Of a stretch of 64,000 bases of DNA, positions 1 to 64,000 are shown piece by piece (the first letter of the stretch is position 1; each line of letters begins with the position of its first letter). The DNA is taken from assembly GCF_024809975.1 (NCBI RefSeq), contig NZ_JANUDY010000001.1, positions 248,001-312,000 on the forward strand, given 5' to 3'. Under the pieces are notes generated by a model, which saw only the letters and a list, made by a program, of their open reading frames with translations, was not told the DNA's origin and made no database searches. Source of the stretch: Comamonas sp. BIGb0152. Lineage in GTDB: Bacteria > Pseudomonadota > Gammaproteobacteria > Burkholderiales > Burkholderiaceae_C. The position numbers and the translations under genes are program-made.

Positions 1-2100
1 CTGCGCCTCCAGCGCCAGCAGGCTCTCGGGCGCACCGCCACCGCCCACGGCCTGGATGTCTTGCAGCTGCTTTTTGACCTCGGGCCGGGCCAGCAGCTGG
101 GCCACGGCCTGCTGCAGTTCGCGGTTGGCAGCGGCGTCGGCGTTGGCCGCTGCCCAGAGGATGAAGTGGTCGTAGACCGCCAAACCCGCCAGGGACGCAT
201 GGGAGCCCAGCGTGGGCCAGGTGACCCCATCCAGGCTTTGCGGATGGGCCGGGTCGGCCGTGGTGCCCAGCACCCGCAGCTGGCCGCGCCGCACCGCCGT
301 GGCCACGCCATTGACAGGGGCCAACACCAGCTCCACCGCATGCGCCTTCGTCACCACATCGGAGTCGGGGTACCTGCCGGGGAAGACCACGCGCGCCATG
401 TCAACACCGCTGCGCGCCACCAGCTCGGCAAACGCCAGCTGCCCGATCCAGCCATCGTCCCCCGTTCCCACCCGCAGGCGGCCCGGATTCGCTCTTGCAT
501 AGGCCAGCATCGCGTCGGTGCTGTCAATGCCCAGCGACTCGGCTTGTGTGCTGTCGATGGCCAACACCAAGGGCTGCGACGCGACCAAGGTCACCGGCAG
601 CAGCGATCGCAACGCCACATCAATCGGCGGCCCTTGGTGCAAGCCTGGAATGCCGCCGCGCGGAAGGGTCATGGCGGTGAACAGGACCTGGCGGTCGCCG
701 CCTTGCGCGGCCACCCGGTCGTAGTCGGCCACGCTGGCATCGGGCAGATGCTTGATCTCCACGTTGCGGCCCAGCAGCGGTGGCAAGTGCGCCGCCAGCA
801 TCTGGGCATAAAGGCCATTGCGGCCGCCGGCTGGGGACGGCACCGTAATCTGCAGCGGGTACTGCGGCAGCGGCGCCAGCCACTGCCCGGCATCGTTCAT
901 CAGGCCAACGCGCAGGGCCCACTCGCCAGAGGTCGATGCGTTGCGCACCAGCGCCTCAGCCACCCAGTACCGGCCCATGCGCCAGTACTGCCGGATCATC
1001 GGCCACTCGTCTTGCCAGCCGGGCGGGCGCCAGTCCTCGGCAAACAGCGCCGACACCACCGCGTAGCCATGGCGAAACCGGCGCGCCTCATGGAACTGCG
1101 GCGCAATCACCCATTGGCCGCGCGCATTCTGGTAGCCCCATCGCCCGCTCGCCGCATCCACGGCGGGCCGCAGTGCAGCCCCGCCCTGGCTGCGCTGCAG
1201 GCGCTGCCAGCGGCACACCCGGGGCGTCCGGGCGTCGCGCAGCAAACGCAGCCCGGCGTTGCTGCACAGCTGGATGCGGCGCTGCGCCGTCGCGTCGGGC
1301 AAATCGCCAAAGATGAATGGAATCACCATGCGCCCTTGCGGATCGATCAGGCCCGAGCCGGTCGAGCCCGGTGTGACGATCTGCTTTTTGTAGTCCATCC
1401 ACTGCGCGGTGGTGATATCGCTGGGCGGTACGGGCGCCAGCCAGCGGCCCCGGGCATCGCGCAGGCCCGGCTGTGCAAACACCAGATCCAGCCTGAGGTC
1501 CGAGGCCAAGGGCTTGGCATCGCCCGGCATCAGATAGGCCACAGCATCGGCGGAATACACCGCGTTCGTGGTGCGGCCATCGCAGGTCAGCGGCGGCACC
1601 GCCCAGTCGCCTTGCGCATCCACACGCCCGTAAGCGGTGGTGGCTTCCAGCTTGCCGTTGGGTTTGTACTGCACCAGCCACACCTTGGTGGCAGGCTGCA
1701 AGCTGTTGTTGACGCTGGAGTTACTGATGGATTCCACCCGTACCACCTGCCAGCGGCCACCACACAAGCTGCGCGCTGCAGGGGACAGGAACAGCGTGCG
1801 CCCCTCCAAGGCATCGAACAAGGCCGGCGACAAGCCGGCGTTCTGGCCGGGGTTCAGGCTGAGCCAGCGCACGCGGTCCATCAACCGGGGATCGAAGCGG
1901 GTCTCGAACATGAAGATATCGGCCCACCGCGCCTCAGGCGCAGACACGGGTTGCAACTGCCAGTGCTGCTGCACCGGCATGGCCTGCTCGGGGTGGGCGT
2001 ACAGATCCTGGTAGGCAGGCGGTGCAGCCTGGGCGCTGGCCAGGGTGAGGCTGAGCGCCAGCAGCCACCGCCAAGCGCGCAGGATTTGCAAGGGTTTCAT
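1..2100 (-). CDS. Exported WG-repeat / Bug (TctC-like) binding-domain fusion protein, partial
   Basis: The frame is open from ATG at 2100 to the window edge, giving 700 codons without a stop; the C-terminus lies outside. Residues 1-25 form a signal peptide with a likely cut after AQA, so the product is exported. Residues about 100-410 carry WG-like units such as GLIDPQGRMVIPFIFG, ARGQWVIAPQFHEARRF and MNDAGQWLAPLPQ. From about residue 414 (ITVPSPAGGRNGLYAQML) the sequence follows the Bug/TctC periplasmic solute-binding fold, with PLVLAIDS, NPGRLRVGTGDDG and QLRVLGTTADP. Bug proteins normally follow their signal peptide directly, so a roughly 390-residue N-terminal extension is unusual. Only some 15-30 residues seem to be missing. 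A long frame on the plus strand (61-2196) has no recognisable protein and is its shadow. Ligand unknown. Confidence 0.8.
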   Translation of the reverse strand, partial: MKPLQILRAWRWLLALSLTLASAQAAPPAYQDLYAHPEQAMPVQQHWQLQPVSAPEARWADIFMFETRFDPRLMDRVRWLSLNPGQNAGLSPALFDALEGRTLFLSPAARSLCGGRWQVVRVESISNSSVNNSLQPATKVWLVQYKPNGKLEATTAYGRVDAQGDWAVPPLTCDGRTTNAVYSADAVAYLMPGDAKPLASDLRLDLVFAQPGLRDARGRWLAPVPPSDITTAQWMDYKKQIVTPGSTGSGLIDPQGRMVIPFIFGDLPDATAQRRIQLCSNAGLRLLRDARTPRVCRWQRLQRSQGGAALRPAVDAASGRWGYQNARGQWVIAPQFHEARRFRHGYAVVSALFAEDWRPPGWQDEWPMIRQYWRMGRYWVAEALVRNASTSGEWALRVGLMNDAGQWLAPLPQYPLQITVPSPAGGRNGLYAQMLAAHLPPLLGRNVEIKHLPDASVADYDRVAAQGGDRQVLFTAMTLPRGGIPGLHQGPPIDVALRSLLPVTLVASQPLVLAIDSTQAESLGIDSTDAMLAYARANPGRLRVGTGDDGWIGQLAFAELVARSGVDMARVVFPGRYPDSDVVTKAHAVELVLAPVNGVATAVRRGQLRVLGTTADPAHPQSLDGVTWPTLGSHASLAGLAVYDHFILWAAANADAAANRELQQAVAQLLARPEVKKQLQDIQAVGGGGAPESLLALEAQ

Positions 2101-2316
2101 ACCCAGCCCCAGGCCAGCAGCCTGGGCGCGGAAAGCTGCTGCGGTATGCCGACGCTAGAGGAATGCAGAAGAAAGAGCATGCAAGCCAAGGACTAAAGGG
2201 GATACAGCGCCAAAGTATCCCCTTTTTTTGCGCCAACCCGCCAGCGGCCTGGCCCAGAAAAAACCCTGGGTGGCGCTGCGCCCTCCGCTCAGGGCTTTTC
2301 AGGCTGCTGGGCCGAT

Positions 2317-2928
2317 CTAGCCCTGCGCAGCTTCCAGCGCAGGCTCGCCCAGGCTCAGCATCAGCCGGTTGGCCCAGTTGAAGAAGGCGGCGCCTTGCAA
2401 GGCGTCTGCAATCGCATAGTCATCCAGCCCGGCCTGGCGCAGGCCATCGATATGCGAAGCATCCAGCGCCAGCGGCGTCTCGGTCAAAGCGACGGAGGCG
2501 GCGACAATCGCGTTCCAGCGCTCACCCAGATCGGCCTGTACGCCGTCATCCAGCAGCTTTTGCACATCCGCCTCGCGACGCGAGAAATGCGAGGCAAAGC
2601 GGGCATGCACCGAGGCGCAGTAAATGCAGCCATTAAGGCGTGATGTGGCCGCAGCGGCCAGCTCCCGTTCGGCCCGGGGCAGGCCACCATCGGGGTTGTA
2701 GAAGATGTCCTTGTCGGTACGGGTGCGCGCGCCCAAGGTGTCGGGGTCGCGGACCAGCAGCCGAAAGTACGGTGATTTGGCACGTGAGGCATCGACCAGG
2801 CCTTCGACATGGCGTGGGCTCAGCTCGGCCTCCGGCAGGGGCTCGATCCAGGGCAGCCAGTCCAGTTGGGCCTGGGTGAAGACCTGGGGTGCTGTGCTGT
2901 TCGGGTAGTGCAGGGTTTGCTTGCTCAT
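2317..2928 (-). CDS. Alkylhydroperoxidase-domain (AhpD/CMD fold) protein, Avi_7169 type
   Basis: 203 residues. The AhpD-type CxxC is in NGCIYCASVHARF (about residues 96-108), preceded by ERELAAAATSRLNG. This is the redox-active signature of the carboxymuconolactone decarboxylase/AhpD fold, where two cysteines and a nearby His can reduce peroxides. The ATG overlaps the stop of the upstream CMD gene by 4 bases (ATGA), so the two are translationally coupled. It is last in a seven-gene operon with a luciferase-like monooxygenase and an ABC importer. From memory, NCBIfam has a family named after Avi_7169 with this partner set. A role in removing peroxide leaked by the flavin monooxygenase is inference. 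Confidence 0.85.
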   Translation of the reverse strand: MSKQTLHYPNSTAPQVFTQAQLDWLPWIEPLPEAELSPRHVEGLVDASRAKSPYFRLLVRDPDTLGARTRTDKDIFYNPDGGLPRAERELAAAATSRLNGCIYCASVHARFASHFSRREADVQKLLDDGVQADLGERWNAIVAASVALTETPLALDASHIDGLRQAGLDDYAIADALQGAAFFNWANRLMLSLGEPALEAAQG

Positions 2929-3593
2929 GCTGCGCTTTCCTCGGGCGTTGGTTGTGGGGTGGATAGGGCCGGGACGGGATGGGCTTGCAACAGGCGCAGG
3001 CCCGCCACCACGCGGATCTGAAAGGCCAGAAAGGACACCAGCTGCGACAGCACCACGATGTCCGTCTCGCTCCAGCCGGCGTCCAGCAAGGCCTGCAGAT
3101 GTGCGGGCTGGGCATCGCGGGGGTGGAACACCAGCAGATGCGCATGGGCCAGGCCGGCGGACAGGCGCTCGCCCAGCACGGCGCGGGCCTCTGCGCCCAC
3201 TGCATAGACGGGGCCTGCTTGGTCCTCAGCACTCAGCGGGCCTTGCGGGTACTGGCCATAGGGTCCGGTGGCAGTGCCTTGCGCCACTTCGCCATCGATG
3301 GCTTTACCCAGCGCCAGGCTGGCCTGGGCAGCCAGCGCATCGCGGTAAAAGCGCTGCACTTGCGGCTGCTGGTGCAGGCCGGCCACAAAGGCGGCGACGG
3401 CCAGGCGCTCGTTCAGCGGCCAATGGCTGCTGACCGGCGCGCGGGGCGCAAACAGTGCCAGGTAGCTTTGCTGGGCCTGCTCGCGCGCCTGCAGGCGGTG
3501 GCGGCGCACGGCGTCTAGATGGCTGCCCGGCTGTATGCCGGCCAGCTGGTCAATCACATCATCGGTAACCGATGGGTTCCATTCAGAAGTCAT
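2925..3593 (-). CDS. CMD-domain protein, Avi_7170 type
   Basis: 222 residues, starting TSEWNPSVTDDVIDQLAGI. The C-terminal half (LQALLDAGWSETDIVVLSQLVSFLAFQIRVVAGL) has the helical pattern of carboxymuconolactone decarboxylase-fold proteins. The CxxC found in its partner at 2317-2928 is absent, so it may be a non-redox subunit of a heteromeric complex. The ATG is 21 bases past the monooxygenase stop, and its own stop overlaps the next start. The function of this family is not established; the assignment rests on recognising the conserved pair and the operon. Confidence 0.8.
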   Translation of the reverse strand: MTSEWNPSVTDDVIDQLAGIQPGSHLDAVRRHRLQAREQAQQSYLALFAPRAPVSSHWPLNERLAVAAFVAGLHQQPQVQRFYRDALAAQASLALGKAIDGEVAQGTATGPYGQYPQGPLSAEDQAGPVYAVGAEARAVLGERLSAGLAHAHLLVFHPRDAQPAHLQALLDAGWSETDIVVLSQLVSFLAFQIRVVAGLRLLQAHPVPALSTPQPTPEESAA

Positions 3594-3613
3594 AAGTCAT
3601 CGCTCCAAAAAAG

Positions 3614-4711
3614 TCAGGCCAGTGCCGGCACCGGCACGGGGAAAGAGGCAGTTGCTTGCGGCGCCAGCGCATCCTCGCGCTGCCAGCCCAGCGCCGGGGC
3701 CACGTACTGCGCCGTCAGCGCAATCGAGCGCAGGATGTCGGCATGCGGCGGGTCGATGGCATGCACCTGAAAAGAGATATCCGTCGCCCGGGCCAGGGCG
3801 CTATCGGCGCGCAGCGATGCAATTACCTCATCGGGTGTGCCCACATGCACGTCGTAAGCGGCCAGCAGTTGTGCCAGCGGCGCATCGGGCCCAAATCGAG
3901 CCGCTTGTCCGGAGGCTGCAGCAGCTGCTCTGGCCAGGCTGCGGCGCAAGCCCACATCGGCCAGCTGCAAGGCGCGCTGGCGGTCTTCGGCCACAAACAG
4001 GGTGCGCGATCCCAGAATGCGCGGCGCAGTGCCCGCGGGCAAGGCAGCCAGGTAGGTATCAATCAAGGGGTTCTGAATCTCGGCCAGGCTGGCACCGGTC
4101 ACCTCGGCACTGCGTGGCTGGGTGCGCGACAGCATCAGCCCATCGCCAGCCAGGCCAGCGCGCTCGGCGCCAGCGGCCGAGAACGTGGCTTGCCAGATGC
4201 GAGACAACAGTTGCGGCCCGGCGGGGTAGAGCCGATCACCCCCCGGCAGCGGCAACCCTGCCCAGGCATTGCGCAGCACGGCCAGGTGCTGCGCATAAAT
4301 GCGGGCGCGGTCGTCGCTGCGCAGTCCAAAGGCGCTAAAGGATTCCGGCGTGCCGCCGGTGCCCACGCCAAACTCCAGCCGGCCGCCCGAGAGCAGATCG
4401 AGCACCACCGCATCCTCGGCCACGCGGATCGGGTTTTCCATCGGCAAGGTGACGATGCCGGTGCCCAGGCGAATGCGCTGGGTGCGCGCGGCCACATGGC
4501 TCAAAAACACCAGCGGCGCGGGCAGGCCGCCTTCGGCTTCATGAAAGTGGTGCTGCGCCACCCAGGCGGTGTCAAAGCCATGGGCCTCGGCATGCTGGAT
4601 CTGCGCGGTCACCAGGCGGTAGCGTTCAGCGGCGCTGGTCGGGTCCAGCAGGCGGCTGAAAAAGCCCAGGCGTTTTCTAGGCGGCGAGTGCGGGGATAGG
4701 CTCTGGTTCAT
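3614..4711 (-). CDS. FMN-dependent luciferase-like monooxygenase (KPN_01858 type)
   Basis: 365 residues with the bacterial luciferase-like TIM-barrel pattern: RKRLGFFSRLLD, GFDTAWVAQHHFHEAEGG, RIRLGTGIVTLPMENP and DLLSGGRLEFGVGTGGTPESF. Such enzymes use reduced FMN and O2 to oxidise small organic substrates, often C-S or C-N bonds. The start lies 35 bases inside the 3' end of the ABC ATPase gene, so the two are co-transcribed. No flavin reductase gene occurs in the operon, so reduced FMN must come from elsewhere. Together with the importer and two CMD proteins this suggests uptake and oxidative breakdown of an unidentified compound. Confidence 0.85.
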   Translation of the reverse strand: MNQSLSPHSPPRKRLGFFSRLLDPTSAAERYRLVTAQIQHAEAHGFDTAWVAQHHFHEAEGGLPAPLVFLSHVAARTQRIRLGTGIVTLPMENPIRVAEDAVVLDLLSGGRLEFGVGTGGTPESFSAFGLRSDDRARIYAQHLAVLRNAWAGLPLPGGDRLYPAGPQLLSRIWQATFSAAGAERAGLAGDGLMLSRTQPRSAEVTGASLAEIQNPLIDTYLAALPAGTAPRILGSRTLFVAEDRQRALQLADVGLRRSLARAAAAASGQAARFGPDAPLAQLLAAYDVHVGTPDEVIASLRADSALARATDISFQVHAIDPPHADILRSIALTAQYVAPALGWQREDALAPQATASFPVPVPALA

Positions 4712-6320
4712 GCTGGTGCTTTTTTCCGGGAATGGCGGCGATCAATTCGCGCGTATAGGCGCTGCCGGGGCGCGAGAAGACCTCGTCCACCGGCCCGGCA
4801 TCGACCTGGCGGCCGCCTTGAAAGACCGAGACGGTGTCGGCAATCTGGCGTACTACGGCCAGGTCGTGCGAGATAAAAAGATAGGTCAGCTGCAGCTCGC
4901 GCTGGAGCTGGTCGAGCAAGGCCAGAATCTGCGCCTGCACGGTCACATCGAGGGCGGATACCGCCTCGTCCAGCACCAGCACGCGGGGCTGCAAAATCAG
5001 CGCCCGGGCAATGGCCACCCGCTGGCGCTGGCCGCCCGACAGCGCACGCGGCCGGCGCGCCAGCACCGAGGGCGGCAAGCCCACCCTGGCCAGCATGTCG
5101 TGTACCCGGCGCTCGCGCTCGGCAGGCGCCAGCCGCTCAAAGTTCAAGAGCGGCTCTTCAATGATGGCGTAGATGCTCTGGCGCGGATCGAGCGAGCTGA
5201 ACGGGTTTTGGTAGACCAGCTGCACGGTTTTGCGGAACTGGCGCAGCCCTTCGCCGCGCAAGCGGGTCACATCCACCCCTTCGACCGTGATGCTGCCCGA
5301 TGTGGGCTTGCCAAAGCCGACCACGTCGCGGATGGTGGTGGTCTTGCCTGAGCCGGACTCGCCCACAATCGCATGCGTGCTGCCCCGGGGTACTTCAAAC
5401 GAGATGCCATCGACCGCACGATAGGGCTGCGGGCTGCCGGCCACGGCAAAGTCATGCACCAGATCACGCACCACAATGGCCGGCTCTGCCGCCAACGCCC
5501 GGGGCGCACGTGCGGGGGCCTTGCCCAGCGAGGGCGCATCGGCCAGCAATTGGCGCGTGTAGCCGCTTTGCGGGTTGCGCAGCACCTCGGCCGTGGGCCC
5601 CTGCTCCTGGATGCGGCCGGCCTGCAGCACCACCAGGCGGTTGGCGCGGTCGGCGGCCACGCCCAGGTCGTGTGTGACCAGCAGCACGGCAGTGCCAAAC
5701 TCGCGGCGCAGGTCATCGATCAAATCAAGAATGCGGCGCTGCACCGTCACATCGAGCGCGCTGGTGGGCTCGTCGGCAATGATCAGCGCCGGCTGCAGCG
5801 CAATCGCAATGGCGATCAGCACGCGCTGCTTCATGCCGCCCGAGAGCTCATGCGGAAACTGGCGTGCGCGCAGCTCGGGCTGCGACAGCCCCACCTTATG
5901 CAGCAGCTCCAGCACCCGCTGGGCAATCTGCTTTTTGTCGCGCCAGCCATGCAGGCGCAGTATCTCGCCCACCTGGTCGCCCACGGTACGCACCGGGTTG
6001 AGTGAGGTGGTGGGGTCTTGCGGAATCAGGCTGACCACCTTGCCGCGCAGCACTTGCAGCTGGCGCTGCGACCAGCCGGCCACGTCCTGGCCATTGATGC
6101 GGATGCTGCCCGCCTGCACCCGGCCGTTGTCGGCCAGCAGGCCGATGATGGATTGCGCGGTCGTCGTCTTGCCCGAGCCGGACTCGCCGACCAGGGCCAG
6201 CACCTCACCGGCGGCGATGGAGAACGAGACCTCGTGCACCGTGCGCTGCTCGGCCACCCCATCGTGGTAGGCAATGGACAGCTGCTCGACGGCTAAAACT
6301 GGGACGCTGGCTGGTGTCAT
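4677..6320 (-). CDS. ABC transporter, fused dual ATPase (DppD-DppF type)
   Basis: 547 residues starting TPASVPVLAVEQLSIAY. It contains two complete nucleotide-binding domains: Walker A GESGSGKTTT at about residues 45 and 330, signatures LSGGMKQR and LSGGQRQR, and Walker B IIADEPTS and VLDEAVS. This is the fused form of the two ATPases of a peptide/nickel/opine importer. The ATG at 6320 overlaps the stop of the upstream permease (ATGA). The frame extends upstream to 6584, but that part overlaps the permease gene and has no ABC homology, so the internal start was chosen. Confidence 0.93.
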   Translation of the reverse strand: MTPASVPVLAVEQLSIAYHDGVAEQRTVHEVSFSIAAGEVLALVGESGSGKTTTAQSIIGLLADNGRVQAGSIRINGQDVAGWSQRQLQVLRGKVVSLIPQDPTTSLNPVRTVGDQVGEILRLHGWRDKKQIAQRVLELLHKVGLSQPELRARQFPHELSGGMKQRVLIAIAIALQPALIIADEPTSALDVTVQRRILDLIDDLRREFGTAVLLVTHDLGVAADRANRLVVLQAGRIQEQGPTAEVLRNPQSGYTRQLLADAPSLGKAPARAPRALAAEPAIVVRDLVHDFAVAGSPQPYRAVDGISFEVPRGSTHAIVGESGSGKTTTIRDVVGFGKPTSGSITVEGVDVTRLRGEGLRQFRKTVQLVYQNPFSSLDPRQSIYAIIEEPLLNFERLAPAERERRVHDMLARVGLPPSVLARRPRALSGGQRQRVAIARALILQPRVLVLDEAVSALDVTVQAQILALLDQLQRELQLTYLFISHDLAVVRQIADTVSVFQGGRQVDAGPVDEVFSRPGSAYTRELIAAIPGKKHQHEPEPIPALAA

Positions 6321-7291
6321 GCGCGCCCCCGGGCCAGCGCAGCGCTGATGTGGTTGGCGGCCAGCACCACGGCTGCTACCAGCAGGCCAGGGGCCGCCGT
6401 CAGCCACCAGGCGGTGGAGAGGTAGTTGCGCCCTTCGGCAATCAGCAGGCCCCATTCGGGTGTGGGCGGCGGCGCGCCATAGCCCAGAAAGCCAAGGGTA
6501 GAAATCGCCAGAATCGCCGAGCCAAACTGCAGCGCCGCCAGCGCGATCACCGAGGTCAGCGAATTGGGCAGCACATGGCGCCACAACACAGCCGCAAAGC
6601 GCCCGCCACTGCCCAGCGCCGCCTCAACATAGTCAGCGCGGCGCACCCGCACCACCTCCGAGCGCAGCAGCCGCGCAAAGCTGGCGACCGACACAATCCC
6701 CACGGCCAGCGCGGCATTCACGGTGCCAAAGCCCAGGATGATGATCACCGACAGCGACAGCAGCAACGAAGGCACGGACAGCAGCACATCGACGATGCGC
6801 ATCACCACATCCTCGACCCAGCCGCCGGCAGCGCCAGCAACCAGGCCCAAGAAGCTGCCCAGCACCAGGCCCACGCTGACGGCCACAAAGGCGCCGCTGA
6901 GCGAGTGCACGGCGCCATACACCAGGCGGGTGTAGCTGTCGCGGCCCAGCGCATCGGTGCCCAGCCAGTGCGCGGCGCTGGGCGCCTGCAGCTGCTGGCC
7001 GGCCGTGCCCAGCACCGGGTTGTAGCTGGTAAATAGGCCCGGTGCGATGGCCCACAAGGCCACAAGCGCCAGCACGCTCCAGGCCAGCAACAGGCCCAGT
7101 GGTGCGGCGCGCAGGCGTTGCGCTGCGGCGGCCAGACGCTCTTGTAAGGCGCTTGGTGAACGGGCGGGCGCGGCGCTGACCGGGGTGGTCCCCCGGGCTG
7201 CAGCGCTGCGCTCTTGCGGGGCCGGCCCCAGCAGCGCTGGCTCGGCGGTCAGCGCGCCCAGGCTGGCGGCGGAAGAAGTGCTTGCAGACAT
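6317..7291 (-). CDS. ABC transporter permease, DppC type
   Basis: 324 residues. After a poorly conserved 85-residue cytoplasmic lead come a first membrane helix (LGLLLAWSVLALVALWAIAPGL) and the typical DppC segment with HWLGTDALGRD. The permease EAA-like loop is near YVEAALGSGGRFAAVLWRHVLPNS. It pairs with the DppB-type permease just upstream (gap 2 bases) and the dual ATPase downstream (4-base overlap). The long Ala/Ser-rich N-terminus starting SASTSSAASLG is longer than usual, but no better internal start is evident. Confidence 0.9.
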   Translation of the reverse strand: MSASTSSAASLGALTAEPALLGPAPQERSAAARGTTPVSAAPARSPSALQERLAAAAQRLRAAPLGLLLAWSVLALVALWAIAPGLFTSYNPVLGTAGQQLQAPSAAHWLGTDALGRDSYTRLVYGAVHSLSGAFVAVSVGLVLGSFLGLVAGAAGGWVEDVVMRIVDVLLSVPSLLLSLSVIIILGFGTVNAALAVGIVSVASFARLLRSEVVRVRRADYVEAALGSGGRFAAVLWRHVLPNSLTSVIALAALQFGSAILAISTLGFLGYGAPPPTPEWGLLIAEGRNYLSTAWWLTAAPGLLVAAVVLAANHISAALARGRA

Positions 7292-7293
7292 GG

Positions 7294-8238
7294 TCAAACT
7301 CCCAAACGGTTGCGCAAACGCGGATCGAACAGCGGGTAGAGCAAATCCACCGCCAGATTGATAAGTACAAAAGCCGTTGCCGAGATCACCACAACGGCCT
7401 GCAGCACGGCGCTGTCCTGGTTGCCCACGGCCTGCTGCGTGAGACTGCCCAGGCCGTTGAGCCCAAAGACGGCCTCGGTCACCACGGCGCCGCCCAGCAG
7501 CTCGCCAAACAGCACGCCGGCCATCGTCAGCATGGGCAGCGCAGCATTGCCTGCCACATGGCGCAGCAGCACCCACAGGCGCGGGGCACCCTTGGCCCGT
7601 GCCACGGCCACAAAAGGCTGGGTCAGCACCTCGTCCACATTGCGCAGCAGAATCTGCGCCAGCGGTGCGGCAATGGGGATGGCCAGGGTCAGGGTTGGCA
7701 GCAGCAGGCCTTGCCACTTGCCCGGGTTGATCACGGGAATCCAACCCAGGCGGAATGACATCAGTTGGATCAGCACAATGCCCAGCCAGAACACGGGCAC
7801 CGAGACAAACACCGAGGGCAGCGCATACAGCGCGTGGCGCAGCCAGCGCCAGGGCGCCAGCTGGGCCAGCAGCGCCAGCGCTATGGCCAGCACCACGGCC
7901 AGCGCAAAGCCCAGGCCCGCCAGGCGCAAGGTGGGCGGCAGGCTGGTGGCCAGCCCCTGGCTCACCGGCACGCCGGCCTGCAGCGAGTAGCCAAAATCGC
8001 CGCTGACAAAGCCGCTGAGGCTGTGCCAGTACTGCTGCCACACGGGCTGGTCCGCGCCGTAGGCGGCACGGATATCGGCCACTTCTTGCGGGCCCAGGCC
8101 CAGCTCGGGGCTCAAGAACTTGATCAGCAGCGCATCGCCGGGCAAGAGCTGCAGCAATACAAACGACGCGGTAAACGCCGCCCACAGCACCAGCAGCGCC
8201 TGGCCGCTGCGCCGGGCCAAATAGGGGTAGAAGGACAT
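7294..8238 (-). CDS. ABC transporter permease, DppB type
   Basis: 314 residues starting SFYPYLARRSGQALLVLW. The N-terminal helix, the LPGDALL segment (counterpart of the PGDP motif of DppB proteins), and the permease loop VARAKGAPRLWVLLRHVAGNA mark it as the first integral membrane subunit of a peptide/nickel-class importer. About six membrane helices are visible. The stop is 2 bases before the start of the DppC-type gene. A purine-rich ribosome site (AGGAGAG region near 8245) precedes the ATG. Confidence 0.92.
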   Translation of the reverse strand: MSFYPYLARRSGQALLVLWAAFTASFVLLQLLPGDALLIKFLSPELGLGPQEVADIRAAYGADQPVWQQYWHSLSGFVSGDFGYSLQAGVPVSQGLATSLPPTLRLAGLGFALAVVLAIALALLAQLAPWRWLRHALYALPSVFVSVPVFWLGIVLIQLMSFRLGWIPVINPGKWQGLLLPTLTLAIPIAAPLAQILLRNVDEVLTQPFVAVARAKGAPRLWVLLRHVAGNAALPMLTMAGVLFGELLGGAVVTEAVFGLNGLGSLTQQAVGNQDSAVLQAVVVISATAFVLINLAVDLLYPLFDPRLRNRLGV

Positions 8239-8272
8239 CGATGCTCTCCTTGCTGATCAAAACGCGGGCGCC

Positions 8273-9943
8273 TTAGCGCTTGGCCAGCCAGGTGCTGTAA
8301 AAGCTGGGGCGCCCCACCGCCTCAAAGCCCACTTCACGCACCCAGGGGGCGGCGGCAAAGGCCTGCGGCTCTTCAAAAATAGGGATCACATAGGCCTGGT
8401 CGATCAGGTAGTGCTGCACCTCGGCGGTGAGCGCCAGGCGCTGCTGGGCATCGGTCTGCGCCGCAATGGCTTCCAACAGTTTATTGAGCTGTGGATCGAC
8501 AAAGCCCTTGACCTTCTGGCTCACGCCGCCTTGCTGCTGCAGCACGTTGCGGTTGCTGGGGTAGTAGTTGCTCTTGATCACATCGGGATCAGCCCGGCCC
8601 ACCATGCCCGGGGCGACGGGTGTTTTTTCCGGGTCGAGGTTGTCGACGATGCGCACGCCGGCATCGCCGCTCAGCACCTGCAGCTTGACCCCCACCTTGC
8701 CCCACTGCTGGGCCACCAGTTGCAGGGTCTCCTTGTTCTGGGGCTGGGGCAGCGAATCGTAGGCGGCCAGCACCAGCGCGCGGCCATCCTTTTGGCGGAT
8801 GCCGTCCGGCCCGGGGGTCCAGCCTGCGCTGTCCAGCAGCTGCTGCGCCTTTTGCGGGTCGTAGGCCAGCTTGCTGGCCAGGTTGACATAGCCCAGCGCG
8901 CTGGATGCGATCACCGAGGTGGCCTGCGGGTAGTTGTGTGAGAACAGGGTCTGCACGACTTCCTGGGTATTGGTGGCATGCAGCAGCGCCTGGCGCACCT
9001 TCAGATCAGCAACCAGAGCGTTGTCGGGGCGGAAGGCAATGCTGTTGTTCACGCCCCGGGTAGAGGGCGCGTAGATGACAAACTTCTGCTCTTCCACGCG
9101 CTTTTCGTCATAGGCCTGCACCTGGCGGATCACGCCGGCCTGGCCCGACAGCAGCGCGCCAATGCGCACGCTGTCCTCAGGCGTCACGATAAAACGCACT
9201 TCATCCAAGCGCGCGCGGCCCTGGTGTGCCAGCTGGGCGGGGCCCCAGGCGTAGTCCTTGCGGGCCGACAGCACCAGCTCCTTGCCCAGGGTTTCGCTGG
9301 CCACCACAAAGGGGCCTGAGCCGATGATCTTGGTGGCATCACCCAGCTCGTCAAACGGGCGCTCCAGGGTCTGCAGTGCCACCAGGCCCGAGCCGATCAC
9401 CGAGGTGCCTTGCAAGAAGCCCGGCGAGGGTTTGCTGAAGAAGAACTTGACCGACAGCGGGCCCAGCACTTCGCTGCGCTCGTAGTTGTTGATGACTTCG
9501 GACACCGGCAGCTTGAGCGCCTTGTTGCCGCGCCCATAGGTGTCAAAGTTCTTGGCCACGGCAGCGGCATCGAGCGGCGTGCCATCGGAGAAAGTCACAC
9601 CCGGGCGCAGCTCAAAAGTGAACTCGGTCGCGCTGTCGTTGATGGTCCAGCTCTTGGCGATCCAGGGTTGGATCTCCAAGGTCTTGGGGTCCTGGTAGGT
9701 GAGCTTGTCGGTGATCTGGTTGAGCACCCCGCCATTGGGGTAGAAGCCGCCCGCTGGCGGGTAGAGGTTGGTATGGGCCTGCTGCTCCAGGTACACCAGC
9801 GCCCCGCCGTTGGCAGGCCCGGTGTCCGTTTTGGCCTCGGCCACGCTCTCGTTTTTGGAGCAGGCCGACAGCAGCCCGCCCAGCGCCAGCAATGCCGCAC
9901 TCCATACCGCCAATTTTTTGAATTTATTTGCTTTCAACACCAC
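8273..9943 (-). CDS. ABC transporter substrate-binding lipoprotein (KPN_01854 type)
   Basis: 556 residues. A signal peptide with lipobox LLSAC (Cys at about residue 28) predicts a lipid-anchored periplasmic protein. The rest follows the family 5 (oligopeptide/nickel) binding fold: LEIQPWIAKSWTINDSATEFTFELRPGVTFSDG (given here in part), ATNTQEVVQTLF and YPSNRNVLQQQGG. It is the first gene of the seven-gene operon, so it likely sets import specificity. I recognise it as the binding protein that accompanies the KPN_01858-type monooxygenase in other genomes. The ligand cannot be told from sequence. Confidence 0.9.
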   Translation of the reverse strand: MVLKANKFKKLAVWSAALLALGGLLSACSKNESVAEAKTDTGPANGGALVYLEQQAHTNLYPPAGGFYPNGGVLNQITDKLTYQDPKTLEIQPWIAKSWTINDSATEFTFELRPGVTFSDGTPLDAAAVAKNFDTYGRGNKALKLPVSEVINNYERSEVLGPLSVKFFFSKPSPGFLQGTSVIGSGLVALQTLERPFDELGDATKIIGSGPFVVASETLGKELVLSARKDYAWGPAQLAHQGRARLDEVRFIVTPEDSVRIGALLSGQAGVIRQVQAYDEKRVEEQKFVIYAPSTRGVNNSIAFRPDNALVADLKVRQALLHATNTQEVVQTLFSHNYPQATSVIASSALGYVNLASKLAYDPQKAQQLLDSAGWTPGPDGIRQKDGRALVLAAYDSLPQPQNKETLQLVAQQWGKVGVKLQVLSGDAGVRIVDNLDPEKTPVAPGMVGRADPDVIKSNYYPSNRNVLQQQGGVSQKVKGFVDPQLNKLLEAIAAQTDAQQRLALTAEVQHYLIDQAYVIPIFEEPQAFAAAPWVREVGFEAVGRPSFYSTWLAKR

Positions 9944-10097
9944 GTACCACCCTCGCTAGCCATCGGGCAAAAATGCCTGCGCCGGTGAGCCAACTGCGGC
10001 CACCGACCAGCAGTACCCGTGCATGGATTACCGCCGTCTGGGTTTGTCATGCTAGGCATTTGGCGCGCGGCGAGAAGGTATTTTTCGGAGCATCGAT

Positions 10098-10158
10098 ATG
10101 CGCAAACCGAGGAAGCGTGCGGCCGCCAGGCCTGCTACCGCATAGAGGGTTTGCGCAT
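10098..10158. promoter_or_regulatory. Inverted repeat upstream of the ABC/monooxygenase operon
   Basis: The 341-base gap 9944-10284 separates the minus-strand ABC operon from the plus-strand OsmC gene. It contains ATGCGCAAACC at 10098-10108 and its exact inverse GGTTTGCGCAT at 10148-10158. Further ATGCGCA or TGCGCA copies follow at about 10165 and 10195. The cluster is a candidate binding site for a regulator of one or both divergent units. No gene was recognised in the gap. Confidence 0.4.
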
Positions 10159-10284
10159 AAGCACATGCGCAGGGGCCGCATATGCACATGCGATCTGCGC
10201 AGTTCACGCCAGAGGCTGGCGCACCAACAATGGTCTTCGGCATGCATCACCTCCCGCCGATGCAGCACATTTCCAAGAGACTCC

Positions 10285-10851
10285 ATGAGTGCAAGCCCCG
10301 CTACCTTGAATGATTACCTGGCTGAAAAGCGCAGTGCCGTGTTGGCACGCGATGCCCATATCGATGCCGGCACGGCACAGGCCACCGCCCTGCTCGCCAA
10401 CGTGAGCGCAGAAGGGCGCAGTGGCGTGCGCCGCATCCGCATCCGCGAGCACCAGGTCATCAGCGACAGCCCACCCAGCTTTGCCGGCTACAACCTGGGC
10501 CCCAGCTCGCCCGAGCTGCAGCTGGGCGTGCTGGGCAGCTGCGTCACGCATATCTTCTTGATCCAGGCGGCCGCCCAGCAGGTGCCACTGACCAGCCTCG
10601 ATGTCGAGGTGAGCGGCGTGATTGACCCGCGCGCCGGCAAGCCCGGCCACGAGGCCACGCCCGTTTGGCCCCACGACATTGCCTACACCGTGCATATCGA
10701 CTCGCCCGCGCCGCGCGCCGACATCGATGCACTGTTTGCCGCCGTGGAGCGGACCTGCCCGATCCTGAACCTGCTGCGCCAGCCGCAGACCATCCGCGCA
10801 AATGTGGCGCACAGCGACTCTTTGGCGCAGACACACAAACAAGCGGCCTGA
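10285..10851 (+). CDS. OsmC family protein
   Basis: 188 residues starting SASPATLNDYLAEKRSAV. GYNLGPSSPELQLGVLGSCVTHIFLIQAA holds one of the two family cysteines and the central helix; the second half (DIDALFAAVERTCPILNLL) carries the other cysteine. OsmC/Ohr proteins are thiol-dependent peroxidases, although OsmC-like members such as this often have unknown substrates. The ATG at 10285 was chosen because homology starts there; the frame is open upstream to 9928 but without protein-like sequence. It is followed after 32 bases by a VOC protein gene on the same strand. Confidence 0.85.
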   Translation: MSASPATLNDYLAEKRSAVLARDAHIDAGTAQATALLANVSAEGRSGVRRIRIREHQVISDSPPSFAGYNLGPSSPELQLGVLGSCVTHIFLIQAAAQQVPLTSLDVEVSGVIDPRAGKPGHEATPVWPHDIAYTVHIDSPAPRADIDALFAAVERTCPILNLLRQPQTIRANVAHSDSLAQTHKQAA

Positions 10852-10883
10852 CGCCTTTCCCTCACCTTTTTCGGATCTATCCC

Positions 10884-11660
10884 ATGGCACTGACACTTGA
10901 CCACATCGTGATCGCGGTCCACGACCTCGAACAAACCATTGACGACTATGCAGCACTCGGCTTTACCGTTGTGCGCGGCGGCGAGCACCCCGGCCGCCCC
11001 ACCCACAATGCGCTGGTGGTGTTTGAAGACGGGGCCTATTTCGAGCTGATCGCCTGGCGCAGCCCCGCGCCGCAGGACCGCTGGTGGCAGCTGCTGGACC
11101 AGCATGGCGAAGGCATCATCGACTTTGCCCTGCTGCCCCCCAGCACTGCCGAGGTGATTGCCGCTGCCAAGACGCGCGGCCTGAGCCTGCAAGGCCCCCT
11201 GGACGGCGGCCGCCTGCGCCCCGATGGCGAGCGCCTGCAATGGCAAACCGGCCGCCCGAACACGCATGACCTGCCCTTTCTCTGCGGCGATATCACCCCG
11301 CGCAAGCTGCGCGTGCCTGAGGGCGAACTGCGCCAGCATGCCAATGGCGCAACCGGTGTGGAGCGCCTGAGCATTGCCGTAAGCGATCTGCTGCAAAGCC
11401 TGGAGCGCTACCGCGCCTTGCTGGGGGATGGCGCGCACATCCACGCCAATGACGACGGCACAACCGCCACCATCGCGCTGGGCACCAGCGTGCTGGAGCT
11501 GACGCAGACGGCGCCGCAGCTGCAAAGCAAAGGCGAAGGGCCGTTGGCGATTGCGCTCAAGGGCGGCTCTGGCGCATGGGACCAGGCCTCCGCCAAGCTG
11601 GCGCATGGTGCGCCCATTGCGTTTGCGCAATCGGAGCTGGCCGCTGCAGTGACGGCTTGA
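10884..11660 (+). CDS. VOC/glyoxalase-like domain protein
   Basis: 258 residues. The N-terminus LTLDHIVIAVHDLEQTIDDY with GGEHPGRPTHNALVVFEDGAYFELIAW is the glyoxalase-like pattern in which a metal-binding His and Glu sit on paired beta-alpha-beta units; a second half-module lies near GVERLSIAVSDLLQSLERY. Members include lyases, dioxygenases and hydrolases, so the reaction cannot be named. It probably forms a transcription unit with the OsmC gene 32 bases upstream. Confidence 0.8.
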   Translation: MALTLDHIVIAVHDLEQTIDDYAALGFTVVRGGEHPGRPTHNALVVFEDGAYFELIAWRSPAPQDRWWQLLDQHGEGIIDFALLPPSTAEVIAAAKTRGLSLQGPLDGGRLRPDGERLQWQTGRPNTHDLPFLCGDITPRKLRVPEGELRQHANGATGVERLSIAVSDLLQSLERYRALLGDGAHIHANDDGTTATIALGTSVLELTQTAPQLQSKGEGPLAIALKGGSGAWDQASAKLAHGAPIAFAQSELAAAVTA

Positions 11661-11752
11661 ATCCCAGGCCATCGCTCTGGGCCCTAGGGACCCTCCCTAG
11701 GTGGTGGGCACGCCGTGCGAGAATCCCCCGACTTAGCGTTCCGAGAGATGGC

Positions 11753-12601
11753 ATGTCTGCCCCACCCGCCCCCCTGATGCCTCGCAGCCATCCGGCCCAG
11801 GCTTTTTGGCGCGATCCGGCCCTGCCCTTTGTGGACAGCCGCCGCGCCAGCCAGAGCCGGGCCTGCTACAAGCCGCACCACCACCCGAGCTTTTCCATCG
11901 GCGCCGTCGATGGCGGCCACAGTGTGTTTACCGGGGCCACGACAGGCCCCGTCCGGCTGTCACCAGGGACCTTGGTGTTTGTGCCCGCCGAGCGTGTGCA
12001 TGCCTGCAACCCTGCGCCTGATACCGCCTGGAGCTACCAGATGCTGCATCTGGACGCGGGCTGGCTGCGTGCGCTGCGCCAAGAGTACGCCAACGCGGAT
12101 GCGTTGGATGTAGAGCCCGTGCAGATTGTCAACGACCCAGCCAGCTACACCCGCTTTTGCCAGCTCAATGCCCAGCTGTTTTCGCAGGCAGCGCCTGGCG
12201 ACAAAGAGGCCTGGCTGATCGCGTTCATCGGTGACCTCGATAGCCCGCAAGGCCTGCGCATCGGCGCGCCAGATATCCCAACGCGGCTGGCCCAACAGAT
12301 CCGCCCGGCATTGGACTGCCTGCGCGCCAGCCCCTGCACCAGCATCGCGCTCCATACGCTGGCGCAACTGGCGGGCATGAGCCGCTACCAGACCATCCGC
12401 GCCTTCCGCAGCGTGACGGGGATGACGCCCCATGCCTGGCAGTTGAACCAGCGCATCAACCTGGCCAAGCAGCAGCTCCGTGGGAAGGACGGCATTGCCG
12501 CGGTGGCCCAGCAACTGGGCTTTGCCGACCAGGCGCATTTTCAGCGCGTGTTCAAGGCGCATACAGGGGTTACGCCGGGGTGCTTTCGCACAGCAGGCTG
12601 A
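11753..12601 (+). CDS. AraC family transcriptional regulator with cupin sensor
   Basis: 282 residues. Residues about 35-110 (CYKPHHHPSFSIGAVDGG, LVFVPAERVHACNP) form an AraC-type cupin. The C-terminal 100 residues contain the two helix-turn-helix motifs, IALHTLAQLAGMSRYQTIRAF and GIAAVAQQLGFADQAHFQRVF, closing with HTGVTPGCFR. The gene directly precedes a LysE-type exporter on the same strand (83-base gap), the usual arrangement for AraC/LysE pairs, so control of that exporter is likely but inferred. The start has a purine-rich GAGAG upstream. Confidence 0.9.
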   Translation: MSAPPAPLMPRSHPAQAFWRDPALPFVDSRRASQSRACYKPHHHPSFSIGAVDGGHSVFTGATTGPVRLSPGTLVFVPAERVHACNPAPDTAWSYQMLHLDAGWLRALRQEYANADALDVEPVQIVNDPASYTRFCQLNAQLFSQAAPGDKEAWLIAFIGDLDSPQGLRIGAPDIPTRLAQQIRPALDCLRASPCTSIALHTLAQLAGMSRYQTIRAFRSVTGMTPHAWQLNQRINLAKQQLRGKDGIAAVAQQLGFADQAHFQRVFKAHTGVTPGCFRTAG

Positions 12602-12684
12602 GCGGCCGCTGCTGCAATTTCGTTCAATACACACGCGTTGGCAGCCGCCACCATGCGAGGCATCCCCCCGCTTGGTCACCTGCA

Positions 12685-13323
12685 ATGCAACCGTTTTTGC
12701 TCATCGCCGCCGCCCATTTTTTGGCGCTGCTCTCCCCCGGTCCCGATTTCTTTCTTATCGCCCGCACCTCGCTGGCCAGCGGATGGCGTGCAGCCAGCGC
12801 CGTCTGCCTGGGCATCGCGTTGGCCAACGGGGTGTTTATCGTCACCGCATTTGCGGGCGTCGCCGTGCTCCAGCCGGACAGCATGCTGTTCATCGCCCTC
12901 CAACTGGCGGGAAGCGGCTATCTGCTGTACCTGGGTGTGCTGTTCATCCGCCATGCGGGCAAGAGCGCGCTGAGCGTATCGGCCAGCAAGGGCAGCCCCG
13001 CTGCCGGCCCGGCCCTTGGCACCTGGCTCAGGGCCGCTGGTATGGGTTTTCTCTCGGGCATTCTCAACCCGAAGAATGCGCTGTTTTATGCCAGCCTGGC
13101 CGCCATGCTGACCGGCCCCCATGCCAGCCCCGGCTGGAAGGCGCTGTATGGCAGCTGGATGTTCGGCACCGTGCTGCTCTGGGATCTGCTGATCGCCGCG
13201 CTGATCGGCAACCCCGCCGTGATCCGGCACTTTGCACGGGCACTGCCCTGGCTGGAGCGCATCTCTGGCATGGTGCTGATCGCCCTTGCGCTGGGCGTTA
13301 TCACGGTGCTCTGGCTGCGCTGA
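12685..13323 (+). CDS. LysE/RhtB family amino acid exporter
   Basis: 212 residues, all six helices expected of the LysE family. Signatures are LLSPGPDFFLIARTSL near the N-terminus, SGYLLYLGVLFIRH, and GFLSGILNPKNALFYASL in the middle. These inner-membrane proteins export amino acids or related metabolites by proton antiport. The start ATG at 12685 was chosen because the family begins a few residues before the first helix (MQPFLLIAAAHF). The AraC-type gene immediately upstream probably regulates it. The exported substrate is unknown. Confidence 0.9.
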   Translation: MQPFLLIAAAHFLALLSPGPDFFLIARTSLASGWRAASAVCLGIALANGVFIVTAFAGVAVLQPDSMLFIALQLAGSGYLLYLGVLFIRHAGKSALSVSASKGSPAAGPALGTWLRAAGMGFLSGILNPKNALFYASLAAMLTGPHASPGWKALYGSWMFGTVLLWDLLIAALIGNPAVIRHFARALPWLERISGMVLIALALGVITVLWLR

Positions 13324-13474
13324 GTGCTCAGCGCACGGGGGGCCTGGGGAGCTAAGACAGCGCCGAATGCCTCTGGGTCGCTGGCGGCACCCGCGTTCTC
13401 TTGATGTGCGCAATGGCGCATAGCGCCTCAGGTGACAAACCCAAACCCGCGTCCGTCAAACAGACCATGAGCGG

Positions 13475-13987
13475 CTAGCTGCAAAAACCTGGCGGGGCGC
13501 TACCGGGACTGGCGCCTCTGCTATCCGAGCCATCGCCAGGTGCCGCTCGGTCTGCGGGCAGGTCAGACATCGATTTCTTCTTCACGCGCTTGGTGCTGCT
13601 TTTGCCGGCCACCTCCACGAGCCGCCGGAAGGTCGCACAGTCCATGTGCGAAGGCTCCGGGCAGTTGGCAACGTGGCGGAGCGTGTCGCGCAGCGCTGTC
13701 AGCCTCAGGATTTGGCGATCGATGTCATCGGCCTTCTGATGAAGAACGGTGCGCGGCAGATCAGGCGCACCATTTCCGCCCAACATCCCCGCGATCTCTT
13801 CAAGCGAGAAGCCTGCTGACTTGCCCATGGAAATCAGCTTGAGCCGCAACAGCACCTCATGCGAAAACTGCCTGCGCAGTCCATGCCGAGACACCGAGGC
13901 AATCAGGCCCAGCTCCTCGTAGTAGCGCAGGGCCGAGGGCGTGGTGCCACTCTTTTCCGATACTTCCCCGATATCGATTAATTTCAT
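13475..13987 (-). CDS. MerR family transcriptional regulator
   Basis: 170 residues. The N-terminal winged helix is KLIDIGEVSEKSGTTPSALRYYEELGLI, followed by RRQFSHEVLLRLKLISMGKSAGFSLEEI and the dimer helix. The C-terminal part has NCPEPSHMDC, two cysteines 8 residues apart, which could bind a metal or sense redox state; it lacks the SoxR four-Cys pattern. The ATG at 13987 is favoured over upstream starts because GAGGT precedes it and MerR homology begins there. That ribosome site overlaps the operator palindrome, so bound MerR could also repress its own gene. The last 40 residues are low-complexity. Divergent from an MFS exporter. Confidence 0.88.
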   Translation of the reverse strand: MKLIDIGEVSEKSGTTPSALRYYEELGLIASVSRHGLRRQFSHEVLLRLKLISMGKSAGFSLEEIAGMLGGNGAPDLPRTVLHQKADDIDRQILRLTALRDTLRHVANCPEPSHMDCATFRRLVEVAGKSSTKRVKKKSMSDLPADRAAPGDGSDSRGASPGSAPPGFCS

Positions 13988-13989
13988 GC

Positions 13990-14020
13990 TTGACCTCAAG
14001 TCGACTTGAGGTTGCATGAT
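13990..14020 (+). promoter_or_regulatory. MerR-type promoter and operator of the MFS gene
   Basis: TTGACC at 13990-13995 and CATGAT at 14015-14020 are separated by 19 bases, the over-long spacer typical of MerR-activated promoters. A perfect 20-base palindrome (half-site ACCTCAAGTC) fills 13993-14012 between them. The half-site resembles the known SoxR site in soxS promoters. The layout predicts activation of the MFS gene at 14057 by the divergent MerR protein. Confidence 0.7.
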
Positions 14021-14056
14021 CCTCTTTAGCTGAACTTGACACAAGAGGAACAGAAG

Positions 14057-15301
14057 ATGGAACAGGCGGCAGAATCACTCGCACCAGAGAGGACGCGAAC
14101 CCGCGTGACGATGGTGCTGGCGTTGGCGATGCTGCTGGCTTCGCTGGGCACAAGCATCGCGAACATCGCCTTGCCAGCGCTGGCCGATGCCTTCTCGGCA
14201 CCATTCACGCAAGTGCAGGCGGTCGTCGTCGCCTACCTCATGGCTCTGACGGTCTCGGTCGTGTTCGCCGGCCGGCTAGGAGACCGCCGCGGACTGAAAC
14301 CCATGCTGGTGACCGGCCTTGCGATATTCGCAGTTGCCTCGCTGCTCTGCGCGGTCGCGCCCAACCTGTGGCTGTTGGTCGGCGCACGGGCGCTTCAAGG
14401 CACGGGCGCGGCACTGCTGATGACGCTCACCATGGCCTTGATGCGCCAGACGGCGAGCGAGGTGGGTGTAGGAAGGGCCATGGGCTTGCTGGGCACGGCA
14501 TCCGCGCTAGGAACGGCGCTCGGCCCCTCACTTGGCGGGCTGTTGATACCGATGGCGGGATGGCGCGGCATCTTCTGGGTACAGGTGCCGTTGGCAGCTC
14601 TCGCGCTGCTGCTCGCCGTTGTGGTGCTGCCGGCAGATCCTGGACGCGAAAAGACGCCGCCCGCCAAGCTGTGGTCGGTCATGAACCGCAGCCTGGTGCC
14701 CAAGCTTGTGGTCAACCTGCTGGTCGCCACCGTCATGATGGCGACACTGGTCGTCAGTCCCTTCTATCTCGGTATCGGACTCGGATTGACAGCGACCCAA
14801 ATCGGCTTCGTGATGGCGGTCGGCCCCGTGATCTCCATCTTCAGCGGTGTTCCGTCCGGACGACTTGTCGACGCCTTGGGTAGCGACCGTGTGCTCAGCA
14901 TCGGACTCGCCCTTCTGGCGGCGGGTGCCTTCCTGTTGGCGTTTTTGCCGAACATGATGGGCGTCGCAGGCTATGTGCTTTCGATGATCGTGCTGACGCC
15001 GGGCTACCAACTCTTCCAGGCCGCCAACAACACGGCCGCTTTGGCCGCCGTGCCCAAAGAACAGCGTGGCACGGTGTCCGGTTTGCTCAGCCTGTCACGC
15101 AACATCGGGCTGATCGCCGGGGCCTCGGCCATGAGCGCCGTGTTCGCCTTCGGCGTCGGGACGGAAGGTTTCGAAAACGCGACCGTCTTAGCCATCGCCG
15201 CCGGAATGCAACTGACCTTCTTGTTGGCCGCTGGAATGATGATGGCCGCCATCGTCACCGTATCTGGCGGCCGGCGGTCGCTCGCAGGGAACGGGGACTG
15301 A
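14057..15301 (+). CDS. MFS efflux transporter (DHA family)
   Basis: 414 residues with about 12 hydrophobic helices. Motif A appears as GRLGDRRGLKPML after helix 2, and the drug/H+ antiporter motif C region as GTASALGTALGPSLGG. The start ATG at 14057 follows AGAGGA; a TTG further upstream is less likely. The divergent MerR gene and its 19-bp-spacer promoter suggest inducible efflux of a toxic or redox-active compound. The actual substrate is unknown. Confidence 0.88.
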   Translation: MEQAAESLAPERTRTRVTMVLALAMLLASLGTSIANIALPALADAFSAPFTQVQAVVVAYLMALTVSVVFAGRLGDRRGLKPMLVTGLAIFAVASLLCAVAPNLWLLVGARALQGTGAALLMTLTMALMRQTASEVGVGRAMGLLGTASALGTALGPSLGGLLIPMAGWRGIFWVQVPLAALALLLAVVVLPADPGREKTPPAKLWSVMNRSLVPKLVVNLLVATVMMATLVVSPFYLGIGLGLTATQIGFVMAVGPVISIFSGVPSGRLVDALGSDRVLSIGLALLAAGAFLLAFLPNMMGVAGYVLSMIVLTPGYQLFQAANNTAALAAVPKEQRGTVSGLLSLSRNIGLIAGASAMSAVFAFGVGTEGFENATVLAIAAGMQLTFLLAAGMMMAAIVTVSGGRRSLAGNGD

Positions 15302-15519
15302 CCATGAAGCACGTTGCAGGCGCATGGCAACATCAACACAAGCATCGCCGTCTGCAGGGGTTCACTCGGCCACCTGACCCCAAGTGGTTTCGTCAGAAAG
15401 CGCGCAGATCAACAACGGGAAAGCCGCCCAACTGCAGATCTAAAGTGACCGGATAGGGGGGAGAGCCCAGGCGACCGCAGCATTGCGCAGACACTTGGTC
15501 TCTCCCAGTGACATGGCCG

Positions 15520-17792
<2,273 letters not shown>

Positions 17793-17863
17793 AGCAAATC
17801 TCCTGAGTTGCCCGAACTTTAGAAGCTATGTAGCGAAAGAAAAAGGTGCAAATTGCGCATGCT

Positions 17864-17884
17864 TTTTGAAGATAATCTTCAAAA
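17864..17884. promoter_or_regulatory. LysR operator palindrome
   Basis: A perfect 21-base palindrome with half-sites TTTTGAAGAT and ATCTTCAAAA around a central A. It contains the T-N11-A pattern of LysR sites and touches the LysR start codon at 17884. Its place between the divergent OYE and LysR genes suggests autorepression plus control of the oxidoreductase operon. Confidence 0.65.
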
Positions 17885-18774
17885 TGAAGCTCAAACAACT
17901 CGACGGACTTATCGCCTTTTGGAAGGTGGCCCACTACAAGGGGTTCAGTGCGGCAGCGGCCGAACTGGAGGTTTCACCATCGGCTTTGAGCCAGGCGATT
18001 CGACAACTGGAAGCACGCTTGGGTGTGCGGCTGCTGCACCGCTCGACCCGCAGCGTGAGCCTTACTGAGGCGGGTGAGGCCTATCTGGCACGCGTCGGGC
18101 CGGCGCTCGGACAGGTGATTGAGGCCGGCGAAGAGCTGAACGTGATGCAGGGGCGGCCTGCTGGGGTGTTGCGCATCAACGCGGCTCGCGTGTCCATCGC
18201 GATGGTGCTACAGCAGCGGCTGGCCGGGTTTTTACGCGAGTTTCCACATGTGCAGATTGAATTGACCAACGACGAAGGCTTCATCGACATCGTGGAGCGC
18301 GGCTTCGATGCGGGTATTCGCATGGGCGAAAGCGTTCAAAAGGACATGGTGGCGGTACCCATGGGTGGCCCTGTCACGATGGCGGTGGTGGCGTCTCCTG
18401 AATACCTCAAGCGCGTGCCTGCACCCCAACACCCTGACGACCTCCAACACCACAACTGCATACGCTTTCGCTTTGCGAGTACAGGCGCCATCTACAAGTG
18501 GGAATTTGAGGTGGAAGGGCGCGCGGTAGAGTATGAAATTCAGGGCGGCCTGACCATCAGTGACACGCTCTTTAACCTGGATGCCGCACTCGAAGGGGTC
18601 GGCCTTGCCTATACCTACGAGCAGCTGGCAAAGCCCTACATCCAAGCCAAGCGGCTGACGCGGGTGTTGACCAAGTTCTCACCCACCTTCCCGGGCTTTT
18701 ACCTGTATTACCCCAGCAGACACGACCAACCCACAAAACTCAAAGCGCTGATTGCGTTCATTGGCAGAGGCTGA
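17884..18774 (+). CDS. LysR family transcriptional regulator
   Basis: 296 residues. The winged helix spans KLKQLDGLIAFWKVAHYKGFSAAAAELEVSPSALSQAIRQLE (quoted here only to locate residues 1-45), and the effector domain follows from about residue 90 (GVLRINAARVSIAMVLQQ). ATG at 17884 is preferred to a TTG 18 bases upstream. It faces away from the OYE/aldo-keto reductase pair and probably controls it in response to an electrophile or enone. That function is inferred from gene order. Confidence 0.92.
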   Translation: MKLKQLDGLIAFWKVAHYKGFSAAAAELEVSPSALSQAIRQLEARLGVRLLHRSTRSVSLTEAGEAYLARVGPALGQVIEAGEELNVMQGRPAGVLRINAARVSIAMVLQQRLAGFLREFPHVQIELTNDEGFIDIVERGFDAGIRMGESVQKDMVAVPMGGPVTMAVVASPEYLKRVPAPQHPDDLQHHNCIRFRFASTGAIYKWEFEVEGRAVEYEIQGGLTISDTLFNLDAALEGVGLAYTYEQLAKPYIQAKRLTRVLTKFSPTFPGFYLYYPSRHDQPTKLKALIAFIGRG

Positions 18775-19041
18775 GGAGGCTGATGTGCAGGGGCAGTGAC
18801 CGATGTAGCGCGTTAGTGCGACAAGCAGTGGCAATCGCTGCAAAGCCGACGTTTACGGGCGCTGGCACCAACGGCTCAAGCACCTCAAAAGGAGTCACTA
18901 CCACCATGGAGAACTCACATTGGGCTAGGCCATACGAATCGCGTGAGCGTGGTGGAGCTCCCTGCCCTGCCAACGCCAGTTGGTGAGGAACTTAGCCAGT
19001 CGAACGCATCAACTGCGTTTAGGCAAAGCGAATATCGCAAC
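18775..19041. other. Intergenic stretch without recognised gene
   Basis: Short frames exist on both strands (for example 18783-18986 plus and 18758-18973 minus) but none resembles a known protein or has a convincing ribosome site. I see nothing assignable before the terminator of the tRNA-Arg gene. Confidence 0.5.
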
Positions 19042-19073
19042 GAAAAAGCCTCAGAGCATTGCTACTCTGAGGC
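19042..19073 (-). terminator. Rho-independent terminator of tRNA-Arg
   Basis: On the minus strand GCCTCAGAG pairs with CTCTGAGGC and is followed by TTTTTCG. The hairpin lies 10 bases after the tRNA 3' CCA. The same hairpin, with two changed loop bases, follows the second tRNA-Arg copy at 35085. Confidence 0.85.
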
Positions 19074-19082
19074 TTGACGTTT

Positions 19083-19159
19083 TGGTGCGGCTGGCAGGAA
19101 TCGAACCCACGACCCCTTGGTTCGTAGCCAAGTACTCTATCCAGCTGAGCTACAGCCGC
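19083..19159 (-). tRNA. tRNA-Arg (anticodon ACG)
   Basis: 77 bases with encoded 3' CCA. Acceptor GCGGCTG pairs with CAGCCGC; anticodon stem CTTGG/CCAAG encloses the loop CTACGAA, giving anticodon ACG; T-arm contains GGTTCGATTC. ACG is normally deaminated at the first position to read CGU, CGC and CGA. An identical gene lies at 34999-35075 in the opposite orientation. Confidence 0.97.
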
Positions 19160-19173
19160 TAATTATCGATGCT

Positions 19174-19264
<91 letters not shown>

Positions 19265-19284
19265 GCAGCGCCGAAGCTGCAATT

Positions 19285-19452
19285 GTAGCAGGCAATTTGA
19301 GGGTGCCGGGAAGAAACGTGAATTTCTAAAAAATTGCTGCGCTAAGGCCAGGTCACCTCCGGCCTGGTCAGCACGGGCCTGGGTACGCGGCTCGTCCACA
19401 AAGGACAAGCGTAGAGCGGGAACTGGCGAGGCCTGCGCGTCTGTCTCAGCAG
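19285..19452 (+). repeat. Left copy of a roughly 170-bp direct repeat
   Basis: Matches 24318-24490 in the same orientation. The best-conserved core, 19366-19452 against 24404-24490, is 87 bases in both copies with about four mismatches by eye (it begins GGTCAGCACGGGCC and ends GTCTGTCTCAGCAG). The outer part is more diverged but still alignable (AGAAACG..ATTTCT.AAAAA). The copy ends exactly where MarR-like coding sequence begins. Confidence 0.8.
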
Positions 19453-19458
19453 TGGGCG

Positions 19459-19818
19459 GTGATGGGCGCGCTGTCGCGGCCAGAAACCGCCGAGGGCATG
19501 GGCATGGGCGACCTGGCCCGCTACCTGTTGGTGAGCCGCCAGAACCTCACCGGCCTGCTGTCACGCATGGAGGTCGCAGGCTATGTGCACAGCGTGCCCG
19601 ACCCGGCGGGCAAACGCTCGCGCTTGGTGCAATTGACGCCAGCCGGACAGCAGGTGTGGCAGCACGATGCGGCCGAGTCGATTGGCCGCTATTACGAGCA
19701 GGCGCTGGAAGGATTTTCGAGCAACGACATGGTCCACACCCTGCACTATCTGCTCAAGCTGCTGGACAACATGAAGGCGATCGATGCGCAGCAGAATGCG
19801 GGCAAGGAGGAGAGCTGA
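19459..19818 (+). CDS. MarR family regulator, N-terminally truncated
   Basis: 119 residues from GTG at 19459. The wing-helix part is intact: GMGDLARYLLVSRQNLTGLLSRMEVAGYV, then RSRLVQLTPAGQQVW and a C-terminal dimer helix. MarR proteins are usually 140-165 residues with about 40 residues of N-terminal dimer helices before the QWAVMGAL segment; here these are absent. The segment starts right at the edge of the direct repeat, with no recognisable ribosome site. The gene is probably truncated by rearrangement and may not be expressed. Confidence 0.6.
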   Translation: MMGALSRPETAEGMGMGDLARYLLVSRQNLTGLLSRMEVAGYVHSVPDPAGKRSRLVQLTPAGQQVWQHDAAESIGRYYEQALEGFSSNDMVHTLHYLLKLLDNMKAIDAQQNAGKEES

Positions 19819-20008
19819 GCGCAGCTGTTTCCTCGCATGCTGGCAGAGCCGGGCAATGGCCGCAAGGATCGACGCCAAGTGGCTCAAGAACGGTTACGCA
19901 AGCCAGGGCCGAAATCAATCAATACATCTACGTTGCCCCGGTTGGCGACACACGGCCTGCAAATACGTGGCTCGCGGTCTTTACCCCGTCTCCACCGCGT
20001 CAACGCTG

Positions 20009-22150
20009 CTACAAATTAACGCGCAAAACTGCACCCTCACTCGCTAGAACAAGGGTGCGGTCATCCAGCGCAGTCAGACCGTATACCCAGTTAAGCCGGC
20101 CGGGCAGAGTTCCAAGACGGACACCCAAGTTACCCAGCGCTTCGCTGCCAGCCACCAAGCGAAGATCACCGCCGGGCTCCATGGCATAGATAGCACTACT
20201 TCCCCCGACAAAATCCGGCTGCGTTGACGACACAAAGATCTGGCCGGAAGGCGAAACGGCCATCTGGTCAAAGGTGGAAACGTCGCTTTCACTTCGCCAT
20301 AGCTTGCTGGGTTCTGCGCCCTGCCCATCAATGCGGTACACGGCAGCACGCCCGCTGCTGCTGTACAGGTAGACGCGGCCTTGCGAGTCGACCTTGCTAT
20401 TCCATAGCTGCCATGCCGGCGAGTAGTCCGGGAAAGGCCGCTCCAATACCTGGCCTGGCGTGCCTGCATAGGTGGTCACGCTGCCATCTGGGGTGATACG
20501 GCGCAAGGTCTGTCCATACCACAGACGCAGCACTCGAGGGCTAGGAAGCGCGACACCGCCTCGCTCATATTCATACGCCGGTGCATCGATGACCCAGAGG
20601 TTGCCAGCCTGGTCGAACGACAGACCTCTAGGCGATGCAAACCGCGCTTGCAAAGCAGAACCGTCTGCATAGCCTTTCTCTTCGATATCGCCCGCAAACA
20701 CCACCAGACTGCCGTCGGCTTTCAGCTGCATGATGGCGCAGCCTGAAGCATAGAAGATGTTGTCGTTCCCATCGGCGGCAATCTGTGTCACGCCTTCAGG
20801 TAATTTGCCAGGCAACGTAGTAACAGCACCATCGGACCCTACTTTTCTAACGACTTGATGGTAGGCCTCGACATCCGGTCGCGAACCCCAATAGCTCTCG
20901 AGCACAAAGATATGGCCTTTGGCATTCACCGACATGCTGCTCATGGCACCCGTGAAGCGCGCGTTGGACCCCACGCCATCCACCGAAATACGATCTACGT
21001 TGGCCCCCACCCAGGAGCTTACCTTTCTGGTTTGCAGATTGATCCTGCGCAGTGCGTTGGAATCCTCGCCAATGAGCAGATCACCATCAGGCAATTGCAC
21101 CATGGAGGACGGGCGCTGCAAACGCGCATCCTCGCCCACACCATCGTTCACGTCCCAGAGGTCCAGATGCGCATCCGGAATTCCCACGAACGGCGTGAAG
21201 GAGCCGTCCAAACCCAGCTGGACAACGCGGCTGCCCTCCAAGGCATAGAACGACGTGGCGCTCGTCTGCACCAGATTACTGACATTTGTACGCAACTCGT
21301 TGGCATTGGACATAGTGTGGACCTGACCGTCCAGTGTGATGCTGCGGAAATGTCTCCTATCCAGCGCCAGAAGGCTGCCGTCCGGTTGCCCGAGCAATTG
21401 GATGAGATCGACAAAGCCTGCTTCGCTGCCTTGACCATCCCTGCGCTCTAGCGGAAGACCTTGCCGCCCCGCAACAGTAACAATCTGACCACCGCTCGTC
21501 AGCTTACGAACCATCATATCTTCCGGCATTCCAGACACGGTTCCTTTGTCGATAAAGTACAAACTACCGTCCGCACCCAACACCGGGGATGCCACACAAC
21601 CCATCCGTGCGGACGCGCCATCGCCATCGGCGTAGCCAGCCTCCGAAGGATTTCCGGCAATGGGTATCCAGCCGGTGTCGCTTTGGCGGTAAATGCAGGC
21701 CCAAGCAAAGGCATGAAGCCGCCCTTGGGCATCTGCAGCTATTTGGTATTCCGAACCTGCAGGGGGACCTGGAACGAGACTGAGCTGCGCATCCTGGCCG
21801 ACCTTCGCAAGACGACCACCATTGATCGGGATGTAGACAGCGCCACCGGGAGCAATACTCAAGTAATTACGAGTTGGCAGCCGTGCCTCTGCACCTTTGC
21901 CCTCCAGCAAACCGGCTCCGCCTAGTTGACCTGCCAGCAGAAAAATGCCCGGATCCTGCACGGCGGGTGGAGGTGCTGGCACCACTTCACCTCCATCTGA
22001 GTCAGAACCTCCGCCGCAGCCTGTCAATACCAATGCCCCCCCACCGAGTGCAGAAAGAAATACCCGCCGACTAAGCCCGTCCAGGCGCACGAAGCTACTT
22101 TTCTGTGATTTATTCTGGGGAAATTTCAAGCCACTCTCCTTGTAATTCAT
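20009..22150 (-). CDS. Tat-exported NHL-repeat lipoprotein
   Basis: 713 residues. The N-terminus has a twin-arginine motif and lipobox: SRRVFLSALGGGALVLTGC, so export through Tat and lipid anchoring at about Cys45 are predicted, followed by GGGSDSDGGE and a Pro linker. The rest holds repeated NHL/beta-propeller units such as ADGNDNIFYASG, FASPRGLSFDQAGNLWVID, VDSQGRVYLYSSSG and VSPSGQIFVSSTQP, often ending in YADG. Such propellers bind ligands or protein partners at the cell surface. It lies alone on its strand. No enzyme domain was seen and the role is unknown. Confidence 0.85.
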   Translation of the reverse strand: MNYKESGLKFPQNKSQKSSFVRLDGLSRRVFLSALGGGALVLTGCGGGSDSDGGEVVPAPPPAVQDPGIFLLAGQLGGAGLLEGKGAEARLPTRNYLSIAPGGAVYIPINGGRLAKVGQDAQLSLVPGPPAGSEYQIAADAQGRLHAFAWACIYRQSDTGWIPIAGNPSEAGYADGDGASARMGCVASPVLGADGSLYFIDKGTVSGMPEDMMVRKLTSGGQIVTVAGRQGLPLERRDGQGSEAGFVDLIQLLGQPDGSLLALDRRHFRSITLDGQVHTMSNANELRTNVSNLVQTSATSFYALEGSRVVQLGLDGSFTPFVGIPDAHLDLWDVNDGVGEDARLQRPSSMVQLPDGDLLIGEDSNALRRINLQTRKVSSWVGANVDRISVDGVGSNARFTGAMSSMSVNAKGHIFVLESYWGSRPDVEAYHQVVRKVGSDGAVTTLPGKLPEGVTQIAADGNDNIFYASGCAIMQLKADGSLVVFAGDIEEKGYADGSALQARFASPRGLSFDQAGNLWVIDAPAYEYERGGVALPSPRVLRLWYGQTLRRITPDGSVTTYAGTPGQVLERPFPDYSPAWQLWNSKVDSQGRVYLYSSSGRAAVYRIDGQGAEPSKLWRSESDVSTFDQMAVSPSGQIFVSSTQPDFVGGSSAIYAMEPGGDLRLVAGSEALGNLGVRLGTLPGRLNWVYGLTALDDRTLVLASEGAVLRVNL

Positions 22151-22173
22151 CTATCAAATATCGATTCCACAAA

Positions 22174-22412
22174 ACACTATAGATGAAATACTCTCAACCC
22201 ATCCAGCATTTGGCACGGGGACCATGGCGACTGGTGACGGGGCTGGTGACGGGCAAGCACCGCTGACTGCAACGAGCAGCCTCACTACATACTAGATCAG
22301 GGCGAGTACACGATGCGACCTGCCTCAAGAATCAGTCGCGCCCAAGGACCGTGCACGCCACGAAACACTACATGTAGTGTCTTGCCGACCATCAACACAC
22401 CACCTATAGTGT
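22174..22412. promoter_or_regulatory. Cluster of ACACTA palindromic sites upstream of the NHL lipoprotein
   Basis: The gap 22151-22615 has no recognisable gene. It contains ACACTATAG at 22174-22182, the perfect 16-base palindrome ACACTACATGTAGTGT at 22365-22380 and CTATAGTGT at 22404-22412 (inverse of the first). Three related sites upstream of one gene suggest an operator set, but no regulator is identified. Confidence 0.4.
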
Positions 22413-22443
22413 TTGCAACTGAGATCTATATGCTATTCTTATA

Positions 22444-22480
22444 AAAGAAAAAGCCACTGAGAGCTGTAACTCTCAGTGGC
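22444..22480 (-). terminator. Orphan rho-independent terminator
   Basis: On the minus strand an 11-bp stem GCCACTGAGAG/CTCTCAGTGGC with a 6-base loop is followed by TTTTTCTTT. No minus-strand gene is recognised immediately upstream (22481-22872 on that strand), so it may end a small RNA or be left from a lost gene. Confidence 0.7.
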
Positions 22481-22615
22481 CTAGCAGATGACCGACACCG
22501 GCGAAATCTGCTCCCGAACTCACGTCCTAGGAAACGTTGAGCATAGCTGAATCGATTCGATTGTGCTGAGAGGGTTCTAAGTACCGGAATGTTTGCTGTA
22601 TAGAAAGGAATCCTT

Positions 22616-22801
22616 ATGACAGCAGGAACGAAGCCCGGTACGAGTACCGGCAACAGTGGCGGTATCTTCCAAGAAGTGGGGCCTCGCGGCGGGCCGCGTG
22701 ACAACTTCGTGGCAGTACCTGACCACCGGCCTTTGCCTCCAACTACGACTCCTGGCAGCACATGGAAGCCAGTCAGCCGTACGCCGAACAGCAAACGGTG
22801 A
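22616..22801 (+). CDS. Small YjzC-like protein
   Basis: 61 residues, hydrophilic and Gly/Pro-rich. The pattern PGT..GNSGGIFQEVGPRGG..D.RPLPPTT.PGSTWKP resembles the YjzC family of small proteins of unknown function (B. subtilis YjzC has NNGVYVEIGETG and a closing RFPET..W). AAGGAA lies 7 bases before the ATG, supporting expression. A YegP gene follows 71 bases downstream on the same strand. The family call is from memory of the pattern. Confidence 0.65.
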   Translation: MTAGTKPGTSTGNSGGIFQEVGPRGGPRDNFVAVPDHRPLPPTTTPGSTWKPVSRTPNSKR

Positions 22802-22872
22802 TGTAACTTAAGCGTGGCGCCCTTGCCCCTCAGTGACTCTCAATTTATCGATACTCAATAAAGGAAATTCAA

Positions 22873-23205
22873 ATGCCTGGAATTTTTCATCTCAAGCGCA
22901 GTGGAGTTCAATACATGTTCAATCTCAAGTCCTCCGGGAACGGCGAGGTTGTTCTGACCAGTGAGCTCTATACATCTAAACAAAACGCGGAAGGTGGCAT
23001 CCTATCCGTAAAGGCCAATGCGCAACACGATGCCCGCTATCAGAAGTTGACGGCAAGAGATGGTAGCCCGTACTTCACATTGACGGCTACAAATGGTCAG
23101 GTGATAGGTGTCAGTGAGATGTACTCGACTACTCGCGCGCGTGATGACGGTATCGCGTGGGTGAAGGCCAACGCGCCATCGGCTACTACTGTCGACCAGA
23201 CATAA
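22873..23205 (+). CDS. yegP: YegP family (DUF1508) protein
   Basis: 110 residues, the same length as E. coli YegP. It consists of two tandem DUF1508 units of about 50 residues: FNLKSSGNGEVVLTSELYTSKQNAEGGI (residues about 16-44) and FTLTATNGQVIGVSEMYSTTRARDDGI. AAAGGAAATTC precedes the ATG. The protein is small, soluble and of unknown function. The hairpin GGGGCTG...CAGCCCC at 23249-23282 may end the transcript. Confidence 0.93.
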   Translation: MPGIFHLKRSGVQYMFNLKSSGNGEVVLTSELYTSKQNAEGGILSVKANAQHDARYQKLTARDGSPYFTLTATNGQVIGVSEMYSTTRARDDGIAWVKANAPSATTVDQT

Positions 23206-23333
23206 GCAACGAGCCTGGATACAGTCCAATAGCATGTAAGAAAGTGGGGCTGCGGATGCCATAGAAGGCAGACGTCAGCCCCATTCTCATGTGTACCGCA
23301 CCGCCATCAGCGCATGTGAGTACGAGCACTTCA

Positions 23334-24185
23334 TTAATTGCGATTAAGGCCAAACCGCCTGCTCCCCAGCGCCAGCTTCCAATAATTCTCCCGTGCGATC
23401 ACTTCGCGGCGAGGCATAGTTGTTGACAAGGCCTCCAACAGCGTGAACCTGAACTCGTTTTCACGGCCTGGATGATTTTTGAGTAATTCAATCAGCTCCA
23501 AATTGCCGCCATGACCGGTGGCGGCATAGGCACACCATCTTTGCCAGATTCCATTGAGGCCGTAAGCTGAACCGACGTACTGCCGGCCACTCTTCTCGTC
23601 CGTGATGAGATACACACCGGCAATGGAGCCCAAGCCTTGCTGCCATGTGACCTCCGTCATCGCAAGGCGCAGTTCCGAAATCACCAATGAGGTATCTGAG
23701 ACGGTCGTAAATGGGACTGCAGGTTCTGCACGTAGACGAATGGGGTAGTTGTTGGCATCCTGAAGAACCCTGCGCCATCCCACTTCTTTGCCGGTCCAGG
23801 TGATCTCCAACTTCATGCGCAAGTCAGCCAACTGATCGAGCTCTTCTAGCTCATGATAGTAGCCACTTGTCCGTTCCTCAAAAGGCTCCAAACTCTCTTT
23901 CAATAGTCCTCTGTCAAAAGCATCCTGCCCAGGCATCACATCCGTGATTCGCCACAAGCCCAACAGGACCCCCTGACCCGGCTGGTGCCCGTAAAAGCCA
24001 ATGATCAGGCCGCCCTTCTTATGCGGCCTGATCTGCATGGCCTGGTACAAGGTCAAAGCCCGTGTACCCAGATATTTTTGCAATGGATATTTCCCAGTCT
24101 TATGTCTCATCAAGGTGACTGGCTGAGCATTCGGGTCAATGCCCCGCTCCAGAAGCAGTCCGTATAGCTGGGTAGAAATCATCAT
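23334..24185 (-). CDS. GIY-YIG nuclease family protein
   Basis: 283 residues from ATG 24185 (a TTG at 24278 would add 31 residues; neither has a strong ribosome site). The C-terminal 100 residues hold the GIY-YIG module: GVYLITDEKSGRQYVGSAYG, then WQRWCAYAATGHGGN, FRFTLLEALS, and a Glu in VIARENYWKLALGSR that matches the metal-binding Glu. The N-terminal 190 residues, beginning LYGLLLERGIDPNAQPVTLMRH, are a domain I have seen joined to GIY-YIG in many genomes. Substrate and role are not established; stand-alone members may act in DNA repair or in mobile elements. Confidence 0.82.
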   Translation of the reverse strand: MMISTQLYGLLLERGIDPNAQPVTLMRHKTGKYPLQKYLGTRALTLYQAMQIRPHKKGGLIIGFYGHQPGQGVLLGLWRITDVMPGQDAFDRGLLKESLEPFEERTSGYYHELEELDQLADLRMKLEITWTGKEVGWRRVLQDANNYPIRLRAEPAVPFTTVSDTSLVISELRLAMTEVTWQQGLGSIAGVYLITDEKSGRQYVGSAYGLNGIWQRWCAYAATGHGGNLELIELLKNHPGRENEFRFTLLEALSTTMPRREVIARENYWKLALGSRRFGLNRN

Positions 24186-24317
24186 GGTTTCGTCAAGTGA
24201 GAGACGACGAAAATTATCTGTGATCAGAGTTGGAGTTGAATTGGCAAACGATTTCGCTTCTGACCAGGGGCAATCCAAAGATAGACGGATTTCATTTACC
24301 TGACTGGCGGCAGTCCA

Positions 24318-24490
24318 GTAGCAAGCAATTGGAGAGTCTCAGAAAGAAACGCGGATTTCTGAAAAATGGGTGCGCCGGGGTGCGCCGGGGTGCGCTGGGA
24401 TACGGTCAGCACGGGCCTGGGCACGCGGCTCGCCCTCAAAGGACAAGCGTAGAGCGGGAACTGGCGAGGCCTGCACGTCTGTCTCAGCAG
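24318..24490 (+). repeat. Right copy of the roughly 170-bp direct repeat
   Basis: Partner of 19285-19452. It contains a local triplicate of a 10-mer (TGCGCCGGGG twice, then TGCGCTGGGA) at 24371-24400 that is not matched in the left copy. Past the conserved core the sequence runs into a non-MarR-core reading DRFGEAQRVFLDQLHNNP, which may be a remnant of a MarR N-terminus. The whole gap 24186-24587 has no other recognised gene. Confidence 0.75.
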
Positions 24491-24587
24491 TGACCGCTTT
24501 GGCGAGGCGCAACGCGTGTTCCTGGATCAGTTGCATAACAATCCCATGACGCTTACTGCGGTCTCTTCTTCCCACCCATTAATTACT

Positions 24588-25847
24588 ATGAAAAAAACCT
24601 TGTTGGCCATTGCCGCTGCTGCGGCCCTTTCTTTGACCGTATCGGGCTGCTCCGACAGCAGCGCCTCCTCGCTCCGCTACAACGCTACGCTCGACCAGGC
24701 TTCGCAGGCTGAGAAAGCGGCAGTTCTGCAAACGCTGCAGGAACTGGTCAATATCGAGACCGGCACCAATGACGCCGTGGGCATTCCGCAGATGGGCAAC
24801 TACCTCGAAGCCCGCCTGCAGTCGCTGGGCGCGACCGTGGTGCGCCACAAGGCAGAAGCGGGGGTAGTGGGCGACAACATTGTCGGCACCTTCCAGGGCA
24901 GCGGCACCAAGAGCCTGCTGTTGATGGCGCACATGGATACCGTTTACGCGAGAGGCATCCTGGCCACCGCCCCCTTCAAGATCGAAGGCGACAAGGCCTA
25001 TGGCGCCGGCATTGCCGATGCGAAGGGCGGCATCGCCGTCATTCTGCACAGCCTGGGCCTGCTCAAAGCGCAGAACTTCAGCAAGTTCAAGACGATCACG
25101 GTGATGTTCAACACCGATGAGGAAAAGGGCTCCTTCGGCTCGCGCGACCTGATCCAGAAGCTGGCGGCGACGCACGACTATGTCCTGTCGTACGAGCCTT
25201 CAGGCCTGGAAGAAGGCTTTGGCACGGCGACATCGGGCATTGCCTATGTGCAGGCCGTGGTGCATGGCAAGGCATCGCATGCAGGCGTGGCGCCAGAAGC
25301 GGGCATCAACGCGCTGACCGAGGCATCGGCTCTGGTGCTGCGCACGCAGGACGTTCAGGACAAATCCAAGGAGCGCGGCTTCAACTGGACCACCATGACC
25401 GCCGGCGGCAGCGCTACCAACATCATCCCGGACAAGGCCGTTGTCAACGCCGATGTGCGCTATGGCAAGAACGAGGACCTGGAGCTGATGAAAGGCATGT
25501 TGGACAAGGCAGCCGCCGCGCCCCATGTGCACGGTGCCACCATTGACATCAATCTGACCCGTGGCCGCCCCGCCTTCAACGCGACCGATGATGGCGTCAA
25601 GCTCATCCAGAAAGCCATCACCATCTACGCCGATGTGGGCGGTAAATCGCAGATGTACACCACCCGAGGCGGCGGCGGATCGGATGCGGCCTACGCCGCC
25701 CTCTCGGGCAAGCCGGTCATTGAAGGCTTGGGCCTGCCCGGTGCCAACTACCACTCGAACCTGGCCGAGTATGTGCTGACCGAGCCCATCGCGCGTCGCC
25801 TGTACCTGTCGGCGCAGTTGATCTCCGATCTGGGACAGGGCATGTAA
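24588..25847 (+). CDS. M20 family glutamate carboxypeptidase (CPG2-like) lipoprotein
   Basis: 419 residues. A signal peptide with lipobox LTVSGC predicts a lipid-anchored periplasmic enzyme. The di-zinc site is complete: MAHMDTVYARG (His and Asp), GAGIADAKGG (bridging Asp), TDEEKGSFGS (catalytic Glu-Glu), SYEPSG (Glu) and NYHSNLAEYV (C-terminal His). Order and length match carboxypeptidase G2, which removes C-terminal Glu from folates and similar N-acyl glutamates. The ATG at 24588 is chosen because the signal peptide begins there. A strong terminator follows at 25877. Exact substrate is not provable from sequence. Confidence 0.9.
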   Translation: MKKTLLAIAAAAALSLTVSGCSDSSASSLRYNATLDQASQAEKAAVLQTLQELVNIETGTNDAVGIPQMGNYLEARLQSLGATVVRHKAEAGVVGDNIVGTFQGSGTKSLLLMAHMDTVYARGILATAPFKIEGDKAYGAGIADAKGGIAVILHSLGLLKAQNFSKFKTITVMFNTDEEKGSFGSRDLIQKLAATHDYVLSYEPSGLEEGFGTATSGIAYVQAVVHGKASHAGVAPEAGINALTEASALVLRTQDVQDKSKERGFNWTTMTAGGSATNIIPDKAVVNADVRYGKNEDLELMKGMLDKAAAAPHVHGATIDINLTRGRPAFNATDDGVKLIQKAITIYADVGGKSQMYTTRGGGGSDAAYAALSGKPVIEGLGLPGANYHSNLAEYVLTEPIARRLYLSAQLISDLGQGM

Positions 25848-25876
25848 GCGCCTGCGCGATACTCCCTCCGCTTCCG

Positions 25877-25905
25877 GGCGCCAGCAAACACTGGCGCCTT
25901 TTTTT
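25877..25905 (+). terminator. Rho-independent terminator after the carboxypeptidase gene
   Basis: GGCGCCAG pairs with CTGGCGCC around CAAACA, followed by seven T. It lies 30 bases past the stop at 25847. Confidence 0.92.
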
Positions 25906-26134
25906 ATGGCCTGGATGAGCGGCCAGCAGCTGTGCGCCCGATGCGGCGAGCACATACAGAATGCGCGCCAACCGCTACCGGAACAAGAGACAAAAGACGA
26001 CGATGTCGCAGCCTGCCCGCGTACGCTGCAACACCGCACGCGACTCCAGCTGCGGACTATCATTGCCTGGTCAGCGGGCCATGTCGAAGTTCATGCGGGC
26101 GCCGCCCCGACAACCGGCTTTAAGGAGTCAATCC

Positions 26135-26632
26135 ATGTTCTCTATGAGTGTTCCATGGTGGGAGTTTGTCGTTCGCGGCTTTGTCGTTTACGCATTCCTG
26201 CTGGTGTTTCTGCGACTGACTGGCCGCCGCCAAATTGGGCAGTACGATCCCTTCGATCTGATCTTGCTGCTCATCCTGTCAAACGCCGTGCAGAACTCGA
26301 TGAACGCGGGCGACAACTCCCTGATTGGCGGCCTCATATCGGCCACCACCTTGATCGCCTGCCACTCCATCGTGGCGCAGCTGAGCTACCGCAGCAGGCG
26401 GGTGTCGCGCTGGGTCGATGGCATTCCCAAGCGGCTCATCGCCAATGGACAGGTCAACCGGCAGGTGATGGATGCCGAGCTCATTACCAGCGACAACCTG
26501 AAAGCGGCCCTGCGCGGCGCTGGCTGCCTGCACACCTACGAGGTGGAGCAGGCAACGATCGAGACCAACGGGCAGATCACGATTGTGCTGCGCAACCGCG
26601 ACAGCACGGAGGGGGCGAACGACGTTGTATAG
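26135..26632 (+). CDS. DUF421 (YetF-like) membrane protein
   Basis: 165 residues. Three helices in the first 85 residues (FVVRGFVVYAFLLVFLRL, DLILLLILSNAVQNSM, GGLISATTLIACHSIV) include the family signature LTGRRQIGQYDPFDLILL. The soluble part follows with PKRLIANGQVNRQVMDAELI and LRGAG. ATG at 26135 has a strong AAGGAG; upstream in-frame starts add unrelated residues. The molecular function of DUF421 is unknown. Its last 97 bases overlap a minus-strand frame. Confidence 0.88.
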   Translation: MFSMSVPWWEFVVRGFVVYAFLLVFLRLTGRRQIGQYDPFDLILLLILSNAVQNSMNAGDNSLIGGLISATTLIACHSIVAQLSYRSRRVSRWVDGIPKRLIANGQVNRQVMDAELITSDNLKAALRGAGCLHTYEVEQATIETNGQITIVLRNRDSTEGANDVV

Positions 26633-26994
26633 CCATGGGCGTGCTGCCTCCAACGGTTCGCAAAAACATTCGGAAACGGTTCGCACAGTTTGAACTTTTG
26701 CTTCTTGCCCGAGGGCGTGGCTGGCATTTCTGCCCGGTCCACCGCGCACTCAGGCTGGTAGTACATCGCCAACGGCTGTGCGTGCAGGAAGTCGGCCCCT
26801 TCACTTGCCACCGGCCAGGCCACACCGTGCTTGCGCACTCGGGTCATCGGCAAGGGCAAGGGCAAGGGCAAGGGCAAGGGCAAGGGCAAGGGCAAGGGCA
26901 AGGGCAAGCGTAGCGGAGCTGGCATCACCACGGGCACCAGGCAAACGCCAGACCCGCTACAAACAGTAACCATAGCGAAGAGCAGCACCCCCAT
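26536..26994 (-). CDS. Putative exported protein with Leu-Pro dipeptide repeats
   Basis: An open frame of about 152 codons. It starts with a signal-like segment (GVLLFAMVTVCSGSGVCLVP), passes through about nine Leu-Pro dipeptides encoded by a hexanucleotide repeat, then KHGVAWPVASEGADFLHAQP and KKQKFKLCEPFPNVFANR. Codons of 26640-26830 in this frame end mostly in G or C, as in the real genes here, which argues that at least this part is or was coding. Against it: no clear ribosome site, no known family, and overlap with the DUF421 3' end. Confidence 0.35.
   Translation of the reverse strand: MGVLLFAMVTVCSGSGVCLVPVVMPAPLRLPLPLPLPLPLPLPLPLPLPMTRVRKHGVAWPVASEGADFLHAQPLAMYYQPECAVDRAEMPATPSGKKQKFKLCEPFPNVFANRWRQHAHGYTTSFAPSVLSRLRSTIVICPLVSIVACSTS
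26851..26908 (+). repeat. Hexanucleotide microsatellite (CAAGGG)n
   Basis: Nine full CAAGGG units plus CAAG, without interruption. In the minus frame the units encode Leu-Pro dipeptides, so gain or loss of units would change protein length without shifting the frame. Confidence 0.95.
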
Positions 26995-27050
26995 CGCGTC
27001 ATAGCCGCATGCCACACTTGCGGGTTTTGCAAACCCAAGGGGATGGATAA

Positions 27051-27983
27051 ATGCTCGGAAAAATAGAGAGTGGCCTGCTGTATTTGATGCGCTTGGTGAT
27101 GGTGGTGCTGGTGTTGTTCACCTTGTTCAACTTTGCGTTGTGGAGCTGGGACGCCGTGCGCAAACCCAAGCAGGACACCGCCATTGAAGATGCCCACAAA
27201 GACCGTGACTGGGCGGCGCTGCAAATCAGCGACGAAGAACTCAAGAAAATCACCTATTCCGACTTCGGCTATGGCGATACCAGCCAGGCCGTCAACGATG
27301 GCAAGCTGGCGGCCGACACTGCCGTAGTGACCGCCTTTGCAGAAGTGGATGCCCTGGTACGCGCCGCCATCGAGCGCAACCCGGCGCAGCGCAAGAAGCT
27401 GGAAGATGACAACAACGAGCGAGGCCTGGCACCCGTGCAGGGGCTGGGCGCACTGGTGGAGGCCATGCAGGCCAAGGAGCGTGCCAATAACGACATAGCT
27501 GCCATGGACGCAGCCAGCGCAGCAGCCGCAGCCGTCGCAGCGGCCGATGGCGATGGCGATGGCTGGGAACCGCAGCACACCAGCATTGGCGAGGCGCTAC
27601 TGAACCAGACACGCAGCATCATCAGCAGCTACAACTACGACGCAGGCCGCGCCTTTGTGCTGGGCGCACCCAAGGCCCTCAAAACCCTCTTGGCCGACCC
27701 CCAGGTGCAGGCGGGCATCAGCAAGCAGACGGCATCCATGGTGGTGAGCAATCTGCTGCTCAACTACAACATGGTGTTCAGCGCCAAGGCGGGCGAGGGT
27801 GACTCGCAAGCCGCAGCGCCTAGCTGGCTGGAGCGCCTGATCGAGCCCAGCAACCTGCTGGTGTTCACCGTGCTGCTGTGGTCCTTCGTGTTCTTGATGA
27901 TGATCGTCGTCTTCCTCCGTGTGGAACGCCATCTGCGTGCCATGTCTCAGGAAGGCAAGGCCCTGAATCGCCCCGGATTGTAA
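27051..27983 (+). CDS. Hypothetical membrane protein, C-terminus altered by IS insertion
   Basis: 310 residues of no recognised family. One helix lies near the N-terminus (LYLMRLVMVVLVLFTLFNFALW) and one near the C-terminus (LLVFTVLLWSFVFLMMIVVFLRV), with an acidic, Ala-rich segment of about 235 residues between (AIEDAHKDRDWAALQISDEEL, AASAAAAAVAAADGDGDG). Both ends are probably cytoplasmic or the loop periplasmic. The last codons (ALNRPGL, stop) are inside the terminal inverted repeat of an IS3-family remnant that begins at 27964. The original C-terminus is therefore lost or replaced, though probably by only a few residues. Confidence 0.75.
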   Translation: MLGKIESGLLYLMRLVMVVLVLFTLFNFALWSWDAVRKPKQDTAIEDAHKDRDWAALQISDEELKKITYSDFGYGDTSQAVNDGKLAADTAVVTAFAEVDALVRAAIERNPAQRKKLEDDNNERGLAPVQGLGALVEAMQAKERANNDIAAMDAASAAAAAVAAADGDGDGWEPQHTSIGEALLNQTRSIISSYNYDAGRAFVLGAPKALKTLLADPQVQAGISKQTASMVVSNLLLNYNMVFSAKAGEGDSQAAAPSWLERLIEPSNLLVFTVLLWSFVFLMMIVVFLRVERHLRAMSQEGKALNRPGL

Positions 27984-28817
27984 GGAGACTATTTGGTTTA
28001 AGTCCGGCCACTACCGCAGTGGCTTGATTGGCGAGTTGCCGCTTGTCGTTTGCCTCAGCTTCCGCCGGTGGGCGGTATCCGATGGGTTCGAGCCAAGCCG
28101 ACAACTGGTTTGGCTGCTCGGCTCAGAACGGCCGGTTGACCCAGTCCAATGGGCAGGGTGCTGTGCCATCACTGACCGTGGTTCGCACGACGTTGCCGCG
28201 CGCCACCCTGCGCAATCCCATCTTGCGCATCAGCCGCTCGACCGTACTGCGGGCCACAGTCACACCTCCACGAGCCAATGGCCCTCAGACTTTGTCCGCA
28301 CCGTAGACCCGCAGGTTGGCCTGCGTTGGCCTGCCAGAGGCGTTCAATCTGCGGCATCAGCATCTCGTCACGGTGAGCGCGGGCACAGCACTTGTGAGGC
28401 GCAACCAGCAACGCCGCATTCCAACGGTAGACTGAAGGGGACCTTGCAGAGCGGCTCAACCCCATATGCGTGACGGTGCTGGTCAATGAATTTCCGCAAG
28501 ACTTCAGCCGGTGGCTCTGCTCCGCCTGGGCAAAAAACGCGCTGGCCAATTTCAGTAAGTCGTTGGCTCGGCGCAGTTCCTTGACCTCGCGCTCCAGCTC
28601 CTTTATTCGCTGGTCGTGACGCCGTCTCGAACTCCGGCAGCGACCTCAGCGCACTTGACTCCATCGTTCCGTATCTGCGGCACACAGCCAATCTTGGGGG
28701 TTATCGATTCAATGGCGGCCCGCAGCGATGGGGACTGGCCTCGGTGCTCTTGCACCATGCGTGCGGCACGCTCACAAGTCTCAGGGAAAAACTTGTTTGA
28801 CTGGGTTGTGGCTTCAT
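27964..28817 (-). pseudogene. IS3 transposase remnant (orfA-orfB)
   Basis: In shifting minus-strand frames one can read orfA (ATG at 28817; [20 protein letters not shown] and [19 protein letters not shown]; then [18 protein letters not shown] and [12 protein letters not shown]) and orfB ([50 protein letters not shown], then a stop). The C-terminal segment EPIGYRPPAEAEAN follows directly. The section with the DDE residues is deleted, and at least two frameshifts and one stop are present. Confidence 0.85.
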
Positions 28818-28858
28818 CTTCTCTGTCGTTGAAGCCTCCTCAAACCGGGAACGATTCA
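27964..28858 (-). mobile_element. Internally deleted IS3-family element
   Basis: Both terminal inverted repeats are visible: TGAATCGCCCCGGATTGTAA at 27964 onward and, on the minus strand from 28858, TGAATCGTTCCCGGTTTGAG. Between them are remnants of orfA and orfB. At 895 bases it is shorter than the usual 1.2-1.3 kb because most of the DDE catalytic core is missing. No clear target duplication flanks it. It cannot transpose by itself. Confidence 0.85.
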
Positions 28859-29115
28859 GTGCGGGAGATGCTGCAAAGGCCTGGATAAGACCATGGGTGA
28901 TCAAGACATCGCTGTCCGTACCCCGGCATGGCTGAGCTTGGCGGAATCTACTTGCAATAAGTGGCTTGCAACCCTCGCGCACTGGCGAGCCGATTGTGAG
29001 GGTACTGGCCCGAGAGCCAAGGCAGGCAATGGCTAGCAAAAATTTGGCAGCCGACTTCACACCCAGCTCACGGCCAGCTCAATCTCTGCACACACAAGGC
29101 TTTTAGCATGCAGAA

Positions 29116-29538
29116 ATGCAAATTCCAAAGCCCCCATCCCGTATTCAGACCGCCGGCCTTATTGTTTTTAGCGTTGTCCTGGCCAACATCCTCGCCACTT
29201 GGGTATTGGGTGCCAATCTTCGTGCCATGCGCTACCCCAGCGATGCAGACACCATCATGATTCCCATTGCCAGCAACTTTTTGAACTCCATCAACCTTCT
29301 GATATTGGCAACCACGGGCGCCTTGTTACCTCGCCACCATATCGTTTGGCGGGTAATCAGCCGCCTATTGCTTTTGCTGGCGGGCCTGTACGCGCTGGCA
29401 CTGACGATGTACTGGTGGTACCCCCACCACTATTGGGCAGGCGTAGCATTTCTTCCTCCAGCAGTCGCCTGTGCATGGGCACTTTACCTGCCTGCAACCA
29501 CGCGAGAAAAGATAGAGATCCATAGCATGCCATCCTGA
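29116..29538 (+). CDS. Hypothetical four-helix membrane protein
   Basis: 140 residues with four hydrophobic segments: GLIVFSVVLANILATWVLGA, FLNSINLLILATTGALL, LLLLLAGLYALALTMYWWY and GVAFLPPAVACAWALYLPA. No family is recognised. The 257 bases between the IS remnant and this gene hold nothing recognised. The length and regular helix spacing favour a real protein, but the ribosome site is weak. Confidence 0.55.
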   Translation: MQIPKPPSRIQTAGLIVFSVVLANILATWVLGANLRAMRYPSDADTIMIPIASNFLNSINLLILATTGALLPRHHIVWRVISRLLLLLAGLYALALTMYWWYPHHYWAGVAFLPPAVACAWALYLPATTREKIEIHSMPS

Positions 29539-29959
29539 CTGGCGTGATTCGACCCTATGCGCGACAAATACGATTTGAGATGACACCGGCCCATCAAATC
29601 ACCCTTCTCTGGGCCAAGCTTGCAAGGGCTCAGTCTGCTGTGGCTATTGCTGGGGCCGGGGAGCGGCGAGCGTGTTGTGCCCATGCCGTCAGGAGCAGAT
29701 CCGGCGGCAACCAGAAAAACTACTAACGATAGGGTTGCAAACCTGAACAACAATTTCTTGCATGCAGGCATGACAAGGCACTGGCCGCTTTTCATGCCAC
29801 ACACGCACCGTTGCCACACAACTGGGCGACCAGCGCCTCATCGCAAGACGCACAGATGTTGGTGCCCTTGGACCCTATCGCCATCCATTGATACGGCAAC
29901 GGCATGGGAGACAAGAGAGCAGTCGCAGACAAGCACATCCGCGAGCCCCCTTTCCAGCA
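29539..29959. other. Intergenic stretch, possible short minus-strand frame
   Basis: A minus-strand frame from about 29768 begins PACKKLLFRFATLSLVVFLVAAGSA, which looks like a signal peptide, but the remainder runs antisense into the membrane-protein gene and matches nothing known. Otherwise no feature is recognised. Confidence 0.4.
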
Positions 29960-31351
29960 TCAGCCTTGGCGCGTGCGGCGCTGGATAAACACCGCCCATA
30001 CCAACAAGCCCAATGACAACAGCCCCAGTCCCCAAATGCCTAAGCTGGGGATCGGTTTGGGTTTCGGGACGGTAATAGGCGGTAGTGGCGAGCAATCCAC
30101 AACGAAGGCAGCGCTGCTTGCACGGTTGTTGCTCAGATCCTGGTCGGTAAAGCCTGCGGTATTGGCAAAATTAACCGTTGCCGTGGTAGCTATCGATGCG
30201 TCACAGGTAGCGCTGCTATCCAGCAGCCCCTGAAAGACAAAGCTCAGCTCCCCGCCTTGCCCCATGGTGTAGTTACCCAGATTCGAGAAGTCTCCGCTGC
30301 CGCTGGCCGCTGGGCATGTGGTGCCCGGACCGCTGGCCGTGCAGGTCCATGTCTTGTCCGTCAGTTCTGCGATGCTGTCATTGACCAGCGGAGCGCTCGC
30401 CGGGTCATCGATCTCTGCCGACAGAATCGAGTTGGGAAAGACATTGTTCTTGACCTTGAGCGAATAGCTCACCAGGTCTCCTATGCGCCGGCTGGCAGGG
30501 CTGGTCATCGTGTTGTCGATTTGCACGTCGGCCGTGGCCGCCGCCTTGTTCATGCGGACTTCATGGACCTCGGTGGCACCGCCTGTGGATGCCGCAAAGC
30601 CGATGCTCAACTGATCCGGTGCAGCAAAAGGAAAAGGCTGGTCAGTGATGACGGGCACGAGCGCACCCGCTGGGCCGTCTTCCACACTAACCAGGAAGGG
30701 AGAGGCGTTATCGCCGGTCGGTGTGAGGATGATGCGGGCTGAACGGTAGGCGGGGCGTGCTGTTGCCGTGGGTTCGTTCAATGCAGGGACCGAGACGCCT
30801 GCGACATAGATATTGCGTGTAGACAGCGGCCCACGCACGACGATGCTGTTCGGTGACTGCGCGCCACCAGAGAGCTCACACCCGGAGCTAGGGGTGAAAT
30901 TACCAAAGGAATCGAATCCAATTCCGAGATAACCCCCATCGCCACCACAATAGCCCAGACCACCACCTGACGAGGCACCCGACATCGATTTGGAGGCGTC
31001 ATAGAGGTAGAAAGAAAGACCATCCCCCGCCGAATTCTGCGCCGGGTTTCTCATCCACATTACATAATCAAAATCAATAACTACACCCTCGGTTGCGGAG
31101 AAGCTCCCACCGGTATAAGAGGTCACCCCCGTCTGTACGACTGCATTCTCAGTCAATCGCAGCCAACCATCACCTTCCGGGTCATACCCGGGAGGCACTG
31201 CGGCCGTCAATTGGGCGGATCCAGTCAGCGACCAACCCGGTTGACTGCTGTTGCGAAACGCGGGGTTCACAACAAATTTCGACCAAGCCCCTAGTGGCGC
31301 ACATGCCAGCGCCACTAGCATTAATTTCCTCACAATAGAATTCAAAGACAT
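29960..31351 (-). CDS. Secreted lectin-like protein with IPTL-CTERM anchor
   Basis: 463 residues. A signal peptide (LMLVALACAPLGAWS) is followed by a region with an L-type-lectin-like core (VVIDFDYVMWMRNPAQNSAGDGLSFYLYD in part, then GGGLGYCGGDGGYLGIGFD). Residues about 280-420 look like a repeat domain of the type that carries TADVQIDNT...GDLVSYSLKVKN. The C-terminus has IPSLGIWGLGLLSLGLLVW followed by FIQRRTRQG, an IPTL-CTERM sorting signal: motif, helix and basic tail. ATG at 31351 has AGGAGA 5 bases upstream. The product probably reaches the outer surface. Confidence 0.85.
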   Translation of the reverse strand: MSLNSIVRKLMLVALACAPLGAWSKFVVNPAFRNSSQPGWSLTGSAQLTAAVPPGYDPEGDGWLRLTENAVVQTGVTSYTGGSFSATEGVVIDFDYVMWMRNPAQNSAGDGLSFYLYDASKSMSGASSGGGLGYCGGDGGYLGIGFDSFGNFTPSSGCELSGGAQSPNSIVVRGPLSTRNIYVAGVSVPALNEPTATARPAYRSARIILTPTGDNASPFLVSVEDGPAGALVPVITDQPFPFAAPDQLSIGFAASTGGATEVHEVRMNKAAATADVQIDNTMTSPASRRIGDLVSYSLKVKNNVFPNSILSAEIDDPASAPLVNDSIAELTDKTWTCTASGPGTTCPAASGSGDFSNLGNYTMGQGGELSFVFQGLLDSSATCDASIATTATVNFANTAGFTDQDLSNNRASSAAFVVDCSPLPPITVPKPKPIPSLGIWGLGLLSLGLLVWAVFIQRRTRQG

Positions 31352-32776
31352 ATTTTCTCCTGAATATGACAAAAACAGCGATCAAGGAGGCTTGCCGCGA
31401 TGTAATTAGAAGTTCAGAACTCGCTAGGCATTGCACCAAGGACTGACCCTCTCTAGTGCCTTTTGAAACCATGTTCAATCAATGGTCATCCATTCAGTTC
31501 ACCGTTGTATGCATTGCCGCCCTCGCCGCATATTTATACAGCCCAGACTGACATTCCTCCAAGCCAGCGCTATTTTCTTCACCCGTGGGAGCGTTGTATT
31601 CTTAAAAACGTAAAATATGCAAGCACTGGAGAAAATTGCGCTCTGCGATTTAAATTTCGCGTGAAATCTCTTAGACAACAAGGACTTCGAGCGTTTCAAT
31701 TGGATATATATGGTTTCAACTTTCCAAAAACCGTCGCATACTCTCAGCGACATCAAACATGCTTAAAATCGCATGGGTTATTTTTCATTTGAGGCGTATA
31801 AATCATCATCACAACTACAAACTTAATAGCCACTCACGAGAATCAACCACAAAAACACCGTATCCTCCGGCGACATGGTTTTAGGTGCACTGCAGCATGG
31901 CGATGGTTGTGAAAATTAATGTAATTGGAGCATTGCAGCATTTGTATCACTGCCTTTTCGCCTACCTTGTCTGTGCCGATTCGAATACCCGGTACCTATC
32001 TCCGTCCGAACGGGATCTGTACCGCGCTAACGATCCACCTGCGCAGCCGTGTCTGCAGCGAATCATGGGGCGCCAAGACGCGACCAACCCCTGCCACCCA
32101 AGATGCTTTGCAAAGCCTGGCCCGATGGGATGCCATGGGATGGACGCGAATCGGCACCAGCAGTCAGGCGCTTGCTGAGGTCGACCTGCAGTTGTAGAAA
32201 AGTGAAGAAAAAGAAAGCGATGCAAGGGATCGCTTGGGACCGCGTTCAGCCCATGACCGGGATTTTTTCCAGGCCGCTATGCCTGCCGTGGGCTCTGTCA
32301 GACCCCCTCCTTGGCAGCGAAGGGCTCAGTCCATCCGCATAGGGCCTGGTTCCGCTTGGCCAAATGTCTCCACAAGGCTGCTGGCAGCAGAATGCGCTTG
32401 CAACAAGGGGCTGTGGCCTTCTGAATACCTGTGCAGGTCCTCAGCCCGCGAGAGGGACAAAGGCCATTGCATGCCAGGGCTGGGTGGTGGCCACTTACGG
32501 CTTCCATGCCCAGATTCAGAGGCGCTCCCAAGACCCAGCAGCCGAAGGTTAGCGATTGAGACGAGACGAGACGCGAAGCCGCAGACCGTACAAACGTACG
32601 ACAAGGCTTCGCAACGGTGTATCAAGGTTGGTATTAGCGACTGTGAGGGCTGGGCATGCAGGCCACAGGCGCACCAAGGGATGCGCTACAGAACCGCCCC
32701 AGGTCTGGATGGGCCACGTGGTCGTGCGTCTGCGCCGTTGCTTGCGCAGGCTCCGACCAGAAAGAGCCCAAGCGGG
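31352..32776. other. Gene-poor 1.4-kb stretch
   Basis: The part 31460-31930 is markedly AT-rich compared with the rest of the window. Short frames exist on both strands (31463-31792, 31925-32197, 32049-32342) but show no known family and no convincing ribosome sites. A stem CGAAGCC...GGCTTCG occurs near 32572-32616. I recognise no gene; this may be decayed or transferred DNA. Confidence 0.5.
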
Positions 32777-33982
32777 CTACCGAGCGCGGCGCACGGCACT
32801 CAGCCGCCACTGCCCATTGCGACGCCCCGCCACACAGGCACAAACCGCCAGTACGGCGCAAAGCAGCGCCAGCGCCCCATGCGAGAGGCTGGGAACCGCG
32901 ACGGGCGACAGGCTGGCGGGCGGTGCGGCAGCTTCGCCGTCGTCGTTCGCAATGCGGACCTCCGCACTGGATGCAGCGGGCAACACGCTGTAGTCTTGCA
33001 CCTGGTTAGGCGCCGCAATGGCCACGGTCAACGTGACTGAGCCATCACCTTGCGTGGTGTTGGCGGTGGCCGTCAGCACACAGCTTGCACTGCTGGCCCC
33101 AGCAGCCATCTCCAGCGGCTCAGCGCAGCCGCTGTAGCGCCCAGTGTCGCCGGTCGTGATCAAGCGAAGGCTCAGCGCATACGGCGTGGGCCGGGACAGT
33201 GTGACCGTGCAGGTGGTGGTCTGCCCCGCAGAGTCCTGCAACGCGGACTGGTCACATTGGATGGATGCCACCGGCGGCACCACCTCGAAGTTGGCGCTTA
33301 CCGAGGCCTGCGGCCCCTCCACCACAATGTTGTCGATGGCACCCACAAAGCCGCTAGAGCCGTTACCTGCACCACCCTCTACGGCAAATACCACCATATC
33401 GGCAAAACGCGGGTCCGCCTGGAAGGCCGTGAAAGGACGCGCCAGGTTGGGATCGAAGCCGCCTTGCGCCGCACTGCGTCCCTGCCAGACGATGCCGGTC
33501 AGCACATTGGCATGGGTCCACTGGTCCAGCCCTATGCCGCGCACGCCAGCGATGTCGGGTGTGTACACCAAGGTCTGCGTGTGCTGGCCCGCTGCATTGC
33601 GCAGATACAGGCGCAGCACCGGGGCTTGGTCGACCACATCCGTGGTGTGCACCAGCCATTCGAAAGAGACAGCGCTCAGCTCGGACAGCTTGCCAAAGGG
33701 GGTGCCAGGGTAGAACGCCAAGCCGGCCTTGGAGGTGGTGATCGGCAAATCCAGCCGCAGGGAGCCATTGCTGCTGTTGGGGAAGTCCGTGGTCACCTGG
33801 GCCAGACCGCCACTGGTCAGCCCCACCTGGCCCCACTGGTCGGGGCCACTGCTCCCCCACTGGAAGGTGGCCTCGGGCACGACATCCGCCGCGGCCACCA
33901 CACTGGCGCGGGCGCTGGCGCCAAGAAGCGACGCGAGCACCAGGACGCAAAGAAACAGCGGTATGCGAAACAAGACCTTCAT
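32777..33982 (-). CDS. Secreted protein with IPTL-CTERM-like anchor
   Basis: 401 residues. A signal peptide (LFLCVLVLASLLGASARA) is followed by a domain of about 200 residues resembling a carbohydrate-binding jelly roll (WGQVGLTSGGLAQVTTDFPN, VGAIDNIVVEGP), then a Calx-beta-like segment (VASIQCDQSALQDSAGQTTT, VTLTVAIAAPNQVQDYSV). The C-terminus has VAVPSLSHGALALLCAVLAV followed by AGRRNGQWR, a variant of the IPTL-CTERM plan (PSL motif, helix, basic tail). It may share a sorting route with the protein at 29960-31351. Function unknown. Confidence 0.75.
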   Translation of the reverse strand: MKVLFRIPLFLCVLVLASLLGASARASVVAAADVVPEATFQWGSSGPDQWGQVGLTSGGLAQVTTDFPNSSNGSLRLDLPITTSKAGLAFYPGTPFGKLSELSAVSFEWLVHTTDVVDQAPVLRLYLRNAAGQHTQTLVYTPDIAGVRGIGLDQWTHANVLTGIVWQGRSAAQGGFDPNLARPFTAFQADPRFADMVVFAVEGGAGNGSSGFVGAIDNIVVEGPQASVSANFEVVPPVASIQCDQSALQDSAGQTTTCTVTLSRPTPYALSLRLITTGDTGRYSGCAEPLEMAAGASSASCVLTATANTTQGDGSVTLTVAIAAPNQVQDYSVLPAASSAEVRIANDDGEAAAPPASLSPVAVPSLSHGALALLCAVLAVCACVAGRRNGQWRLSAVRRAR

Positions 33983-34205
33983 AGCAGCACTCCAGATTTG
34001 GCTGCATTATTGTTTCATAATGTAAAAAAGTCTATCGATATTTGCTTTCAGCTTGCGGCAAATGGCAGGGCCGGTGCCGGCAAAGAGAGGCGCCTTCAGA
34101 GGCCTCTGCAAGAGCCAATGGCAGGTCATTGATCGTGCAGGCCAACAACTGCTTGCAGGCCTGCCGCGCCTAAATGTTGATTGGCACCCGGTTGCGCGCC
34201 GGTGC

Positions 34206-34628
34206 TCATTCAGCCGTTTCACGGTGCCAGCGCAGGCTCAGGATACCCAGCACCGTGGCAAACGCCGCTAACAGCACAAGCAGCAATCCGCCCAGTTTGG
34301 GCGTCGGGCGCTGCAGCGAACCGGTTACCTGGTCCGTGAGTACGCCAACGCCGTGGCGAACCAGATGGAAAACCGTTTCATCGTCCTGCAGGCTGGGGCT
34401 TGCTGCGCCCTGGTGGTCCAAAAGACCTTGCGCCAAAGAGGCGCCCTGCAAAGCAAAAGGCCGGTCATGGCGTTCCGATGCGGCGCGCTGTGGCACCGTA
34501 CTTTCAACGGCGCTGCCATCAGTCCCCAGCTCCAGCACCCGCGAAGGGGCAGCACTCTCCACAGCCTGCGCCAAGGTCCAGCTCCCCACCATGCAAAGCA
34601 CAACAATAAAGCCCCTGCCGTAAGACAT
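34206..34628 (-). CDS. Small exported single-anchor membrane protein
   Basis: 140 residues from ATG 34628, preceded by GGATGGGGA. N-terminal signal-like segment GFIVVLCMVGSWTLAQA, then about 85 polar residues, then TPKLGGLLLVLLAAFATVLGIL and the basic end LRWHRETAE. The plan of signal peptide, soluble part, C-terminal helix and basic tail copies that of the two neighbouring secreted proteins. No known family. The frame is open further upstream to 34757 without support. Confidence 0.55.
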   Translation of the reverse strand: MSYGRGFIVVLCMVGSWTLAQAVESAAPSRVLELGTDGSAVESTVPQRAASERHDRPFALQGASLAQGLLDHQGAASPSLQDDETVFHLVRHGVGVLTDQVTGSLQRPTPKLGGLLLVLLAAFATVLGILSLRWHRETAE

Positions 34629-34959
34629 TTCCCCATCCAAATGTAGAAGTAAACGATAGACGTGACTATCAAACAGCCCCGGACAGCGGTCAATCCCCAA
34701 AATTAGTGAATATGTACTACGGCTTGACCGCTGAGCCGCCAAAGATGCGGGTAGCAAGCCCCCAAGGCCCGGCCCCTTCCTGGTAGCGATGGGCGAGTGC
34801 GCTCCAACCGATTCGTCTTTGCGGACGTTTACCGCTGGCTAGCAAGGGGCTGCAGCGCCAAAACCCAGACTGGCCCCAAGCCTGCAACCTGTCCCCAAAA
34901 CCCCCAACCCCCAACCGAGGCTGCCATGGGCGCATCTTATACAGCAAACCAGGGAAAAC

Positions 34960-34988
34960 TTTCCATGCATAAAAATGCGTGCTATAAT
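34960..34988 (+). promoter_or_regulatory. Promoter of tRNA-Arg
   Basis: TTTCCA at 34960-34965 and TATAAT at 34983-34988 are 17 bases apart, with TG just before the -10 box. The tRNA begins 10 bases after the -10 box. The rest of the gap 34629-34998 contains no recognised gene. Confidence 0.75.
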
Positions 34989-34998
34989 CGTCAGCTTA

Positions 34999-35075
34999 GC
35001 GGCTGTAGCTCAGCTGGATAGAGTACTTGGCTACGAACCAAGGGGTCGTGGGTTCGATTCCTGCCAGCCGCACCA
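34999..35075 (+). tRNA. tRNA-Arg (anticodon ACG), second copy
   Basis: 77 bases with encoded CCA, the same sequence as the gene at 19083-19159. Anticodon loop CTACGAA. The match to the first copy extends about 45 bases downstream through the terminator and only a few bases upstream, so each copy has its own promoter. Confidence 0.97.
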
Positions 35076-35084
35076 AAACGTCAA

Positions 35085-35115
35085 GCCTCAGAGTAGCGAT
35101 ACTCTGAGGCTTTTT
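35085..35115 (+). terminator. Rho-independent terminator of tRNA-Arg copy 2
   Basis: GCCTCAGAGTA pairs with TACTCTGAGGC around GCGA, followed by TTTTT. Two bases longer in perfect pairing than in copy 1. Confidence 0.9.
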
Positions 35116-35160
35116 CGTTGCCCGGCTTAGCCGCTGCTCGGCTGAAACCCCAGCGCCAAT

Positions 35161-35196
35161 AAAAAAGCCGGCCACCCCATTCAAGGGTGGCCGGCT
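35161..35196 (-). terminator. Rho-independent terminator of mucD
   Basis: On the minus strand a 12-bp GC-rich stem (AGCCGGCCACCC with its complement) is followed by a run of T. It lies about 20 bases past the mucD stop. Confidence 0.92.
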
Positions 35197-35217
35197 TTGT
35201 CCATGGGGGCGAAGCAC

Positions 35218-36690
35218 TTACTTGGTGGGGCGAATCAGCACGTATTGCGTCCATTCGCCACGGCGGAACAGCACATTGACCGGCTTGGACTTGTCCGCCT
35301 TGGTCACGGCCGCATCGAACTGCTTGACATCGTTGATCTCAGTATTGGCAATACCCAAGATCACATCGCCTTGCTTGAGGCCGGCACGGGCCGCCGCTTC
35401 ATCGGCCGAAACAATCTGCACACCTCCCTTGAGATGCATGGACTTGCGCTGCGCATCGGTCAAATCCGTCACCACCAGGCCCAGCTGCTGCGCAGCCGTG
35501 GACGGCTTGGATTTCTCCGGCTCCTTGCTGGCAGCGGCAGTGTCTGCGTTGGCATCCGATGGAATCTCGATGATCGTGATCGGAAGATCCAAGGTCTTGC
35601 CACGGCGGAACACCGACACCGTGCTCTTGGAGCCAGGCTTGGTGTTACCCACCCAGCGGGGCAGATCGGCCAGCTTTTCCAGGGGCTTGCCATCAAACTT
35701 GGTGATGATGTCTCCGGCTTCCACGCCAGCCTTCTCCGCAGGTGAGCCACTTTCCACACCCGTGACCATCGCGCCCTGGGCCTTGCCCAGACCAATCGAT
35801 TCCGCCACTTCCTTGCTCACGGTGGAGATTTGCACACCAATCTTGCCGCGCACCACGCGGCCAGTGGCGCGCAGCTGGTCGCTCACGCGCACTGCTTCAT
35901 CGATAGGAATCGAGAAGGAGATACCCATAAAACCGCCCGAGCGCGAGTAGATCTGGCTGTTGATGCCCACCACTTCGCCGCGCATATTCAACAGCGGGCC
36001 GCCCGAGTTGCCGGGGTTGATGGCCACATCGGTCTGGATAAAGGGCAGGTAATCGCCCGTATCGCGCTGCTTGGCAGACACAATCCCGGCCGTCACCGAA
36101 TTCTCCAAGCCAAAGGGCGAGCCAATGGCCATCACCCATTCACCGACGCGCAAGCGGTTCACATCGCCAATCTTCACCGCTGGCAGGCCGGTGGCTTCAA
36201 TCTTGACCACGGCCACATCGGTGCGCTTGTCAGCGCCAACGATCTTGGCCTTGAACTCGCGCTTGTCGGTCAAGGTGACGATGACTTCATCCGCACCTTC
36301 CACCACATGGGCATTGGTCATCACATAGCCGTCTGCCGTCAAGATAAAGCCTGAGCCCAGACCACTGGGGACTTCATCGCCATCAGCACCCGGCCGCTGC
36401 GGGCGCTGCTGCTTGGGAACACTGGGCACCGGCAGCCCAAAGCGCTTGAAGAACTCGAGCATCTCCGGGTCCAGGCCGCTTTGGCTTTGGCGGCTGGAGA
36501 CTTTTTCCATCGTGCGGATGTTGACCACCGATGGCCCCACCTGGTCCACCAGGTCGGTGAAATCGGGCAGGCCGCGCACCGCTGCAGGTGCGGGCGTCTG
36601 AGCTGCAGCGGGCAGCATCATAGCGCTGCTGACGGACAAAATCGCCGCCAGTGCACTGACCTGGAAAGGCTTCCAACGCTTTAGAGACAT
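35218..36690 (-). CDS. mucD: Periplasmic serine protease, HtrA/DegQ family (MucD)
   Basis: 490 residues. A signal peptide ends near MMLPAAAQ. The trypsin-like triad is His in MTNAHVVEG, Asp in KRTDVAVVKI and Ser in INPGNSGGPL. Two PDZ domains follow (GVQISTVSKEVAESIGL and the C-terminal part with GGVQIVSADEAAARAGL). ATG at 36690 has GAGGAG upstream. Role: degrades and refolds damaged envelope proteins; in the MucD branch it restrains sigma-E activation. It sits downstream of rpoE-rseA, separated by 222 bases containing a terminator, so it probably has its own promoter as well. Confidence 0.95.
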   Translation of the reverse strand: MSLKRWKPFQVSALAAILSVSSAMMLPAAAQTPAPAAVRGLPDFTDLVDQVGPSVVNIRTMEKVSSRQSQSGLDPEMLEFFKRFGLPVPSVPKQQRPQRPGADGDEVPSGLGSGFILTADGYVMTNAHVVEGADEVIVTLTDKREFKAKIVGADKRTDVAVVKIEATGLPAVKIGDVNRLRVGEWVMAIGSPFGLENSVTAGIVSAKQRDTGDYLPFIQTDVAINPGNSGGPLLNMRGEVVGINSQIYSRSGGFMGISFSIPIDEAVRVSDQLRATGRVVRGKIGVQISTVSKEVAESIGLGKAQGAMVTGVESGSPAEKAGVEAGDIITKFDGKPLEKLADLPRWVGNTKPGSKSTVSVFRRGKTLDLPITIIEIPSDANADTAAASKEPEKSKPSTAAQQLGLVVTDLTDAQRKSMHLKGGVQIVSADEAAARAGLKQGDVILGIANTEINDVKQFDAAVTKADKSKPVNVLFRRGEWTQYVLIRPTK

Positions 36691-36863
36691 ATCACTCCTC
36701 AATTTGACAATATGGCGGCACCGTATTCGCGAAGATTCAAGCCGTTTGCGATGGAGCCGTGCCGGAATTGGAGGGGCATCTAGCCTCAAGGTTCCACCCG
36801 TGCATCTCCATCAGATAGGCGGCAAACCACCGGTTTCAAGCCTTCAGCGCTGAAAGGCATAAA

Positions 36864-36888
36864 AAAACACCTGCAAGCAGGTGTTTTT
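36864..36888. terminator. Terminator between rseA and mucD
   Basis: AAAACACCTGC pairs with GCAGGTGTTTT around two bases, with A and T runs on both sides, so it can act in either direction. It is 25 bases after the rseA stop. Confidence 0.88.
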
Positions 36889-36912
36889 GGCAGGTTCAGG
36901 CGATGTTCAGCT

Positions 36913-37680
36913 TCAGCACAGCCGCGAAGCCTTGTCCGCGCAACCACCGGTACGCTTCTCGGCATTGAAGGTGGCATTGCGCAAGAAGCCAGCAGGCATC
37001 TGCAAGTTGGCAGTCACGCCAATCTGGCCGCGGGCAGCGAGCACCTCATCCAAACGCGGATCGCGCAGCATGATGGTGGAGTTCTGGCCTACCGTCACTT
37101 GCTGTTCAATGAAACCTTGCGCGTTGGCAGCAGCAGGCCGGGTAGAGGCTGCAGAAGCCAGCACTTGCGGCGTTGCAGCGCTTGCTAGCTGTTGCTGCGC
37201 GTTGCCGCCTGCACCACCCGAGAGCAAGCCCATGCTGTTCCAGCCCACCATGGCCACAGCGGCCACCGTGGCAAAACCGGCCACCATCTTCCAGCGGAAG
37301 ACGGAATGGTTGGCGGCCTCCGCACTGCCCGCCACGGAGGCTGCGGTTGCTGCAGTGGACACCGCAGGCACAGCGACCACGCCAGGTGCTGGCTGGCCTT
37401 GGGTCATCAACGGCGGCTCCAGCGCAATCCTGGCATTCAGCGCATCCAGAAATGCCAGGCTATCGGAACAAGGGCTGTGCGCTGAGCGCATTGCGTCGCC
37501 TATTACCTGGTACGACTGCACCGAGGCATAGCAGGCCTGGTCGTCGGCCAAGTCCGGCAGCTCTGCCAGCAGCTGGCTGAGCGTTTGCTCATCCAGCTCA
37601 CCATCGATCCAGGCAGACAGCTGCTCGCAGGCCACCTCAGTGCTTTTGTTTGATGCTTGGGTTTCGAGATTCATAGCCAT
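36913..37680 (-). CDS. rseA: Anti-sigma-E factor RseA
   Basis: 255 residues from ATG 37680 (TAGGAAT upstream). The cytoplasmic sigma-binding domain reads CEQLSAWIDGELDEQTLSQLL (about residues 17-37) and ACYASVQSYQVIGDAMR. One helix (KMVAGFATVAAVAMVGWNSMG, about 135-155) crosses the membrane; the periplasmic part ends with DPRLDEVLAARGQIG and a tail containing GGCADKASRLC. It binds RpoE at the inner membrane until cleaved under envelope stress. Gap to rpoE is 51 bases. No rseB/mucB gene follows, unlike in gamma-proteobacteria. Confidence 0.88.
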   Translation of the reverse strand: MAMNLETQASNKSTEVACEQLSAWIDGELDEQTLSQLLAELPDLADDQACYASVQSYQVIGDAMRSAHSPCSDSLAFLDALNARIALEPPLMTQGQPAPGVVAVPAVSTAATAASVAGSAEAANHSVFRWKMVAGFATVAAVAMVGWNSMGLLSGGAGGNAQQQLASAATPQVLASAASTRPAAANAQGFIEQQVTVGQNSTIMLRDPRLDEVLAARGQIGVTANLQMPAGFLRNATFNAEKRTGGCADKASRLC

Positions 37681-37731
37681 ATTCCTAGCGGGCCCCAGGC
37701 CCTTGCAGCCAGTCATCACACTCATAAACAG

Positions 37732-38367
37732 CTACCAACGCTTGCCGGACTGGCGCTCAAGCATGGGCTTTACCTTGGCGGAAATCGCCTCGCGGGCGCG
37801 GAAAATACGCGACCGAACGGTACCGATGGGACAATCCATCGCGGCGGCAATGTCTTCATAAGACATGCCTTCAATCTCGCGCAGCACGATGGCCTGGCGC
37901 AGGTCTTCGGGCAACGCATCCATCGCGGTGTTCACAGCCTGGGCAATTTCCTTGGCTGCAATCACCGTTTCCGGCGTTTCATCGGTCGTTAGTTCTCGCC
38001 CGGGCACATAAGTTTCATCGTCGTCATCTTTTGCTCGCAGCGCGCTTTCCGTCATCACTGGATTGCGGATCAGCTCTACCATCGCCTTTTTGGCGGTGTT
38101 CACAGCGATCCGGTAGAGCCAGGTATAAAACTGGGCATCACCCCGAAACTGCGGCAGCGCCCGATAGGCGCGCAAAAATGTCTCTTGTGCCAGATCGGGC
38201 ACCAAATCCACATCGCGCACCATGCGCCCAATCAAACGTTCAATGCGACGTTGGTACTTCAGCACCAGCAGGCCATAGGCCTTTTGATCTCCTGCCACCG
38301 TGCGCTGCACCAGGTGCAGATCGCTGTCATTTGCATTCGGGGTACTGGCCGTTGGCGTTCCCGTCAT
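37732..38367 (-). CDS. rpoE: RNA polymerase sigma-E factor (ECF)
   Basis: 211 residues. Region 2 is RIERLIGRMVRDVDLVPDLAQETFLRAYRALPQFRGDAQFYTWLYRIAVNTA (about residues 45-97) and region 4 is LREIEGMSYEDIAAAMDCPIGTVRSRIFRAREAI near the C-terminus, the close RpoE/AlgU type. ATG at 38367 (GAGGG upstream) is preferred to one 15 bases earlier without a ribosome site. It directs the envelope stress regulon together with RseA (next gene) and MucD. The sequences quoted only locate the regions. Confidence 0.95.
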   Translation of the reverse strand: MTGTPTASTPNANDSDLHLVQRTVAGDQKAYGLLVLKYQRRIERLIGRMVRDVDLVPDLAQETFLRAYRALPQFRGDAQFYTWLYRIAVNTAKKAMVELIRNPVMTESALRAKDDDDETYVPGRELTTDETPETVIAAKEIAQAVNTAMDALPEDLRQAIVLREIEGMSYEDIAAAMDCPIGTVRSRIFRAREAISAKVKPMLERQSGKRW

Positions 38368-38427
38368 AAAAGTGGCCCTCATGGCGCTACAAGCTTGCAG
38401 CTATTGTTGTGGTTGTTCAGCTGTAGG

Positions 38428-38955
38428 CTACACCGGATGGATGTCTTGCGGTTCAGCAGCAAGCGACGAGTATAAAACCCGACGAATATCCAGCCAACGC
38501 TCTGGATTAGAGGCTCGCGCCACAAGCAGCCACTGACTGCGCCGGGGCGCTGGCCCCCGCTGCGCCTGCAGCAAAAGCCAGGATTGCCCATCCATCAACA
38601 CCGCTAGGTGCGCCAAGTCGATGCGGTGTTCAGATGCCAGCACACCTTGCCCAAGGCACCACTGAGAGCCCGTCCAGCACAAAGAAGTTCCGCGCGGCCA
38701 CAGCGGCATGCGCCAAACGATGGTGATCACCAACGCCAGCACCGCTACGGCCACCGTGCGCGCGATCGCAGAAGGTGCCGAGGCATGCATCCACACCACA
38801 GAAAGCGCCACGACGAGACCGACCCAGGCTGCCAGCAACAGCCGGATGCGTGCTGGCTGAGGCAGTGCATAGGACTGAAACGCCAAGAGCGCACGATGGC
38901 GCTGCGCAGAAGGAATCGTCGGCATACAGCGCCATTGTTCCCACGCAATGGCCAT
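38428..38955 (-). CDS. Hypothetical membrane protein between fabF and rpoE
   Basis: About 175 residues. Two hydrophobic segments (IRLLLAAWVGLVVALSVVWM and IARTVAVAVLALVITIVWRM) are followed by a soluble part with WPRGTSLCWTGSQWCLGQG and DLAHLAVLMDGQSWLLLQAQ. This resembles a short protein of unknown function found at this place in other Comamonadaceae. Start is uncertain: ATG 38955, ATG 38925 or GTG 38985. It ends 60 bases before rpoE, so it may be co-transcribed. Confidence 0.65.
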   Translation of the reverse strand: MAIAWEQWRCMPTIPSAQRHRALLAFQSYALPQPARIRLLLAAWVGLVVALSVVWMHASAPSAIARTVAVAVLALVITIVWRMPLWPRGTSLCWTGSQWCLGQGVLASEHRIDLAHLAVLMDGQSWLLLQAQRGPAPRRSQWLLVARASNPERWLDIRRVLYSSLAAEPQDIHPV

Positions 38956-39021
38956 GCATCCAGCGGGACAAACCCCCTGCGGCACTGGCTATGCAGGCTG
39001 TGCAGGCTGGGCTGGCATCCT

Positions 39022-39052
39022 AAAAAACAAAGGCCTCTGCAAGAGAGGCCTT
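39022..39052 (-). terminator. Rho-independent terminator of the fab operon
   Basis: AAGGCCTCT pairs with AGAGGCCTT; on the minus strand a T-rich tail follows. It lies 40 bases past the fabF stop. Confidence 0.9.
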
Positions 39053-39092
39053 AGAAGGGAGCTGAACTGCGGCGTCTCTCAGACGCCCGCTC

Positions 39093-40337
39093 TCAGACCC
39101 GTTTGAACACCAAGGTGCCGTTCGTGCCGCCAAAACCAAAATTGTTCTTGACGGCGATTTCCAGCTTGGCATCACGTGCGGTGTTGGCACAGTAGTCCAG
39201 ATCGCATTCCGGATCCTGGTCCACCAGATTGATGGTTGGCGGAATCTTCTGGTCCTTCAAGGCCATCACGGTGAAAACGCTCTCCAGACCGCCGGCCCCG
39301 CCCAGCAAATGGCCGGTCATGGATTTGGTCGAGCTGATCACCATCTTCTTGGCATGGTCGCCCATGGCCGCCTTGATGGCATTGGTCTCGTTGAGGTCAC
39401 CCAGTGGGGTGGAGGTGCCGTGGGCATTGAGGTAGTCCACCTGGTCGGCGTTGACACCTGCATTGCGCAAAGCAGCCAGCATGGCGCGGCGTGGGCCGTC
39501 CATATTGGGCGCGGTCATGTGACCGGCGTCAGCGCTCATGCCATAACCCAGCAACTCGGCGTAGATCTTGGCACCACGGGCCTTGGCGTGTTCGTACTCT
39601 TCGAGCACGACAATGCCAGCGCCCTCACCCAGTACAAAGCCATCACGGCCCTTGTCCCAGGGGCGCGATGCGGCCTTGGGATCGTCGTTGCGTGTGGACA
39701 GCGCGCGCATTGCTGCGAACCCACCCACACCCAACGGAGAAACAGTAGCTTCGGTACCACCTGCCACCATGACGTCGGCATCGCCGTACTCAATCATGCG
39801 ACCGGCTTCACCAATGCAGTGCAAACCTGTCGTGCAAGCAGTCACCACCGACAGGTTCGGGCCCTTGAAGCCAAAACGCATCGATACATGACCTGCGACC
39901 ATATTGATGATGGACGCGGGAACAAAGAAAGGCGTGATGCGGCGCGCACCACGGCGCTCATATTCACCGTGCGTGTTCTCGATCAGTGGCAGGCCACCAA
40001 TACCCGAACCAATCACACAGCCAATACGAGTTGCGAGCTCTTCATCCAATGCCTCGCCCAAAGGCAGGCCGGCGTCTTTCACTGCCTCTTGGGCAGCGGC
40101 AATGCCGTAATGAATGAAGGAGTCCATCGTGCGTGCTTCCTTGGCACTCATATAGGACTCAAGATCGAAGCCTTTGACCTCACCTGCAATCTTGCAGCTG
40201 AAATCGGTGGTGTCGAACTTGGTAATGAGGTCAATGCCGGATTGACCGGCCAAAATGTTGGACCAGGCCTCAGCAACCGTGTTACCCACGGGGCTGATGC
40301 AACCCAGACCAGTCACGACGACGCGACGGCGACTCAT
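39093..40337 (-). CDS. fabF: 3-oxoacyl-ACP synthase II
   Basis: 414 residues. The catalytic Cys is in [15 protein letters not shown] (about residue 165); the two His are in [15 protein letters not shown] and [11 protein letters not shown]-terminus [17 protein letters not shown] is typical. It condenses malonyl-ACP with long acyl-ACPs in fatty acid elongation. Last gene of the fab cluster, 84 bases after acpP. Confidence 0.98.
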
Positions 40338-40421
40338 GCGTTACAACTTTCTTGTTGATCTCTCGGAAGATTGGCAGCAAGACACTTGCGCCACAAGGGC
40401 GCCAAGTGCATGCGCAATCAA

Positions 40422-40697
<276 letters not shown>

Positions 40698-40766
40698 CTA
40701 GCTGCTTCAGCAATACCTGAGTGCAACTTGCCGTCGCGAGGAAACGGCATTCAACTTTCGTCAAAT

Positions 40767-41513
40767 CTACATATACATGCCGCCATTGACATGCAACTCC
40801 TGTCCGGTCACGTATCCAGCGCCATCTGACGCCAAATAGACCACAGCGTTGGCAATGTCTTGCGGCTGTCCCAGCTTGCCCAAGGCAATCTGCGACTGCA
40901 GTGCTTTCTTCTGCTCTTCGGGCAACTGGGCCGTCATATCCGTCTCGATAAAACCAGGCGCCACGCAGTTGACCGTGATACCACGGCTGCCCAACTCCTT
41001 GGCCAGCGAGCGCGTCATACCTGCCACACCGGCCTTGGCCGCTGCATAGTTGGCCTGACCGGCATTGCCGGATGCACCTACCACGCTGGTGATGCTGATG
41101 ATACGGCCAAATCGCTGCTTCATCATCGGGCGGATGGCGGCACGGCTGGCGCCGAACACGGCCTTCAGATTGGTGCCCAGCACCGCATCCCAGTCCTCGT
41201 CCTTCATGCGCATGGCCAGGGTGTCGCGGGTGATGCCGGCGTTGTTGACCAGCACATGCAAGCCGCCTTGGGTCTTGACCAGGCTGTCAATCAGCGCCTC
41301 AACGGCTACGCCATTGTTCACATCCAGCGCCACGCCACGCGAGCCTGCGAAGGCCGACAGCGCCTGCGAGATCTTGGCAGCACCGTCTTCCGTCGTTGCC
41401 GTGCCGATCACCTGGTAGCCGGCAGCGCCCAGCGCCTGGGCGATGGCTGCGCCAATGCCGCGCGATGCGCCCGTAACCAGGGCGACTTTGGCTGTTGAAG
41501 TGGTTTCAGTCAT
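40767..41513 (-). CDS. fabG: 3-oxoacyl-ACP reductase
   Basis: 248 residues, short-chain dehydrogenase. NADPH-binding VTGASRGIGAAIAQAL at residues 14-29; NNAG in LVNNAGITRDTL; catalytic Ser in ISITSVVGASGN, Tyr and Lys in YAAAKAGV. C-terminus GQELHVNGGMYM is typical. Its start overlaps the fabD stop by 4 bases. Reduces 3-oxoacyl-ACP to the 3-hydroxy form. Confidence 0.98.
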   Translation of the reverse strand: MTETTSTAKVALVTGASRGIGAAIAQALGAAGYQVIGTATTEDGAAKISQALSAFAGSRGVALDVNNGVAVEALIDSLVKTQGGLHVLVNNAGITRDTLAMRMKDEDWDAVLGTNLKAVFGASRAAIRPMMKQRFGRIISITSVVGASGNAGQANYAAAKAGVAGMTRSLAKELGSRGITVNCVAPGFIETDMTAQLPEEQKKALQSQIALGKLGQPQDIANAVVYLASDGAGYVTGQELHVNGGMYM

Positions 41514-42454
41514 GCGATGGCTTCTTTGGTTTCTTGCAAAGTGGCGGGGTCATACAAGGCCACACCGACGAGTTCAGGATCAATGCGCTTGGTCATGCCG
41601 CTGAGCACCTTGCCCGGGCCGCATTCGACCAGGTGGGTCGCACCCAACGCCCGCAGGCGCTGCACGCACTCTACCCAGCGCACGGGGCCAAAGGCCTGGC
41701 GGTAGAGCGCATCACGGATGGCATCCGCATCAGTGGGCATCGCCACATCGATGTTGTTGAGCACCGGAATCTGGGGCGCAGCCAGCTGCAGCCCTGCCAG
41801 TGCCAGCTTGAGCTTCTCAGCGGCGGGCTTCATCAGGCTGGAATGGAAAGGTGCCGACACAGGCAGCGGCAGCGCGCGCTTGGCGCCTGCTTCCTTCACG
41901 GCCACGCTGGCCGCTTCCACTGCAGCCTTGGAGCCGGCAATGACCGTCTGGCCCGGGTCGTTGAAGTTCACCGCCTCAACCACCTCGGCACCGCCCAGCT
42001 GGGCCGTCACCTGAGCGCACACGGCCTTGACCTTGTCGGCATCGAGGCCCAGCACAGCGGCCATGGCACCAGCACCCACCGGCACCGCCTCTTGCATGGC
42101 AGCGCCACGCAGGCGCACCAAGGGCGCGGCCTGGCTCAGGGTCAGCACACCGGCGGCAACCAGGGCGGAATACTCGCCCAGCGAGTGACCAGCAACGGCC
42201 ATCGGCAGGGGGCCGCCTTCGGCTTGCCAAACGCGCCAAGCGGCCACACCGGCCACCAGCATCACGGGCTGGGTGTTGGCGGTCAGCGCCAGCGTCTCTT
42301 TGGGGCCGTTATGGATCAGCGCGCCCAGGTCTTCACTCAGCGCGTCCGAGGCTTCCTGCAGCGCCTGAACGACAGCAGGGTGGCTGCCCCAGGCATCCAA
42401 CATGCCCACGGCCTGCGAGCCTTGGCCCGGAAAAACAAATGCAAAAGCGCTCAT
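41510..42454 (-). CDS. fabD: Malonyl-CoA:ACP transacylase
   Basis: 314 residues. FVFPGQGSQAVGM at the N-terminus, nucleophile Ser in VAGHSLGEYSALVAAG (about residue 90) and catalytic His in VSAPFHSSLM. Loads malonate onto AcpP. 62 bases after fabH and overlapping fabG by 4 bases. Confidence 0.98.
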   Translation of the reverse strand: MSAFAFVFPGQGSQAVGMLDAWGSHPAVVQALQEASDALSEDLGALIHNGPKETLALTANTQPVMLVAGVAAWRVWQAEGGPLPMAVAGHSLGEYSALVAAGVLTLSQAAPLVRLRGAAMQEAVPVGAGAMAAVLGLDADKVKAVCAQVTAQLGGAEVVEAVNFNDPGQTVIAGSKAAVEAASVAVKEAGAKRALPLPVSAPFHSSLMKPAAEKLKLALAGLQLAAPQIPVLNNIDVAMPTDADAIRDALYRQAFGPVRWVECVQRLRALGATHLVECGPGKVLSGMTKRIDPELVGVALYDPATLQETKEAIA

Positions 42455-42516
42455 GTCTCGGTCAAATCAGTATTTTTATCAAACAAGGTTCAGGCAGTCT
42501 GCAGCTAGCCGCAATG

Positions 42517-43497
42517 CTACATTTTCAGCAGCACGGCACCCCAGGTGAAGCCACCGCCCACGCCTTCGAGCATGACGTTCTGGCCTGGCTTGACCTGGCC
42601 GCTGCGCACCGCATGGTCCAGCGCCAAAGGGATCGACGCGGCCGACGTATTGCCATGCTGGTCCACGGTAACCACCACCTTCTCCGGTGCCAGCTTGAGC
42701 TTGCGCGCCGTGCTCATCATGATGCGCAAATTGGCCTGGTGCGGAATCAGCCAATCAATATCGGATTCCTGCATGTTCGCCTTGTCCAAGGCGGCACGCG
42801 CGGCCTTGTCCAGCACGCCAACCGCCAGCTTGAAGACAGCCTGGCCATCCATGCGCAACAAGGGCGAGCCAATCACCTGGCCACCCGAGACATTGCCCGG
42901 CACGCACAGGATATCGACATGGCTGCCATCGGCATGCAGCTCGGTGGCCAAGATACCGGGGCGGTCAGAGGCCTCCAGCACCACGGCACCGGCACCATCG
43001 CCAAACAACACACAGGTGGTGCGGTCGTTGAAGTCCAGGATGCGGCTGAATACTTCAGCGCCCACCACCAGCACGCGCTTGGCCGTGCCGGACTTGATCA
43101 TCGAATCAGCCACCGTCAGCGCATAGACGAAACCGCTGCACACGGCCTGCATGTCAAACACTGGGCAACCATTGGCAATGCCCAGCTTGTTTTGCAGGAT
43201 GGCGGCAGTCGACGGGAACACCATGTCCGGCGTCGAGGTCGCGACGATGATCAGGTCGATATCGCTCGCCTGAATATTGGCCGCCTGGAGCGCATTTTTC
43301 GATGCCTCCAGTGCCAGATCGCTGGCAGCCACATCGGCGCTCGCGAAATGGCGCGCCTTGATGCCGGTGCGCTCGACAATCCACTCGTCGGAGGTTTCCA
43401 GACCGCGCGTGGCCAGCTCAGCGGCTAACTCATCATTGGTGACACGGCGTGGCGGCAGGTAACTGCCTGTGCCGGTAATGCGGGAATAAATACTCAT
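42517..43497 (-). CDS. fabH: 3-oxoacyl-ACP synthase III
   Basis: 326 residues. Catalytic Cys in [17 protein letters not shown] (about residue 113), His in [10 protein letters not shown] and Asn in [12 protein letters not shown]. Starts [18 protein letters not shown]. It begins the chain by joining acetyl-CoA to malonyl-ACP. Only 5 bases separate it from the plsX stop, so the two are tightly coupled. Confidence 0.98.
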
Positions 43498-43502
43498 CGA
43501 AT

Positions 43503-44555
43503 TCAGGTAGGAGACGTCACGGTTCTGGCAGCAGCGGCGCTGTCTGCCGACATCAGCAAGGGCGCAGCCGTCTGAATCTTGGTCTGCACACGCCCCAGCA
43601 AATCATTGCGGGCGGCGTCATAAGCGCGCCGCAGGGCATGCTCATACGCCACCGCATCGGCCGAGCCATGGCTTTTGAATACCAGGCCACGCAAACCGAG
43701 CAATGCAGCCCCATTGTAGCGGCGGTGGTCCACGCGCTTCATCAAGCGCGCCAGCACCGGGTAAGCGATCACTGCGGCCAGCTTGGTGAACAGGTTGCGC
43801 TTGAACTCTTGCTTGAGCCCGTTGCTGATCATGCTGGCAACCCCTTCGCTAGCTTTGAGCGCGACATTGCCGACAAAGCCGTCACAGGTGACGATATCCA
43901 CCGTGCCTTTGAAGATATCGTTGCCTTCGACATTGCCGTAAAAATTGAGGTAACCCGATTGGCCTGCAGCGCGCAGCAGCTCGCCGGCACGCTTAATGAC
44001 CTCACTGCCCTTGATGGCTTCTTCACCAATATTGAGCAGGCCGACGCTGGGGTTTTCCTTGTCTTCCAGCGCGCTGACCAAGGCCGAGCCCATGACAGCG
44101 AACTGCAGCAAATGCTCTGCACTGCAGTCCACATTGGCGCCCAGATCCAGCACCGTGGTGGCACCGCCCTTGGCTTGGGGAATCTGAGAGGCGATCGCTG
44201 GGCGGTCAATGCCATCGAGCGTTTTGAGCACATAGCGGGCAATGGCCATCAGCGCGCCCGTATTGCCGGCCGACACCGCAGCCAGTGCAGCGCCCGATTT
44301 CACCTGGGCAATGGCCACCCGCATCGAAGAATCTTTCTTCCTGCGCAGAGCCACCTCAACCGGGTCATCCATAGTGACCACTTCACTGGCATGCACGATG
44401 GTCGCGCGCGCGTGCTGAAAAGACTGCAACGCCTCGGCCTGCCCGACCATCAGCAGATGGGCATCGGGGTGGCTATCCAAAAACTTTTTGCATGCAGGCA
44501 GCGTGACACGGATACCCGCATCCCCACCCATGCAATCCACGGCCAGTGTGATCAT
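43503..44555 (-). CDS. plsX: Phosphate acyltransferase PlsX
   Basis: 350 residues. Starts [20 protein letters not shown]; contains [38 protein letters not shown] and [21 protein letters not shown]. Makes acyl-phosphate from acyl-ACP, the first step of phospholipid synthesis with PlsY. Follows rpmF by 131 bases that include a terminator-like hairpin, so expression from ribosomal-protein transcription is likely attenuated. Confidence 0.97.
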
Positions 44556-44633
44556 TCGTTCGGCAATTCTTTGACGTTATTCGCACCGAGTCACAGGCAG
44601 ATGACGCCTTGCACGGCCACCCAATACGGCAAT

Positions 44634-44673
44634 AAAAAAGGCCCGCGCTACTACGTAGCTGCGGGCCTTTTTT
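44634..44673 (-). terminator. Terminator or attenuator between rpmF and plsX
   Basis: AAAAAAGGCCCGC pairs with GCGGGCCTTTTTT, and the loop itself can fold (GCTAC/GTAGC). Symmetric A/T runs allow action on both strands. Confidence 0.88.
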
Positions 44674-44686
44674 ATACAGCTATGGC

Positions 44687-44869
44687 TTAGGCTTCCGACT
44701 TGTTCTTCAGAACTTGGCGGCCGCGGTAGAAACCGTTAGGGCTGATGTGGTGGCGCATGTGGGTTTCACCGGTGGTGGGTTCCACAGCGATTCCAGGCAC
44801 GTTCAGTGCATTGTGCGAACGGTGCATGCCGCGCTTGGAAGGGGATTTCTTGTTTTGTTGAACAGCCAT
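44687..44869 (-). CDS. rpmF: 50S ribosomal protein L32
   Basis: 60 residues: [20 protein letters not shown] at the start and [15 protein letters not shown] near the end. This is the zinc-free beta-proteobacterial form. ATG at 44869 is preceded by CAGGAGCCACC. It lies between yceD and plsX, the standard order. Confidence 0.98.
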
Positions 44870-45025
44870 GGTGGCTCCTGAGTCTTGAAAGGGTTGGTGA
44901 CATGGCCTGCGTAAACACAAACGCATGCCCTAAATTTACGCGACTGGCCCATTAAAGACACGAGGGGATTCGCGCGAAGCCTCAAATTATAGCAAAAATC
45001 ACGTGGTGGCTTCAAGCCACCCACA

Positions 45026-45583
45026 CTAGGATTGGTTTTTATCGATGCGCAGTGACGCCAAAGCCGCAAAAGGGTTGGTTTTTTCCACAGGGCTGTTGTC
45101 AAAATCCTGGGTCGCAGACTCCAGCTTGACCTCGACCGGGCACACCTCGTGCATCGGCACCATGGGCAAAGCCATCAGCAGCTCGTCTTCAATCAGCTCC
45201 AGCGCATCTGTCAGCGGTTCGAGCACCAGCAGGTCTTCGTCGCTCTCGTCATCCATGGCCGCTGCCGTCGCTTCGTCTTTCACAAAGCGGAAAGAACGGC
45301 TGCTTTCCACCGCCACATCCACCGGGCGCATGCAGCGCTGGCACTGCATTTGCATCTGCGCTTCGGCATGCAGATGCAGCCAGGCCTGGCCTGCTCCGGC
45401 GGAAGACCCTACCCACTCGCCATCCAAGACCCAGCGTACGGGCTCGGCCGCTGCGGCTTCCCCGCGCAAATCATCGGCCAGCAAACGGCGCAGCTGCCCC
45501 AAGGGCAATTCGCCCTCCAGTGCCGCTTCTTGTTGGGCAAACGCCTTGATGTCCAGGCGATTGACTGAAAATTCCTTTGTCAT
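45026..45583 (-). CDS. yceD: DUF177 (YceD) family protein
   Basis: 185 residues from ATG 45583. The conserved cysteines are in MQCQRCMRPVDV (about residue 83) and HEVCPVEVK, with the acidic stretch DDESDEDLLVLEPLTDALELIEDE between; ends NPFAALASLR, the family C-terminal motif. Located before rpmF, as in most proteobacteria. In plants and bacteria the family is linked to 23S rRNA accumulation. It diverges from maf, 26 bases away. Confidence 0.93.
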   Translation of the reverse strand: MTKEFSVNRLDIKAFAQQEAALEGELPLGQLRRLLADDLRGEAAAAEPVRWVLDGEWVGSSAGAGQAWLHLHAEAQMQMQCQRCMRPVDVAVESSRSFRFVKDEATAAAMDDESDEDLLVLEPLTDALELIEDELLMALPMVPMHEVCPVEVKLESATQDFDNSPVEKTNPFAALASLRIDKNQS

Positions 45584-45609
45584 GCGCGTCAGTGTAAGAG
45601 AATCTGGGC

Positions 45610-46206
45610 ATGTCTGAATCCCTGATGCCACGCGCCCTTGTACTGGGCTCCACCTCCCGCTACCGGCGAGAGCTTCTGTCGCGCTTTCGCCTGCCCTTCG
45701 AAACCGCCTCGCCCGATGTGGACGAAACCCCGCAACCCGGCGAAAGCCCCGCTGCCCTGGCCCTGCGCCTGGCTCTGGCCAAGGCCCATGCCGTGGCCGC
45801 CTTGTGGCCCGAGGCCATCGTGATCGGATCCGACCAGGTGGCCGACCTCCATGGCCAGCCCCTGGGCAAACCGATGGTGCACGACAAGGCCGTCGCACAG
45901 CTGCGCGCCATGAGCGGGCAAAGCATGCAGTTCCATACCGCTGTGGCCGTGGTTTGCAAGGCCAGCGGCTTTGCACAGGCCGATACCGCCGTGGTGCGCA
46001 CCGTCTTCCGCCCACTGGATGACGCCGAAATTGAGCGCTACCTATTGGCCGAGACGCCTTACGACTGCGCCGGCAGTGCCAAAAGCGAAGGCCTGGGCAT
46101 CACCCTGCTCGATGCGATTGAAAGCGACGACCCCACCGCCTTGATCGGCCTGCCCCTGATTCGCACAGCCCGCCTGCTGCGCGCTGCTGGATTGGTGTTG
46201 CCATGA
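45610..46206 (+). CDS. maf: Maf-type nucleotide pyrophosphatase (YceF type)
   Basis: 198 residues. LVLGSTSRYRRELLSRFRLPF near the N-terminus, then DVDETPQPGESP, VIGSDQVADLHGQPLGKP and DCAGSAKSEGLGI. The S-R-Y-R and D-E-T-P pattern is that of the YceF subgroup, reported to act on 7-methyl-GTP. It prevents non-canonical nucleotides from entering RNA. Its last 4 bases overlap the start of the next gene. Confidence 0.94.
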   Translation: MSESLMPRALVLGSTSRYRRELLSRFRLPFETASPDVDETPQPGESPAALALRLALAKAHAVAALWPEAIVIGSDQVADLHGQPLGKPMVHDKAVAQLRAMSGQSMQFHTAVAVVCKASGFAQADTAVVRTVFRPLDDAEIERYLLAETPYDCAGSAKSEGLGITLLDAIESDDPTALIGLPLIRTARLLRAAGLVLP

Positions 46207-46985
46207 ACCAACAAGTCAAAAAAGGACGTTTGTTCCTGGTACCCACCCCACTCGACTTTGGCTGCGCCACCGAGGCCCCGCTGGCCGATGTACTGCCCCT
46301 GCACACCGTGCAGACCGCAGCGCAGATCACCCACTGGATCTGCGAAAACGCCAAAAGCTGCCGCGCGTTTTTGAAACGGGTCGATGCCGTCGCACCCCTG
46401 GCCGCAGCACTGCAGCAGCAGCAGATTGCCGAGCTGCCGCGCGAAGCCCATAAAAAAGGCGACCACAACCCCCAGACCACCAGCAGCAGCGACAGCAGCG
46501 CGCTGCTGGCCGCAGCACTGCAAGGCCATGATGTGGGACTGGTCAGTGAGGCGGGCATGCCCGCCATTGCCGACCCGGGCAGCTCGGTGGTGCGCGCCGC
46601 CCATGATGCGGGGATTGAGGTGGTGCCGCTGGTAGGGCCCACCTCGCTGCTGCTGGCCCTGGCCGCCAGCGGCCTCAATGGCCAGAACTTTGCGTTTGTC
46701 GGCTATGTACCCAGCGATGCCACCGAGCGCAGCGCCCGCCTGCGGGAGCTGGAGCAACTGGCGCTGCGCCAGGGCCAGACGCAGATCTTTATCGAGACGC
46801 CCTACCGCAACCAGGCGCTGCTCGGCGCCCTGCTGCAAACTCTGCAGGCCAACACCCGTTTGTCGATCTCCAGCGGGCTGACCCTGGAGAGCGCCAGCAC
46901 GCAAAGCCGCCTGGTCAAACAGTGGAAGCCACTGAACACCAGCCTGGACAACCGCACACCGATGGTGTTCGCCATTGGCCGCTGA
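46203..46985 (+). CDS. SAM-dependent methyltransferase, tetrapyrrole-methylase fold (RsmI-like)
   Basis: 260 residues starting NQQVKKGRLFLVPTPLDFG. The core LVSEAGMPAIADPGSSVVRAAHDAGIEVVPLVGPTSLLLALAASG (located here at about residues 113-157) is the RsmI/YraL type, but the N-terminus lacks the GNLGD segment of true RsmI, so it is the shorter paralogue seen beside maf in beta-proteobacteria. The methyl acceptor is probably RNA. Overlaps maf by 4 bases. Confidence 0.85.
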   Translation: MNQQVKKGRLFLVPTPLDFGCATEAPLADVLPLHTVQTAAQITHWICENAKSCRAFLKRVDAVAPLAAALQQQQIAELPREAHKKGDHNPQTTSSSDSSALLAAALQGHDVGLVSEAGMPAIADPGSSVVRAAHDAGIEVVPLVGPTSLLLALAASGLNGQNFAFVGYVPSDATERSARLRELEQLALRQGQTQIFIETPYRNQALLGALLQTLQANTRLSISSGLTLESASTQSRLVKQWKPLNTSLDNRTPMVFAIGR

Positions 46986-47025
46986 GCGCTCGTGCGTTAG
47001 CGCGTTGGTGCGCTGATGGCACCCA

Positions 47026-47051
47026 CAAAAAAGCGGTGCCTCGGCACCGCT
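47026..47051 (-). terminator. Rho-independent terminator of sppA
   Basis: AGCGGTGCC pairs with GGCACCGCT around two bases; a T run follows on the minus strand. It also sits between the ends of two convergent genes. Confidence 0.88.
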
Positions 47052-47093
47052 TTCGCATTCAAACCCCCAGCACCGGGGCGCCAGGGCATGGAC

Positions 47094-48125
47094 TCAACGC
47101 ACCGCCGGCAGCAGCGACATCGAGCGCAAAGTCCCCACGGCACCCGCACCGACCGAAGCCCCAAAACGCTTGGCAAAGCGCTCGGCCACATTCTCGCGGC
47201 GGGTGTAATCCACCACTTCTTCGGCACCCACCACATCGCGGGCCACCTGGTCGAGGCTGCCCAGGCCATCGGCCAGGCCCAGCTTCACGGCCTCTTGGCC
47301 GGTCCAGAACAGGCCGCTGAAGGTGTCTTCGGTTTCCTTGAGGCGATCACCCCGGCCCTGGCGCACCACCTGGATGAACTGCTGGTGGATCTGGCCCAGC
47401 ATCTGCTGCGCAAAAGCCTTTTGCTTCTCATTCATGGGGCTGAAGGGATCGAGCATGCCCTTATTGGCGCCGGCCGTCAGCAGACGGCGCTCCACGCCCA
47501 GCTTGTCCATCGTGCCGGTAAAGCCAAAACCATCCATCAGCACACCGATGCTGCCCACAATACTGGCCTTGTCCACATAGATGCTGTCAGCAGCGGAGGC
47601 AATGTAATACGCGGCAGAAGCGCAAGACTCCTCAACCACCGCATACATCGGCTTCTTGTACTGGGCCTTGAGGCGCATGATCTCGTCATTGATCATGCCC
47701 GCCTGCACGGGGCTGCCGCCGGGCGAGTTGATCAGCAGCACCACCGCCTTGGCGGCGTCATCTTCAAAAGCGGTGCGCAACGCAGCAATCACATATTCGG
47801 CACTGGCATCTGCACCCGAGGCAATCTCCCCCTTGAGCTCCACCACAGCGGTGTGTTCCGTCGAGGTTTTGGTGGCCGTGCCATCCGAGCCAAACAGATA
47901 GGCCACGAATGCCATCACCAACCCCAGCCAAACCAGGCGAAAGAAAATTTTCCAGCGGCGCGCCGCACGCTGCTCCTTGAGGGTGTCAAAGGCCAGGCGC
48001 TCCAGCACGGAGCGCTCCCAGCCCGGCGACTGCGCCGCCGCTCCCACAGAAGCGGCTGCTGCATTCCCCCATAAGTCAGGCGCCGGCGGGGAGTTTTGCT
48101 GAGGATTGTTGTCCATGGGGTTCAT
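47094..48125 (-). CDS. sppA: Signal peptide peptidase SppA/SohB family, S49
   Basis: 343 residues from ATG 48125 (ATG 48116 is also possible). A Pro/Ala-rich cytoplasmic head is followed by one helix (IFFRLVWLGLVMAFVAYLFG). The S49 domain contains LLINSPGGSPVQAGMI, nucleophile Ser in ESCASAAYYIASAAD and catalytic Lys in YVDKASIVGSIGV. Degrades cut signal peptides in the inner membrane. Follows the Rieske gene by one base, so the two are coupled. Confidence 0.95.
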   Translation of the reverse strand: MNPMDNNPQQNSPPAPDLWGNAAAASVGAAAQSPGWERSVLERLAFDTLKEQRAARRWKIFFRLVWLGLVMAFVAYLFGSDGTATKTSTEHTAVVELKGEIASGADASAEYVIAALRTAFEDDAAKAVVLLINSPGGSPVQAGMINDEIMRLKAQYKKPMYAVVEESCASAAYYIASAADSIYVDKASIVGSIGVLMDGFGFTGTMDKLGVERRLLTAGANKGMLDPFSPMNEKQKAFAQQMLGQIHQQFIQVVRQGRGDRLKETEDTFSGLFWTGQEAVKLGLADGLGSLDQVARDVVGAEEVVDYTRRENVAERFAKRFGASVGAGAVGTLRSMSLLPAVR

Positions 48126-48126
48126 C

Positions 48127-48504
48127 TTAAAAATCAACAGGTTGGATTCGGCTATCCGGATGCCAATAGACCAGGCCATCGTTTTCAGTCAGCGCAAGCT
48201 TGACCAAACCACCACGGCAAGGGCCACCTGCACAGACACCCGTATCGGGTACGTAGGCCGCGCCATGCGTGGCGCAGAGCAACCAACTCCCGGTATCGTC
48301 AAAAAACCGCCCTGGCTGGTAGTCCATCTCCATCGCCACATGGGTGCAGCGGTTCAAATAAGCATGCACCCCTTCTTGGTAGCGGATGGCAAAAGCCTGG
48401 CAAGTCTGGCCAGCGTACACCACGTCAAAAGCAACAGCCCGCCCACCATGGTGCAGCGCACTGCTTGGGCATATGGCCACCGCAGGGGCCGCAGCATCCG
48501 TCAT
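48127..48504 (-). CDS. Rieske [2Fe-2S] domain protein
   Basis: 125 residues. The cluster ligands are in NRCTHVAMEMDY (Cys-X-His) and LCATHGAAYVPDTG (Cys-X2-His). It is a small soluble ferredoxin-like protein of the kind next to sppA and gph in Burkholderiales. Redox partner unknown. Between gph (60 bases) and sppA (1 base) on the same strand. Confidence 0.93.
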   Translation of the reverse strand: MTDAAAPAVAICPSSALHHGGRAVAFDVVYAGQTCQAFAIRYQEGVHAYLNRCTHVAMEMDYQPGRFFDDTGSWLLCATHGAAYVPDTGVCAGGPCRGGLVKLALTENDGLVYWHPDSRIQPVDF

Positions 48505-48564
48505 GCGGGCACCTGCTGACCGAGCTTTATCTGACTGTACATACAGACAGTGATTGCACCATAG

Positions 48565-49221
48565 CTAGGAATGATCCGCCATCCACCGTTGCAATTCGGC
48601 AACAGAATGCGCCACATACAGCGGCTTGAAAGGCCCAAACCCATCAAAGTGGTGGGCACCATAGCTCACACCCACACTGGCACAACCGGCATTCACCGCC
48701 ATTTGCAGATCATGGGTCGTGTCCCCCACCATCAGCAAGCGCTCGGGCGCCACATCCAGCTCGGCCATCAGCTCCTGCAGCATCAGCGGATGGGGCTTGC
48801 CCGCCGTCTCATCGGAGGTGCGCGTGGCGTGGAAGCGCCCCTTGAGCAAGGTCGTGTCCAGCACCCGGTCCAGCCCATTGCGGTTCTTGCCCGTGGCCAC
48901 CGCCAGCAGGTGGCCGCTGGCGGTCAGCTGGTCGAGCAGCTCCAACACCCCTTCAAACAAAGTCACCTGCTCCTGGCGCTTGAGAAAATGCAAGCGGTAG
49001 CGGTTGGTCAAGGCCACCATCTGCTCGTCCGGCACATCGGGCGCGGCATGGCGCAGTGCGCTTTGCAGGCTCATGCCAATTACGTACTTGGCATCGGCCA
49101 GGCTGGGCACCGTACCGCCCACATCCCGCACCGCATCCTGGATCGACAGCGCAATCGCCGCGGTCGAGTCAAACAAGGTGCCATCCCAGTCAAAGGCAAT
49201 CAAATCAAATTGGCGGGCCAT
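48565..49221 (-). CDS. gph: HAD family phosphatase (phosphoglycolate phosphatase-like)
   Basis: 218 residues. Motif I FDWDGTLFDSTAAI (nucleophile Asp), motif II AVATGKNRNGLD, motif III Lys in ETAGKPHPLML and motif IV VGDTTHDLQMAVNAG. Typical subclass IA HAD. Normally adjacent to rluC and rne in this lineage; here the truncated rne paralogue separates them. Substrate assignment to phosphoglycolate is by similarity only. Confidence 0.9.
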   Translation of the reverse strand: MARQFDLIAFDWDGTLFDSTAAIALSIQDAVRDVGGTVPSLADAKYVIGMSLQSALRHAAPDVPDEQMVALTNRYRLHFLKRQEQVTLFEGVLELLDQLTASGHLLAVATGKNRNGLDRVLDTTLLKGRFHATRTSDETAGKPHPLMLQELMAELDVAPERLLMVGDTTHDLQMAVNAGCASVGVSYGAHHFDGFGPFKPLYVAHSVAELQRWMADHS

Positions 49222-49714
49222 GGGGTGTTCTTTCTCTATCTGTCACAAAACTGATCTATCGGCCGCCGACGACAGCTGCACGGCCGCTGCCGAGCAAACA
49301 ACCACATCGGGCGATGTGTGGCCGTCCTAAACGGGCTCGGCCGGGTCGTTGGTTTAACGGCAGGCATTTTAGTTCAGGCACCAGCATCTACGCAGGCCAA
49401 CGGATTGACAGCAAGAGGCTGCGACTTCTCTCCAACAACAGGGCATGCATCCCCATGGCTGTCTCCAAGAGCCGACACAGGCCCACTTTATATGTACCTA
49501 AATGCAAGCTACCGGCAGCGGACGCCTGCCGAACGGCCAGGCTGATTGCAAGGACTTACGCCCTCCTGGCAATATGACAGGGCGCATAAATTTTTCGTTT
49601 CAATCCGGCCTCGCAGCGCCGGCTTATACAGCCAGAGCTTGTTTAGCATGGGAATTTGACAAACCAAGGGTCTGCCCGACAAAGCAGGCCTTCAATCCCC
49701 CCAAGTGGCGCACC
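49222..49714 (+). promoter_or_regulatory. Leader of the rne paralogue with a block conserved from the rne leader
   Basis: No gene is recognised. The block 49345-49400 aligns with 51668-51722 in front of rne: GTCGTTGGTTTAACGG against GTTATTGGTTAACCGG, GCATTTTAGTTCA against GCATTTTAATTCA, CACCAGCA against CACCAGTA. The sequence after the block is not clearly alignable. The TATAAT in front of the rne block has no good counterpart here. AAGTGGCGCACC precedes the ATG where rne has AAGGACGCGCATC, so the ribosome site is weaker. Confidence 0.6.
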
Positions 49715-50581
49715 ATGCAACGGATTTTGATCAATGCCACATACGCCGATGAGCGACGTCTCGCCATGGTGGATGGCCAACAACTGCTGGACTACGAGAT
49801 TGAAATAGAAGGCGAAGAGCAGCGCAAAGGCAATATTTACCAAGGCGTGGTCACACGCATCGACCGCATCTCGGGCGCCTGCATGGTGGATTACGGCGAT
49901 GGCCGCGACGGATTGCTGCCTCTCAAAGAAATCTCCATGCAGTGCCTCAGGCAAGGCTTTGCCCCTAGCCAGTTATACAACCCTCCAGCGATCAAGGAAG
50001 GTGACGAGCTGATGGTTCAGGTGGTGGAGGAAGAGTTCGAAACCCAAGGAGCCATCCTCTCCACGGCCATCGCGCTCATTGGTCGCTACCTGGTGTTGGT
50101 ACCCAGCGGCCACCATGGCAATGGCATATCACGATGCATCGAAGGCAATGCGCAGGCAGGGCTCAACGATCTGCTGAGCCAGCTGGCCTACCCCCAAGGC
50201 ATGGCGATCACTGCGCGGGACGCGGCCATGAGGCGCAGCGCCACCGAGCTGCAAAGAGACCTCAATTACCTGCTCAAGCTCTGGGACGCCATTGAAGGCG
50301 CCACCCAAAACAATGAAGGTGCTTATCTGATCTACCAGGAGTCAAACCTGGTGATTCGTACGATCCGCGACTATTTCCACGACGATGTCGCCGCTATCCT
50401 GATTGATAGCGAGGAACTCTATGAACAGGCCCGGCAGTTCATGTCGATTGTGATGCCCGAGTATGCGGGAAGGATCGAACACTACCAGGAAGACATGCCG
50501 CTGTTCGAGCACTTCCGGGTTGCCGATCAGATGGAAGCGGTGTACCCCCATTCCGGCCGACCCGCCCCCGCCCAACGCTGA
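49715..50581 (+). CDS. Truncated RNase E paralogue (S1 and 5'-sensor regions, no catalytic domain)
   Basis: 288 residues, aligning without gaps to residues 1-277 of the full RNase E at 52244 with somewhat more than half the residues identical by eye ([53 protein letters not shown]). Homology ends after MEAVY and the protein stops before the DNase I-like domain with the catalytic Asp residues. RNA-contact positions known from E. coli RNase E differ: F57 is Met, F67 is Leu, K112 is Gln and T170 is Asp, while R169 is kept. The frame is intact despite heavy divergence. Role unknown; a decoy, dimer partner or decaying duplicate are all possible. Confidence 0.85.
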   Translation: MQRILINATYADERRLAMVDGQQLLDYEIEIEGEEQRKGNIYQGVVTRIDRISGACMVDYGDGRDGLLPLKEISMQCLRQGFAPSQLYNPPAIKEGDELMVQVVEEEFETQGAILSTAIALIGRYLVLVPSGHHGNGISRCIEGNAQAGLNDLLSQLAYPQGMAITARDAAMRRSATELQRDLNYLLKLWDAIEGATQNNEGAYLIYQESNLVIRTIRDYFHDDVAAILIDSEELYEQARQFMSIVMPEYAGRIEHYQEDMPLFEHFRVADQMEAVYPHSGRPAPAQR

Positions 50582-50635
50582 GAAAAGGCGTCCCGAGCGC
50601 CATCCATCGCCTGGGCGCGTAAACAAGCACGTTGT

Positions 50636-51655
50636 TTATTCGGCCGCCGATGCTGCCGCCACAAAGTCCGCCAGCTCCGGCGGTAGCTCAGCCCCCAGCT
50701 CCACCCGCTCTGCCGTTTGCGGGTGGTTGAACTGCAGGCGCCAGGCGTGCAGGAACATGCGCTTGAGGCCCTGCTTGGCCAGGCGCTTGTTCAAATCAAA
50801 GTCGCCGTACTTCTCGTCACCGGCAATCGCATGGCCGCTGCTGGCCAGGTGTACGCGGATCTGGTGGGTGCGCCCGGTCTTGATGGTCACCTCCAGCAGG
50901 CTCAGCGCGGGCAGGCCCAATGGATGCTGGGCTGGGAACAGCTGCTGCACCTTCACCAGAGACACTGAACGCATGCCTTCGGGGTCGTCGGCCGTGGTGG
51001 CGCGCACCCGGCGCTCGCCATCGGGCAGCAGGTACTTGCGCAGCGGGGTGTCGATGACTTTCTTGTTGGCGGGCCACGCCCCCAGCACCAGGGCCAAGTA
51101 GGTCTTGCCGGTCTCCCGCTCGCGGAACTGGTTCTGCAGATGGGTCAGGGCCGAGCGTTTCTTGGCAACCAGCAAAATACCCGAGGTTTCGCGGTCCAGC
51201 CGGTGCACCAGCTCCAGAAAGCGGGCATCGGGGTGGGCGCGGCGCAGTTGCTCGATCACGCCAAAGCTCACTCCGGAGCCGCCATGCACGGCCACGCCAG
51301 CGGGCTTGTTGATCGCCAACATGACATCGTCATCCAACAACAAGGGAAACTCCCTAGCTGGCACCGCGCGCTCCGATTCCTCGGGCTTGGAGGACACGCG
51401 CACGGGCGGAATCCGGACCACATCGCCGGGCTGAACGCGAGCGTCCGCTGACGTGCGGCCCTTGTTGATACGGACTTCACCCTGGCGAATGATGCGGTAA
51501 ATGTGGGTCTTAGGCACGCCTTTGAGGTGGCGCATCAGAAAATTGTCCAGACGCTGTCCAGCGTCGTCGGGATGGACCTCCACCAGCCTTACAGCGACTG
51601 GGGCTGCTTGTGGACTGCGGGGCTCGCCCGGTTTGCCCCCTATAATATGTTTCAC
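50636..51655 (-). CDS. rluC: 23S rRNA pseudouridine synthase RluC
   Basis: 339 residues. N-terminal S4-like RNA-binding part (GQRLDNFLMRHLKGVPKTHI, VRINKGRTSADA), then the catalytic Asp in LELVHRLDRETSGILLVAKK and GRTHQIRVHLASSGHAIAGD and YGDFDLNKRLAKQGL. Modifies uridines 955, 2504 and 2580 (E. coli numbering). The GTG start overlaps the region of the rne promoter, so rluC and rne are divergently expressed from a shared region, as in most proteobacteria. Confidence 0.95.
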   Translation of the reverse strand: MKHIIGGKPGEPRSPQAAPVAVRLVEVHPDDAGQRLDNFLMRHLKGVPKTHIYRIIRQGEVRINKGRTSADARVQPGDVVRIPPVRVSSKPEESERAVPAREFPLLLDDDVMLAINKPAGVAVHGGSGVSFGVIEQLRRAHPDARFLELVHRLDRETSGILLVAKKRSALTHLQNQFRERETGKTYLALVLGAWPANKKVIDTPLRKYLLPDGERRVRATTADDPEGMRSVSLVKVQQLFPAQHPLGLPALSLLEVTIKTGRTHQIRVHLASSGHAIAGDEKYGDFDLNKRLAKQGLKRMFLHAWRLQFNHPQTAERVELGAELPPELADFVAAASAAE

Positions 51656-52243
51656 CTGCGCGATAGAGTTATTGGTTAACCGGTGAGCATTTTAATTCAC
51701 CCACCAGTACCCGCACAGGCCGGTCGATGTCTGGCTGATCACTTTGCCGCTCCACCTGCATTCCAAGAGATTGCGCAGGAGACGCCCAGTGAATCAGGCG
51801 GGCAGACACATTGAAACAACGAAAAAACAGATTTTTGGCGGCAGCTGTCGCAAAGGCCTGGCATCAGGCCCCGCCCAGCTGACCGTCTTCACACCAAACA
51901 TGTTGATTTTGTGGGCTTGGATGGCAACTCTCTGGCACAGCAGCAGCTGCGCGCCAGTGCGTCTTGCCGTGCCCACCGTGCGCATGTCCTCAGGGCAAAT
52001 TTCTCAGCCGGAGGCAGCTCAGCGCTGGCTGGCTGGTTATTTACATGCCCTCTCCCGCGTGCCTAGGTCCTTTGTGCTGACATAAGTATTACCAGCAAAC
52101 ATGACACGCTCTGTGAATTCTTTCGTTTCTCTGCGTCTGTCCCGGCATCTGTGGCTCCAGTAAGAGCCTGTTTATTGTTGGGATTGGAGACAGGTGCCTG
52201 ACTGACAAAGGCAGCCTGTCCCGCATTACGAAGGACGCGCATC
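51656..52243 (+). promoter_or_regulatory. Long 5' leader of rne
   Basis: A TATAAT at 51641-51646 would start transcription inside the rluC start, giving a leader of nearly 590 bases, consistent with the long autoregulatory rne leaders of other bacteria. It contains the palindrome GGTTAACC near 51675 and the block 51668-51722 shared with the paralogue leader. No good -35 box was found. No ORF is recognised in it. Confidence 0.55.
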
Positions 52244-55200
52244 ATGAAACGGATGCTGATCAACGCCACGCAAGCTGAAGAGCGCCGCCTCGCCATTGTT
52301 GATGGCCAAAAGCTGCTGGATTACGAGATCGAAATCGAAGGCCGCGAACAACGCAAAGGCAATATCTACAAAGCCGTTGTTACCCGGGTCGAGCCCTCCC
52401 TGGAAGCCTGCTTTGTCGACTACGGCGAAGACCGCCACGGCTTTCTGCCGTTCAAGGAAATCTCCAAACAATATTTCGCCGAAGGCGTCTCGCCCAGCCA
52501 GGCGCGCATCAACGATGTGATCCGCGAAGGCCAGGAGCTGATTGTCCAGGTCGAAAAAGAAGAACGTGGCAACAAGGGCGCAGCGCTCACCACCTTCATC
52601 TCGCTGGCTGGCCGCTATGTGGTGCTGATGCCCAACAACCCCCGGGGTGGTGGTGTCTCGCGCCGTATCGAAGGCGATGAGCGCGCCGAGCTCAAAGAAG
52701 CCATGGACCAGCTGGACTACCCCAAGGGCATGTCCATCATCGCGCGCACCGCCGGCATTGGTCGCAGCGCACCTGAGCTGCAATGGGATCTGAACTACCT
52801 GCTCAAGCTCTGGGGTGCCATCGATGGCGCTGCCAAGTCCGGCAAGGGCGCCTTCCTGATTTACCAGGAATCGAGCCTGGTGATCCGCGCGATCCGCGAC
52901 TATTTCCACAATGACATCGGCGACATCCTGATCGACACCGATGACATTTATGAACAAGCCCAGCAGTTCATGGCCCATGTGATGCCTGAGCACGCTGCCC
53001 GCGTCAAGCGCTACCGCGATGACGCGCCGCTGTTCAGCCGCTTCCAGATCGAGCACCAGATCGAGTCGGCCTACTCCCGCACCGTGACCCTGCCGTCCGG
53101 CGGCGCCATCGTGATCGACCACACCGAAGCGCTGGTCTCCATCGACGTGAACTCGGCCCGCGCCATCAAGGGCGGTGATATCGAAGAAACCGCCACCCGC
53201 ACCAACCTGGAAGCCGCTGACGAAGTCGCCCGCCAGATGCGTCTGCGCGACTTGGGCGGCCTGATCGTCATCGACTTCATCGACATGGAAGAGTCGAAGA
53301 ACCGCCGCGATGTGGAAAGCCGCCTGCGCGATGCGCTGCGCCAAGACCGCGCCCGCGTGCAGTTCGGCACCATCAGCAAGTTTGGCCTGATGGAGATGAG
53401 CCGCCAACGCCTCAAGCCTGCGCTGAGCGAAGGTGCCCACATCAACTGCCCACGCTGCGGCGGCTCGGGCCACATCCGTGATGCGGAAAGCTCGGCACTG
53501 CAGATCCTGCGCATCATCCAGGAAGAGTCGATGAAGGACAACACGGCAGCCGTCAACTGCCAGGTACCTGTCGAAGTCGCCTCCTTCCTGCTGAACGAAA
53601 AGCGTACCGAGATCCAGAAGATCGAGCTCAAGCAGCGCGTGTCCGTCACCATGGTGCCCAACAAGGCGCTGGAGACCCCGCACTACAAGCTCGAGCGCAT
53701 GAAGCACGACGACCCGCGCCTCGACTCGATGGAAGCGAGCTACAAGCTGGCCGATCCCGAAGAAGAGAGCCTGGGCTTTACCCGCCGCTCGCAAGAGCCG
53801 ACCAACAAGCAAACGCCCGTCATCAAGGGTGTGCTGCCCGATGCTCCGGCACCGATTGCCGAGCCGCGCCCCGCACCGGCTGCGCGCCCCGCCAATGCCC
53901 AGCCAGCGCAGAATGGCAAGCCTGCAGGTACCCCAGCAGCCGCCGCGCCCGCCGCAGCCGCTGCTGCCGTACCGCAAAAGGGCTTCTTCGCCTGGCTCAA
54001 GCGCTTCTTCGGCATGGCCCCTGAGCCCGCACCAGCACCCGTGCCAGCAGCCGCTGCCGCTCCCGCCGGCGACGCCCGCCGCGAAAACCGTGACGGCCGC
54101 AACGGCGGCCGTGGTGGCCGTGGTGAGCGCACCGAGCGTGGCGACCGTGGTGACCGCAAGGACGGCAACCGTCCCGCCCGTGGCGAGCGCGCCGAAGGCG
54201 AACGCGGTGACCGCAATGGCCGTGGCAACAATGCCGCTGCCGAAGGCAGCCGCAGCCCCCGTGGTGGTGACCAGGAAGGCCGTAACCGCCGTGGTGAGCG
54301 CGGTGAACGTGGCGACCGCCAGGACCGCAGCCGCCGCGACGAAGCGCCGCTGAACCCGCAAGCGGGCGACAACGCTGTTGCCAATGGCGAGCGCCAAGAA
54401 CGCGCACCCCGCCCCGAGCGCGCTCCCCGCGAGCCGCGTGAAGGCCGCCGCGACCGTGGTGGTGAGCGTGGTGAGCGCCAAGAGCGCCGCAACCCCACCG
54501 ATGAAAGCGCCCAGCCGCTGAACGCCGTGGCAGCTGCGCCCATCAACGCCGATGCGGTGATCGCGTCCCTGCCATCGCTGGACCTGGATACGGGCAACCA
54601 GACCGAAGCCGGCACCGATGCGGACAACGCGACGCCCGAGCGCCGCGAACGCCGCTCGCGTGACCGCTATGGCCGCGACCGCCGCAACCGTGGTGACCGT
54701 GAGCGCACGGGTCGTGACGAGCAGGCAGAAGGCGAATCCGCTGCAGCTGATTCGGGCTTTGCCCCGGATGCTGTGCCTGCCGTGCCGCAAGACGCAGACG
54801 ACGCACCACGCCGCAGCTACTTCAATGCCGCATCCGCGCCTGCGCCGGTTGCAGCACCGGTAGTGGCCGCCGTGGCTGACGCAGCGCCTGTGGTGCCAGC
54901 ACCGGTGCAGGCCCCTGTGGCCCCTAGCGCCCCGGTCAGCGTTGCCGCAGACAGCCGCCACGCCGAGCAGGCACCCCTGGCCGCAGCGGTTGCTGCACCA
55001 GTGGCAGCCCCGGTCGCCGCGCCTGCACCTGTGGCAGCGCCTGTCCCTGCCGCTGCTCCAGCAGTAGCAGCGCCCGTGCAAGCAGGCCTGCCGGTCATCG
55101 CCAGCTACGCGCTGCCATTGGATGCCCTGCACCAGATCGCCAGCACCGCTGGTCTGCAATGGGTCAACTCCGATGCCGACAAGATCGCTGCCGTGCAAGC

Positions 55201-55345
55201 CGCCATCGCGGCCGAGCCCAAGCCCGTGCATGTGCCGCGTGAGCGCCAGCCGGTGGTGCAGATCGACGAAGGCCCGCTGGTCCTCGTCGAGACCCGCAAG
55301 GATCTGACCGACCTGGTCCTGCCGTTTGAGCGCGAAACCGCTTAA
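52244..55345 (+). CDS. rne: Ribonuclease E
   Basis: 1033 residues. S1 domain at about 35-125 with F57, F67 and K111; 5'-sensor R168/T169 ([12 protein letters not shown]); catalytic Asp in VSIDVNSAR (301) and VIDFIDM (344); zinc-link CPRCGGSG near 400. From about residue 510 the tail is disordered: RGER/GDR-rich arginine repeats (about 610-740), then Ala/Pro repeats (about 850-950), ending [20 protein letters not shown], a short conserved tail. Main endonuclease for mRNA decay and rRNA processing; the tail is expected to bind RNA and degradosome partners. AAGGA precedes the ATG. Confidence 0.98.
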
Positions 55346-55368
55346 AACCTGCTGACCCAGCAACCCTC

Positions 55369-55392
55369 AGGCCGGAGCGATCCGGCCTGTTT
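55369..55392 (+). terminator. Terminator-like hairpin after rne
   Basis: AGGCCGGA pairs with TCCGGCCT around GCGA, followed by GTTTC. The T run is short, so it may be weak. Confidence 0.6.
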
Positions 55393-55409
55393 CATTGATG
55401 GAGCCCAAG

Positions 55410-56186
55410 ATGCTGTTTTTGCTCTCGCCTGCCAAATCCCTGGACTACGAAACCCCGTTGCCTGCCGGTTTGACCAGCACGCAGCCCCAGTTCATCCCCC
55501 AGTCCAAGGCCTTGATAGCGGTGCTGCGCACGCAGTCGCCCCAGCAAATCGCCAGCCTGATGGCCATCAGCGACAAGCTGGCGGCGCTAAATGTGGCCCG
55601 CTATGAGGCCTGGTCGCCCAAATTCAGCAGCAAGAATGCCCGCCAGGCCATCATGGCCTTCAATGGCGATGTGTATGACGGCCTGCAGGCCCCTAGCCTG
55701 AGCGCCAAGCAGCTGGACTGGGCGCAGTCCCACCTGTGCATGCTCAGCGGCCTCTACGGCGTGCTGCGCCCGCTCGACTTGATGCAGCCCTACCGGCTGG
55801 AGATGGGCACGCGCCTGGTTACCGAGCAAGGCAGCAATCTGTACCACTTCTGGGGCACGCAGATCGCTGACTACCTCAATGCCCAGCAGGCCAGTGAAGA
55901 CAAGCCCGTCGTCGTCAACCTGGCCTCGCAGGAGTACTTCAAATCGGTGGACCGCAAGGTGCTGCGCGCCCGGGTAATTGACTGCAGTTTTGAAGACTAC
56001 AAAAACGGCCAGTACAAAACCATCAGCTTTTACGCCAAAAAGGCGCGCGGCCTGATGGCGCGTTACGCCATCGAGCAGCAAATCAAGACGCCCACTGCCC
56101 TGAAAAAATTCAGCACGGCCGGCTACGCCTTCACGGCCGATGCCTCCAGCGATGACCATTTCGTGTTCAGGCGCAAAATCGATTGA
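55410..56186 (+). CDS. yaaA: Peroxide stress protein YaaA
   Basis: 258 residues. LFLLSPAKSLDYETPLPAG at the N-terminus, YDGLQAPSLSAKQL, LSGLYGVLRPLDLMQPYRLEMG and GLMARYAIEQQI are the family signatures; ends AGYAFTADASSDDHFVFRR. Lowers free iron under H2O2 stress in E. coli. ATG at 55410 with GGAG 7 bases upstream is preferred to ATG 55398. Confidence 0.96.
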   Translation: MLFLLSPAKSLDYETPLPAGLTSTQPQFIPQSKALIAVLRTQSPQQIASLMAISDKLAALNVARYEAWSPKFSSKNARQAIMAFNGDVYDGLQAPSLSAKQLDWAQSHLCMLSGLYGVLRPLDLMQPYRLEMGTRLVTEQGSNLYHFWGTQIADYLNAQQASEDKPVVVNLASQEYFKSVDRKVLRARVIDCSFEDYKNGQYKTISFYAKKARGLMARYAIEQQIKTPTALKKFSTAGYAFTADASSDDHFVFRRKID

Positions 56187-56224
56187 TGCGACTTTGATGC
56201 ACAATGGGCCGCGAAAGGAATCCG

Positions 56225-57103
56225 ATGACAGCCACGCAACCCCTCACCCCGGAACTGCGCGCCTGGATCATTGATCAGGCCAGCGCAGGCGTCAGCGCCG
56301 ATCGCGTCTTCAAAGCCATGTGCGATGCCGGCTGGAACGCCGATGTTGCCGAATCCGCGATGGAATCGGTGCTGACCGAACACCTGGCGCAGTTGCAGGC
56401 GAGCAAGGAGACCGCAGCAGCCCCTACCCAGCCTGCGACCCCCACCCGCCCCCTGCCCGAGCCCAGCTTGGCGCAATCGCCCTCAACGATTGATGTCGGT
56501 GACCGCGAGGTCAGCGTGCTGCTGGCCCTGCAGCACCCGCGCGTCGTCGTCTTCGGCAACCTGCTGTCCGACGAAGAGTGCGACGCCATCATCGCAGCAG
56601 CTGAGCCGCGCATGCAGCGCTCGCTCACCGTCGAGACCCAAACCGGCGGCGAAGAAGTCAATGCCGACCGCACCAGTGACGGCATGTTTTTTCAGCGCGA
56701 GGAAACGCCTGCCGTCGCCGCGCTGGAGCGCCGCATTGCCAAGCTGGTCAACTGGCCGGAAAACCATGGCGAAGGCCTGCAGGTGCTGCACTACCGGCCT
56801 GGCGCCGAGTACAAGCCGCACTACGACTACTTCGACCCGACGCAGCCGGGCACGCCGACGATTTTGAAGCGTGGCGGCCAGCGCCTGGCCACCTTGGTGA
56901 TCTACCTGAACAACCCGCAAGCCGGCGGCGGCACCAGCTTCCCCGACGTGGGCTTGGAAGTCGCGCCGCGCCGGGGCAATGCCGTGTTCTTCAGCTATGC
57001 CGCGCCTGACCCTGCAACCAAAAGCCTGCACGGCGGCTCGCCCGTGCTGGAGGGCGAGAAATGGATCGCCACCAAGTGGTTGCGCGAAGGCGAATTCAAG
57101 TAA
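56225..57103 (+). CDS. 2OG-Fe(II) oxygenase, prolyl 4-hydroxylase-like
   Basis: 292 residues from ATG 56225 (AAAGGAATCC upstream). Residues 1-60 form a small helical part. The catalytic domain has iron ligands in YKPHYDYFDP (His, Asp) and KSLHGGSPV (His), and the 2-oxoglutarate Lys in GEKWIATKWLREG. YLNNPQAGGGTSFPDVG and DRTSDGMFF match P4H-type enzymes. Substrate unknown; bacterial relatives hydroxylate proline in proteins such as EF-Tu. Confidence 0.92.
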   Translation: MTATQPLTPELRAWIIDQASAGVSADRVFKAMCDAGWNADVAESAMESVLTEHLAQLQASKETAAAPTQPATPTRPLPEPSLAQSPSTIDVGDREVSVLLALQHPRVVVFGNLLSDEECDAIIAAAEPRMQRSLTVETQTGGEEVNADRTSDGMFFQREETPAVAALERRIAKLVNWPENHGEGLQVLHYRPGAEYKPHYDYFDPTQPGTPTILKRGGQRLATLVIYLNNPQAGGGTSFPDVGLEVAPRRGNAVFFSYAAPDPATKSLHGGSPVLEGEKWIATKWLREGEFK

Positions 57104-57160
57104 ACCGCGGCCCCCTGCCTGGCCACCTGCCGGGCAAGGGGTTACCTACCGTTCAAAAGC

Positions 57161-58018
57161 ATGACCGTCCCTTCTTCGCCCGAGCAGTCTCCGCTGGGCC
57201 AGCGCTCTGCGTACATCGACCAGTACGACCCCACCCTGCTCTTCCCGCTGCCGCGCCAGGCCAAGCGCGATGAGATCGGCCTGCACCCCGACAAGCTGCC
57301 TTTTTTTGGCGCCGACCTGTGGACGGCGTACGAGCTCTCCTGGCTGAACCTGCGCGGCAAGCCCCAGGTCGCGCTGGTGAGCTTCACCATCCCCTGCGAG
57401 ACGCCCAACATTGTCGAGAGCAAGTCCTTCAAGCTCTACCTCAACAGCTTCAACAACAGCCGCTTTGCCTCGGTGGATGACGTGCGCGCCAAGCTGCTGG
57501 CCGATGTCAGCGAGGCGGTATGGCGCGGCGCGCCCTACCAGGCCTCCATCGGCGTGCAGATGATCGACCCCGAGGTCTTCGACACCCTGCCGCTGCAAGA
57601 GCTCGATGGCCTGAACCTGGACCGGCTGGACATCGACTGCGAGCACTACCAGCCCCAACCCCAGCTGCTGCGCGCCGCCTTTGACGAGGCGCCCGTCACC
57701 GAAACCCTGAGCAGCCGCCTGCTCAAGAGCAACTGCCTGGTTACCGGCCAGCCCGACTGGGGCAGCGTGCGCATCAGCTACACCGGCCCGGCCATCGACC
57801 AGGAGCGGCTGCTGCAATACATCGTGAGCTTCCGCAACCACAACGAGTTCCATGAGCAGTGCGTCGAGCGCATGTTTGTCGATATCTGGCAGCACTGCAA
57901 GCCGATCCGCCTGACGGTCTATGCCCGCTACACGCGTCGGGGCGGCCTGGACATCAATCCGCTGCGCACCAGCCAGCCGATGGCCTTGCCGGCCAACATC
58001 CGCACCGCCAGACAGTAG
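57161..58018 (+). CDS. queF: NADPH-dependent 7-cyano-7-deazaguanine reductase
   Basis: 285 residues, the long bimodular form like E. coli QueF. NADPH motif in [17 protein letters not shown]; the active-site region [18 protein letters not shown] carries the nucleophilic Cys; [14 protein letters not shown] and [11 protein letters not shown] end the protein. Makes preQ1 for queuosine. Its stop abuts the dinB stop on the other strand (no gap). Confidence 0.96.
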
Positions 58019-59305
58019 TCAGTCCAACTCGTCAAACAGCGGCAAGGTGTAGGGGTCGGCCTTCTGCTCCATGCTGCTCTGGGCTTGGCGTATGGCCTGC
58101 CAGTCGCCCACCAGCCCTTGGCCCAAGGCCTGCTCCAGTGGCAGCAAGCCGCCCACGCGCACGCCCAGCAGGCGCAGGCGCTGGTCCAAAGGCGCGCGCT
58201 TGAGGCACTGGCCGGCGGCATGCCGGATGGCCGCCGCATCCTGGGTGTACAGCGGCAGGCTGTGGTCGCGCGTGGCAATGCGAAAGTCCGGGTAACGCAG
58301 CTTGACGCCAATCGTGCGCCCCACATAGCCTTTGCGCTGCAAATCGGCCGCCACCATCTGGCACAGCTCGGTAAAGATCGCACCCAGCTCGGCCTTGTCG
58401 CGCACCGCATGCAAGTCGCGGTCAAAAGTCGTCTCGCGGCTCATCGATACCGGCTCGCTCTCGGTCACCACCGGCCGGCTGTCCAGGCCCCAGCTCGATG
58501 CATGCAGCCAGGCGCCATAGCTGCGGCCAAAGTGGGCCACCAGCCAAGCCAGGTCCTTGGCCGCCAGATCCCCCAGGGTGTGGATGCCCAGCGCCTGCAG
58601 CTTGGCGTCCGCCTTGGGGCCCACACCATTGATCTTGCGGCAGGCCAGCGGCCAGATCATCGTCTGCAGATCGCTCTCCAGCACGATGGAGACGCCATTG
58701 GGCTTGTTGAACTCGCTGGCCATCTTGGCCAGCTGCTTGTTGGGCGCCACCCCCACCGAGCAGGTCAGGCCCGTGGCCGCATGGATGGCCGCCTGCATCT
58801 GCAGCGCCAGGCTGCGGCCGTGGTCCTCCTGGCCCCCTTGCACATGGGTGAAGTCGATGTAGACCTCGTCCACGCCCCGGTCCTCCATCTGCGGCGCCAT
58901 GGCCGTGATGATGGCCTTGAACTGGCGCGAGAACTGCCGGTAGCGCGCAAAGTCCACCGGCAGCAAGATGGCTTGGGGGCAGAGCTTGGCGGCCTTCATC
59001 ATGCCCATGGCCGAGCCCACGCCAAAGGCCCGTGCCGGGTAGGTCGCCGTGGTGATCACGCCCCGGCCTACATAGTCCTTCAGCTGCGGGAAAGCCTCTG
59101 TTGGAATCTCATGCAGGCGGTCGCCATAGCGGGCTTTCAGCGCCTCATCTGCTGCCCGGCGGCCCCCGCCAATGATGACCGGCAAGCCCTTGAGCTGCGG
59201 GTAGCGCAGCAGCTCGGCCGAGGCATAGAAAGCATCCATGTCCAGATGCGCAATGCGGCGGCGCGGGGGCAGTACAACAGGCGATGGCGAGGGGGCGGAG
59301 CACAC
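58019..59305 (-). CDS. dinB: DNA polymerase IV (Y family)
   Basis: 428 residues. Metal-binding HLDMDAFYASAELLRYP and DRGVDEVYIDFTHVQGG; steric-gate region FYAS; helix-hairpin-helix in INGVGPKADAKLQALGI; little finger from about 250. Longer than E. coli DinB (351). Error-prone lesion bypass. The N-terminal 15 residues before RRRIAHLDMDAF vary between species, so the exact start is uncertain. Confidence 0.95.
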   Translation of the reverse strand: MCSAPSPSPVVLPPRRRIAHLDMDAFYASAELLRYPQLKGLPVIIGGGRRAADEALKARYGDRLHEIPTEAFPQLKDYVGRGVITTATYPARAFGVGSAMGMMKAAKLCPQAILLPVDFARYRQFSRQFKAIITAMAPQMEDRGVDEVYIDFTHVQGGQEDHGRSLALQMQAAIHAATGLTCSVGVAPNKQLAKMASEFNKPNGVSIVLESDLQTMIWPLACRKINGVGPKADAKLQALGIHTLGDLAAKDLAWLVAHFGRSYGAWLHASSWGLDSRPVVTESEPVSMSRETTFDRDLHAVRDKAELGAIFTELCQMVAADLQRKGYVGRTIGVKLRYPDFRIATRDHSLPLYTQDAAAIRHAAGQCLKRAPLDQRLRLLGVRVGGLLPLEQALGQGLVGDWQAIRQAQSSMEQKADPYTLPLFDELD

Positions 59306-59374
59306 CTGTCTATTGTCTCCCAGCGCGGCGCGGCCTGCAGCCGACGGCAGCGCAAAATCGGCCGCCGAGCGGGG

Positions 59375-60718
59375 TCAGTGGTCGTGGTGCAGGTAGGCCG
59401 CCTGCTTGGGCAGCCGCAGGCTGAACAAAAAGGCAATCACCATCATCGCCGACACATACCAAAAGAAGGCGTTTTCATGGCCGGCGTTCTTCAGCGCCAG
59501 CGCCACAAACTCGGCCGACCCGCCAAAAATCGCATTGGCCACCGCATAGGCCAGGCCCACACCCAAGGCGCGTACCTCGGGCGGGAACATCTCTGCCTTC
59601 ACAATGCCCGAGATCGAGGTGTAGAAGCTCACAATCGCCAGCGCCACCAGGATCAGCAGGCCGGCCGTCACCGGCGACGAGGCCTGGTGCAGGGTCGTCA
59701 GAATCGGCACCGTGCCCAGGGCGCCCAGCGCGCCAAACAGCATCATGCTGGTGCGCCGGCCAATGCGGTCGGACAGTGCGCCAAACAACGGCTGCATGCA
59801 CATGTACAAAAACAGGCAGACGGTCATCACATAGCTGGCGGTCTTGATCGGCAGGCCCACGCTGTTGACCAGGTACTTCTGCATATAGGTGGTGAAGGTG
59901 TAGAAGATCAGCGAGCCGCCGGCGGTGTAGCCCAGCACGGTGACAAAGGCGCGCCAGTGGTGCTTGAACAGGTTGCCCAGGGTGCCGGTCTCCTTGTTCT
60001 GCATGGCCTCTTTGGACTGGGTCTCATGCAAGGTACGGCGCAGCAGCATGGCCACCACCGCCGCTGCCGCCCCCACCACAAAGGGAATGCGCCAGCCCCA
60101 GGCGCGCAGCTCGGCATCCGTCAGCACGGCTTCCAGAATCACGATCAGCAGCACCGCCAGCAGCTGGCCACCAATCAGGGTCACGTACTGGAACGAGGAG
60201 TAAAAACCGCGCTGGCCCTTGAGCGCCACTTCGCTCATATAGGTGGCCGTGGTGCCATATTCACCACCCACCGACAGGCCCTGGAACAAGCGGCACAGCA
60301 GCAGCAAGAACGGTGCCCAGGCGCCCACCTGCGCATAGGTAGGCAGGCAGGCAATCACCAGCGATCCGGCGCACATCATGGTCACCGAGATCAACATGGA
60401 TTTTTTGCGGCCGTACTTGTCGGCAATGCGGCCAAACAGCCAGCCGCCGATGGGGCGCATCAAAAAGCCGGCGGCAAACACACCGGCCGTGTTCAGCAGC
60501 TGTACGGTGGGGTCGCCTTTGGGGAAGAAGGCAGCGGCAAAGTAAATGGCCGAGAAGGCATAGACATAAAAGTCAAACCATTCGACCAAATTGCCCGAGG
60601 AGGCAGCCATGATGGAGAAAATGCGGTGGCGCTTTTCTTCCGGGCTGTAGTGGGGAGGGGTGTTGGCCGAAGTCTGGGCGGCAGAGGGCCCAGGTCCTGG
60701 CACGGAGGGTGTTGTCAT
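59375..60718 (-). CDS. kgtP: Alpha-ketoglutarate permease (MFS, MHS family)
   Basis: 447 residues, 12 helices. [36 protein letters not shown] (motif A) and [20 protein letters not shown] track E. coli KgtP closely, as do [18 protein letters not shown] and [20 protein letters not shown]. Imports 2-oxoglutarate with protons. ATG at 60718 is 21 bases into the open frame and matches the family. Confidence 0.93.
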
Positions 60719-60836
60719 TGGAGTAGTCCCGTGTAGCAATGCGGACCATGATGCGCCGCCTGCGAGACCCTCTGATGTCAGACGGACGCTGAATTTCCCC
60801 GCTCCCCTGCCAGCGCCTGCGCAGTGCCAAGGCCCT

Positions 60837-61748
60837 CTACAGCTGGGTGCAGATCACCACAATGCCCACCAGCATCAGCGCAATGCCCCATTTCTCATTG
60901 CGGCGCAGCTGCTCCTTGAGCAGCCGGCGCGAGACCAGGTAGCTGAACACCACCTCGACCATGCCCAAGGTGCGTACCGAAGCGGCACTTTGCAGCGCAT
61001 AGGCGCTGAACCAGGCGAGAGACGCCGCACTGCCCATGCAGCCAGCCAGCAGCGACACGCGCCAAGCCTTGGCAATGCGAACCAGCACGCCGCGGTCACG
61101 CCAGACAAACCAGGCGCCCATGGCCAGGGTCTGCATGCATTGGGCAATGAACACGCCCCAGGCCCCGGACAGCAGTGCGCTCGGCGCATCCAGCGCCAGC
61201 GCCGCACCGCGAAAGCCCACCGTCGCAATGGCAAAGCAGGCACCGCAGATCAGGCCATACATGGCTGCCTTGCTGCGCCAATCGAGCTTGGCGCCCAGTT
61301 GGCGCGGCGGCAAGGACAGCAGCGCCACGCCTACGGTGGCAATGGCCATCGCCGCCAGCGCCCAGTAGGTGGGCAGCTCACCCAGAAAGACCGCGCCAAA
61401 CAGCGCCACCTGCAGCACCTCGGTCTTGGACAGGGTCACGGCCACCGCAAAATTGCGCTGCTGCATCGCCAGCAGCAAGGCACCAGTGGCCGCGATTTGA
61501 AAGAAGGCCCCCAGCGCCAGCCAGCCAAAATAAGCGCCGCTCCAGTGCGCAATCTCAGGCGCCTTGGCGGGCAGGGTATAGAGCAGCACCAGCACCAGGC
61601 CGGCCAGCGGCAGGCCATAGAGAAAGCGCACCAAGGTGGCCGGCCAGGTGCCCAGATCGCGGGTCAGCGAGCGCTGCGCCGCGTTGCGCGCCGTTTGCGC
61701 CACGGCGGCAAACACCACCAGCGCCATCCACCAACCACCCCATTGCAT
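60837..61748 (-). CDS. EamA/DMT family transporter
   Basis: 303 residues, about ten helices in two EamA repeats ([22 protein letters not shown] first; [20 protein letters not shown] second). GGAG lies before ATG 61748; an ATG at 61766 is the alternative. Substrate unknown. Ends [18 protein letters not shown]. Related proteins export amino acids, sugars or nucleotides. Confidence 0.85.
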
Positions 61749-61891
61749 TCCTGCTCCGTCAGCCATCACCGCATCCCATCCATCACAAGGCCCACGATGG
61801 TAGGCGATAGGCAGCACTTGCGCGCCTGCATTTGGCGATGCGAGCCTGCGGCATCAAGAGGGGCCAGCACGCTGCCTGCCCCCTGCTCCGC

Positions 61892-63061
61892 TCAATAAGG
61901 CTGGGGATAGGTGCCGGGCACCAGAATCCCCTGGTCCACGTTGTTGATATTGGTGTGGCCGCAAAACGCCATGGACACATCCAGCTCCTTGTGGATGATC
62001 TGCAGCGCGCGCGTCACGCCCTCTTGGCCGTAGGCGCCCAGGCCGTACAAAAAGCTGCGACCAATCAAGGTGCCCTGGGCGCCCAGCGCACGGGCCTTGA
62101 GGACATCCTGGCCACTGCGGATGCCGCTGTCCAGCCAGACCTCGATGTCTTTGCCGGCAGCCTGCGCGATCGACGGCAGCGCATCGATGGTCGCGGGCGC
62201 GCCATCCAGCTGGCGGCCGCCATGGTTGCTGACGATCAGCGCATCGGCGCCGGTCTGTGCCGCCAGCCGGGCATCGTCGGCCTCCATCACGCCCTTGAGG
62301 ATGAGCTTGCCACCCCAGCGCTTCTTGATCCATTCCACATCGCCCCAGTTCAGGCAGGGGTCAAACTGGTCAGCCGTCCAGGACGACAGCGAGCTCACAT
62401 CGCCGACGCCATCGACATGGCCGACGATATTGCCAAACGTGCGTCGCTTGGTGCCCAGCATGCCCATGCACCAGCGCGGCTTGGTCGCCAGGTTGATGAG
62501 GTTTCTGAGGGTCGGCTTGGGCGGTGTGGACAGCCCGTTCTTGATGTCCTTGTGGCGCTGCCCGAGTATTTGCAGATCCAGGGTGAGCTGCAAGGCCGAG
62601 CAGTTCGCCGCCTTGGCCCGGTCGATCAGGCGCTCCATAAAGCCCCGGTCGCGCATCACATACAGCTGGAACCAGAACGGATGGCGGCCGGTGTGCTCGG
62701 CCACATCTTCGAGCGAGCAGATGCTCATCGTCGACAAGGTGAACGGGATGCCAAAGGCCTTGGCCGCGCGGGCCGCCAGGATTTCGCCATCGGCATGCTG
62801 CATGCCTGTCAGGCCCGTCGGCGCAATGGCCACGGGCATGCTCACCTCCTGGCCCACCATGGTGCTGCGCGTGCTGCGGCCTTCCATATTCACCGCCACG
62901 CGCTGGCGCAGCTTGATTTTGTGGAATGCCGCCTCGTTGTCGCGGTAGGTGCCCTGGGTGTAGGAGCCCGAGTCCGCATAGTCATAAAACATCCGCGGCA
63001 CCCGCTTCTCGGCCACGACGCGCAAATCTTCAATACATGTGATCTTGGATAAATCAGCCAC
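61892..63061 (-). CDS. lldD: FMN-dependent L-lactate dehydrogenase (alpha-hydroxy acid oxidase family)
   Basis: 389 residues. MFYDYADSGSYTQGTYRDNEAAF, VAIAPTGLTGMQHADGEILAA, STMSICSLEDVAEHTG, active-site His and Arg in IVSNHGGRQLDGAPATI, FMN-phosphate loop DSGIRSGQDVLKARALGAQG. Oxidises L-lactate to pyruvate at the inner membrane. Divergent from lldP, 264 bases apart. Other 2-hydroxy acid oxidases are close relatives; the lactate permease next door favours lactate. Confidence 0.9.
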   Translation of the reverse strand: MADLSKITCIEDLRVVAEKRVPRMFYDYADSGSYTQGTYRDNEAAFHKIKLRQRVAVNMEGRSTRSTMVGQEVSMPVAIAPTGLTGMQHADGEILAARAAKAFGIPFTLSTMSICSLEDVAEHTGRHPFWFQLYVMRDRGFMERLIDRAKAANCSALQLTLDLQILGQRHKDIKNGLSTPPKPTLRNLINLATKPRWCMGMLGTKRRTFGNIVGHVDGVGDVSSLSSWTADQFDPCLNWGDVEWIKKRWGGKLILKGVMEADDARLAAQTGADALIVSNHGGRQLDGAPATIDALPSIAQAAGKDIEVWLDSGIRSGQDVLKARALGAQGTLIGRSFLYGLGAYGQEGVTRALQIIHKELDVSMAFCGHTNINNVDQGILVPGTYPQPY

Positions 63062-63218
63062 AAATCTTCCTTGTTATCAAGCCACTGCAGCGGCGCTGGC
63101 GGCCAGACCCTATGTGTAACGTGCTGTGAGCGGCGTCCTTGTCACGCAGGTGGCAGACCCAACACCATCTCGTTACAAGGTCTAGGGGTTTTACAGGACT
63201 GCGGGCCACCAGCTAGGC

Positions 63219-63231
63219 CGACATTATGTCG
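63219..63231. promoter_or_regulatory. Candidate operator between lldD and lldP
   Basis: CGACAT-T-ATGTCG is a perfect palindrome around one base in the shared control region 63062-63325. No LldR gene is present in the window; the assignment is positional only. Nothing else is recognised in this gap. Confidence 0.3.
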
Positions 63232-63325
63232 ATGTTCTATCCATCCAGGTGTTTTTGTAATAACAGCAGCTAATGGCACGGCTCCCGGCCGCGCACCTGC
63301 GCTGCACTACAACGAGGAGTCAGGC

Positions 63326-64000
63326 ATGGTTTGGCAACAGATCTACAACCCGGTGGGCAATATGGTGCTCTCCACCTTGCTGGCGGCGCTGCCGGTGGTG
63401 GTAATGCTGGTGGGGCTGGGTTTTCTCCACCTCAAGGCGCATATTGCGGCCGGCGCAGGCCTGGTCTGCGCACTGCTCATTGCCATCCTGGTCTATGGCA
63501 TGCCGGCCGATATGGCGGGCCGCGCGGCGGTCTTTGGCGGCCTCACCGGCCTGCTGCCCATTGGCTGGATCGTGCTCAACATCATCTTTTTGCACCAGCT
63601 GACGGAGCACAACGGCAGCTTCAAGATCCTGCAGGACTCGATTGCCGGCATCACCGAGGACCGGCGTATCCAGCTGCTGCTGATCGCCTTTGCCTTTGGC
63701 GCCTTCTTTGAAGGGGCGGCAGGCTTTGGCACGCCGGTGGCGGTCACGGCGGCCATCCTGATCGGCCTGGGCTTTTCGCCGCTGGCGGCCTCAGGCCTGT
63801 CGCTGATTGCCAATACCGCGCCCGTCGCCTTTGGCGCACTGGGCACGCCGGTGATCACCCTGGCCAAGGTCCATGGCTATGACCTGATGGAGGTCACCGC
63901 CATGGTCGGCCGCCAGCTGCCCTTCTTCTCGGTGCTGGTGCCCTTCTGGCTGATCTGGGCCTTTGCCGGCCGCAAGGCGATGGTGGAGATCTGGCCGGCC
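63326..64000 (+). CDS. lldP: L-lactate permease, partial
   Basis: 225 codons visible, cut by the window edge (full proteins are about 550). WQQIYNPVGNMVLSTLLAALP starts the first helix; AFAFGAFFEGAAGFGTPVAV and IANTAPVAFGALGTPVITLA are the LctP signatures. GAGGAG lies 7-8 bases before the ATG. Imports lactate with a proton. The frame has no stop at the edge. Confidence 0.95.
   Translation, partial: MVWQQIYNPVGNMVLSTLLAALPVVVMLVGLGFLHLKAHIAAGAGLVCALLIAILVYGMPADMAGRAAVFGGLTGLLPIGWIVLNIIFLHQLTEHNGSFKILQDSIAGITEDRRIQLLLIAFAFGAFFEGAAGFGTPVAVTAAILIGLGFSPLAASGLSLIANTAPVAFGALGTPVITLAKVHGYDLMEVTAMVGRQLPFFSVLVPFWLIWAFAGRKAMVEIWPA

Follow-up and report, generated by a model that had tools for sequence, protein, structure and literature searches.

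A partial tandem duplication of rne, the gene of RNase E, has left a truncated second copy in Comamonas, with relics of the event still beside it; the copy has lost the nuclease half of the enzyme, has one origin and is under purifying selection in three lineages. It lies in the genome of Comamonas sp. BIGb0152, labelled G000 here (other G numbers denote relatives), within a stretch of 64,000 nucleotides, which is the window analysed in this study. In the best reading, selection has kept the gene for a fragment of RNase E without catalytic activity, which would modulate RNase E, by a mechanism that we infer, through binding to RNA or to one of the partners of the enzyme.

The paralogue spans 49715..50581 on the forward strand, as had been predicted, and its 288-aa product is 58% identical to the N-terminus of the product of rne, its parent, which encodes full-length RNase E on the same strand (52244..55345; 1033 aa, by Pfam and alignment) and begins 1.7 kb downstream. 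The similarity is far above chance (E = 4.9e-105). Alignment to residues 1-279 of this Rne is gap-free at 57-58% identity, and the Pfam matches are S1 (37.9 bits) and RNase_E_G (118.7 bits), the latter over only profile positions 2-157 of 270. RNase_E_G_Thio has no Pfam match in the paralogue, whereas the full Rne has RNase_E_G_Thio together with a complete RNase_E_G. In a six-row alignment of the stretch, rne-like DNA similarity fades past about codon 277, and the end of the rluC gene lies 54 nt past the stop codon of the paralogue. Because of this Pfam coverage and the loss of similarity near codon 277, we regard the protein as the RNase H-like/S1/5'-sensor body of RNase E, ending where the nuclease domain begins; both alignment and Pfam agree with the original prediction of a gap-free match to Rne residues 1-277 that stops before the catalytic domain. 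All three subdomains are present, with boundaries that we take to be about 1-35 plus 214-277 (RNase H-like), 36-117 (S1) and 118-213 (5' sensor). The DNase I-like domain with D303 and D346 is absent, as the ORF stops at residue 288, and the Zn-link cysteines and the small domain (dimer/tetramer) are also absent, as the ORF is too short and RNase_E_G_Thio is missing. Judged from its sequence, the paralogue is a member of the RNase E family by descent and, without the catalytic domain, is not an RNase E by its function features.

An AlphaFold2 model of the paralogue from 35 aligned sequences reached a mean pLDDT of 74.9 and a pTM of 0.67, which is only moderate, and the remaining four models had pLDDT values of 45-59. 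When the best model was used in a structure search, the best match was E. coli RNase E (TMq up to 0.86), and several other E. coli RNase E chains gave a TMq of only about 0.5. The product is predicted to adopt the fold of the RNase E body (RNase H, S1 and 5' sensor), and it would be unable to cut and would act by binding. It is very improbable that a cryptic active site in the domains it has kept still makes it an RNase. RNase W is indeed an RNase that has an RNase E-like S1/5'-sensor and no RNase E nuclease, but its activity sits in a separate DUF402 (excerpt of PMC11602121); this catalytic domain of RNase W / FAU-1 is absent from the paralogue, in which Pfam finds S1 and a partial RNase_E_G only.

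The paralogue is located between a HAD-family hydrolase gene ("gph", 48565..49221, reverse strand; HAD_2 114 bits) and, convergent with it, a rluC-like gene for an RluA-family pseudouridine synthase of 339 aa (50636..51655, reverse strand; RluA subfamily above cut-off). Both names are given by resemblance: the gph product falls below all phosphoglycolate phosphatase equivalog cut-offs shown, and the best model for the rluC product, RluC, scores 340.6 bits, below the cut-off of 378. Of 53 genomes of the genus, seven do not belong to the 90% complete / 5% contaminated class; a distinct short copy occurs in three of the 53, namely G000, G023 and G019. All three copies are intact (284-288 codons) and lie between gph and rluC, the site at which orthologues had been proposed to be sought; a TGA flagged in the G019 copy is its own stop after codon 284. 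In the close relatives G040, G015 and G021 the gph-rluC site is empty, and the two genes, which the insert 49222-50635 separates here, stand 21 nt apart on one strand. The paralogue is absent in three of the six species of this clade and is also missing at the locus in five further species compared. A rne gene or a more distant gene, presumably RNase G, was matched in all 53 genus genomes; G016 had no rne match, and short rne frames in G033 and G034 lie near contig ends. The second match in most genus genomes, about 30% identical, was taken for RNase G because of its distance and the length of its frame, and the presumed RNase G of the window's genome is on G000:C2 with an open frame of 724 codons.

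At the family level (399 genomes, three-copy profile, E <= 1e-70), no further such copy was found among the matches listed, in a search that scored at most six candidates per genome and that more diverged copies would escape. Two matches at this threshold were obtained only in G000 and G379 among the matches listed, and 16 genomes had none. In G379, which belongs to a different genus of this family, RNase E N-terminal sequence is strongly matched at L173 and L174, where the open frames have 502 and 1017 codons and the second match begins only at profile position 87; with frames of such length, neither looks like an equivalent of the paralogue. In a phylum sample of 249 genomes, the sole other frame below 400 codons among the matches listed was that of G588 (369 codons), whose match starts 119 bases from a contig end. 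A GTDB contig scan of 469 relatives, from which the best 80 were kept, gave G023 and 79 others at 42-47% identity, mostly Gammaproteobacteria by title and taken as RNase E; the scan returned neither G019 nor the window's genome. For plasmid and phage collections (40 of 62 plasmid records listed), the named matches were rne, rng, Rne/Rng ribonuclease and ribonuclease E/G, and the other named ones were an S1 domain protein or a hypothetical protein adjoining an rne/rng-type gene. A Xanthomonas plasmid record (L152) has an RNase E-like gene annotated as overlapping pieces.

Traces of the duplication are found in front of the ORF. The insert begins with the old gph-rluC junction, a relic of the lost first rluC copy (49222..49269, unstranded), followed by a copy of the rluC-proximal end (51672-51721) of the rluC-rne spacer (49349..49398, unstranded; repeat D2, 74% over 50 nt) and by the paralogue leader (49571..49691, forward strand), which is homologous to the rne leader at 52098-52217 by local alignment (repeats D1 and D12); this 121-nt match scored 26.9, compared with a maximum of 19.5 in 200 shuffles. 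The junction relic matches the empty site of G040 over 48 nt with a score of 76 (maximum of 200 shuffles, 23) and the empty sites of G015 and G021 with scores of 71 and 69, and its final 27 nt represent the former 3' end of rluC with the stop codon. The same relic is held by G023 over 43 nt (score 61, shuffle maximum 24). G019 is without it (score 14, shuffle maximum 24) and has an 83-nt relic of mid-rluC (score 61, shuffle maximum 28), which directly precedes the start of its copy of the rluC-rne spacer. When a rluC relic was sought directly in G000 and G023, the score of 22 stayed below the shuffle maximum of 27 and was not significant, and the comparison with the empty site gave a significant rluC 3'-end relic in both. 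In addition, the remaining rluC has 339 codons and a different C-terminus in the three carriers and 343 codons in the three empty-site relatives, which fits a duplication junction falling in the rluC 3' end. The order of spacer copy, leader and rluC relics argues for a tandem duplication with later loss of the first rluC: a partial duplication of rluC, spacer and rne codons 1-277 in a Comamonas ancestor would have created a second, truncated rne that has a leader of its own, and the first rluC copy would have been lost afterwards. A single origin of the copies is indicated by 18 residues that are common to all three and occur in none of the 11 genus RNase E sequences aligned.

The history of the gene conflicts with that of the species. 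Species trees join G000 and G019 with values of 90 (gyrB), 87 (gph), 99 (rluC), 100 (rne) and 100 (gyrB, gph and rluC together), and G023 is grouped with G015 (96) and G021 (77). The paralogue tree instead joins G000 and G023, with 15 shared changes versus 2 and 3 for the other pairings, and AU p was 2.7e-5 for the two alternative topologies, including the one in which the G000 and G019 copies are joined. The paralogue spacer agrees with the gene tree, as G000 and G023 align end to end and G019 aligns only partly. Given this conflict and the three empty-site relatives, either exchange between species or old lineages with repeated losses would be needed. The topology expected if the G019 copy had been converted by the rne of G019, or had arisen from it independently, was rejected as well (AU p 0.00024). 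The patchy presence, the conflict of trees and the fast divergence would all suit an accessory gene passing between Comamonas species with a new ligand or pathway unconnected to RNase E. This is rather unlikely, because the surface residues that are retained are those of RNase E and the rne-derived leader is kept.

The paralogue protein is under purifying selection. In a codon model fitted for this analysis on a fixed tree of the three copies and five rne sequences, omega was 0.259 on the paralogue branches (2dlnL 110.0 versus omega 1), with terminal-branch values of 0.195 in G000 (10.6), 0.264 in G023 (17.6) and 0.311 in G019 (10.7), and 0.275 on the inner paralogue branch (6.9). NG86 gave omega values of 0.31, 0.36 and 0.33 (bootstrap ranges 0.22-0.43, 0.25-0.53 and 0.22-0.46). 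The three copies have no internal stop and a single in-frame codon gap before the tail; in a neutral simulation, 0.15-0.65% of runs were stop-free at the three larger divergences and 7.9% at a divergence of 0.10. An omega well below 1 and three intact copies out of three speak against a decaying pseudogene. The original prediction, which saw no decay over 288 codons and the RNase H-like part as best kept, was borne out in both respects: a dN/dS near 1 and frameshifted orthologues were looked for and neither was found, and omega was 0.168 in the RNase H-like part, 0.299 in the 5' sensor and 0.362 in S1 (2dlnL 20.2, 2 df, with the presumed boundaries given above). Being preserved as a protein by selection, the paralogue probably has a function of its own.

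Its evolution is nevertheless very fast, as the copies are 54-70% identical between species, compared with 99% for rne residues 1-280. The dS of the copies (0.61-1.08) is also higher than that of the flanking genes (0.36-0.51), which implies that the copies either predate the splitting of the species or are less constrained by codon bias. The ribosome-binding sequence scores -2.5 (weak) in G000 and +1.9 (none) in G023, compared with -5.4 in front of rne and -7.2 in front of the copy in G019, and this speaks for low expression in G000 and G023. Such a weak or missing signal in two of the three copies also favours the explanation that the ORF is a passenger heading to decay and that the insert persists because the spacer copy within it supplies a promoter for gph. 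With the insert, rluC and gph are no longer adjacent, and the spacer that lies upstream of rluC is present a second time next to gph, which may be driven here by this duplicated region; a promoter scan found one site versus 0.8 expected. We consider this by-product explanation quite unlikely, as omega stays under 1 on each of the three terminal branches, which largely refutes passenger status, and the frames have stayed open. The region 49150-52300 has ten terminator-like sites, some overlapping, versus 2.6 (sd 1.8) in shuffles.

For the RNA-contact residues, E. coli numbering was taken from alignment to 2vrt chain A. The alignment confirmed that the window's copy has Met57, Leu67, Gln111, Arg168 and Asp169 and that the full-length Rne is unchanged, as had been claimed; RNase E has F, F, K, R and T at these five positions in all 11 genus sequences aligned. 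One of them corresponds to K112 of the S1 domain, which presumably contacts RNA. F57 and F67 are named as RNA-contact residues in excerpts of the RNase E papers cited here, and R169 and T170 bind the 5'-phosphate in RNase E (excerpt of PMC2631609). Taking the copies of G000, G023 and G019 in this order, the F57 position has Met, Met and Phe, the F67 position Leu, Met and Leu, the T170 position (local T169) Asp, His and Ser, and the R142 position Cys, Tyr and Arg; K112 (local K111) is replaced by Gln, and R169 is retained, in all three. The earlier claim of altered S1 residues is thus upheld for K112, which is Gln in every copy, and for F67, which no copy has kept, but not for F57, which is still Phe in G019. 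The proposal that an acid at the T170 position repels a 5'-monophosphate fails as a general statement, since Asp occurs in G000 only and the general change is the loss of Thr; the Ser of G019 might still serve the 5'-phosphate pocket. On the RNase H side, the groove residues for structured RNA (R3, Q22, H268, Y269 and Q270; excerpts of PMC6202311 and PMC9841416) read R, Q, H, F and R/Q/Q in the copies. The Phe at Y269 is also the parent's residue, the Arg for Q270 is in the window's own copy, and the H268 position is His in the copies and Arg in the parent RNase E.

At a probability of roughly 40%, our leading reading is that the paralogue, derived from the partial rne duplication, competes with RNase E or modulates it on certain structured RNAs and does not cut. 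With the S1 aromatic/lysine site and the 5'-monophosphate pocket altered and the RNase H-side surface largely kept, structured RNA or an RNase E partner would be bound without cleavage, and RNase E would be competed with or tuned; possible targets include the paralogue's own leader and the rne leader. Precedents exist in RNase W, where an RNase E-like S1/5'-sensor body serves as a regulatory part (excerpt of PMC11602121), and in RebA, which regulates RNase E through the 5' sensor (excerpt of PMC10783494). Several points weigh against this competitor reading. First, the groove of RNase E is completed by the small domain of the partner protomer (excerpt of PMC6202311), and this domain is missing in the paralogue. 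Second, in E. coli single groove mutations had no significant effect and a combination of eight had the greatest (excerpt of PMC6202311). In addition, the RNase H part is perhaps best kept merely as the fold core, the ribosome-binding sequence is poor in G000 and G023, the evolution is very fast, half of the clade lives without the gene, and the structure model is only moderate.

The rne leader (52084-52243, 160 nt) is identical in G000, G023, G040, G015 and G021, and that of G019 has a single base difference. It has two predicted hairpins, one of them terminator-like (52153-52168), and in G005, G043 and G049 different hairpins replace this pair. On this basis, the rne leader is a candidate element for RNase E self-control in the genus; a literature search on autoregulation through the leader gave no paper. 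The paralogue leaders hold the rne leader hairpins in weaker forms, and because three such sequences are too few, no conserved hairpin element is claimed for them.

RNA-contact residues that changed while the fold was kept would also suit a product that binds protein, either as an S1/5'-sensor mimic titrating an RNase E regulator or by docking on RNase E and locking the enzyme. The dimer- and tetramer-forming parts of RNase E lie C-terminal of the paralogue's end. Because these parts are beyond the truncation, the earlier suggestion of assembly with RNase E is weakened, and their loss counts against this protein-binding explanation too. We consider it unlikely, although RebA, a cyanobacterial regulator, binds the RNase E 5' sensor (excerpt of PMC10783494).

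In conclusion, the competitor reading can be extended to a dedicated nuclease-dead RNase E antagonist/modulator, a 'pseudo-RNase E', that was born from rne by tandem duplication together with a copy of the rne leader, selected and exchanged between Comamonas species; in this full form the proposal is tentative and somewhat doubtful. Open-licence PubMed Central texts gave no description of a truncated, inactive or duplicated RNase E paralogue or of a Comamonas rne duplication, and as far as the literature searched shows, a 'pseudo-RNase E' would be the first of its kind. A selected fragment with the recognition surfaces minus the nuclease would show a regulator evolving from the enzyme it controls, and it would be a ready-made tool in which structured-RNA recognition is set apart from 5'-end sensing and cutting.

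Compared with known systems, the paralogue is closest to RNase E, with which it shares 58% identity over residues 1-279, the same three N-terminal parts and a partial copy of the leader, and from which it differs by the lack of the DNase I-like domain, Zn-link, small domain and scaffold tail and by the changes at K112, F67 and T170. RraA and RraB are protein regulators of RNase E, and the paralogue would resemble them and RebA in modulating RNase E, which here is a proposed effect only; to our knowledge, none of the three is an RNase E duplicate. RNase G is an RNase E paralogue too (excerpts of PMC4191395 and PMC9841416), but the presumed RNase G of the genus is the second, far more distant match noted above. 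RNase W / FAU-1, the archaeal RNase G/E-like-DUF402 protein, likewise has S1 and a 5' sensor without the RNase E nuclease, and in RNase W this RNase E-like body is described as a regulatory part; in contrast to the paralogue, RNase W has retained the 5'-phosphate pocket and possesses a catalytic DUF402 domain (excerpt of PMC11602121), and the paralogue model matches it only distantly (Foldseek E 2.8e-7 and 2.9e-7).
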